From positions 1-34,096 of the forward strand of contig JBCCUP010000003.1 of assembly GCA_039196715.1 (NCBI GenBank): a DNA stretch of 34,096 bases, written 5' to 3'. Position 1 is the first letter of the stretch. The number at the start of each line of letters is the position of its first letter. The position numbers and the translations under genes were made by a program. This document shows, one piece after another, positions 1 to 34,096 of this stretch. The notes below the pieces were generated by a model that did not search any database, was not told the DNA's origin, and saw only the letters and a list, made by a program, of their open reading frames with translations. This stretch comes from Pseudomonadota bacterium. Its GTDB lineage: Bacteria > Pseudomonadota > Gammaproteobacteria > CALCKW01.

Positions 1-216
1 GATGGCGGCGATGGCGGCGATGGCGGCGATGGCGGCGACGGCGGCGATGGCGGCGATGGCGGCGATGGCGGCGATGGCGATGGCGATGGCGATGGCGATG
101 GCGGCGGCGATGGCGATAGCGGTGGAGATGGCGGCGGCGGCGGCGATGGCGATGGCGGCGGCGATGGCGATAGCGGTGGAGATGGCGGCGGCGACGGCAA
201 TGGCGATGGCGATGGC
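1..216 (+). repeat. In-frame GATGGCGGC / GATGGC tandem repeat
   Basis: The tract consists of 9-bp GATGGCGGC units (Asp-Gly-Gly), then 6-bp GATGGC units (Asp-Gly), then longer mixed units. A 51-nt segment at 88-138 recurs exactly at 142-192, giving a 54-bp period. All units are multiples of three, so copy-number change would lengthen or shorten the protein without a frameshift. The tract begins at or before the window edge. Confidence 0.9.
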
Positions 217-930
217 AGCGGGGGTTCGACACCCGACCAGCACGCCGCAAGCGTGGCCGTGTTGGGCGCCGGCACATCACTGGTCAACAGCATCGACTGG
301 GTCGACGCCACGCTCGACGCGTCAGCGCCAGGGAATAACGCCTGCGAGACGGGCGGCGGCGTGGTGCGCGGCAGCCAAGGTCACACCACCACGTTGCACT
401 ACCACGGCTGCACGGCAACGCTCGGCGGCCAAAGCGTCACCTTGCGCGGTGAAGCGCACACCAACTGCGTCGACCACAGCGGCGCGTGTGTCTACGCCCT
501 GACAGGCCTCGGTATTCGCGTGTCGGACCTCGACATCGAACTCACCGGTGACGCACGACGGATCGATTCCGACAGCGCCCGCAGTCTCGACGGCAGCGCA
601 CTGTCGGTGACCACCAACGGCAGCTCGGCGCAACTGAACGGCTACACGCTGCACCACGACGCCGCAGGGCTCGATGCGCTCGAGGGCCATTTTCACCACA
701 GTGGTATCGCCTACACACTCGATTCGAGCACCGCGCTGTCTCTGCCGACGACAGGCTGTCTGCAGTCGGGCGAGGTGCGACTGACCGATCCGACCACCGG
801 CACGGTCACGATCACCCCGTACCCCGGCGGCAATCTGTCCGTGGCGTCGCCGACGGGCAGCAGCACGCTCAACTGCAGCGAGGTCACGCCCTGGCCACCC
901 CGGGCAGCGGCGACGCCGGGCCTTCGCTGA
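1..930 (+). CDS. Gly/Asp-repeat protein of unknown function, 5' truncated by window edge
   Basis: The reading frame is open from base 1 and ends at TGA 928-930, so only the last 309 residues are present. Residues 1-72 are almost wholly Gly and Asp (GGD and GD units with a few Ser/Asn). The rest, about residues 73-309, is a Thr/Ser/Gly-rich, beta-like region with several spaced cysteines (in ACETG, YHGCTA, TNCVD, GACVY, TGCLQ, LNCSE) and few lysines, which looks like an exported domain held by disulfides. I do not recognise the family. The frame choice rests on the open frame running continuously through both halves and on the composition of the second half; the alternative frame through the repeat gives only Met/Ala repeats. 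The Gly/Asp tract could be a flexible linker or could bind calcium loosely, but it does not fit the strict RTX nonapeptide. The N-terminus, any signal peptide and the gene start lie outside the window. Confidence 0.7.
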   Translation, partial: DGGDGGDGGDGGDGGDGGDGGDGGDGDGDGDGDGGGDGDSGGDGGGGGDGDGGGDGDSGGDGGGDGNGDGDGSGGSTPDQHAASVAVLGAGTSLVNSIDWVDATLDASAPGNNACETGGGVVRGSQGHTTTLHYHGCTATLGGQSVTLRGEAHTNCVDHSGACVYALTGLGIRVSDLDIELTGDARRIDSDSARSLDGSALSVTTNGSSAQLNGYTLHHDAAGLDALEGHFHHSGIAYTLDSSTALSLPTTGCLQSGEVRLTDPTTGTVTITPYPGGNLSVASPTGSSTLNCSEVTPWPPRAAATPGLR

Positions 931-986
931 GGCCCATCGGGCGGCGCTGAGACACCGGACCGGGCGGCGAGCGCGTTCGACCGGTT

Positions 987-995
987 TGCTATGAT
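987..995 (+). promoter_or_regulatory. Candidate extended -10 promoter for recQ
   Basis: TGCTATGAT fits the extended -10 form TGN-TATAAT with one mismatch in the hexamer (TATGAT at 990-995). No good -35 hexamer lies 16-18 nt upstream, as is usual for extended -10 promoters. Transcription would start near 1001-1003, leaving a leader of under 20 nt before the recQ GTG. Confidence 0.45.
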
Positions 996-1018
996 GGGGC
1001 ACCCTCTGCCCCGAACCC

Positions 1019-2842
1019 GTGCCCGTGTCCGCGCTCGCCTCTCACTCTGCCGAACAGGTCCTGCGCGACGTCTTCGGCTTCGATCACTTCCGCCCCTTGC
1101 AGGCCGAGATCGTCTCGCACGTGGTGGAGGGCAAGGACGCCGTCGTGTTGATGCCCACCGGTGGCGGCAAGAGCATCTGCTACCAGGTGCCGGCGCTGGT
1201 GCGTGCGGGCGTCGGCGTGGTGATTTCGCCGCTGATCGCGCTCATGCAGGATCAGGTCAGTCACCTGCAACAGCACGGCATCGCGGCGGGGTGCCTGAAT
1301 TCGTCGCAAACGCCGGAGCAAAACCGCGACGTCCTCGCGCAGCTTGAGAGCGGCACCCTGAAACTCTTGTACGTCGCCCCGGAGCGGGTCGTGCAGGACG
1401 CCACCCTGGCGCTGTTCGACCGCCTGGAACTGGCGCTGTTCGCCATCGACGAATGCCATTGCGTGTCGCAGTGGGGTCACGACTTCCGTCCCGAGTACGC
1501 GCAACTCGATGTCCTCGCAACACGCTACCGGGGCGTGCCTCGCATCGCCCTGACCGCCACCGCTGATCGCACCACGCAGGGCGACATCCGCGCCCGCTTG
1601 CAGCTCACACACGCCGAGACGTTCCTCAGCAGCTTCGACCGCCCCAACATCCACTACCAGATCGAGGCACGCCACAGCGGCATCGAGCAGCTCACCCGCT
1701 TCCTGAGCGAAGAACACCAACAGCACTGCGGCATCGTGTACTGCCTGAGTCGAAAGAAAGTTGACGACACCGCGGCGAAACTGGTCGCCCGGGGATTCAA
1801 TGCCCTGCCCTACCACGCCGGGCTCGACGCCCAGGTGCGTGCTGACCACCTCGAACGCTTCCTGCGCGAAGACGCGGTGGTGGTGGTCGCCACCGTGGCC
1901 TTCGGCATGGGCATTGACCGGCCCGACGTCCGCTTCGTCGCCCATCTGGACCTGCCGCGCAGCATTGAGGCCTACTACCAGGAGACCGGCCGGGCCGGAC
2001 GGGACGGCCTGCCCTCTAGCGCCTGGATGGTCTACGGCCTGCAAGATGCGATGACCCACCGGCAAATGATCGACGGCGGCTCGGATTCCGCGCAACAGCA
2101 CGTGGAACGGGCGAAGCTCGAGGCACTGCTGGGGCTCTGCGAGGCGACCACCTGCAGACGCTGTGCGCTGCTGAGCTATTTCGACGAGACGCGAAGCGAG
2201 GCCTGCGGCAACTGCGACAACTGCTGCTCGCCACCTGAAACCTGGGACGCGACAGACGCCGCGCGGATGGCACTCTCCTGTGTGTACCGCACCGGTCAGC
2301 GGTTCGGCGTGGCCTACGTGATCGATGTCTTGCGCGGTGAAGGCGGCGAGCGCGTGCGGCGACTCGGCCACGACACGCTCTCCACGTTCGGCATCGGCAA
2401 CGACATCAGCACCGCCGAGTGGCGGAGCGTGTTCCGGCAGCTGATTGCGCTGGGCTACCTGCACAGCGACAGCGCCCGCATGGGTGCGCTGGTGCTCGAC
2501 GAGAGCGCCCGGCCCCTGCTGCGCGGCGAACACACCCTGGCCTTGCGGCGCGACGCGGTCGTCAAGCGGGGCCGGCGGCGACGCGGCGGCCGTTCGGCCA
2601 CACCGGCGCACATCGACCCCGACCTCTGGGCCAGACTGCGCGCCCTGCGGCTCGATCTGGCCGCCGTGGACGACGTGCCCGCCTACCGCGTGTTTTCCGA
2701 TGCCACCCTTGCGGAACTGGCCAGCGCCCAACCCACGCACCTGGCAGACATGTTGGGGGTTTCCGGCGTGGGTGACGCCAAGCTCGACCGCTACGGCGAG
2801 GCCTTCGTGTCGTTTTTCAGGTCACACAAATTGACCACTTGA
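1019..2842 (+). CDS. recQ: ATP-dependent DNA helicase RecQ
   Basis: A 607-residue 3'-5' superfamily 2 DNA helicase acting in recombination and stalled-fork repair. Visible features: Walker A (PTGGGKS, about 46-52), DECH box (144-147) followed by the RecQ signature CVSQWGHDFRPEY, the arginine-finger motif QETGRAGRDG (321-330), a zinc-binding cluster (Cys379, Cys396, Cys399, Cys402), a winged-helix RQC region (about 408-515) and a C-terminal HRDC domain (about 533-603). The length matches the 600-residue bacterial form. The start is GTG at 1019, 8 residues before conserved sequence; a second GTG at 1025 is possible. The 189 nt before the next gene hold no clear terminator, only a small palindrome over the stop codon. 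Confidence 0.97.
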   Translation: MPVSALASHSAEQVLRDVFGFDHFRPLQAEIVSHVVEGKDAVVLMPTGGGKSICYQVPALVRAGVGVVISPLIALMQDQVSHLQQHGIAAGCLNSSQTPEQNRDVLAQLESGTLKLLYVAPERVVQDATLALFDRLELALFAIDECHCVSQWGHDFRPEYAQLDVLATRYRGVPRIALTATADRTTQGDIRARLQLTHAETFLSSFDRPNIHYQIEARHSGIEQLTRFLSEEHQQHCGIVYCLSRKKVDDTAAKLVARGFNALPYHAGLDAQVRADHLERFLREDAVVVVATVAFGMGIDRPDVRFVAHLDLPRSIEAYYQETGRAGRDGLPSSAWMVYGLQDAMTHRQMIDGGSDSAQQHVERAKLEALLGLCEATTCRRCALLSYFDETRSEACGNCDNCCSPPETWDATDAARMALSCVYRTGQRFGVAYVIDVLRGEGGERVRRLGHDTLSTFGIGNDISTAEWRSVFRQLIALGYLHSDSARMGALVLDESARPLLRGEHTLALRRDAVVKRGRRRRGGRSATPAHIDPDLWARLRALRLDLAAVDDVPAYRVFSDATLAELASAQPTHLADMLGVSGVGDAKLDRYGEAFVSFFRSHKLTT

Positions 2843-3020
2843 AGTGGCGTAGCCGACCACCCGCGCCACCGCCCCGCGGCCAGGGCGCAGCCCGCTTTCG
2901 ACTGGACCAATGTTTGCTGTACCCCAAGGCAGCAGCACGGGGCGCGTCGCTCCGTCACGAGGCACCAGGATTCCAAGCGTGCAGCACGCCAAGACGTCAT
3001 CACTGTGGTACACCCTGACC

Positions 3021-3026
3021 GGGAGG
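3021..3026 (+). promoter_or_regulatory. Ribosome binding site fixing the GTPase start
   Basis: GGGAGG ends 5 nt before ATG 3032 and supports this start over the in-frame GTG at 3005, which has no such site and would add nine residues ahead of the conserved nucleotide-binding strand. Confidence 0.7.
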
Positions 3027-3031
3027 ACGGC

Positions 3032-3535
3032 ATGAGTCCGCGCCCGGCAAAAATACTGCTTCTGGGCGCACCGGACGCCGGCAAGACCGCGCTGGCCCGG
3101 CAGCTCAAGTTCCACCGCTTCTGGGCCGACCGGACTGAACGCGACCTGCCCTGGTACGAGATCACCACCCTGGTGGACGGCAAGGCGTTGCCGCTCGTGC
3201 TCTGGGACACGACGCCGACGCTGGACGACACCGCCGACGCACGCGCCTCGATGCGCGGTGCTGACGCTGCCATGGTGGTGGCCGACACGCAGTGCCACAA
3301 CAGCGTCTCCCGCATGCTGGAGATCGCCTCCGACTTTCGCGACTCCCTGCCCGGGAAACCGCTCGCCTGCGTGCTCAACAAGATCGATCTGCAGCCGCCG
3401 AGTGACTTGCTGGTCAACAGTGCAAGCCGGCATGCCGATTTCGTCACCTTCTGCAGCGCGCGCACGGGCCAGGGCACCGCGGCCACCTTGCACCGCATGG
3501 CCGCAGCGATCTACCGGCGCAACACCTCGGTATGA
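3032..3535 (+). CDS. Small Ras-like GTP-binding protein with altered switch II
   Basis: A 167-residue single-domain P-loop GTPase without membrane segments. G1 is GAPDAGKT (12-19), G4 is NKID (116-119) and G5 is SAR (142-144). The G3 position reads WDTTP (58-62) where Ras-like proteins have WDTAG, so the glycine of DxxG is replaced by proline, and no Gln follows at the catalytic position. This predicts slow intrinsic hydrolysis or reliance on a partner; that is inference. The size and fold type resemble the stand-alone prokaryotic small GTPases related to MglA and Rup families. The stop overlaps the start of the following histidine kinase in ATGA (3532-3535), so the two proteins are probably made together and may interact. 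No roadblock/LC7 gene, the usual regulator of such GTPases, lies next to it in this window. Confidence 0.85.
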   Translation: MSPRPAKILLLGAPDAGKTALARQLKFHRFWADRTERDLPWYEITTLVDGKALPLVLWDTTPTLDDTADARASMRGADAAMVVADTQCHNSVSRMLEIASDFRDSLPGKPLACVLNKIDLQPPSDLLVNSASRHADFVTFCSARTGQGTAATLHRMAAAIYRRNTSV

Positions 3536-5028
3536 GCGTGCAGTCGGCCCAGGGCGCTGAGAGCTCGCTGGCCAGCCTGGCCTACGCCGACGCACAAGGC
3601 CGTGTCACCGAGACCCGCGGGCCGCTGAGCCACTGGCTGCGGGTCGGCGAGGTCGTCACCGAGAGCAACCCGGCGTTGATCGGCCAGGAGGACACCTTTG
3701 CCGAGCTGATCCTGTCGCCCGACGACGTGCTGACCTTGACCGACATCAGCTTCAGCGGACCGGACCAGGACGCGTTTTTCACCATCCGGGTGTGGTGGGA
3801 GCAAGCACACGAACGCTTCGTGATCGAAACCGCGGCGGTCGACGATCCGGGCCATCGGCACACCGACAGCGTCCGCGCGGAGCGCGCCGCGCAGTATGAC
3901 AACCAGCTGCTCGAGCTCGAGCGCGAGCACTTCCGCACCATTTACGAACACAGCCCGCAGCTCGCCGTGTGTCTGGCACGCGACGGCACGGTGGTCGCGG
4001 CGTCCCACATGCTGCGTGACCGGTTTCTGCAAGGCGTCGACCCGGCGGATGAGCGTGCCCTGCTGCACGTGTTGACCAACCACCGCATCTGGACCTCGCT
4101 GTGGCGCGGCCGGGAACCGATCGGCTTCCCGATTCGCGCCTGCGACGTGGATGGCCACCGATGCGATCTGGAGGTGTCGGCACTGGCGGCCCGCCACCCG
4201 AACCAGATGCGCGAGGAGGTCTACTTCACGTTGATCGACATCACGGAGCGCAACGCATCACGCATCGCCCTGATGGAGCGCAGCGCCGATCTCGAAACGC
4301 TGAGCAAGCGCCTGCAGGATTCAAACAAGAAGCTCGACCAGTTTGCGTCGGTCGCTGCACACGACCTGCTGGCGCCGCTTCGGCGCATCGCGGCGTTTGC
4401 CGACATGCTCGACGACGAGTTGGGTCAGTCGGAGCACGACTCCGTGTTGTACGCCTTGAATGCAATCCGCCGCTCCGCGACGGCGGGTCAGCGCCTGGTG
4501 GAGGACATCCTCCAGCTGTCGCGCATGTCGAGCCTGGATCCGCGCCTCGAGCCGTTTGACGTCGCGACCGTGTTTGCCGAAGTCTCAGCCGAATTCGAGG
4601 ACAGTTTGAACGAGATCGGCGGCACGGTGGTCTGCGACGGCGAGCCGCTCACGGTCGAAGGGGATGCGCGCCTGGCAAAGCTGATTCTGCGCAACCTGCT
4701 GTCGAACGCCATCAAGTACCGCCAGCCAGACCGGCCACTGGGTATCCGATTTCGGCAGTCGACGACCGGCACGCCACACGCGCGTCTGGAACTGATCGAC
4801 AACGGGGTCGGTATGGATTCGAGCCAGGCACAACACGCCTTCGACCCGTTTGTGCGGCTGTCGGAGAACAGCGATGTGCCGGGCCACGGCCTCGGTCTCG
4901 CGATCGCCGAAGAGGCGGCCATCGCCATGGGATGGCACGTGTTCGCCCACTCCGAGCCCGATCAGGGCACACGCATGGTGGTCACGGCACCCTTGCCCAG
5001 CGCCGACGCGAGCCGCGCCCGAGACTGA
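3532..5028 (+). CDS. Cytoplasmic PAS-domain sensor histidine kinase
   Basis: 498 residues with no predicted membrane segment, so a soluble sensor. The first 105 residues form a PAS-like fold of low similarity; residues about 131-240 form a second PAS domain ending in the typical DITER motif; a coiled stretch (240-268) leads to HisKA with phosphoacceptor His277 in AAHDLLAPLRR; HATPase_c follows with N box Asn388/Asn392, G1 DNGVGM (423-428) and G2 GHGLGLAIA (451-459). The start overlaps the GTPase stop by 4 nt, so translation is coupled. No receiver domain is fused and no response regulator lies in this transcript. The nearest receiver is the convergent single-domain protein at 5097-5462, a plausible but unproven partner. 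The 68 nt separating the two convergent stops hold only a 5-bp imperfect hairpin. Confidence 0.92.
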   Translation: MSVQSAQGAESSLASLAYADAQGRVTETRGPLSHWLRVGEVVTESNPALIGQEDTFAELILSPDDVLTLTDISFSGPDQDAFFTIRVWWEQAHERFVIETAAVDDPGHRHTDSVRAERAAQYDNQLLELEREHFRTIYEHSPQLAVCLARDGTVVAASHMLRDRFLQGVDPADERALLHVLTNHRIWTSLWRGREPIGFPIRACDVDGHRCDLEVSALAARHPNQMREEVYFTLIDITERNASRIALMERSADLETLSKRLQDSNKKLDQFASVAAHDLLAPLRRIAAFADMLDDELGQSEHDSVLYALNAIRRSATAGQRLVEDILQLSRMSSLDPRLEPFDVATVFAEVSAEFEDSLNEIGGTVVCDGEPLTVEGDARLAKLILRNLLSNAIKYRQPDRPLGIRFRQSTTGTPHARLELIDNGVGMDSSQAQHAFDPFVRLSENSDVPGHGLGLAIAEEAAIAMGWHVFAHSEPDQGTRMVVTAPLPSADASRARD

Positions 5029-5096
5029 TCGACAGCCGACACAACAGCCTGCCTTGTCGCGCAGTCTCGACGGGCATTCGGTCAGGGACCCGCGCG

Positions 5097-5462
5097 TCAG
5101 GCGGCGAGTGCGGACTCGATGTTGTTCACCAGTTCACTGGCCAGAAACGGCTTCTCGAGGAACCCGGTCGCACCGAGCGCCGAGGCCTGCTTGCGCAACC
5201 CGTCGCGCCGACTCGCGGTGATGAACATGAAGGGAATGTGCTCGGTCTCCGGCGACTGGCGGATGCGCTCGGCCACCTGGAAGCCGTTGCCGGCGGGCAG
5301 GTTGATGTCGATGATGACCATATCCGGTTTGGCACTGATCACCTGAGACTGGGCGAGCGCGGCGTCGTAGGCAAAGGCGACGCTGTAGCCCAGCGCCCGC
5401 AGTCGTGCGTTGAGCGCCTTGGCAATGTTCCGATCGTCCTCGATCACCAGGATCTTCTTCAT
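5097..5462 (-). CDS. Single-domain response regulator (CheY-like receiver)
   Basis: A 121-residue stand-alone receiver. The acidic pair Asp10/Asp11 and phosphoacceptor Asp52 (in IDINLP), Thr82 and Lys104 (in EKPF) are all present, so it should be phosphorylatable. There is no output domain; such proteins act by protein binding or as phosphorelay intermediates. The start ATG has a strong GAGGAGG site (5468-5474, read on the minus strand) 5 nt upstream. It lies 22 nt downstream of the REC-histidine kinase gene on the same strand and is almost surely cotranscribed with it. It converges on the GTPase-kinase pair. Partners could be the upstream kinase, the convergent kinase, or both. Confidence 0.95.
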   Translation of the reverse strand: MKKILVIEDDRNIAKALNARLRALGYSVAFAYDAALAQSQVISAKPDMVIIDINLPAGNGFQVAERIRQSPETEHIPFMFITASRRDGLRKQASALGATGFLEKPFLASELVNNIESALAA

Positions 5463-5484
5463 CTTTGCCTCCTCGAACTCCGTC

Positions 5485-6699
5485 TCAGGCCGCTCGCCGC
5501 CCCTGGCGGTCGACCGGCATCGTGAACATGAACGTGCTGCCCTTGCCCAACTCGCTGGACACGGTCAGCTCGCCGCCGTGCTGTGATACCAACTGCCTTG
5601 CAATCGACAAGCCCAAGCCCAGTCCCTGCCTGGCTTGCAATTCATCACCGTTGTGTTTCACCTGGTAGAGGCGGTCAAACACGAGCTTCTGGTCTTCAGC
5701 CGAGATGCCGCAACCCGAATCAGTGACAGCAAACCTGAGACACCTATCGGCCACGCCGCTGTCAACTTCAATGTCCACGCGCCCGCCCTCCGGGGTGAAC
5801 TTGATCGCGTTGGAGAGCAGGATCGTCATGATCTGCAACACCCGGTGTGCGTCGCAGTAGGCATCGGGTAGCGCCGTCTGGCAGTGCACAGTGAGCGTGA
5901 TACCGGCGCGCTCTGCCCGCCTGGCAAACTGGCGCTGCAGCTTCTCGACAGTGTCGGCCATCGAGACCGCCTGGCAATCCAGGCGAAAACTCCCGGTCTC
6001 GAGCGCGACGGAGTCCGTGAGGTCGTTGAGGTGACCGCAGAGGGTGTCGCAGCTCTCGAGTGCGCTCCCGAGGAATTCGGCCTGCTCGCCGTTCAGCTCG
6101 CCACAGACGCCCTCCTGCACCATCGACACGAACTCGCGCAGGGCAGTCAGCGGCGACTTCAACTCGTGCGACACGCTGTGGTAGAAGCTCTTGATCTCGT
6201 CGTTCTGCTTCTGCAGCTTCTGGTTCGCGGCCTCGAGGTAACGCCGGTGCGAGACCAGCTTCTTGCGCAGCCGACTCTTCTCGACGGCGTTGCTGATCGA
6301 CCGGCCGAGCGAATCGACCGAGACGCTGGATTTCTGCAGGTAGTCCTCCGCGCCGTGCTTCATCAGCTCCGAGGCGTTCTCCACCGTGCCGTAGCCCGTG
6401 AGAATCACGACGGCCGGGTGGGTATCGGGGTTCAGGCTGACCATCTGGTCCAGCACTTCGAGGCCGGTGAAGTTGGTCAAGTGGTAGTCGAGCAAGACGC
6501 AATCGAATTTCTCGCTGTCGTACAGCGCCAGCCCTTCCTGTGCGGTGTTCGCCTCGACCACGTTGAACACCAGACGCTCGTGCATCGACAGGCAGCGGCG
6601 GTAGATTCGCCGGTCCATGTCGTTGTCGTCGATCATGAGGACCTTGATCGTCATCAGGTCCAACACGTCGTCAACGAATTCGGGGTCTCGCGTCAGCAT
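5485..6699 (-). CDS. REC-HisKA-HATPase hybrid histidine kinase (receiver at N-terminus)
   Basis: 404 residues from ATG 6699, which has a purine-rich GAAGAG site 7 nt upstream; ATG 6654 would remove 15 residues and is a weaker option. The receiver (about 17-140) has the acidic pair in MIDDND, phosphoacceptor Asp71 and Thr/Lys positions in ILTGYG and LQKS. A coiled-coil (about 140-170) joins it to HisKA with His178 in HSVSHELKSPL, then HATPase_c with Asn297, DSGCG (327-331) and GLGLGLSIA (359-367). No membrane segment or separate input domain is seen, so input probably arrives as phosphate on the receiver from another kinase, which would make this a middle component of a relay. The stand-alone receiver follows 22 nt downstream. 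Why it sits tail-to-tail with a GTPase-kinase pair is unknown. Confidence 0.93.
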   Translation of the reverse strand: MLTRDPEFVDDVLDLMTIKVLMIDDNDMDRRIYRRCLSMHERLVFNVVEANTAQEGLALYDSEKFDCVLLDYHLTNFTGLEVLDQMVSLNPDTHPAVVILTGYGTVENASELMKHGAEDYLQKSSVSVDSLGRSISNAVEKSRLRKKLVSHRRYLEAANQKLQKQNDEIKSFYHSVSHELKSPLTALREFVSMVQEGVCGELNGEQAEFLGSALESCDTLCGHLNDLTDSVALETGSFRLDCQAVSMADTVEKLQRQFARRAERAGITLTVHCQTALPDAYCDAHRVLQIMTILLSNAIKFTPEGGRVDIEVDSGVADRCLRFAVTDSGCGISAEDQKLVFDRLYQVKHNGDELQARQGLGLGLSIARQLVSQHGGELTVSSELGKGSTFMFTMPVDRQGRRAA

Positions 6700-6762
6700 G
6701 CAATCGCTCTTCTCTGCCCACCAATACCGCGTGCGGCGCCACGGCAATCAGCCAATCGGATC

Positions 6763-6822
6763 GAGGCCGGGGCTTCCACCCCGGTCGCGGAGCCCGTGGA
6801 AGCGCGGCGTCTCGGCGGCCTC
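6763..6822. repeat. Nested inverted repeat, REP-like interspersed element
   Basis: Arms GCTTCCAC (6772-6779) and GTGGAAGC (6796-6803) pair perfectly around a 16-nt loop; outside them GAGGCCG (6763-6769) and CGGCCTC (6816-6822) also pair. It lies in the 264-nt gap between the SNF2 stop and the hybrid kinase start. The sequence resembles the short palindromic elements scattered between genes in many GC-rich bacteria (the kind whose spurious translation contains EPVEA). Only one copy is seen here, so repeat status is inferred. A terminator role is unlikely since there is no T tract. Confidence 0.5.
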
Positions 6823-6963
6823 ATGACCGCGGATACCCCTATACAGCGGATGCGGCAGGCAGTTACTTGAGAGAATTGCGATCAAATGGCGACGCAGAGC
6901 GCGCCCGTGGCTGCGAATCGGACAGCACCACGCGACGAGGAAGCAGTCTGTGGCCGCGGGGGA

Positions 6964-9900
6964 TCAGCCGGCGACCGGTTGCAGCAACTCGATGACCTGC
7001 TCCTCGGTCAACTCGGTTGGCAGGGCGTCACCCTGCTCCACCAGGCCGGTGGCGAGCGCCCGTTTTCGCGCCTGGAGCTCGAGGATTTTTTCCTCCACCG
7101 TCGAGGAGGCGATCAATCTGTACACAAACACCGTTTGCGTCTGACCGATGCGGTGTGCCCGGTCGATCGCCTGTTGCTCGGCGGCCGGGTTCCACCAGGG
7201 GTCGAACAACACCACGGTGTCCGCCCGCGTCAGGTTCAAGCCCACACCGCCGGCCTTCAGGCTGATCAGGAACACCCCGACCTCGCCGGACTGGAAGCGG
7301 TCGATCAACTCCTCCCGGCGGCGACTGCGTCCGGTGAGGCTGACGAAATCGATCTGCCGCTCGCGCAGGGCGTCGCCGATCAGGTCGAGCATCGAGGCGA
7401 ACTGCGAGAAGACCAGCACGCTGCGTTTTTCCGCCTGCAGCGTTTCGACCAGTTCGAGCAAGTGCTCGAGCTTGGCTGACCCGGCCGCATCGCGCTCACC
7501 GTAGCTCGGCGGCAGCAAGCGTGGGTCACAGCACGCCTGGCGCAGTTTCAGCAAGGCATCGAGCACCATGATCTGGCTGCCGGCGAGCCCCCGGCTGAAC
7601 AAGGCGTCGCGCACCCGGCTCTCCATCAGCGCCCGCACCGCCTCGTACAGCGCCTTCTGCCTGGACGTCAACTCGAGCCGTTGCACCATCTCGTTTCGCG
7701 CCGGCAGGTCACGTGCGACGACGTCCTTGGTGCGACGCAGAATGAACGGCGCCGTTCGCCGTCGCAGTCGCGCCAGGGCGCCGGTGTCCGCCTGTTTTTC
7801 GATCGGGTCACGAAACAGCCGACGGAAGGTTTCCTTGTCCCCGAGAAACCCCGGCATCAGGAAGTCGAACAGCGCCCAGAGCTCACCGGTGTGGTTCTCG
7901 ACCGGTGTCCCGGAGAGGCAGAGCTTGCGCTCGGCGCGCAGCTCGCGCACGGCGCGGGCTGTCTTGCTGCCCGGGTTCTTGACCCACTGGGCCTCGTCCA
8001 GCACCACCAGCGCCCAGGGCTGGTCGGTCAGTGCATCGACGTCCCGCTGCACCACGGCGTAGCTCGCAATGGCAATGTCACACTCGTCGAGGGCTGCGTA
8101 GCTCGCCTTGCGGTCCGGCCCCGAGAGCACGACGACCGCAAACGAGGGCACGAAGGCTGCACACTCGCGTGCCCAGTTGCCGACCACGCTGGTCGGTGTG
8201 ACCACCAACACCGGCCCGCGCAACCGTCCGGCCTGGCGTTCGTCCAGGACATGGGCGAGGGTCTGAACGGTTTTGCCAAGGCCCATGTCATCCGCCAGGA
8301 TGCCGCCCATGCCGGTGTCGGCGAGGAAGGTCAGCCAGCCCAGTCCCTCGCGCTGGTAGGGCCGCAACTCGGCTTGAAACCCCGGCGGGGCATCCCGTTC
8401 GGCGGTGGCGGCATTGGCGCGCAGTGCCGTCGCGAGCTGCTGCAGGGCGGCTGGCGGCCGCCAGGGCCGCGTCGGCAGCTCGTTGAGCACGGCATCGAGT
8501 TGCGCGTAGCCAGCGCGCGGCAGTTGCATGCGCGTCTCGACATCGGCGAGCACGTCGGCCAGATTCACCACGAGGGGGCGTAGCACGCCCGCGGGGATAC
8601 GCAGTTCGCGCTGGTCCACCACACCCAGCGACACAGGCGCCCCGTCGTCGAGTTGCTCGAGTGGCTCGGTGCGCAGGCCGTGCTGCTGCAACCAACGCGC
8701 CAGCAGCGGCAACAGCGGGATCGACTCCTCGCCGACGTCCACGGTCAGGCCGACCGAGAACCACCCCGCCGCATCACCAGCCTGCTGAAAATCGACGTTC
8801 AGGTCGACAATGTCGTGCCGTTCGAAGCGAAGCTCGTCGGGCAGCTCAACCCGCCAGCCCTGCTCGATGAGCTTGGGCACCGAGACGGTCGAGAACTCGA
8901 CCCAGCCGGGGTGATCCGCCCAGACCGGGGGTTGCGCGTGCAGCGGCACGAACACCGCCGGGGTGTCAAACACCGGGGCACTGTCGGTGTCCCGCAGGTG
9001 CGCTGCCACGTCCTCGGCATCGAGCAGGCGCCCGTCGGGCAACACCAGCGAGAGGTCCGCGTGGTCGAGCGCATCGCGCAGCCAGGCAATCTCGGCCTCG
9101 CGGTCGCGCGCCTGCCAACGGCGTTTGTCCGGGTCGTAGCTGCGTTCCCGATCGACCTGCAACGGCAAGCTGCCGATCGGGTAATCGACGGTGGCGTGCA
9201 GCGCGTACCCCCGACCGGGTTCACTGCGGGCGACGAGGGCAGCGCGGCTGGCCCGCCCCGGCAGGGTTTCGGCGTCCCGTGCCTGCGCGGAGAGCGCGAG
9301 GACGAGCTCGTTGCGACAGATGTTCGGGATCTGCGCTTCGACCAGGCGCCGCTGGTCCGGGTCGAGCAACGGCAACTGCATGATGTCCTGTACGTTGCGC
9401 TCGGTGAGGCTTGTTCGCACCGGGCCCACGCGCCCGGCGAGCCGGTCGACGTACCAGAAGCCGTTGTCGCTGCGCACCAGCCTCAAACGCTCGCCGAGCG
9501 CCGCACCACCGAGTTTCAGGCCGAGCCGACCGCCGGCGTCCGAGACCCACGCCGGTTCCAGGGTCCGCACCCCGCCGTCGACCAACGGCCGACCGGCGTC
9601 GTCGATTTCACCGATGCCGAGCGCGAGCAGGCGCCGCAGCACCGTGGCCACCAGTGGCGGCGGCAGGCGGCAATCGAGCTGGCGGCTGTTGTAGAGGCTG
9701 CCCTGCAAGCTGATGAAGAGATCGAGCAGCTGCAGCTGCTCCTCGGGCAGCTCGGTGTCCAGAGGCCGCGCCAACGCGAGCTTCTTGCCGCGGCTCCATG
9801 CGCCGCTCTGCAAGCGGGAGCAGACGCGACCGGAGATGCGAACGGCGACGATGGCACTGCCCGGTTCGAGCGACAGCGCAAACTTGAGCGTGGCACGCGC

Positions 9901-10311
9901 GGTGTCCGGCGTGTTCGTATCGCTCTGCTCCAGTGACGCCAGCACATCCAGGACATGCGTCACATCGCGGTCGTCGCGGGGTTGCAGTGCGGTCTGCCCG
10001 TCGAAGGCCCCTTCGAGCACCATGTGGCCGAAAAACGCCGCCGCAACGTACTTGTTTGGCGCCGCCTCCACTCCGGCGGCGCTCTGGGGCACCACACGCG
10101 TGCCCGACGTGTCGGTTTCCACCCGGAGGCTGACGGTGTGGGTCTCGTCGCCGCGCACCGTGGCGACGATCAGCGATTCGTCCTCACTGCGCTCGAAGCG
10201 CACGCGGCCCTGCTCGAAGTAGGCGATGCCACGCCGCAGCACTTGCGGGTTGAAGTGCAACCCCACCTCTGACATGACACCGAGTAAGGCGTCAATTTCA
10301 GCCTGCTGCAC
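6964..10311 (-). CDS. SNF2-family DEAD/DEAH-box ATPase
   Basis: 1115 residues. The C-terminal half is a SWI2/SNF2 motor: LRPYQREGLGWL, Walker A DDMGLGKT (about residue 673), DEAQ box (about 773), SGTPVENH, helicase-C with LISLKAGGVGLNLT and FDPWWNPAAEQQAIDRAHR (about 1047). The N-terminal half matches in outline the region found in bacterial SNF2 proteins with a SWIM zinc finger (residues about 20-60, RGIAYFEQGRV followed by a VRG strand), but the expected Cys-x-Cys and Cys-x-His pairs are absent. Bacterial members are thought to translocate on DNA and to remodel protein-DNA complexes such as RNA polymerase; the substrate here is unknown. The start is GTG 10311 with GAGG 7 nt upstream. It lies 44 nt behind batD on the same strand and may be read through from that operon. 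Confidence 0.93.
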   Translation of the reverse strand: MQQAEIDALLGVMSEVGLHFNPQVLRRGIAYFEQGRVRFERSEDESLIVATVRGDETHTVSLRVETDTSGTRVVPQSAAGVEAAPNKYVAAAFFGHMVLEGAFDGQTALQPRDDRDVTHVLDVLASLEQSDTNTPDTARATLKFALSLEPGSAIVAVRISGRVCSRLQSGAWSRGKKLALARPLDTELPEEQLQLLDLFISLQGSLYNSRQLDCRLPPPLVATVLRRLLALGIGEIDDAGRPLVDGGVRTLEPAWVSDAGGRLGLKLGGAALGERLRLVRSDNGFWYVDRLAGRVGPVRTSLTERNVQDIMQLPLLDPDQRRLVEAQIPNICRNELVLALSAQARDAETLPGRASRAALVARSEPGRGYALHATVDYPIGSLPLQVDRERSYDPDKRRWQARDREAEIAWLRDALDHADLSLVLPDGRLLDAEDVAAHLRDTDSAPVFDTPAVFVPLHAQPPVWADHPGWVEFSTVSVPKLIEQGWRVELPDELRFERHDIVDLNVDFQQAGDAAGWFSVGLTVDVGEESIPLLPLLARWLQQHGLRTEPLEQLDDGAPVSLGVVDQRELRIPAGVLRPLVVNLADVLADVETRMQLPRAGYAQLDAVLNELPTRPWRPPAALQQLATALRANAATAERDAPPGFQAELRPYQREGLGWLTFLADTGMGGILADDMGLGKTVQTLAHVLDERQAGRLRGPVLVVTPTSVVGNWARECAAFVPSFAVVVLSGPDRKASYAALDECDIAIASYAVVQRDVDALTDQPWALVVLDEAQWVKNPGSKTARAVRELRAERKLCLSGTPVENHTGELWALFDFLMPGFLGDKETFRRLFRDPIEKQADTGALARLRRRTAPFILRRTKDVVARDLPARNEMVQRLELTSRQKALYEAVRALMESRVRDALFSRGLAGSQIMVLDALLKLRQACCDPRLLPPSYGERDAAGSAKLEHLLELVETLQAEKRSVLVFSQFASMLDLIGDALRERQIDFVSLTGRSRRREELIDRFQSGEVGVFLISLKAGGVGLNLTRADTVVLFDPWWNPAAEQQAIDRAHRIGQTQTVFVYRLIASSTVEEKILELQARKRALATGLVEQGDALPTELTEEQVIELLQPVAG

Positions 10312-10355
10312 GAAGGTGCCTCGAGAGCGTTAAACCGGACATGTTACCGTTTTTT

Positions 10356-12083
10356 TCAGTCTGCAGAGTGTGCCGCGCTGTCCCACGCCGCACCGAGCGA
10401 CGGCAGGGCACCGGCCGACCGCTGTTCGGGCGTCGGCGCCGTGTGTTGCACCGGCACGCGCGCGAGATCACGTGCCAGTGTTGGGTCTCGCCACGCCCCG
10501 TCACTCGCTGCGTGCAGGGCGCGGTCGAGAGCGCGCACGCGGTCTGCCAGTGCTCCGTGGCGGCCAAGCCGGTCGGCCACGCCTTGCAGCGAGCGTGGCC
10601 TTGCCACCGGCCAGACCCGAGACGCCCAGTGCAACAGCGCCTGCTCGGCCGATGTGCGGTCACCGTGTCGCATGGCCCGGGCGAGCACGCGGCGCGCCGC
10701 ATGTGGGCTGTCACGGTACCGACGCCACAAGCGGCGGCCGAAGAACGCACAGCCGACGGCCCCCGCGACGAGCATGACCACGGGCGCCGCGCCGGCCAAC
10801 AGCGACGCCCAGTCGATGGCGGAGAGCCGCTGCCAGACCGTGGCCCGTGCCGACGGCGCCGGCACCGGATTCGGCGTCGCCGCCGTCGACTCGCCCGCGT
10901 CCGGTTGGGCTGGCGTGGGCAGCGCCGGCGAAGCCTTGTCGGCCGCGTGGCCCACCGCCGGTAACACGGCGAGGCTCGGCACGGTCACCGTCGTGCGTTG
11001 TGTTGCGTTGTCGGTGGTGCTCCACCACGCAACCGTCAGTGGCGGCACAGCCAACTCGCCGCTCGCGGTGGGCACGATCTGGTGTCGGACCCGCCGCTGC
11101 CCGACCAGACCGCTGGACAGGCTCTGTTGACCGGTTTCAGACCGCCCAGGGTAGCGTTTGGCATCCATGACCTCCGGCAACGGCAACTCCGGCAGCAACG
11201 ACGCCTGGACGCCGTGGGCCGTGAGCACGATCTCCAGCGTCACAGGGTCGCCCACCCGCACCGCCTCGGCCTCTCGCCAGTTGGCGGTCAGGCTCAGCGT
11301 GGCGGCAGGCAGCCACCAGCCGGCGTCCACCGGGGCGGGTTGCACGTCGAGCTGCACGCGCTCGCTGCGCAGTCGAATCTGCCGTGTGCGGCGGTTGAAA
11401 AACGAGGTGTTGTCGGTGTCGGCAGCCACCCTCGCCAGCAGGCGAACCGGGTCGAGCGTGATCTCGCCGCTGCGCTGCGGGAACAGCGCGTAGCGCCGTT
11501 CGTGGACATCCCACGACAGGCCGTCGCGCGTTTCCCGATAGCTGCGGTCCGTACCCAGCCGTTCGAGTGCAACACCGTCGGCGAGCGGCTCGGTCAGGCT
11601 GCCGTCGATCACCGGCGTGCGCTGAAAAATGCGCACGGTGTAAAGCACCTGCTGTTGCACCCAGGGTGTCGTCGTGGACACCTCGACCTCGATGAAATGG
11701 CTGAGATCACTCGGGTCGAGCGCGTCGTTGCGCACGACCGTCAGTGTCTGCGGTTCAGACACACTGCCGTTGAAACTCAGGCTTGGCACCACCAACTCGC
11801 CGGTGCGGAGCGGTGCGAGCTGCAGGGTGAGGATCTGGCGGACCCGGATTTCACCGTTGACGATGCGGGTGTGGTGACTTCGCGAACGCCCGACAATGTC
11901 GAAATCCGCCGATAACGGCGACATGTCGGGTTCCAGCTGAGGCTCACCGCTGTACGCGAGTGTCAAGGCGACGGTCTCGTGCTCCTGGATGCGTGTGGTG
12001 TCGAGCTGGGCGACCAGCGCCGGTGACCCGTGGGCGAGCGTGGCCCACCACACCGTCGCAACCAGCGTGACAAGGCCGCGCAT
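10356..12083 (-). CDS. batD: BatD family protein (oxygen-tolerance domain)
   Basis: 575 residues starting at ATG 12083, which shares its A with the upstream stop (TGATG). Residues 1-19 form a signal peptide (hydrophobic VTLVATVWW, cleavage near AHG-SP). A long beta-rich periplasmic part follows (about 20-430), with the family pattern of quantities such as FDIVGRSRSHHTRIVNG near residue 65, then a single membrane segment (about 450-470, APVVMLVAGAVGCAFFG) and a cytoplasmic tail of about 100 residues with helical content. It is the last gene of the moxR-bat operon. BatD proteins are thought to form part of a membrane complex with BatA/BatB; biochemical function is not settled. The tail is rich in Arg and Ala and looks soluble. 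Confidence 0.85.
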   Translation of the reverse strand: MRGLVTLVATVWWATLAHGSPALVAQLDTTRIQEHETVALTLAYSGEPQLEPDMSPLSADFDIVGRSRSHHTRIVNGEIRVRQILTLQLAPLRTGELVVPSLSFNGSVSEPQTLTVVRNDALDPSDLSHFIEVEVSTTTPWVQQQVLYTVRIFQRTPVIDGSLTEPLADGVALERLGTDRSYRETRDGLSWDVHERRYALFPQRSGEITLDPVRLLARVAADTDNTSFFNRRTRQIRLRSERVQLDVQPAPVDAGWWLPAATLSLTANWREAEAVRVGDPVTLEIVLTAHGVQASLLPELPLPEVMDAKRYPGRSETGQQSLSSGLVGQRRVRHQIVPTASGELAVPPLTVAWWSTTDNATQRTTVTVPSLAVLPAVGHAADKASPALPTPAQPDAGESTAATPNPVPAPSARATVWQRLSAIDWASLLAGAAPVVMLVAGAVGCAFFGRRLWRRYRDSPHAARRVLARAMRHGDRTSAEQALLHWASRVWPVARPRSLQGVADRLGRHGALADRVRALDRALHAASDGAWRDPTLARDLARVPVQHTAPTPEQRSAGALPSLGAAWDSAAHSAD

Positions 12084-12814
12084 CACCACGGTCTTGGCGC
12101 GTCGGTCGCGCCGCCATGGCGACGCTGGTGTTCACGCACGATGCGGGCCCGCAGCAGCCCGGCCGGATCATCCGGCACCCGCCGCAAGAGCTGGTCGGTC
12201 GCTTGCTGCGATTCGCGCTCGGTGCGGGCATCCTCCGGCGCCGGCACAGGTTCGGCACCGTCCGCGTCGGGCGGGGTGCCCTCGTCGGGCGAGGGCTGCG
12301 GCGGGCTGTCGCCGCTGTCCTCGGCCTCGCCGTCTCCGTTCGGGTCCTGTGCCGTCGCCGCCGAGGGCGTTTCAGATTCACTCGCCTCGCCGCCCTCGCC
12401 CGATTGCGGCTCCGACGGTGCCTGTTGTTGCAAGGCCAACAATTGCTCCGCAATCGCTTTGTTGTGTGCTGTGTCTGCCGGTGGGTGCGGAAGTTCCATC
12501 GCCCGGTCAAACGCCTGTATCGCACGCGTGTAGTCACCGAGCCGGGTCAACGTCGTGCCAAGGTTGTATTCACTGGCCGCATCGCCCAGCGACTGCCAGA
12601 TCGCCAATGCACCCGCTGTGTCACCGGCGTTGTGCAGCGCCATGGCCCGGTGCGGTGCCGACTCGAACACCTGCGCAGCGGCCTCGGGCTGGCCCTGCCG
12701 CATCAGTGCCTGTCCGGTTTGATCGGGCCGCGCAAACGGGCTCGCTGCCACCACACCGGTGCAGATCAGCACCAGCAGCGTCGTCACACGCTGAGCGGCG
12801 GCCACCCGGCTCAC
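12083..12814 (-). CDS. TPR-repeat membrane protein (BatC/BatE type)
   Basis: 243 residues. The start is taken as GTG 12814, because it overlaps the batB stop as GTGA and puts the hydrophobic segment (about 9-25, RVTTLLVLICTGVVAAS) at the N-terminus as a signal or anchor; a longer start at 12874 lies within batB. Residues about 30-112 hold tetratricopeptide repeats (ASEYNLGTTLTRLGDYTRAIQAFDRAME). Residues about 130-215 are a low-complexity acidic Glu/Ser/Pro/Asp region, followed by a basic amphipathic end (QQATDQLLRRVPDDPAGLLRAR) that resembles the C-terminal motif seen after the TPR in gammaproteobacterial VWA-TPR fusions. In many relatives this TPR part is fused to the VWA protein; here it is separate. 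It probably acts as a periplasmic scaffold. Confidence 0.8.
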   Translation of the reverse strand: MSRVAAAQRVTTLLVLICTGVVAASPFARPDQTGQALMRQGQPEAAAQVFESAPHRAMALHNAGDTAGALAIWQSLGDAASEYNLGTTLTRLGDYTRAIQAFDRAMELPHPPADTAHNKAIAEQLLALQQQAPSEPQSGEGGEASESETPSAATAQDPNGDGEAEDSGDSPPQPSPDEGTPPDADGAEPVPAPEDARTERESQQATDQLLRRVPDDPAGLLRARIVREHQRRHGGATDAPRPW

Positions 12815-13788
12815 ACCACCACCCCCCGACGGGCCAGCGCGCAGACTGGCAGCAATGCCAGCCAGAGCAGCCATGCACCGTCGTCGCGCCAGAGCGTCGC
12901 TGTGTTAGCCTCGCGGTTTCCAGCCGCACTCGCCCCGGCTGCGGACAGCACGCTCTCCACCGCCACCGCTCCGTGGTCAAGTCGGACCACGCGCCCGCCA
13001 CCAGCGCGGGCCAGCGCCGCGAGGCTGTCGTGCGCCGGGTCTACGGACACCGGCGCCCCGGCGGCGTCCCGAAGCACACTCTGCCCGATCGGCACAGTCA
13101 CCGTAGACTCCGTCCCCACCGAGACCACGCTCACCGACACCCCGTTGCGGGCCATGCTCGCAGCGCGCGCAACGGCGGCGTCGGATGCCGCACTGTCGCT
13201 GATCAGCACCACATCGCCGGCACGCGCATAGGCCTGGGCAATGACCTCCTCGGCACGCGCCAGGGCCCCGTCCACATCGGCCCCCTGCGCCGGCACCATG
13301 TGCGGGGTGATCAGAGGCACCATGTGGGTCAGCGTGCTGGTGTCGTCGGTCACCGGCGTCAGTGTGTACGGGTAGGCCCCGAATCCGATCAAGGCCACAG
13401 GGCGGTCACGCGATTGCTCGAGCAGATCGAGCAGTTTCAACCGGGCCTGCGCCATCCTCGACGGTCGCAGGTCTGTCGCCGCCATCGAGCGTGACATGTC
13501 GAGCACGAACACCCGCACCCGGCCTTCGCGATCGACCGGCACCTCGGTCTTCGTCCAACTCGGTCCAGACAGCGCCACCACGCAGATCAGCCCCAACAGC
13601 AGCAGCATCAACACCGCACTCAGACTGCCGCCACTGCGCTTGGCCAACATCGGTTGCAGCAAGTGCGCGTCGACAAACCCACCCCAACCGCCGTCCGCTC
13701 GTCGATGCAGCCAGAACAGCGCGATCCAGAGCAGAGCCACCGGGGCCAACACCAGCCAGTCGGGCCGCAGGAACTGGGGCGCGCTCAT
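12811..13788 (-). CDS. batB: VWA-domain membrane protein (BatB-like)
   Basis: 325 residues from ATG 13788, which overlaps the preceding gene as ATGA; an upstream start at 13803 is less likely. Two membrane segments are near the N-terminus (about 10-27 and 55-74), then a von Willebrand factor A domain with the metal-ion motif DMSRS (97-101), and a C-terminal membrane segment (WLLWLALLPVCALA). The third MIDAS element, normally a Thr, reads GADVDGAL, so Thr appears replaced by Ala or Asp; the fourth reads LISDSAAS. The metal site may therefore be weakened. Such proteins partner BatA and MoxR ATPases at the inner membrane. Confidence 0.85.
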   Translation of the reverse strand: MSAPQFLRPDWLVLAPVALLWIALFWLHRRADGGWGGFVDAHLLQPMLAKRSGGSLSAVLMLLLLGLICVVALSGPSWTKTEVPVDREGRVRVFVLDMSRSMAATDLRPSRMAQARLKLLDLLEQSRDRPVALIGFGAYPYTLTPVTDDTSTLTHMVPLITPHMVPAQGADVDGALARAEEVIAQAYARAGDVVLISDSAASDAAVARAASMARNGVSVSVVSVGTESTVTVPIGQSVLRDAAGAPVSVDPAHDSLAALARAGGGRVVRLDHGAVAVESVLSAAGASAAGNREANTATLWRDDGAWLLWLALLPVCALARRGVVV

Positions 13789-14747
13789 ACCGCGCTCCAC
13801 CAACGCAAGGCCAGGCCGAGCGAGAACAGGCCCAGCGCAGCGCCAAGCGCGAGATGGAACAGCGGTTGCCGCGGTTTCACCAACGGCGCATCGGCGTTGC
13901 TAGGCTCGAGTCGGTCAATGCGCTCGTACACAGCCGTCAGGTCATCGGTGTTCGCCGCCCGAAAGTACTGCCCCCCGGTGCGTTCGGCGATTTCGACCAG
14001 TGCGTTTTCATCGATGGGCGTGCTGTTGACGCGACTGCCGAACAGCGGTTGTTGTGCGCCACCGACGCCGATCGTGTGCACCCGCACGCCGAACCGCGTG
14101 GCCAGCGTGATTGCGTCGGCCACCGACAATTCGCCGGAGGTGTTGCTGCCGTCGGTCAACAGCACGATGACGCGCGCGTCCACCGGCCGGTCCTTGAGCC
14201 GCTTGATCGACAATCCGATCGCGTCGCCGATCGAGGTCGAGCGCCCCGCCAGGCCGACAATCGCATCGCGCAGGAACCAGCTCACGCTGTCGAGGTCGAA
14301 CGTGAGCGGCACCTGCACATAGGCGCGTTCGGCAAACACGACGAGGCCAACACGGTCACCGACGCGGCGACGGGTGAAATCGCTGGCAACCTCACGCACC
14401 GCGGCTATGCGGCTCATGCGACGACCCTGCCAGACGAAATCGCGCTCCTCCATGCTGCCCGATATGTCCATGGCCATGATCAGGTCACGGCCTGTCTGAG
14501 GAAGCGCAAGCGTGTCTCCAAGTCGGTGGGGTTGGCACAATGCGCCGACCAGGCACAGCCAGGCGAGCACGATCAGCAACGCGCTGCTGCGACCCCGCAA
14601 GGAGACACCCGAGGTGACAAAAACGCCTGTGCGCGGCACGCGCAAGGCAACCACCGAGCCCGCCGCGGGGCGCGTCAGGCGCCGCACCAACCACGGCAGT
14701 GGCAACACCAGCGCCGCCAGCGGCAATCCGAAGTGCAACTCAGCCAC
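13785..14747 (-). CDS. batA: VWA-domain membrane protein (BatA-like)
   Basis: 320 residues from GTG 14747, chosen because the protein then begins with the family-like AELHFGLPLAALVLPLPWL segment; the ATG at 14822 would add 25 residues lying inside the upstream gene. Overlap with the DUF4381 gene is 8 nt. Membrane segments: about 7-21, 55-71 and at the C-terminus (LGAALGLFSLGLALRWW). The VWA domain carries a complete-looking metal site: DISGS (94-98), a Thr in RSTSIGDAI, and TDGSN. Proteins of this type are presented to or remodelled by MoxR AAA+ proteins. The end overlaps batB by 4 nt. Confidence 0.87.
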   Translation of the reverse strand: MAELHFGLPLAALVLPLPWLVRRLTRPAAGSVVALRVPRTGVFVTSGVSLRGRSSALLIVLAWLCLVGALCQPHRLGDTLALPQTGRDLIMAMDISGSMEERDFVWQGRRMSRIAAVREVASDFTRRRVGDRVGLVVFAERAYVQVPLTFDLDSVSWFLRDAIVGLAGRSTSIGDAIGLSIKRLKDRPVDARVIVLLTDGSNTSGELSVADAITLATRFGVRVHTIGVGGAQQPLFGSRVNSTPIDENALVEIAERTGGQYFRAANTDDLTAVYERIDRLEPSNADAPLVKPRQPLFHLALGAALGLFSLGLALRWWSAV

Positions 14748-15288
14748 GGCGAAGTGCGCCAGCGGTGGCGCTGCCCACCCGTGCGGTGTTCGGCGCACGG
14801 CGAACACGGCGCAACAACGCACGCGCGAGCGCGATCAGCTCGCGCACGTCGGCCTCCGCCGGTTCGTCTGCACGAAACGGTTGTTCGACGAGGCGGCGAC
14901 CGGCTCCGTGCGTAAACGCGTTGCTGCCGCTGAGTCGGTCGAGCATATCCAGCCAGGCTCTGCCGTGCACGCGCGCAACCGTGCTTCGCCCGAGCTGCAA
15001 TATGGCGATGCGGCGCAGCAGCACCGAGACCCGGGACACGAGCGACACGTGCGAGACCCCGCTGTCGAGTTCGCGTTCAATCCGGTCCAGTTCGGCGTGT
15101 GCCTGTCGGCGCCACCGGCGCTGCGCCACGGCGTCACGGTAACGGCGGACGGCCCAGACCACCGCGATCAACAGCAAGCCGCACAGGGCCCACCAGCCCC
15201 AGGCGGGTGGCCACCAACTGATCGCGGGCGGCGAGGCGAGGTCGGCCAGCTGCGCCAGCAGGGCTGCGGTGTCCGGGCTGCCGTTCAC
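14740..15288 (-). CDS. DUF4381 domain-containing membrane protein
   Basis: 182 residues from GTG 15288, whose GTGA overlaps the DUF58 stop. It has one membrane segment (about 31-48, WWALCGLLLIAVVWAVR) after a Pro/Trp motif (SPPAISWWPPAWGWW) typical of DUF4381, then a cytoplasmic helical domain rich in Arg and Leu with the conserved GRAWLDMLDR motif. DUF4381 proteins occur almost only between DUF58 and VWA genes of MoxR operons; their role is unknown, presumably as an inner-membrane component of the Bat complex. Confidence 0.85.
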   Translation of the reverse strand: MNGSPDTAALLAQLADLASPPAISWWPPAWGWWALCGLLLIAVVWAVRRYRDAVAQRRWRRQAHAELDRIERELDSGVSHVSLVSRVSVLLRRIAILQLGRSTVARVHGRAWLDMLDRLSGSNAFTHGAGRRLVEQPFRADEPAEADVRELIALARALLRRVRRAPNTARVGSATAGALRRG

Positions 15289-16163
15289 GTGCCGCGGCCC
15301 GTGGCGAGCAGACGCCGCAGCGCCTGCGGGTCACCGTCAACCGTCGACACCTGTGCGTAGCGGTGCGACGGGCGAGCGCACGCAGACTCGAGCGCAGCGA
15401 CCTGCGCAGCATGGCGGTCGGCATGCTGTTGACGGGCGCGCCGAGTGACGGCCAGACGGCGCTGGCCTCGGCTGTCGCGTACCCAGGCGCTGCGCGTCGG
15501 CAGGGCGCTGTCGAGCGGATCCACCAGGTGCCAGCAGGTCACCGATACGCGTGGCGGCAGCACGGGTTCACCGTCGGCAAAATCGCTGATCACGTGCCAA
15601 TCCGCTTTGGACGCCACACCCCGCCCGATGCCGCGCAGGCTGTCAGCCAGTGTTTGGGTTTCCGCCTCGGGCGCGGCCGCATGCCTGGCCACAAGCGCGT
15701 GGCAGAGCCGCCGAACACCGGATTCCTGCGCCACGTCCGCCAGACGTTGGACGTGATTGTCGGTGAGGATCCAGGCGCCGACGCGGTCGCCCGCCTGCCA
15801 TGCCCGCCAGCCGAGGCCAGCCGCGAGGCGCGCGGCCAGAACCGATTTGAAACAGGTCCGGGTGCCGAAACGCAAGGCACGGCGCAGGTCGACCATCAAG
15901 TACACCGCGCGCGCGCGCTCGTCCTCGAACACTTTGACGTGGGTTTGCCCTCGACGCGCGGTGACCTTCCAATCGATTGCCCGGACCTCGTCACCGGGCT
16001 GGTAGCGCCGCACCTCGGCGACGTCCAGCCCGCGCGACACCGCCGTGTTGACCGACTGACCGTCGGTTCGCGGGCGGTTTTCCCCAGCACGCGGTGTGTG
16101 GCGCAGACCCCGCATGGCGATCAGCTCCGCGAGTGACACGTCCACGCCTACACGGTGTGTCAC
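15285..16163 (-). CDS. DUF58 domain-containing protein
   Basis: 292 residues from GTG 16163, overlapping the moxR stop by 4 nt. The signature GLDVAEVRRYQPGDEVR followed by IDWKVTARRG (about residues 45-72) and VKVFEDERARAVYLMVD identifies DUF58, whose C-terminal part has a VWA-like fold. There is no membrane segment, while many DUF58 proteins have two, so this is a soluble version. These proteins are encoded next to MoxR ATPases and probably act as adaptors; the activity is not established. Confidence 0.9.
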   Translation of the reverse strand: MTHRVGVDVSLAELIAMRGLRHTPRAGENRPRTDGQSVNTAVSRGLDVAEVRRYQPGDEVRAIDWKVTARRGQTHVKVFEDERARAVYLMVDLRRALRFGTRTCFKSVLAARLAAGLGWRAWQAGDRVGAWILTDNHVQRLADVAQESGVRRLCHALVARHAAAPEAETQTLADSLRGIGRGVASKADWHVISDFADGEPVLPPRVSVTCWHLVDPLDSALPTRSAWVRDSRGQRRLAVTRRARQQHADRHAAQVAALESACARPSHRYAQVSTVDGDPQALRRLLATGRGT

Positions 16164-17122
16164 GGCACGGACACCGCGTCCAGCACGGCGTCGACCACCG
16201 CGTCGACGGTGAGCCCCTGGTCCTCGGCGTCGAAGTCGAGCGCGAGGCGGTGCCGGAAGACGTCGTGCACCACAGCCTGAACGTCAGCGGGCGAAAGGTA
16301 ATCACGCCCGGCGAGCCACGCGTGGGCGCGGCTTGCAATATCAAGGGAGAGCGTAGCCCGCGGGCTGCAGCCGTAGGCGAGCTGCTCGGCGAGCTCGCCC
16401 TGGCGTGTCGCCGCGACCAGCGACACCATGTAACGTTTCATGTTGTCGTTGACGTTCAGCGCCAGTACCTCCGCACGCGCGGCCTCAACGTCCGCGAGTC
16501 CGACCAGTGGCGGCGTTGCGCTTCGCCCGGGCGAGGTCACCTCGCCCCGGTCTTCGGCGCGCACCAGATCGAGAATGCGCAACTCGTCGGCAACCGAGGG
16601 GTAGTCGACTGTCACGTGCAGCAGGAAACGATCGAGCTGGGCTTCGGGCAAAGCGTAGGTGCCGGCCTGCTCGAGTGGGTTGCGCGTTGCCATGACCAGA
16701 AACGGGGACGGCAGGCCGTAGGTCTGGTCACCGACCGAAATGTCCCCTTCCGACATGGCTTCGAGCAGGGCCGACTGCACCTTGGCCGGCGCGCGGTTGA
16801 TCTCGTCAGCGAGGATCAGGTTGTGGAACAGGGGCCCGGCCTTGAACTCGAACTCACCGGTCTGGTTGCGGTAGATTTCGGTGCCGGTCAGGTCGGCGGG
16901 CAAGAGATCCGGGGTGAACTGGATCCGCTGAAAGTCCCCTTCGATGGCGTCGCCCAGCACCCGGATGGCCCGCGTCTTGGCCAGGCCTGGCACGCCTTCA
17001 ACCAACAGGTGCCCGTGCGCCAGCAACGCGATCAGCAGACGCTGCACCAGCGCCGCCTGCCCGACCACGCGGGTGGCGAGGAAGGTGCCCAGCTCGGCGA
17101 AAAGGACTTGATGGTGTGTCAC
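16160..17122 (-). CDS. MoxR-family AAA+ ATPase
   Basis: 320 residues from GTG 17122 (a GTG at 17167 would add 15 non-conserved residues and lies very close to the likely transcription start). Walker A is GVPGLAKT (43-50), Walker B LADEINRAP (104-112), sensor 1 MATRNPLEQAGTY (144-156), the arginine-finger region LPEAQLDRF (158-166) and sensor 2 SPRATLSL. This is the APE2220/RavA-like MoxR type that serves as a chaperone for VWA proteins, assembling metal-containing or envelope complexes. First gene of a seven-gene operon with all stop and start codons overlapping. The operon is a typical MoxR-DUF58-DUF4381-VWA-VWA-TPR-BatD arrangement. Confidence 0.95.
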   Translation of the reverse strand: MTHHQVLFAELGTFLATRVVGQAALVQRLLIALLAHGHLLVEGVPGLAKTRAIRVLGDAIEGDFQRIQFTPDLLPADLTGTEIYRNQTGEFEFKAGPLFHNLILADEINRAPAKVQSALLEAMSEGDISVGDQTYGLPSPFLVMATRNPLEQAGTYALPEAQLDRFLLHVTVDYPSVADELRILDLVRAEDRGEVTSPGRSATPPLVGLADVEAARAEVLALNVNDNMKRYMVSLVAATRQGELAEQLAYGCSPRATLSLDIASRAHAWLAGRDYLSPADVQAVVHDVFRHRLALDFDAEDQGLTVDAVVDAVLDAVSVP

Positions 17123-17184
17123 GGTCAGCGTCTCGAAACAGTCTGGGTTGCGGTGCAACAGCCGCACCGGTGCTCAATCGGCCA

Positions 17185-17190
17185 AGTATA
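17185..17190 (-). promoter_or_regulatory. Candidate -10 for the moxR-bat operon
   Basis: TATACT on the minus strand matches TATAAT in five of six positions and lies about 63 nt upstream of GTG 17122. The hexamer 17 nt further upstream is GC-rich and a poor -35, so an activator or another sigma factor may be needed. It is in the 225-nt gap before the divergent mioC operon. Confidence 0.35.
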
Positions 17191-17268
17191 GCGCCGCGCG
17201 CTTGGCCGGCGGCCTGTCCGAAACCGCCGACTTTGACGTCTTTGGCGCGCGCACGTTCCCGAATCACG

Positions 17269-17274
17269 TAGAAT
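17269..17274 (+). promoter_or_regulatory. Candidate -10 for the mioC operon
   Basis: TAGAAT matches five of six consensus positions and lies 73 nt before ATG 17348. No convincing -35 is spaced at 16-18 nt (the nearest TTGACG is 30 nt upstream), so this is a weak call. Confidence 0.25.
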
Positions 17275-17347
17275 ACCGGCCCCGCGCCGGGTGGCCCGCA
17301 GCGCGCACACGCAACCCATCACCCACCGACAATCTCGCCAACCCACT

Positions 17348-17788
17348 ATGTCCCAGATCGCCATCTTTGCCGGCACTGTCTACGGCAGCGCCCAGTTCGT
17401 CGCCGAGGAAATGGCCCAGTCCCTGACCGACGGGGGCCACGACGCCACCTTCATCGAACAGGCCGAACTCGACGCCATCGGCACGCACCACGACACCCTG
17501 GTGGTCTGCACTTCGACCACCGGCAGCGGTGACATCCCGGACAACCTGCAGCCGTTCGTCACCGAGCTCAAGAACGGCCCCGACTTGTCGGCGTTGCGTT
17601 TCGCTGTGGTGGCGCTCGGCGACTCCTCGTACCTCGACAGTTTCTGTGGGGCGGGCCACACCGTGCACGCCGCGCTCGAGGACTGCGGCGCCGAAGCGCT
17701 GTCGAGCCCACTCGAGATCGACGCCTGCGAGGTGGACACCCCCGAAGACGTCGCCCTGCCCTGGGTCGAGGACCTGCTCAAGCCGTGA
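17348..17788 (+). CDS. mioC: MioC-type flavodoxin
   Basis: 146 residues, the length of Escherichia coli MioC (147), with the FMN-phosphate loop GTVYGSAQFVAEEMA (9-23) and the MioC-type motifs TGSGDIPDNLQPF and GDSSYLDSFCGAG that closely follow the E. coli protein. MioC is a short-chain FMN flavodoxin that can donate electrons, reported to support biotin synthase activity. The start ATG 17348 is chosen as the family-like beginning SQIAIFAGTVYG; earlier codons give no homology. Its stop overlaps avtA as GTGA, so the two are cotranscribed, which is not the E. coli context (there mioC lies near oriC). Confidence 0.9.
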   Translation: MSQIAIFAGTVYGSAQFVAEEMAQSLTDGGHDATFIEQAELDAIGTHHDTLVVCTSTTGSGDIPDNLQPFVTELKNGPDLSALRFAVVALGDSSYLDSFCGAGHTVHAALEDCGAEALSSPLEIDACEVDTPEDVALPWVEDLLKP

Positions 17789-19038
17789 CCTACAGATTGA
17801 GTGCGTTTGGCGAACGGTTCGACGACTCGCTCGGCACGTTGAGCCTGATGAACGACCTCGGTGATGCCACCGAGAGCCACGACACGCTGATGCTCGGTGG
17901 CGGCAACCCGGCGCGGATTCCCGCCGTGGAAGCGCATTTCGGGGCCGCGCTGAACCGCTTGGCGGCCACGCCGTCTGCGTTCGCCGACCGCATGGCCGCC
18001 TACGCGGATCCGGCCGGCGACCGTGACTTTCGTCGCGCGGTGGTCACGCTGCTCAATCGGGAATACAGCTTTGGCCTGGGGCTCGACAACGTGTGCCTGA
18101 CCAACGGCAGCCAGAACGGGTTCTTTGCGGTGATGAACCTGCTCGGCGGCCGACGTCAGGACGGCAGCCTGCAACGGATCCTCCTGCCGATCACGCCGGA
18201 GTACCTCGGCTACGCCGACCTCTGGGTCGGCGATCCGGCCTTTGCCGCGCACCGCCCCACTGTCGAGTTGCTCGACGGCCGGCTGTTCAAGTACCACGTG
18301 GACTTCGACGCCATCGACGTGGGCGACGACATCGGTGCGCTGTGTCTGTCTCGCCCCACCAACCCGACCGGCAACGTCGTCACCGACGACGAACTGCGTC
18401 AGCTCGACCGCATGGCGCAGTCCGCACAGGTGCCGCTGATCGTGGACTGCGCCTACGGCGACCCGTTCCCCGGTATCACGCGCGGCGGCGTGACACCGGT
18501 CTGGAACGACAACACCGTCCTGTGTCTGAGCCTGTCAAAGGTCGGCCTGCCCGGGGTCCGCACCGGCATCGTGGTCGCCCACCCCGATCTGGTTGAGCGG
18601 GTCGCTGCGATGAACGCCGTGATGAACCTCGCACCCGGCAATTTCGGCCCGGCCCTGATGTCCGCCAGCGTGCAGTCGGGCGCGATCCTGTCGCTCGCCC
18701 GAGAGCACATCCAACCGCACTACCGCACGCACTCGGAGCGGGCGATGTCCGCCCTGCTGGAAGCGACACGCGGCACGCCCGTTCGTCTGCACAAGCCCGA
18801 GGGCGCCATCTTCCTCTGGCTCTGGGCTCCCGAGCTGCCGACCACGGCCCACGCGCTCTACCACGAGCTCAAGGCCCTCGGCATCGTGGTGGTCGCGGGC
18901 CACCATTTCTTCCCCGGCCTGGACGACTCCTGGCCGCACCAGCACGAATGCCTGCGCATCAGTTTCGCCTCCGGGGCCGACGCCGTCGAGCGTGCCGCCC
19001 CCCGGATCGGTGACGTCCTCCGGCAGCGCTACGCATGA
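17785..19038 (+). CDS. avtA: Valine-pyruvate aminotransferase
   Basis: 417 residues, the same length as E. coli AvtA, with close similarity along the chain (LMLGGGNPARIP near 35, LTNGSQNGFF near 105, SRPTNPTGNV near 189, LHKPEGAIFLWLW, GHHFFPGLDDSWPH). It is a fold-type I PLP enzyme; the Schiff-base lysine is Lys252 in LSLSKVGLPG. It transaminates pyruvate with valine to give alanine and 2-oxoisovalerate. The GTG start overlaps the mioC stop, and the end overlaps the next gene by 4 nt (ATGA). Confidence 0.96.
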   Translation: MTYRLSAFGERFDDSLGTLSLMNDLGDATESHDTLMLGGGNPARIPAVEAHFGAALNRLAATPSAFADRMAAYADPAGDRDFRRAVVTLLNREYSFGLGLDNVCLTNGSQNGFFAVMNLLGGRRQDGSLQRILLPITPEYLGYADLWVGDPAFAAHRPTVELLDGRLFKYHVDFDAIDVGDDIGALCLSRPTNPTGNVVTDDELRQLDRMAQSAQVPLIVDCAYGDPFPGITRGGVTPVWNDNTVLCLSLSKVGLPGVRTGIVVAHPDLVERVAAMNAVMNLAPGNFGPALMSASVQSGAILSLAREHIQPHYRTHSERAMSALLEATRGTPVRLHKPEGAIFLWLWAPELPTTAHALYHELKALGIVVVAGHHFFPGLDDSWPHQHECLRISFASGADAVERAAPRIGDVLRQRYA

Positions 19039-19487
19039 GCCTGTCCGTTCGACCCGCCACACCCGACGACGTGGCGACGCTGGCGCAGTTCAACGTCGAC
19101 ATGGCACTCGAAACCGAGCAGCTCGCGCTCGACCCCGCCACGGTTCACCGAGGCGTCGCGCGGCTGATCGATGCACCACAACGCGGCTTCTACCGGGTTG
19201 CCGAGCACGGCGGATGCGTGGTCGGCAGCCTGATGGTGACGTCCGAGTGGAGCGACTGGCGCGACGGCGACATGTGGTGGATTCAAAGCGTGTTCGTGGC
19301 GCCCGAGGCACGACGGATGGGTGTGTTTCGCGCGCTCTATACGCACGTGCTCGACGCGGCGAAGCGGGACGCGGACGTGCGCTGCGTTCGGCTCTACGTC
19401 GAAAAAGAAAACCGCAGCGCGCAGGCCACCTACGCCCGACTCGGCATGCTCGAGACCGCGTACCGGGTATACGAAATCGGCGCGTGA
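19035..19487 (+). CDS. GNAT-family N-acetyltransferase
   Basis: 150 residues with the single GNAT fold: N-terminal RPATPDDVATLAQFN, motif D/A strand WWIQSVFVAPEARRMGVFRAL (about 80-101) where the second glycine of the acetyl-CoA loop (RxxGxG/A) is replaced by Phe, then motif B VEKENRSAQATYARLGM (about 122-138). The substrate is not predictable. It overlaps avtA by 4 nt (ATGA), so it may modify a product or protein linked to that pathway, but this is only context. Confidence 0.9.
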   Translation: MSLSVRPATPDDVATLAQFNVDMALETEQLALDPATVHRGVARLIDAPQRGFYRVAEHGGCVVGSLMVTSEWSDWRDGDMWWIQSVFVAPEARRMGVFRALYTHVLDAAKRDADVRCVRLYVEKENRSAQATYARLGMLETAYRVYEIGA

Positions 19488-19514
19488 CCGCCGCCGCAAC
19501 ACAGGCTTTCCACC

Positions 19515-20333
19515 ATGCGAATCGTCTCTTTCAACGTGAACAGCGTGCGCCAACGGCTCCCGCACCTGGCCGAGGTGGTGGCGCAGCACGACCCGGACGT
19601 GATCGGTCTGCAGGAGACCAAGGTCGCCGACGAGTCGTTCCCGCACGACGAGCTCGCCTCGCTCGGGTACCACGTCGTGTTTCACGGACAGAAAACGCAC
19701 TACGGCGTGGCGCTGCTGAGCAAGGCCTCGCCACGGCGGGTCTACAAGGGCTTTGTCGACGACGACGCGGACGCACAACGCCGGTGGATCGGCGTCGAGA
19801 TCGCGGCCCCTGACGGCGTCCCGTTGACGGTGTACAACGGGTATTTCCCGCAGGGTGACAACCGCGCCCACCCGACCAAGTTTCCCGCCAAGGCAGCGTT
19901 CTACGCGCGTGTGCTGCAATACCTGACCGACACCCACTCGCCCAACGACGCCGTGGTTGTCATGGGCGACTTCAACGTCGCACCGGGCGACAGCGACATT
20001 GGCCTTGGCGAGGACAACGCCAAGCGCTGGTTGCGCACCGGCAAGGCCAGTTTTCTGCCCGAGGAGCGCAGCTGGTTCGACGCCCTGCTGGCGTGGGGAC
20101 TGGTCGACACCTACCGCGTCGTGCACCCGAACGCTGACGCCGTGTACAGCTGGTTCGACTACCGCTCCCGGGGGTTTGAGCGCGAGCCCAAACGCGGTCT
20201 GCGCATCGACCTGATTCTGGCGACGGCAGCACTGGCCGCGCGCACCAGCGACGCCGGCTCGGACTACGCTGTGCGCGCCATGGCAAAACCCTCAGACCAC
20301 TGCCCTGTCTGGAGTCACTGGCATGACCGATGA
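19515..20333 (+). CDS. xthA: Exodeoxyribonuclease III
   Basis: 272 residues; E. coli ExoIII has 268. Metal and active-site motifs are all present: FNVNSVRQR (6-14), LQETK with Glu34, MGDFNVAP with Asp151 and Asn153, and SDHCP near the C-terminus with Asp and His. The stretch GEDNAKRWLRTGKASFLPEE is very close to E. coli XthA. It removes 3'-blocking groups, cleaves abasic sites and acts in base-excision repair. It starts 27 nt after the acetyltransferase with no strong ribosome-binding site, and its last 11 nt overlap the next gene. Confidence 0.95.
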   Translation: MRIVSFNVNSVRQRLPHLAEVVAQHDPDVIGLQETKVADESFPHDELASLGYHVVFHGQKTHYGVALLSKASPRRVYKGFVDDDADAQRRWIGVEIAAPDGVPLTVYNGYFPQGDNRAHPTKFPAKAAFYARVLQYLTDTHSPNDAVVVMGDFNVAPGDSDIGLGEDNAKRWLRTGKASFLPEERSWFDALLAWGLVDTYRVVHPNADAVYSWFDYRSRGFEREPKRGLRIDLILATAALAARTSDAGSDYAVRAMAKPSDHCPVWSHWHDR

Positions 20334-20829
20334 ACTCACCCTGCCGGAGAACTGGTTTTTCTTCGGCAGTCTGCTGGACGCCGATGTGCGGGCGGTGGTG
20401 ATCGGCCGTCCGGTGCCCGACCGGGACTGTGCCGCCGTGGTGCTCGACGGTTACCGCCGCGTGCGCGTGGTCGACGAGAGCTACCCGGCGCTGGTTGCGT
20501 CCCCGGGCGATTCGGTGGACGGCATCCTGGTCAGCGGCCTGAGCGCAGAGGAGGCGTTGCGCATCCTCTGGTTCGAGGGCGAGGAGTACCAACCCGAAGC
20601 CGTGCAGGTTCGGTTCGAACGCGGTGGCTTCGACGAGGCGTATACCTTCCTCGCCGCCCCCGACCTCGGGCTCACCGCCGAGCCGTGGGACTACGCGGCG
20701 TGGGCGAACGACGCCCTGCCCGACTACGTCTCGATGACCGCAGAGTGGATGGACGGGTACGGAGAGAATGACTTCGCCGCGCAAGACGCCATCTGGCGCG
20801 CCGCTCAGGACGCCCCGCGCACCCCCTGA
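20323..20829 (+). CDS. Gamma-glutamylcyclotransferase-like (AIG2/GGCT fold) protein
   Basis: 168 residues from ATG 20323, with GGAG 8 nt upstream inside xthA. The opening FFFGSLLDADV (12-22) is the YGSL substrate-binding loop of the AIG2/GGCT fold, and the EGEEY segment (85-89) carries the likely acid-base Glu. The AIG2 group includes gamma-glutamylamine and glutathione-related cyclotransferases. Here the C-terminal 40 residues (YAAWANDALPDY) resemble uncharacterised proteobacterial members, so the substrate is unassigned. It overlaps xthA by 11 nt. Confidence 0.8.
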   Translation: MTDELTLPENWFFFGSLLDADVRAVVIGRPVPDRDCAAVVLDGYRRVRVVDESYPALVASPGDSVDGILVSGLSAEEALRILWFEGEEYQPEAVQVRFERGGFDEAYTFLAAPDLGLTAEPWDYAAWANDALPDYVSMTAEWMDGYGENDFAAQDAIWRAAQDAPRTP

Positions 20830-20853
20830 ACCCGGCTCAGTGTACCCCCCGTT

Positions 20854-21675
20854 TCAGCTTGCGCGCGCCAGCGCCTCGTGGGCGAGCAGCGTGGCCTTGC
20901 GCGCGGCGCCCCAGCGGTAGCCACCGAATTCGCCCGACGCGCGGATCACCCGGTGACACGGTATCAGCACGGCAATCGGGTTGGCGGCAACCGCATTGGC
21001 CACGGCGCGGTGGCCACCGGACCGGCCAAGCGCCGTCGCAAGCTGGCCGTAGCTGACCCGCGTCCCGGGCGGCACATTGATCAGCGCACGCCAGACCTGT
21101 ATCTGAAAGGCGGTACCCGAGAGCAGGATCGCTGGCTTGGCCTGGCCCGAGGCCGCCAGCACGGTGTCTCCGAGTGCCGGCGCCACTGCCGGGGCCTCGA
21201 CGAACTGTGCACGCGGCCAACGCCGCCGTACCCGTTCCACTGTGTCGACCACAGAGCCCTCGACGAAATCAACGGCGGCGATGCCGCGGTCGGTCTCGCA
21301 CACCACGATATCCCCGAGCGGTGTCGGCTGCACAGCCCAGCGCACAACCAAACCCGACCCCTGACGTCGGTACTCGCCGGGCGTCATCGCCTCCACACTG
21401 ACAAACAGGTCATGCAGCCGCGACGGACCGGACAGGCCGGCGTTCAGGGCGGTGTCCAACACGGTTTGGTCGGCGTCGAGCATCGCGCGTGACCGCTCCA
21501 GCGTCAGCGCCTTGAGGTACTGCTTCGGGCTCAGCCCGACTGCGCGCTTGAACTGCCGCTGCGCGTGCGCCGGCGACAGGTTCAGCCGATCGGCGATGTC
21601 ATCCAGGGTGGGTTGCTCAGCCTGACGCGCCGAGAGCCAGTCCAGACAGTCCGCAATCTCGTGAAACCGGTGCAT
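20854..21675 (-). CDS. Short Ada-type protein: AraC HTH fused to O6-alkylguanine-DNA methyltransferase
   Basis: 273 residues from ATG 21675. Residues about 15-105 are an AraC-type helix-turn-helix pair (LDDIADRLNLSPAHAQRQFKR; MTPGEYRR), and 108-273 are the suicide DNA methyltransferase with the acceptor Cys240 in the IPCHRVI motif. E. coli Ada also has an N-terminal zinc domain whose Cys38 takes methyl from phosphotriesters and switches on Ada as an activator; this part is missing, so methyl-induced activation as in Ada is not expected. It repairs O6-methylguanine. It lies 86 nt downstream of cysB on the same strand and converges on the GGCT-like gene with a 24-nt gap. Confidence 0.92.
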   Translation of the reverse strand: MHRFHEIADCLDWLSARQAEQPTLDDIADRLNLSPAHAQRQFKRAVGLSPKQYLKALTLERSRAMLDADQTVLDTALNAGLSGPSRLHDLFVSVEAMTPGEYRRQGSGLVVRWAVQPTPLGDIVVCETDRGIAAVDFVEGSVVDTVERVRRRWPRAQFVEAPAVAPALGDTVLAASGQAKPAILLSGTAFQIQVWRALINVPPGTRVSYGQLATALGRSGGHRAVANAVAANPIAVLIPCHRVIRASGEFGGYRWGAARKATLLAHEALARAS

Positions 21676-21761
21676 GGTGTTGTCTCTGGTAGCCTGGCGA
21701 CAGGGTGCGCGATGCCACACGGCCTGACCACCCGATTCTTGCGCGCCACGTGCGCGGGGCC

Positions 21762-22736
21762 TCAGCGCAGCGGCAGGCGGCTCGGGTCGATCGACACCGG
21801 CTCGCCGCTGAGCGCCGCATCGACAGTCTCGCGCACGAGATGGGGCGCAAAGCGTTCAATCAGGTCGTAGGTGTAGCCGCGCAGGCGGCTGCCGCGCGCC
21901 AAGGCCACGTTCGTCGTGCTCGGTTGGAACAAGCCGGAGGCATCGAGAGCCACCAGCGTGTCGCCGGCCGGCGTGTCGGGCGGTACCGCCAGCGTGGCGA
22001 CGATGCCCACGCCGAGCCCGAGCGCGACGTAGGTGCGGATCACTTCGACATCCGACGCACTGAGCACCACGTTCGGGCTGAGACCCCGCTCGACGAAGGC
22101 GGTGTCGAGCCGGGATCGAGCGGTGAAGCCGAAGGTGTAGGTGACAATCGGGTACTGGCTGAGTGCTTCGAGTGTCAATTCACCCAGCGCGTGGAGCCGT
22201 TGCAACGGGTGGCCTGCGGGCACCAACAACGAGCGGTTCCAGCGGTAACACGGCAGCTGGATCAAATCGTCGAACAGCGCGCCACCTTCGGTGCTGATGG
22301 CGAGGTCCGCCTCGCCGCCGAGCACCATCTCGGCAATCTGTGCCGGTGTGCCCTGGTGGAGGCGGAGCGCGACGTGCGGGTAGGCATCGCGAAATCCCTC
22401 GATCACCGGCGGCAGGACGTACCGCGCCTGCGTGTGTGTGGTCGCGATGGCGAGCTCGCCGACGTGTGGGTTGGCAAACTCGCGGCCGGCTGTGCGGATC
22501 GCGTCAACCGCGCTGAGCGCCTCGTTGGCGAGGGCGACGACGCGCTCCCCCGCCTCGGTCAGGCTGACAACCTGCTTGCCCCGACGCTCGAAGAGTTCGA
22601 CGCCGAGTTCGTCTTCCAGCGCGCGAATCTGCTTGCTGACACCGGGTTGAGAGGTGTACAGCGCGTCCGCGGTTTGCGACACGTTCAGGTTGTGCCGCAC
22701 CATCGCCACGATGTAGCGCAGTTGCTGCAGCTTCAC
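21762..22736 (-). CDS. cysB: LysR-type regulator CysB
   Basis: 324 residues, exactly the E. coli CysB length. Residues 1-60 are the LysR winged helix-turn-helix (MKLQQLRYIVAMVRHN, then TSQPGVSKQIRALEDELG); about 90-300 form the two-lobed effector domain (IATTHTQARYVLPPVI, STEGGALFDDL, YTFGFTARS). CysB senses N-acetylserine or sulfide and controls cysteine and sulfate assimilation genes. The start is GTG 22736, 19 nt after the purA stop, so it is probably cotranscribed with purA. No sulfur assimilation gene lies in the window. Confidence 0.95.
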   Translation of the reverse strand: MKLQQLRYIVAMVRHNLNVSQTADALYTSQPGVSKQIRALEDELGVELFERRGKQVVSLTEAGERVVALANEALSAVDAIRTAGREFANPHVGELAIATTHTQARYVLPPVIEGFRDAYPHVALRLHQGTPAQIAEMVLGGEADLAISTEGGALFDDLIQLPCYRWNRSLLVPAGHPLQRLHALGELTLEALSQYPIVTYTFGFTARSRLDTAFVERGLSPNVVLSASDVEVIRTYVALGLGVGIVATLAVPPDTPAGDTLVALDASGLFQPSTTNVALARGSRLRGYTYDLIERFAPHLVRETVDAALSGEPVSIDPSRLPLR

Positions 22737-22755
22737 GGGGCGCCCACCGCAGACA

Positions 22756-24054
<1,299 letters not shown>

Positions 24055-25233
24055 CTAGATCTGTCTCGGCGTCCAGTGGCCGTCTTGGAAAACCAGGGTG
24101 CGGTCGCACCCCAGCGCACGTGCGTCGTCGTCGGCACTGAGCGCGACAACGACCCGCTCGCCCTGCTCACGTAATGCCGTGATAGCGGACCACAAGCCCG
24201 GCTCGTCATGTTCGGGTGCGAGGATGCCGGCGGTGCCGGGCTCGTTCGCCGCGTCCAGGCCACTGAGTTGCTTGAGGTCACAGCTGAAACCGGTCGCGGG
24301 CCGAGCGCGGCCAAACGACGCCCCGATGTTGTCGTAGCGACCACCGCGCGCGATCTCGACCATCGCGTCGCTGTGGTACGCCGAGAACACCACACCGGTG
24401 TGGTAGTTGTACCCGCGCAACTCGCAGAGGTCGATCAAGACCGGTACGCCGGGGTGACGCTGGTTGACGTGCTGTACCAGCGCACCCAACTCGGCGAGTG
24501 CAGCCAGCACGGCGTCGGACCCGCCGAGGCCGAGTTCGCCACGGGCTCGGATCAGCACCGAGGGGTCACCTGACAGGTTCAGCAAGGCCCGCAGCGCGTC
24601 GGCGATCGCATCGCCGAAACCGAGTCGGTCAACCAGCCCATCAAGCTCGGGTCGTGCCTTGCGCAGCATGATGTCGAACAACCGGTTTTCATCGGCCGCG
24701 TCGAGCGCCAGGGGCTGGACAACGGCCCGGTAGACACCGACGTGCCCGAGGTCGAGCTGCGGTGTGTCGATGCCCGCTTCGGCAAGCGACGCCAGCATCA
24801 ACGACACGATCTCGGCGTCACTCTCGACGCCCTGGTGGCCGAACAGCTCGGCTCCGAGCTGCATCGGCGACCGCCCCACGCCGACCGAGGTACGCTGCGT
24901 GCGCAGCACCGTGCCGGCGTAGCTCAGCCGCACCGTGCCCTCACGCTGCAAACGGCTGGCATCAATGCGCGCGACCTGCGGGGTCATGTCCGCGTGCACA
25001 CCCAGGGAGCGGCCGCTCAACGGGTCGATCAGTTTGAAGGTGTGCAGGTCGAGCGCGTGACCGGTGCCGGTGAGCAAGGATTCGAGGTGCTCCACGATCG
25101 GCGGGTACACGAGCTCGTAGCCCCAGCGGGTGTGCAGGTCGAGGATGCGACGTCGCATGGCCTCGATGCGCGCAGCAACAGGCGGCAGGATCTCCTCGAT
25201 GCCTTGTGGCAACATCCACAGCGGTTGGGTCAT
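24055..25233 (-). CDS. hisZ: ATP phosphoribosyltransferase regulatory subunit
   Basis: 392 residues from ATG 25233; a GTG at 25266 gives 11 extra non-conserved residues. It is a HisRS-like paralogue (class II synthetase fold with GHALDLHTFKLIDPLSGR, ADMTPQVARI, YAGTVLRTQ) without the anticodon-binding domain of true HisRS. Its ending, LVFQDGHWTPRQI, fits the HisZ family. HisZ activates the short form of HisG, the first enzyme of histidine synthesis, and mediates histidine feedback. Its presence implies a short-form HisG elsewhere. In many gammaproteobacteria it sits between the DUF2065 gene and purA, as here. Confidence 0.93.
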   Translation of the reverse strand: MTQPLWMLPQGIEEILPPVAARIEAMRRRILDLHTRWGYELVYPPIVEHLESLLTGTGHALDLHTFKLIDPLSGRSLGVHADMTPQVARIDASRLQREGTVRLSYAGTVLRTQRTSVGVGRSPMQLGAELFGHQGVESDAEIVSLMLASLAEAGIDTPQLDLGHVGVYRAVVQPLALDAADENRLFDIMLRKARPELDGLVDRLGFGDAIADALRALLNLSGDPSVLIRARGELGLGGSDAVLAALAELGALVQHVNQRHPGVPVLIDLCELRGYNYHTGVVFSAYHSDAMVEIARGGRYDNIGASFGRARPATGFSCDLKQLSGLDAANEPGTAGILAPEHDEPGLWSAITALREQGERVVVALSADDDARALGCDRTLVFQDGHWTPRQI

Positions 25234-25307
25234 GCGCGAGACACTGGCCGAGGCCGAACGGGCCACATGGGACGAAAACAGCCCCTCAGTCTACCGCGAA
25301 ACAGACC

Positions 25308-25490
25308 TCAATGAAACGCGTAGAGCAGCGCAACCCCGGTCACCATGAGACACAGGGCCGTCACGCGCACCGCCTGGTCGGACACCGCGTGGATCTGCGC
25401 CAGCATCCGCTTGTAGCCGCGCGGGCTGATGAACGGGTAGAGCCCCTCGATCACCAGCACCAGCGCGACAGCTATCAACAGTTCAGACAC
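25308..25490 (-). CDS. DUF2065 family small membrane protein (YjeT type)
   Basis: 60 residues with two hydrophobic segments (about 4-20 and 42-58) flanking a short basic loop (SPRGYKRML). The family motif EGLYPFISPRGYKRML is clear. It starts at GTG 25490, 20 nt after the hflC stop. The gene always follows hflC in the gammaproteobacterial hfl locus; its function is unknown. Confidence 0.9.
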   Translation of the reverse strand: MSELLIAVALVLVIEGLYPFISPRGYKRMLAQIHAVSDQAVRVTALCLMVTGVALLYAFH

Positions 25491-25510
25491 GCCCGTGGCG
25501 TCCGCTCGAC

Positions 25511-26383
25511 TCAGCGATTTTCCGAGAGGGCGTCAAAGTAGCGGAAGAAGTTGGAGTCCGGCTCCAACACCATGACGTTGCCCTGGCCGCTGAAGCTCTG
25601 CTTGTAGGCCTCGAGTGAGCGCGTGAAGCTGTAGAATTCAGCATCCTCGCCGAAGGCGTTGGCGTAGATCGCCGCCGCCTGCGCATCGCCTTCACCGCGA
25701 ATCACCTCGGACTCGGAATACGCCCGTGCCAGAATCTCCTCGCGTTGGCGGTCGGCGTCGGCGCGAATGCCCTTGGCCTGCTCCTGCCCGGACGAGCGAA
25801 ACTGTTTCGCAACCGTGTCGCGTTCCTTGATCATCCGGTTGAACACCGAGTCGCTGACATCGTCAGGGAATTCGACCTTCTTGACGCGCACGTCGGTGAC
25901 CTCGATGCCGAGCTCGTTCGCCCGCTGGTTGGCGGCGTCGCGAACGGCCAGCATCACGGTGCCCCGCTCGCCGGCGAGCACTTCCTGCACCGTGCGCAGG
26001 CCGAAGGCGTCCAATGTCGCCTTGCGCACCACCTGCGAGAGCAGCGTGTTGGCGCGCCGCTCGTCGCCGCCGGTTTTGGTGTAGTAGGCCTCGACGTCGC
26101 CGATGCGCCACTTCATGAACGAGTCGACGATCACGTTCTTCTTCTCGCTCGTCAGCACCCGCTCCGGTTGCACGTCGAGGGTGAGCAGCCGCGCGTCGAA
26201 GGTGTGCACGGTGTTCACGAAGGGGATCTTGAAATGCAGCCCGGGCTTGTAGTCCGAGCGTGCGATCTCACCCAGCACGAGCTTGATGGCTTTTTCGTTC
26301 TCCCGCACCGTGAAGGTGCAGGTGGCGAGCACCGCGACCACGATTGCGGCCACGATCCCGGCTGTGCGCAGTGTTGCGTTCAT
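25511..26383 (-). CDS. hflC: Protease modulator HflC
   Basis: 290 residues. One N-terminal membrane segment (about 7-25) is followed by the SPFH/band-7 domain (VRENEKAIKLVLGEI, KPGLHFKIPFVNTV, SFMKWRIGD), a coiled-coil of charged residues (about 195-235) and a conserved tail (GNVMVLEPDSNFFRYF). With HflK it forms a periplasm-facing ring that encloses FtsH and limits its proteolysis of membrane proteins. Its ATG lies 2 nt after the hflK stop. Confidence 0.96.
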   Translation of the reverse strand: MNATLRTAGIVAAIVVAVLATCTFTVRENEKAIKLVLGEIARSDYKPGLHFKIPFVNTVHTFDARLLTLDVQPERVLTSEKKNVIVDSFMKWRIGDVEAYYTKTGGDERRANTLLSQVVRKATLDAFGLRTVQEVLAGERGTVMLAVRDAANQRANELGIEVTDVRVKKVEFPDDVSDSVFNRMIKERDTVAKQFRSSGQEQAKGIRADADRQREEILARAYSESEVIRGEGDAQAAAIYANAFGEDAEFYSFTRSLEAYKQSFSGQGNVMVLEPDSNFFRYFDALSENR

Positions 26384-26385
26384 GT

Positions 26386-27540
26386 TCAGCGCTCCCGTGT
26401 GCGGCGCGACCGCGAGTCGGTGGATTGAGGCAAGGTGCTGGACGACCCGTCAAAGCTCGGCAGCACCTGACGCGGCAGCGGGTTCGGCCGCGCGCCGCCC
26501 GCCGCGCCGCTGATGTTGTCGATCGGCAGGTACAGCAGGTTGTTGTTGCCCGCGTCCATCATCACCTTGGTGGAATTGCCCAGGATGCTGCCCATGGCAT
26601 CGAGGTAGAGACGCTCGCGGGTGATCTCCGGCGCTTTCTGGTACTCGACCAGCAGGTCGGAGAAGCGCTGCGACTCACCTTCGGCGGCCTGCACCACCCG
26701 GGTGCGGTGCGCCTTGGCCTCTTCGAGCAGGCGCGCCGCGTCACCGCGCGCTTGCGGAACGACCTCGTTGCGGTAGGCCTCGGCCTCGTTGATGTAGCGC
26801 TGCTCGTCCTCGCGCGCCTTGTTGGCGTCGGAGAAGGCTGCCTGCACTTCTTCAGGCGGCTGCGCGCGCTCAAGGTTGACCGCCGTGACCTGGTAGCCGG
26901 TGCGGTAGCTGTTCATGACATCCTGGATCTGCGTCGACGTGTCACTCGCCACGGCATCCCGGCCCTGGGTCAGGATGAAGTCCATGGTGTTGCGGCCAAT
27001 GACTTCACGCACGGCGCTCTCGAGCACCTGCTCCATCGAGCGGGTTGGCTCGCGTGTCTGGAACAGAAAGTCCTCCGCACTGAGGATGTTGAACTGAACG
27101 GCGATGTCGATCTCGACAATGTTCTCGTCCTGAGTCAGCACCTGTTGCGAGCGCAATTGCAAACTGTTGTTCTGGTCTACGTTGACGCGCTCAACGGCCT
27201 CGATCGGCCAGGGCATGCGCCAGTGAAGACCGGGACCGGTCGTCACCGTGTGGGCGCCGAATCGGGTTACCACGCCGCGTTCGGCGGCCTGGATGATGTA
27301 GAAACCGGAGAAGATCCAGCCGGCCAACGCAATCGCCGCGATGATGCCGAGACCGACACCGCCGATACTGGGTGCCGAACCGCCCCCCGAGCTGCCGGAA
27401 CCCCCGCCACGCCGACCGAATATCTTGTCGACCTGGGCCTTGAGGTTACCGAACACCTCGTCGAGGTCGGGCGGGCCCTTGTCCTTGTCGTTGCGACCCC
27501 AGGGGTCCTGCGAATTTCCACCTGGTTCATTCCAGGCCAT
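26386..27540 (-). CDS. hflK: FtsH protease activity modulator HflK
   Basis: 384 residues from ATG 27540, with GGAG 8 nt upstream. The N-terminus is Gly/Pro/Ser-rich (MAWNEPGGNSQDPWG, a GGGSGSSGGG run near 45-54), followed by one membrane segment (about 62-82), the SPFH domain (ERGVVTRFG, GLHWRMPWPIE, QDENIVEIDIAVQF) and a coiled-coil rich in charged residues (about 240-300). It partners HflC to cage FtsH. A 129-nt gap separates it from hflX and may carry an internal promoter. Confidence 0.96.
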   Translation of the reverse strand: MAWNEPGGNSQDPWGRNDKDKGPPDLDEVFGNLKAQVDKIFGRRGGGSGSSGGGSAPSIGGVGLGIIAAIALAGWIFSGFYIIQAAERGVVTRFGAHTVTTGPGLHWRMPWPIEAVERVNVDQNNSLQLRSQQVLTQDENIVEIDIAVQFNILSAEDFLFQTREPTRSMEQVLESAVREVIGRNTMDFILTQGRDAVASDTSTQIQDVMNSYRTGYQVTAVNLERAQPPEEVQAAFSDANKAREDEQRYINEAEAYRNEVVPQARGDAARLLEEAKAHRTRVVQAAEGESQRFSDLLVEYQKAPEITRERLYLDAMGSILGNSTKVMMDAGNNNLLYLPIDNISGAAGGARPNPLPRQVLPSFDGSSSTLPQSTDSRSRRTRER

Positions 27541-27622
27541 GGCGTATCTCCGTAAGCGTAAAAGTTGGGTGGCGCCCCCGCACCGGGGACCGCCGGATTC
27601 TGCTGCCGTCCGTGTCTGAGGC

Positions 27623-27651
27623 AGTGTAGTTGTCGGTGTTGGCACCCGCAA
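27623..27651 (-). promoter_or_regulatory. Candidate internal promoter before hflK
   Basis: On the minus strand TTGCGG (27646-27651) and TACACT (27623-27628) are spaced by 17 nt, each a partial match. The region would give a leader of about 75 nt before hflK. It also contains a GC-rich 5-bp hairpin closer to hflK. Confidence 0.3.
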
Positions 27652-27669
27652 ACACCGCGCCGCGTTCCG

Positions 27670-28956
27670 TCAGGACCGCAATTGGCTCTCCTTGAGCCCG
27701 GCGTGCTTGACCAGCCGCTGCCAGTCCACCGCGTCCATGTCGAGGTCGAGTTCCATCGCACCGTCTTCCAGGTTCCGCTCCTCGCGCACCGCGCCGATGT
27801 GGTACAGCGTTGCACGCAATTTTCCCTCTCGCGGCGACAACCGCAACGCACCACGCACGCGCTCGCCGCCAACACACTCGGCGATCGCCCCACGCAACAG
27901 GTCGAGCCCGTCGCCGCTGACGGCCGAGACCCACACGCGGTTCGGCCGGCCGTCGGCATCGCGCTCGACTCGCGCACGTTCTTCTCGCAGGTCAGCCTTG
28001 GTATAGACCTCCAGAGTGGGCACGTGTTCCGCACCCACACTCTGCAAGACCACGACGACGGCGTCGCTCAGCGACTGCCGTGCCGGGTCGGCGCAGTCGA
28101 TCACATGCAACAACAATGTGGCCTCTGCGCTCTCTTGCAAGGTCGCGTGGAAAGCTTCGACCAATTCGTGTGGCAGATCGCTGACGAAACCGACCGTGTC
28201 GGCGATCACCGCCTCGCGTCCACCCGGCAACTCGAGCTGCCTGAGCGTCGGGTCGAGTGTGGCAAACAGGCGATCGGCCGCGTAGACCTCGGCGTCAGTC
28301 AGGGCGTTGAACAGGGTCGACTTGCCGGCGTTGGTGTAGCCCACCAGCGACACGGTCGCGACGTCGGCCTTGCGCCGCGCCAGGCGCCCACGCTCCCGTC
28401 TGGCACGCACCCGCTCGAGCGTGCGCATCAGGCGCTTGATCCGGTGGCCGATCAGCCGGCGGTCGGTTTCGAGCTGCGTTTCACCCGGACCCCGCAGACC
28501 GATACCCCCCTTCTGGCGTTCGAGGTGCGTCCAACCGCGGACCAGCCGCGTCGAGAGATGGCGCAGTTGCGCCAACTCCACTTGCAGCTTGCCCTCGAAA
28601 CTGCGCGCACGCTGGGAGAAGATGTCGAGAATAAGCCCCGTGCGGTCGAGCACGCGGCACTGCAGCACGCGCTCGAGGTTGCGCTCCTGAGAAGGCGCAA
28701 GCGCGTGGTTGAACACCACGAGATCGGCTTTGTGCGCACGCACCCGCTCGGCGATGTCCTCGGCTTTGCCCGAGCCGACAAACAGCCGAGGGTCCGGTCG
28801 CGCGCGGGTGCCCCGGACGCACTCGAGCACGGTCGCACCGGCCGACACAGTGAGCTCCTGCAGCTCGGCCATGGCCTCGGCCGGGTCGCGCGCGCTGTCG
28901 GGAAACTGCAGTCCGACCAGCACCGCACGCTGGCCGACATCGAAACGCTCAAACAA
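27670..28956 (-). CDS. hflX: Ribosome-associated GTPase HflX
   Basis: 428 residues. The N-terminal HflX domain (1-195, with RTGLILDIFSQRA and GGIGLRGPGETQLETDRR, the latter the family signature) is followed by a GTPase domain: G1 GYTNAGKS (206-213), G3 DTVGF (253-257), G4 TKAD (319-322, Thr in place of the usual Asn, as is common in HflX) and a G5-like VSAVSG, then a short C-terminal domain. HflX splits stalled 70S ribosomes, mainly under heat stress. The start is a TTG at 28956 (LFERFDVGQRAVLVG fits the family start), 23 nt after the hfq stop. Confidence 0.96.
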   Translation of the reverse strand: MFERFDVGQRAVLVGLQFPDSARDPAEAMAELQELTVSAGATVLECVRGTRARPDPRLFVGSGKAEDIAERVRAHKADLVVFNHALAPSQERNLERVLQCRVLDRTGLILDIFSQRARSFEGKLQVELAQLRHLSTRLVRGWTHLERQKGGIGLRGPGETQLETDRRLIGHRIKRLMRTLERVRARRERGRLARRKADVATVSLVGYTNAGKSTLFNALTDAEVYAADRLFATLDPTLRQLELPGGREAVIADTVGFVSDLPHELVEAFHATLQESAEATLLLHVIDCADPARQSLSDAVVVVLQSVGAEHVPTLEVYTKADLREERARVERDADGRPNRVWVSAVSGDGLDLLRGAIAECVGGERVRGALRLSPREGKLRATLYHIGAVREERNLEDGAMELDLDMDAVDWQRLVKHAGLKESQLRS

Positions 28957-28979
28957 GCAGGTGTCCGCGCAACGGCCGC

Positions 28980-29231
28980 TCAGTCACTCGGGGCGTCGGC
29001 CACATCGCTGTCGTCGATCGGCATCTTGATCGCGCGCTGCGGCACCACCGTGGAAATGGCGTGCTTGTAGACCATCTGGCTGACGCTGTTCTTGAGCAGC
29101 ACGACGAATTGGTCGAAGGACTCGATCTGGCCCTGAAGTTTGATCCCGTTGACCAGGTATATCGACACCGGCACGCGCTCGCGCCGCAAGGTGTTGAGAA
29201 AAGGTTCCTGCAGCGTATGACCCTTGGCCAT
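28980..29231 (-). CDS. hfq: RNA-binding protein Hfq
   Basis: 83 residues from ATG 29231, with GGAGAG upstream. The Sm1 motif is in [22 protein letters not shown] and the Sm2 motif in [10 protein letters not shown]; the start [18 protein letters not shown] is characteristic. It forms a ring that pairs small RNAs with mRNAs. The C-terminal tail after residue about 67 is short and acidic ([11 protein letters not shown]), fitting the tail type proposed to release RNA from the rim. First gene of the hfq-hflX-hflK-hflC block. Confidence 0.98.
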
Positions 29232-29379
29232 GGGGGATGACTCTCCGCTCGCGCACGGAGCCGGCCTCACGAGCGCGCTGGATGTTGTTATTCGAGGGGG
29301 AGCTGACCGGTTTTGCACGACGATATCAGGTGTGTAGGCAACACTCAACGGAGCGACGACAGGGCCCGCGCCCCATCGA

Positions 29380-29408
29380 ATTTTATTTTACGTTTACGTT
29401 AACGTAAA
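29380..29408 (-). promoter_or_regulatory. Candidate promoter for the hfq-hfl transcript
   Basis: On the minus strand TTTACG (29403-29408) and TAAAAT (29380-29385) are spaced by 17 nt; the -10 matches five of six positions. Transcription would start near 29373, giving a leader of about 140 nt before hfq. The -35 lies inside the palindrome at 29392-29409. The 265-nt gap to prpE shows no gene. Confidence 0.4.
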
Positions 29409-29409
29409 C
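29392..29409. promoter_or_regulatory. Perfect 18-bp palindromic operator between hfq and prpE
   Basis: GTTTACGTT at 29392-29400 and AACGTAAAC at 29401-29409 are exact reverse complements without a spacer. The site lies 87 nt before the prpE ATG and overlaps the candidate -35 of the hfq promoter. The ACGT-TA-ACGT core resembles sites described for MerR-family LiuR regulators of branched-chain amino acid and acyl-CoA catabolism in proteobacteria; that match is from memory and is inference. An AT-rich stretch in a GC-rich genome supports a regulatory role. Confidence 0.6.
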
Positions 29410-29496
29410 TTTGAGCCCTGCACGATGCCGCACCGCCCCACACCGGTGCAGAGCTGCGTATCATGGCGCAGCCATGCCACTCGGAGAGACTTGCCC

Positions 29497-31401
29497 ATGT
29501 CAGGGGAATTTGACCGCGTCTACACGCACGCCAGTGAACAGCCCGAGGCCTTCTGGGCCAAGGTGGGTGCCGCCCTGGTCTGGGATACACCGCCCACACG
29601 CGTGCTCGACGACAGCGACTCCCCGTTCAACCGCTGGTACCCCGACGGGCAACTCAACGCGTGCTTCAACACCCTCGACGTGCACGTCGACGCGGGTCAC
29701 GGCGACCGCACCGCCCTGATCCACGACAGCCCTGTCACCGACAGCGTGACACGCTACAGCTACCGTGACCTGCGCGACGCGGTCGCGACCCTCGCCGGCG
29801 CCCTCAGCGCGCGCGGAGTCGGCCCGGGCGACCGCGTGATCATCTACATGCCGATGATCCCGGAAGCCGCCATGGCCATGCTGGCCTGCGCCCGCATCGG
29901 CGCGATCCACTCGGTCGTGTTCGGCGGCTTTGCCGCCAACGAGCTGGCCGTGCGCATCGACGACGCCGAGCCCGCAGCGATCCTGACAGCGTCCTGCGGC
30001 ATCGAGGGTGCACGCGTGGTCGAGTACAAACCGCTGCTCGACAAGGCGATCGAGCTCGCCACCCACACACCCGCGTTCAACCTCATCCTGCAACGCCCTC
30101 AGTGCGCAGCGGCGATGCACGCCGGGCGCGACGTCGACTGGCAAGACGCGGTGGCAGCCGCCTCGCCGGTTGGCTGCACCCCCATGCCGGCCAACGCGCC
30201 GCTCTACATCCTCTACACCAGCGGCACCACCGGCCAGCCCAAAGGCGTTGTGCGCGACACCGCGGGCTACCTGGCCGCGCTCAAGTGGAGCATGAAACAC
30301 ATCTACGACATCGAACCGGGTGAGGTGTACTGGGCCGCGTCCGACGTCGGCTGGGTCGTTGGCCACTCGTACATCGTCTACGCGCCGCTGGCGAACGGCA
30401 ACACCACGGTGATGTACGAGGGCAAGCCGGTCGGCACACCGGACGCCGGCGCCTTCTGGCGGGTGATCAGCGACCACAAGGTGTCGAGTCTGTTCACCGC
30501 ACCGACCGCGTTCCGCGCGATCAAAAAGGAAGACCCGAACGGCGAACTGCTGGCGCACTACGACCTGTCGTCGTTGCGCAGCCTCTTCCTCGCTGGCGAG
30601 CGTTGCGACCCAGACACCTTGCACTGGGCCGAGCGACACCTGGAGGTGCCGGTGATAGACCATTGGTGGCAGACCGAAACCGGCTGGTCGATTGCGGCGA
30701 ATTGCATGGGCATCGAACACCTGCCGGTCGTGGCGGGCAGCCCGACGCGGCCCGTGCCGGGGTACCGACTCGAGGCGCTCGACGATGCCGGCAAGCCGGT
30801 TGCGCCCGGCGAGATCGGCGCGCTCGCCGTGCGCCTGCCCTTGCCGCCGGGTTCGTTCACCACACTCTGGAATGCCCCGGAACGCTACCGCTCGGCCTAC
30901 TTCGACACCTTTCCGGGCTACTACGAGACCGGTGACGCCGGCTACCTCGACGACAACGGCTATGTGTTCGTCATGGCCCGTACCGACGACGTGATCAACG
31001 TGGCCGGCCACCGCCTGTCCACGGGCCAAATGGAGGAGGTGCTGGCCGAGCACCCGGACGTTGCCGAGTGTGCCGTGCTCGGCGTGGCCGACACCCTCAA
31101 GGGGCAGTTGCCGCTCGGCTTGCTGGTGCTCAACGCCAACTGTGACCGCGCCCACGACGCCATCGTCGACGAGTGCGTGCAGCGTGTCCGCGAGACCATC
31201 GGCCCCGTTGCCGCCTTCAAATTGGCCACCGTGGTCCCGCGGCTGCCGAAGACCCGCTCGGGCAAGATCCTGCGGGGCACGGTGCGCTCGATCGCGGACG
31301 GTCGCGCGTGGAAGATGCCGGCCACGATCGATGACCCGGTGATCCTCGACGAAATCACCGGCGCCCTGAAAACCCTTGGCTACCCCCTCACCACGACTTG
31401 A
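29497..31401 (+). CDS. prpE: Propionate-CoA ligase
   Basis: 634 residues from ATG 29497, with GGAGAG 8 nt upstream; in-frame upstream codons to 29425 lack conservation. It is a member of the acyl-adenylate superfamily close to PrpE along its length: [23 protein letters not shown] near 125-147, P-loop [12 protein letters not shown] (about 247-258), [17 protein letters not shown], hinge [11 protein letters not shown], and the catalytic [10 protein letters not shown] lysine, which is the usual acetylation target. It activates propionate (perhaps also acetate) with ATP and CoA. First gene of the prpE-pccB-pccA operon. Confidence 0.9.
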
Positions 31402-31409
31402 GCGCTGAC

Positions 31410-32942
<1,533 letters not shown>

Positions 32943-32966
32943 GGCGTCGCGGCGGAGCAAATCGAA

Positions 32967-34096
32967 TGGCCAGTGTGTTCAAGAAAATCCTGATCGCCAA
33001 CCGCGGCGAAATCGCGTGCCGCATCGCACGCAGCTGCCGCAGGCTGGGTATCGCAACCGTCGCAATCTACTCGGACGCCGACGCGGACAGCCTGCACGTG
33101 AAACTGTGCGACGAAGCGGTGCACGTCGGCGGCAATGCGAGCAGCGACAGCTACCTGCGGATCGACCGCATCCTGGACGCGATCGCGCAGACGGGCGCCG
33201 AGGCCGTGCACCCGGGTTTCGGGTTCCTGTCCGAGAACAGCGAGTTCGCCGAAGCACTCGAGGCGGCCGGCGTGGTGTTCATCGGACCGGGGCAGCACGC
33301 CATCGCGGTCATGGGCGACAAGATCGAATCGAAGAAGCTCGCCGAAAGCGCCGGTGTCAACACGGTCCCCGGCCACCCCGACGCACTCGACTCGGCCGAA
33401 CAGGCCCGTGCGCTGGCGGAGCAGATCGGTTGCCCGGTGATGCTCAAGGCGTCGGCCGGCGGCGGTGGCAAGGGCATGCGCATCGCCTGGACCCTCGACG
33501 ATGTCATCGACGGTTTCACCAGTGCACAGAACGAGGCACGCAACGCCTTCGGAGACGACCGCGTTTTCATCGAGAAATACATCGAGGAACCGCGGCACAT
33601 CGAAATTCAGGTGCTCGCTGACACGCACGGCAACACGCTGTACCTGCAGGAACGCGAGTGTTCGATCCAGCGCCGTCACCAGAAAGTCATCGAGGAGGCC
33701 CCCTCGCCTTTTCTCGACGCCGCCACCCGGCAGGCGATGGGCGAGCAGGCTGTGGCCCTCGCCCGGGCCGTCGACTACCGGTCGGCCGGCACGGTGGAGT
33801 TCATCGTCGACAAACACCGCCAGTTCTATTTCCTCGAGATGAACACCCGGCTGCAGGTCGAACACCCGGTCACTGAAATGATCACCGGCCTCGATCTGGT
33901 GGAACAGATGATCCGCGTGGCCGCTGGCGAGCACCTCGCCATGCAGCAAAGCGACATCCCGATGAACGGCTGGTCTCTCGAGTGTCGCGTGTACGCCGAG
34001 GACCCGGACCGCAACTTCATGCCCTCGACCGGCCGCCTGAGTCGGTACGCCCCACCGGCCGAAAGCGACCGCGTGCGCGTCGACACCGGCGTAGAG
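32967..34096 (+). CDS. pccA: Propionyl-CoA carboxylase alpha subunit, biotin carboxylase part, 3' truncated by window edge
   Basis: 376 codons are present, running off the window. The ATG at 32967 has GGAG 9 nt upstream and follows pccB by 24 nt. The N-terminal biotin carboxylase domain is intact so far: [20 protein letters not shown] (8-27), [10 protein letters not shown] (81-90), the ATP-grasp loop [29 protein letters not shown] and the active-site [14 protein letters not shown]. The biotin carboxyl carrier part lies outside. Position after pccB and prpE supports propionyl-CoA as the substrate over acetyl-CoA or methylcrotonyl-CoA. Confidence 0.93.

Follow-up and report, generated by a model that had tools for sequence, protein, structure and literature searches.

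A Rup-type GTPase that may have lost its GTP switch to become a fixed subunit of a soluble histidine kinase

The window analysed here, a 34,096-nucleotide stretch of a gammaproteobacterial contig, contains a two-gene unit on the forward strand. The first gene, rupB (3032..3535), encodes a small Ras-fold GTPase-like protein of 167 aa, probably derived from Group 1 Rup proteins and carrying degenerate switches; the second, hkB (3532..5028), encodes a soluble histidine kinase of 498 aa. The stop codon of rupB and the start codon of hkB share the tetranucleotide ATGA (3532..3535, forward strand). The initial annotation had proposed a small GTPase and a kinase at these positions, and both genes are real; the two ORFs are joined by the common ATGA, and the product of the first matches Pfam Ras over the cut-off (E=4.8e-8). 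The ATG start of rupB is the same start used by its orthologue in G003, a Granulosicoccaceae MAG. The overlap, proposed earlier as a feature whose conservation could be informative, is ordinary: such a 4-nt overlap is found in 9 of 33 Rup/effector pairs.

The gene before rupB is recQ (1019-2842). On the other side, hkB converges with a gene for a stand-alone receiver (REC) of 121 aa (5097..5462, reverse strand), a candidate phospho-acceptor, which is adjoined by a gene for a REC-HisKA-HATPase hybrid kinase (5485..6747, reverse strand). The block of recQ, rupB and hkB facing these two genes is kept in three species. Farther along the window are genes for an SNF2-family helicase (6964-10311) and, adjoining it, a BatD-like protein (10356-12089, reverse strand). 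As had been noted from the sequence, a roadblock/LC7 partner is missing; the Robl_LC7 profile gave no matches beside the rupB/hkB pair or anywhere else in the window genome. A search of the contig collection returned a single orthologue, the one from G003, and the plasmid collection gave no match.

The AlphaFold2 model of RupB is of modest quality (pLDDT 73.9, lower around the P-loop and the switches), and Foldseek searches with it returned RhoA, Rab11 and Ras as the best matches, with TM of about 0.7-0.77. The G1 motif, or P-loop, GAPDAGKT (3065..3088, forward strand, as are all motifs below), the G4 motif NKID (3377..3388) and the G5 motif CSA (3452..3460) are intact, as the initial annotation had stated. 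Both switches are altered. Switch I (G2), RTERDLPWYE (3131..3160), has Glu36 in the place of Thr or Ser in relatives (the paralogue in the same genome reads KSTIGVQLHE) and is one residue shorter; as this deletion frees the alignment somewhat, Thr35 could in principle replace the lost Thr. Switch II (G3), WDTTP (3203..3217), has Pro62 in the place of Gly. In Ras, the gamma-phosphate is sensed by the residues at these two places, Thr in switch I and Gly in switch II.

Comparison with 62 distinct relatives sets these changes apart from the family background. The P-loop GK[ST], NKxD and SA motifs are each retained in 62 of 62, including the Ser and Ala of G5, while the switch I Thr/Ser and the G3 Gly are each present in 60 of 62. 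The two exceptions are the same for both residues, namely RupB (Glu36, Pro62) and its G003 orthologue (Glu, Ala). The degenerate switch I, with its Glu36 and deleted residue, had been missed in the initial annotation, which focused on G3, correctly reading it as WDTTP with no Gln after it. Neither of the features it singled out there is distinctive. The Pro is private to the window species: the G003 orthologue has Ala, and in a third genome, G002, the syntenic copy has Gly. The missing Gln is ordinary, as none of the 62 relatives has Gln at positions 64-66, and the survey by Wuichet and Sogaard-Andersen (PMC4316618) already reports its absence from Group 1 Rup proteins. The outstanding feature of RupB, judged by its motifs, is that both switches are gone with the fold and the nucleotide motifs kept.

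Three genomes of the genus carry two Rup-kinase systems each. In system A, a Rup whose switches are normal (KSTIGV, WDTDG) is encoded together with a kinase and with a membrane protein resembling OmpA. System B, to which the rupB locus belongs, comprises only the GTPase and the kinase and is always located between recQ and the REC/REC-HK pair. The full-length OmpA-like partner is encoded once per genome, in system A only, and is absent at all three B loci. In the window genome, system A (contig C55, L014) has the same GTPase/kinase architecture as the window system, and its GTPase is 33% identical to RupB over 162 residues; it differs from the rupB locus in its normal switches and in the OmpA-like partner gene directly upstream of the GTPase gene. 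The B copy of G002 has normal switches, and its partner gene is already absent. A fourth genome yielded no Rup matches and only a contig-edge fragment of the OmpA-like partner; as it is 79% complete, the absence is uninformative. The L014 locus (8000-12004) is flanked by putative cytochrome P450 and TetR-like genes, named from reading the sequence and not from a family search, and L017 is similar.

RupB and its G003 orthologue are 76% identical, and their switches are the least conserved part, with 18 of 33 positions identical (55%) against 109 of 134 elsewhere (81%). In the system A paralogues of the same two genomes, the switches are the most conserved part, with 31 of 34 (91%) against 102 of 133 elsewhere (77%). 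The switch identities differ between the two pairs (Fisher p=0.0009, a descriptive value, as the alignment was already known when the switch boundaries were drawn around the motifs), and the rest of the protein shows no difference (p=0.37). Of the 15 pocket-motif positions, 13 are identical between RupB and the orthologue. The pN of this pair is 0.14 and the pS is 0.80, i.e., saturated; with the synonymous sites saturated and few residues changed, rupB is under purifying selection and not decaying.

In the tree of 62 sequences, RupB falls inside the WDTDG clade as a sister to the 51 canonical sequences. The branch leading to RupB and the orthologue has a length of 2.15, and the tips beyond it measure about 0.16, the pattern expected if rapid change gave way to constraint. 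Monophyly of the three B-locus GTPases is marginally rejected (p-AU 0.044), as the G002 copy groups with system A, and the kinase tree is neutral in this respect (p-AU 0.395). Hence, the orthology of the G002 B copy rests on synteny. The degenerate form itself is represented by two genomes, both of them draft assemblies.

The kinase comprises three parts, all on the forward strand: an N-terminal domain associated with Rup and absent from Pfam (3532..3942, about residues 1-137), a PAS_4-like domain (3946..4254) that covers residues 139-241 and falls slightly short of the curated cut-off (E=3.1e-4), and HisKA and HATPase_c domains (4333..4998) with the H box AHDLLAPLRR, the N box and the G boxes intact. 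No transmembrane segment was found in it, the best 19-residue hydropathy mean being 1.28, in agreement with the cytoplasmic location suggested earlier. The AlphaFold2 model of hkB is poor (pLDDT 51). The N-terminal region had been described as PAS-like; its strand order makes this plausible, and the profile comparison with PAS does not bear it out, giving a probability of 1-6%, little above that for roadblock. A hidden roadblock domain in this region, which the strand order would allow, was also considered and finds no support in the profile comparison (probability below 1%).

Among 370 genomes of the class, a profile of the hkB subtype of the N-domain had exactly six matches, in all six cases directly after a Rup gene, with two copies per genome of the genus. 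The canonical N-domain profile gave 21 matches, distributed over 20 genomes; 19 of these matches are beside a Rup gene, and 19 of the 20 genomes also have Rup. Similarity between the two profiles is weak (hhalign probability 55%; E=1.2e-4, calculated for one comparison). Arg115 of hkB (3874..3876) replaces the otherwise invariant Gln of the Rup effector N-domains; Arg is also found in the B copy of G002, and Gln in the B copy of G003 and in all system A kinases. We considered this Gln as a trans-acting catalytic residue whose presence would track the loss of the switches, and rejected this as there is no clean correlation: in G002, Arg occurs together with intact switches, and in G003 the switches are lost but the Gln is present. 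Two N-domain proteins have no adjoining Rup gene (L110, G166:C238, 2944-4488, and L111, G144:C25, 3726-4832). At another locus (L074, G103:C1), close to an EF-Tu gene, a Rup gene is followed by a stand-alone N-domain protein of about 144-166 residues without an output domain, which may be a regulator or an effector that has been truncated.

Of the 370 genomes surveyed in the class, 29 have Rup-type genes (31 genomes had matches, two of them to non-Rup GTPases); in the phylum, the figure is 38 of 397. The thresholds used could miss further degenerate Rups. Homologues of the GTPase rarely occur without an output: 34 of the 35 loci in the class have a signalling protein or a bare N-domain directly downstream, so that the situation which the initial annotation named as refuting its model, homologues mostly lacking the kinase, does not apply. 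Pfam assigned 32 of these downstream proteins to 22 kinases, nine HD proteins and one GGDEF-EAL protein, and 16 proteins carry a receiver. A partner gene is located directly upstream at 24 loci, and in 13 of these an OmpA domain is detectable. In about nine Rup effectors the terminal output is an HD domain and not a kinase or diguanylate cyclase (L056, L058, L064, L068, L069, L073, L077 and others), a type unmentioned in the cited part of the 2014 survey (PMC4316618).

The neighbourhoods of Rup genes in the class match those of Group 1 Rup as described in that survey, where Group 1 proteins have no Gln after G3 and their outputs carry an N-domain with an invariant Gln (PMC4316618). By the same description, RupB shares with Group 1 Rup the Ras-like fold, the lack of the Gln after G3, the lack of a roadblock partner and, directly downstream, a gene for a signalling output protein that carries a special N-terminal domain; it differs in having lost the Thr of switch I and the Gly of switch II and in having no adjacent OmpA-like partner, and hkB differs from the Group 1 outputs in having Arg in the place of the invariant Gln. 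The coupling of the GTPase and the kinase through the hkB N-domain, as the initial annotation had proposed, is supported by these gene arrangements, including the consistent position of the subtype N-domain directly downstream of Rup. This domain is likely to be a Rup effector module, and the system thereby offers a likely identity for a domain not represented in Pfam. An adjacent coiled-coil cytoplasmic protein is a further feature of Group 1 Rup systems, and inspection of the genes around rupB and hkB brought none to notice.

We consider it slightly better than an even bet that the RupB/hkB pair is a lineage-specific offshoot of Group 1 Rup systems, in which a GTPase without switches serves as a fixed subunit of the kinase. 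The loss of both switch residues, together with the released conservation of the switches, points to a lost GTP switch rather than to the slow but working GTP cycle initially suggested, and RupB may be a fixed kinase subunit and not a molecular switch. The intact G1, G4 and G5 motifs argue for a pseudoGTPase of the class that binds nucleotides without catalysis. In its full form, this reading would make RupB a pseudoGTPase, that is, a Rup without a GTP switch kept as an obligate nucleotide-loaded subunit of a histidine kinase, with both the ancestral system and an intermediate extant; we regard this proposition as evenly balanced. RupB would then no longer cycle between the GTP and GDP forms and would be constitutively bound to the kinase N-domain, the guanine nucleotide probably being a structural cofactor. 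It would set the activity of hkB as a fixed regulatory subunit with one regulatory state, the signal could enter via the PAS region of hkB itself or via the abundance of RupB, and the output could pass to a receiver. The adjacent stand-alone REC would be the first candidate, a link suggested by the gene order that close relatives have in common.

Among the alternatives, a GTPase that still cycles, slowly, and gives a GTP-dependent input to the kinase, with some partner helping hydrolysis or exchange, is possible but rather unlikely. The intact P-loop, NKxD and SA motifs are consistent with it, and the family-wide lack of the Gln means that a residue supplied by a partner is already expected (PMC4316618). 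Moreover, RGK proteins are active and still hydrolyse GTP despite divergent G motifs (PMC5593906), so that sequence alone leaves room for cycling. However, both gamma-phosphate-sensing residues are lost and the switches are free to vary, and hkB has Arg in the place of the effector-domain Gln that would be a candidate for the partner residue. A pure protein-adaptor role, in which RupB would not bind nucleotides (a class i pseudoGTPase), is improbable. Such proteins are known (PMC5593906), and the loss of both switches would be consistent with this role, but an adaptor would be free to lose the nucleotide motifs, while both species retain GK[ST], NKxD and SA, along with nearly all pocket-motif positions.

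More doubtful still is the possibility that the GTPase and the kinase share an operon without touching each other, and that the N-domain senses something else. The two N-domain proteins whose genes do not adjoin Rup (G166 C238 and G144 C25) are in line with it, but the other 19 matches of the broad profile are beside Rup and all subtype N-domains directly follow it; the outputs vary from kinases to HD and GGDEF-EAL proteins, Rup and the N-domain being constant; and in G103 a bare N-domain follows Rup. Finally, decay of the locus as a functionless duplicate, which would fit the long branch to the RupB/orthologue pair and the kinase identity of 59% for the window/orthologue pair versus 67% for the paralogue pair, is very improbable and largely refuted by the substitution pattern, as the ORFs are full-length in both species, 76% protein identity is retained with the synonymous sites saturated, RupB outside the switches is as conserved as the canonical paralogue, and the catalytic motifs of the kinase are intact.

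Known systems resemble the RupB/hkB pair in part. Eukaryotic pseudoGTPases have been divided into those that do not bind nucleotides, those that bind without catalysis (Rnd), and those that are active but divergent (RGK) (PMC5593906). Like RupB, Rnd and RGK proteins combine the Ras fold with degraded G motifs, and they are kept for the regulation of partners; unlike RupB, they are eukaryotic and unrelated to histidine kinases. The assignment of RupB to one of these classes is uncertain from its sequence, which is compatible with nucleotide binding without hydrolysis. In actinobacterial conservons (CvnA-D; PMC13343842), a small GTPase and a histidine kinase are likewise encoded together. There, the GTPase is of the MglA type and has a roadblock protein of the MglB type, and the kinase is a membrane protein presumed to signal upstream of the GTPase (PMC13343842), whereas the window genome encodes no roadblock protein, and its kinase is soluble with a linked N-domain.

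One genome here provides a natural before/after pair, a canonical Rup-kinase system with a membrane partner and a soluble derivative without the switches, which makes the contribution of the GTP switch to kinase control testable. The Rab, Ran, Ras and Rho proteins are thought to be descended from Rup-like proteins. Experimental characterisation of a Rup GTPase was still lacking at the time of the 2014 survey (PMC4316618), and we found no such characterisation in the literature since. Other families of the phylum contain a second clade of Rups with the G3 motif WDTDG (L082, L083, L089, L092, L107), and at L107 the Rup gene is followed by a kinase with the same type of N-domain.

Follow-up and report, generated by a model that had tools for sequence, protein, structure and literature searches.

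A perfect palindrome of 18 bp lies at positions 29392-29409 of the window, by which we mean the whole stretch of 34,096 nucleotides of gammaproteobacterial DNA analysed here, and very likely it belongs to an operator of the LiuR type within the promoter of prpE-pccB-pccA, where LiuR would most likely repress these genes until branched-chain amino acids are being broken down. The binding, repression and induction that we infer would run as follows. LiuR is a small protein of the MerR family whose gene lies at another place in the genome. It would sit on three ACGT steps lying between or over the -35 and -10 elements and would hold prpE-pccB-pccA down until the breakdown of branched-chain amino acids announces a supply of propionyl-CoA; at that point the genes for activating propionate and carboxylating propionyl-CoA would be switched on together with the rest of the pathway from isoleucine and valine to propionyl-CoA. 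A repressor role is suggested by passages of papers on Shewanella (PMC3223726) and Pseudomonas aeruginosa (PMC8871633), in which LiuR is called a repressor. The arrangement would place the activation of propionate and the carboxylation of propionyl-CoA under the regulator of isoleucine and valine breakdown, the source of that propionyl-CoA, both here and in at least one further genus of the class, and it offers a specific and easily tested operator whose motif is seen across the class.

The palindrome and its genomic setting

The palindrome, GTTTACGTTAACGTAAAC, is its own reverse complement, as the original prediction had stated, and does not extend to 20 bp, but the conserved unit proved to be a 22-bp site at 29387-29408 (TTTACGTTTACGTTAACGTAAA), of which the 18 bp are the right-hand part. 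This site consists of two overlapping 16-bp inverted repeats (29387-29402 and 29393-29408) set 6 bp apart, and it carries three ACGT steps with a spacing of 6 bp. It is located between two divergent genes. On the minus strand lies a gene at 28980-29231 (start at 29231) which we take to be hfq and which has homologues in 46 of the 56 genomes searched, and on the plus strand lies the target gene prpE (29497-31401, start at 29497), encoding a propionate/acetate-CoA ligase. In the NCBIfam search the best models for prpE were those of propionate--CoA ligase, both below their cut-offs (PRK10524, 714 bits against 955; TIGR02316, 688 bits against 827.4), followed by acetate--CoA ligase with 632 bits (cut-off 657). 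Next in the operon is a pccB-like carboxyltransferase subunit gene (31398-32942, plus strand; in-frame ATG at 31410), whose nearest model, TIGR01117 mmdA, scored 780 bits, below the cut-off of 998.8. It is followed by an open frame of 377 aa on the plus strand that runs off the window (32966-34096) and is presumably a pccA-like biotin carboxylase subunit gene, in keeping with the label of the original prediction.

Bare palindromicity of the 18-mer is weak evidence, as the window holds two perfect palindromes of at least 18 bp (at 9724 and 29392) against 0.53 expected per window from 60 first-order Markov sequences. The other one, GAGCAGCTGCAGCTGCTC at 9724-9741, lies in a stretch covered by long open frames and is probably due to chance. 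With up to three mismatches the 18-mer recurred nowhere else in the window except in the overlapping register 29386-29403, and 100 shuffles gave none; across the whole assembly of the window genome, hereafter G000 (4.95 Mb in 169 contigs, 96% complete), it was found here and at one other place, C26:56477-56500. The core of three ACGT steps was found at two places in G000; its reversed control had no match there. We regard the palindrome as more than a chance occurrence because of this single other near-match in the genome, the triple core whose reversed control is without matches, and the conservation of the site in both genus-mates that show the same gene pair.

Conservation and predicted regulon within the genus

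Three genus-mates, G001, G002 and G003, were compared with the window genome. In the two that show the pair, G002 and G003, hfq and prpE are again divergent with the site in between, its letters being TTTACGTTTACGTTAACGTAAG in G003 and TTGACGTTAACGTAAACGTAAA in G002. Loss of the palindrome from relatives with the same divergent pair, which the original prediction had named as grounds for rejecting it, was therefore not what we found. The intergenic region between hfq and prpE measures 265 bp in G000 and 501 bp in G002, and by eye the operator is what both clearly share. The 79%-complete assembly of G001 gives no test of the pair, as only a piece of prpE remains at the edge of a contig and no hfq match was obtained. 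When the prpE loci of relatives were inspected, the site was upstream of prpE in this genus only. Two Granulosicoccaceae contigs, L026 (3751-5001) and L034 (3738-5001), also have hfq near prpE, but with an intervening ORF that starts like a secreted protein; a site with up to three mismatches was not found in these two hfq-prpE regions.

The remaining copies of the motif point to the metabolism that the operator would serve. The second copy in G000, at C26:56477-56500, stops some 30 bp short of a thiolase gene, after which comes an acyl-CoA dehydrogenase gene, and in G003 the sites stand before a thiolase-acyl-CoA dehydrogenase pair and before prpE. G002 (93% complete) has the 16-mer with at most one mismatch at six places, every one in triple form and, as judged from the neighbouring genes, all at pathway genes or liuR: at liuR/icmF (contig C67), at acuI and mutA-mutB-meaB (C66), at an acyl-CoA ligase gene with transporter genes that look liv-like by eye (C9), at an acyl-CoA dehydrogenase gene with a short-chain dehydrogenase gene (C30) and at prpE (C18). 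In the family searches acuI and icmF of G002 scored above the NCBIfam cut-off; mutB, meaB, the ligase and the short-chain dehydrogenase were supported by Pfam, and the best model for mutA remained below its cut-off. These targets belong to the pathway that leads from isoleucine and valine through propionyl-CoA to methylmalonyl-CoA.

The triple core was the sole form of the motif that separated from its control, with 6 occurrences against 0 in G002 and 2 against 0 in G003, as in G000. The looser 16-mer was no commoner than its reversed control, neither at three mismatches in G000 (36 vs 59) nor at two mismatches in G002 (21 vs 35), G003 (4 vs 6) and G001 (0 vs 8), and the mask TTNACGTNNACGTNAA at one mismatch gave forward and control counts of 9 and 7 in G000, 2 and 8 in G001, 30 and 27 in G002 and 7 and 10 in G003. 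In G003 a match with two mismatches at C4:40015, surrounded by pilin-like genes, was put down to chance.

The LiuR-like regulator gene

The original prediction had called for a search for a MerR-family LiuR gene and had named the lack of such a regulator as a second ground for rejection; the window genome does have a LiuR-like one. Among its four MerR_1 proteins, the one encoded at L105:9152-9547 (131 aa; PF13411, 50.8 bits) is the LiuR-like MerR protein, with identities of 100% in G000, 77% in G001 and 64% in G002. Against NCBIfam no metal-sensor model reached its cut-off for this protein and no LiuR-named model was among the matches, and for this reason the orthology is based on pairwise identity and synteny. 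Judged by identity to its homologues, the genome encodes a LiuR-like MerR protein that we assign as the predicted LiuR orthologue. The G002 liuR gene adjoins a site and is divergent from icmF, with a gene of the enoyl-CoA hydratase/isomerase family (PF16113) on its other side. A protein with 48% identity to G002 LiuR is encoded on plasmid NZ_CP092285.1 of Marinobacter, at the head of an annotated operon with the motif upstream; it is followed by genes for isovaleryl-CoA dehydrogenase, carboxyltransferase, enoyl-CoA hydratase, carboxylase and HMG-CoA lyase, an order that equals the liuRABCDE layout as given in a passage of PMC8871633.

The motif was found in front of liuR in G002, in several other genomes of the class and in the Marinobacter and Vibrio campbellii records (L271, L272); it was not seen in the Aeromonas record L270 (54%), which holds the closest homologue region in the plasmid collection. 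The liuR promoters of G000 (L105, 9544-9660) and G001 (L226, 1285-1400, minus strand) carry the half-sites TTTACGT and ACGTMAA one base closer together than in the 16-mer, which is an unusual spacing. G003 keeps the site, yet the search of its assembly gave no LiuR gene. Its glgP gene, whose G000 counterpart neighbours liuR, is truncated at the end of a contig so that the part that would face liuR is missing, and the lack of liuR there probably reflects an assembly gap. When 56 genomes were searched both ways, LiuR (E <=1e-20) and the triple site occurred together in four, LiuR alone in G001, the site alone in G003 and neither in the other 50. Small ORFs of 112-147 aa also lie near liuR or icmF in G000 (L105, 9681-10124), G001 (L226, 1447-1884) and G002 (L222, 10017-10355); they look alike by eye (..FRPG..Y...), and the one of G000 had no Pfam match.

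Occurrence of the motif across the class

Outside the genus the motif keeps the same gene company. Among 369 genomes of the class ACGTTNACGTNAACGT gave 75 matches in 30 genomes, and the reversed motif gave 30 matches in 28; the figure of 75 is a column sum in which two matches in G145 overlap, and for G063 eight matches were counted, of which five are among the matches listed and one more is in L287. We took one site per genome and left out the three genus loci, which leaves 27 of the 30, and scored a site as positive when a gene of the reference set started within 700 bp and pointed away from it. The reference set was made of G000, G002 and Marinobacter genes, and it was chosen after the first neighbours had been seen and before the control was fetched. 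By this rule 19 of the 27 sites lie before genes of the branched-chain/propionyl pathway or liuR, as against 0 of 28 reversed-motif controls (Fisher p 8e-9). The enrichment at catabolic genes that the original prediction had proposed to scan for is thus present, and its reading of the palindrome as resembling LiuR-type sites for acyl-CoA catabolism is well supported by the presence of the motif at acyl-CoA and branched-chain promoters in the genus and the class, with a clean control.

Eight of the 27 sites had no pathway gene under the rule (L233, L237, L247, L250, L251, L254, L255 and L256). At L233 an icmF-like match starts past the 700-bp limit, and at L247, L254 and L256 the translations, read by eye, show genes that look related but are not in the reference set; L309-L316 are these same eight sites again and add nothing to the counts. 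Of 35 further listed sites, 27 are at pathway genes or liuR, a figure in which two sites repeat the first set (L243, L252) and five matches have 23-31% identity.

Targets resembling prpE were seen in a single genus outside that of the window, g93 of family f93, in the genomes G095 and G215. In G095 the prpE is 69% identical and has a MutB-like gene next to it, and in G215 the identity is 54% over the 113 residues present on the contig. Weak 'PrpE' matches at L301 and L303 (23-25% identity) were not counted as prpE targets. In 80 prpE stretches retrieved by similarity from other named genomes the 16-mer with up to two mismatches was found only in L061, about 2 kb beyond prpE; this near match, at 8927-8948, has one mismatch and is an overlapping pair. 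The motif is not a general feature of prpE, and most prpE genes lack the site.

Promoter architecture at prpE and the relation to hfq

We counted -10-like hexamers (at least 4/6) at a distance of 15-20 bp beyond the TTNACG arm at 45 sites, with the genus sites included and sites with targets on both sides excluded. They were present on the target side in 24 and on the other side in 11 (p 0.009), and this excess suggests that the operator often lies over the spacer of the target promoter. The top-scoring prpE promoter candidate overlaps the site in G000, G002 and G003, being TTTATT-17-TAAACT at 29382-29410 (plus strand) in the window. Its score was reached by 22 of 150 shuffles in G000, 23 of 150 in G003 and 6 of 150 in G002, which leaves the G000 and G003 candidates within shuffle range; the sigma-70 weights used are rough, and shuffles were compared on the best score per strand. 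If the arm of the site is taken as the -35, the prpE-ward -10 is weak in G000 (3/6) and G003 (2/6) and good in G002.

The original prediction had also held that the palindrome overlaps a candidate -35 of hfq and that the same regulator could alter hfq-hfl transcription. The overlap is true as letters, TTTACG-17-TAAAAT reading from 29408 down to 29380 on the minus strand with the operator supplying the -35 and the spacer. The regulatory claim found no support beyond adjacency. In its general form, one LiuR-bound operator would work in both directions, overlapping a second, upstream hfq promoter in the window organism, and acyl-CoA status would alter transcription of hfq-hflX-hflK-hflC; we hold this to be rather unlikely. 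On its side, TTTACG-17-TAAAAT has the best hfq-strand score in G000 (10.8, reached by 1 of 150 shuffles), the highest prpE-ward score in that genome being 7.8; a -10 in the direction of hfq matches 5/6 at the site in G000 and 4/6 in G003, and the divergent pair and the site are kept together in both relatives that show the pair. Against it, the -10 at the site falls to 2/6 in G002, leaving a good one in the window genome only, and the top hfq-strand candidate of G003, TTGAGA-17-TATGGT at 90 nt from the hfq start, is independent of the site (10.8; 0 of 150 shuffles). This candidate lines up by eye with TTGAGT-17-TATCGT at 29320-29348 (minus strand) in G000, which is 88 nt from the hfq start and scores 9.0, not the best on its strand; TTGAGT-17-TATTGT of G002 is similar, but it lies farther from hfq and does not rise above the shuffles (40 of 150). 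Beyond the genus, none of the 27 sampled and none of the 35 further sites had hfq within about 1.5 kb, and the general excess of -10 hexamers on the catabolic side described above speaks against this reading as well. Among the 52 other genomes, no contig carries an hfq match within 50 kb of the best match for prpE; 10 of the 56 genomes were without an hfq match. Overlap of an hfq promoter with the operator was thus not conserved among G000, G002 and G003, which speaks against a conserved overlap but has no bearing on one in G000. That LiuR controls hfq is a candidate idea for which there is modest support, most of it from G000 itself. Its fuller form, in which LiuR in this genus also gates the second upstream hfq-hflX-hflK-hflC promoter so that the supply of propionyl-CoA and branched-chain acyl-CoA would set the Hfq dose and loop with Hfq control of such catabolic mRNAs, we think quite improbable; if the hfq side were true, a metabolic regulator would set Hfq levels.

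Two further explanations concern the nature of the site itself. It might be the target of a TetR or GntR protein that also governs short-chain acyl-CoA metabolism, LiuR only having a similar motif; palindromes are used by several regulators of this metabolism. Shewanella is predicted, in a passage of PMC3223726, to use a GntR-family PrpR for propionate. Against this, several genomes have the same motif before liuR itself, and LiuR and the site co-occur; we consider another regulator very unlikely. That the palindrome is a chance or inert sequence, or else a bidirectional terminator or structural element, might be argued from the count of perfect 18-bp palindromes, which are not rare in the window, but the site is kept between the genes in relatives, triple cores are few in the genome, their company consists of pathway promoters, and as a stem the palindrome would be A+T-rich and without a loop; we give this reading hardly any credence. 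An argument from the TTG/TTT difference between the two arms was dropped as too slight. A predicted LiuR operator serving prpE-pccB-pccA remains the reading that we prefer.

Relation to known systems

Kazakov et al. 2009 is reportedly the founding comparative paper on the LiuR regulon. Our literature search, which did not take in the target lists of that paper, returned no paper naming both LiuR and prpE, and we make no claim of a first report. LiuR appears as a MerR-family regulon in Proteobacteria in the table row 'LiuR ... 103 (15)' of PMC5343134, and as a MerR repressor of isoleucine, leucine and valine genes of Shewanella in a passage of PMC3223726; an ILV box is mentioned for Rhodospirillum rubrum in part of PMC7238569. 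As in the LiuR regulon, the sites described here are palindromic, stand at promoters of liuR, isovaleryl-CoA dehydrogenase, thiolase and acyl-CoA dehydrogenase genes and go with a small MerR regulator. Unlike it, as set beside such descriptions, the site here is also found before prpE-pccBA and, in G002, before icmF, acuI and mutA-mutB-meaB. The prpE-pccBA operator is, on this comparison of sites and neighbouring genes, very likely a lineage extension of the known LiuR regulon.

Operons controlled by PrpR are another point of comparison. They likewise represent regulated propionate catabolism and include a PrpE-type ligase, but their route is that of methylcitrate, whereas here carboxylation leads to methylmalonyl-CoA. 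The regulator there is of another class, and the site here is common with branched-chain degradation. For propionate operons a passage of PMC3223726 describes PrpR as a Fis-family protein in Enterobacteria and as a predicted GntR-family protein in Shewanella. For P. aeruginosa, passages of PMC8871633 and PMC6235884 describe both Hfq/Crc and LiuR as acting on the liu genes, at translation and transcription, respectively. In that system the liu mRNAs are the target of Hfq, whereas the question here is that of LiuR acting on hfq, of which those passages give no case.

The hfq leader of the window also contains an AAC-rich element, AATAACAACATCC, at 29280-29292 on the minus strand. This element may be a site of the A-R-N type at which Hfq binds its own leader for autoregulation. 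It occurs in G003 as well, and runs that resemble it stand before hfq in L026, L187 and L192.
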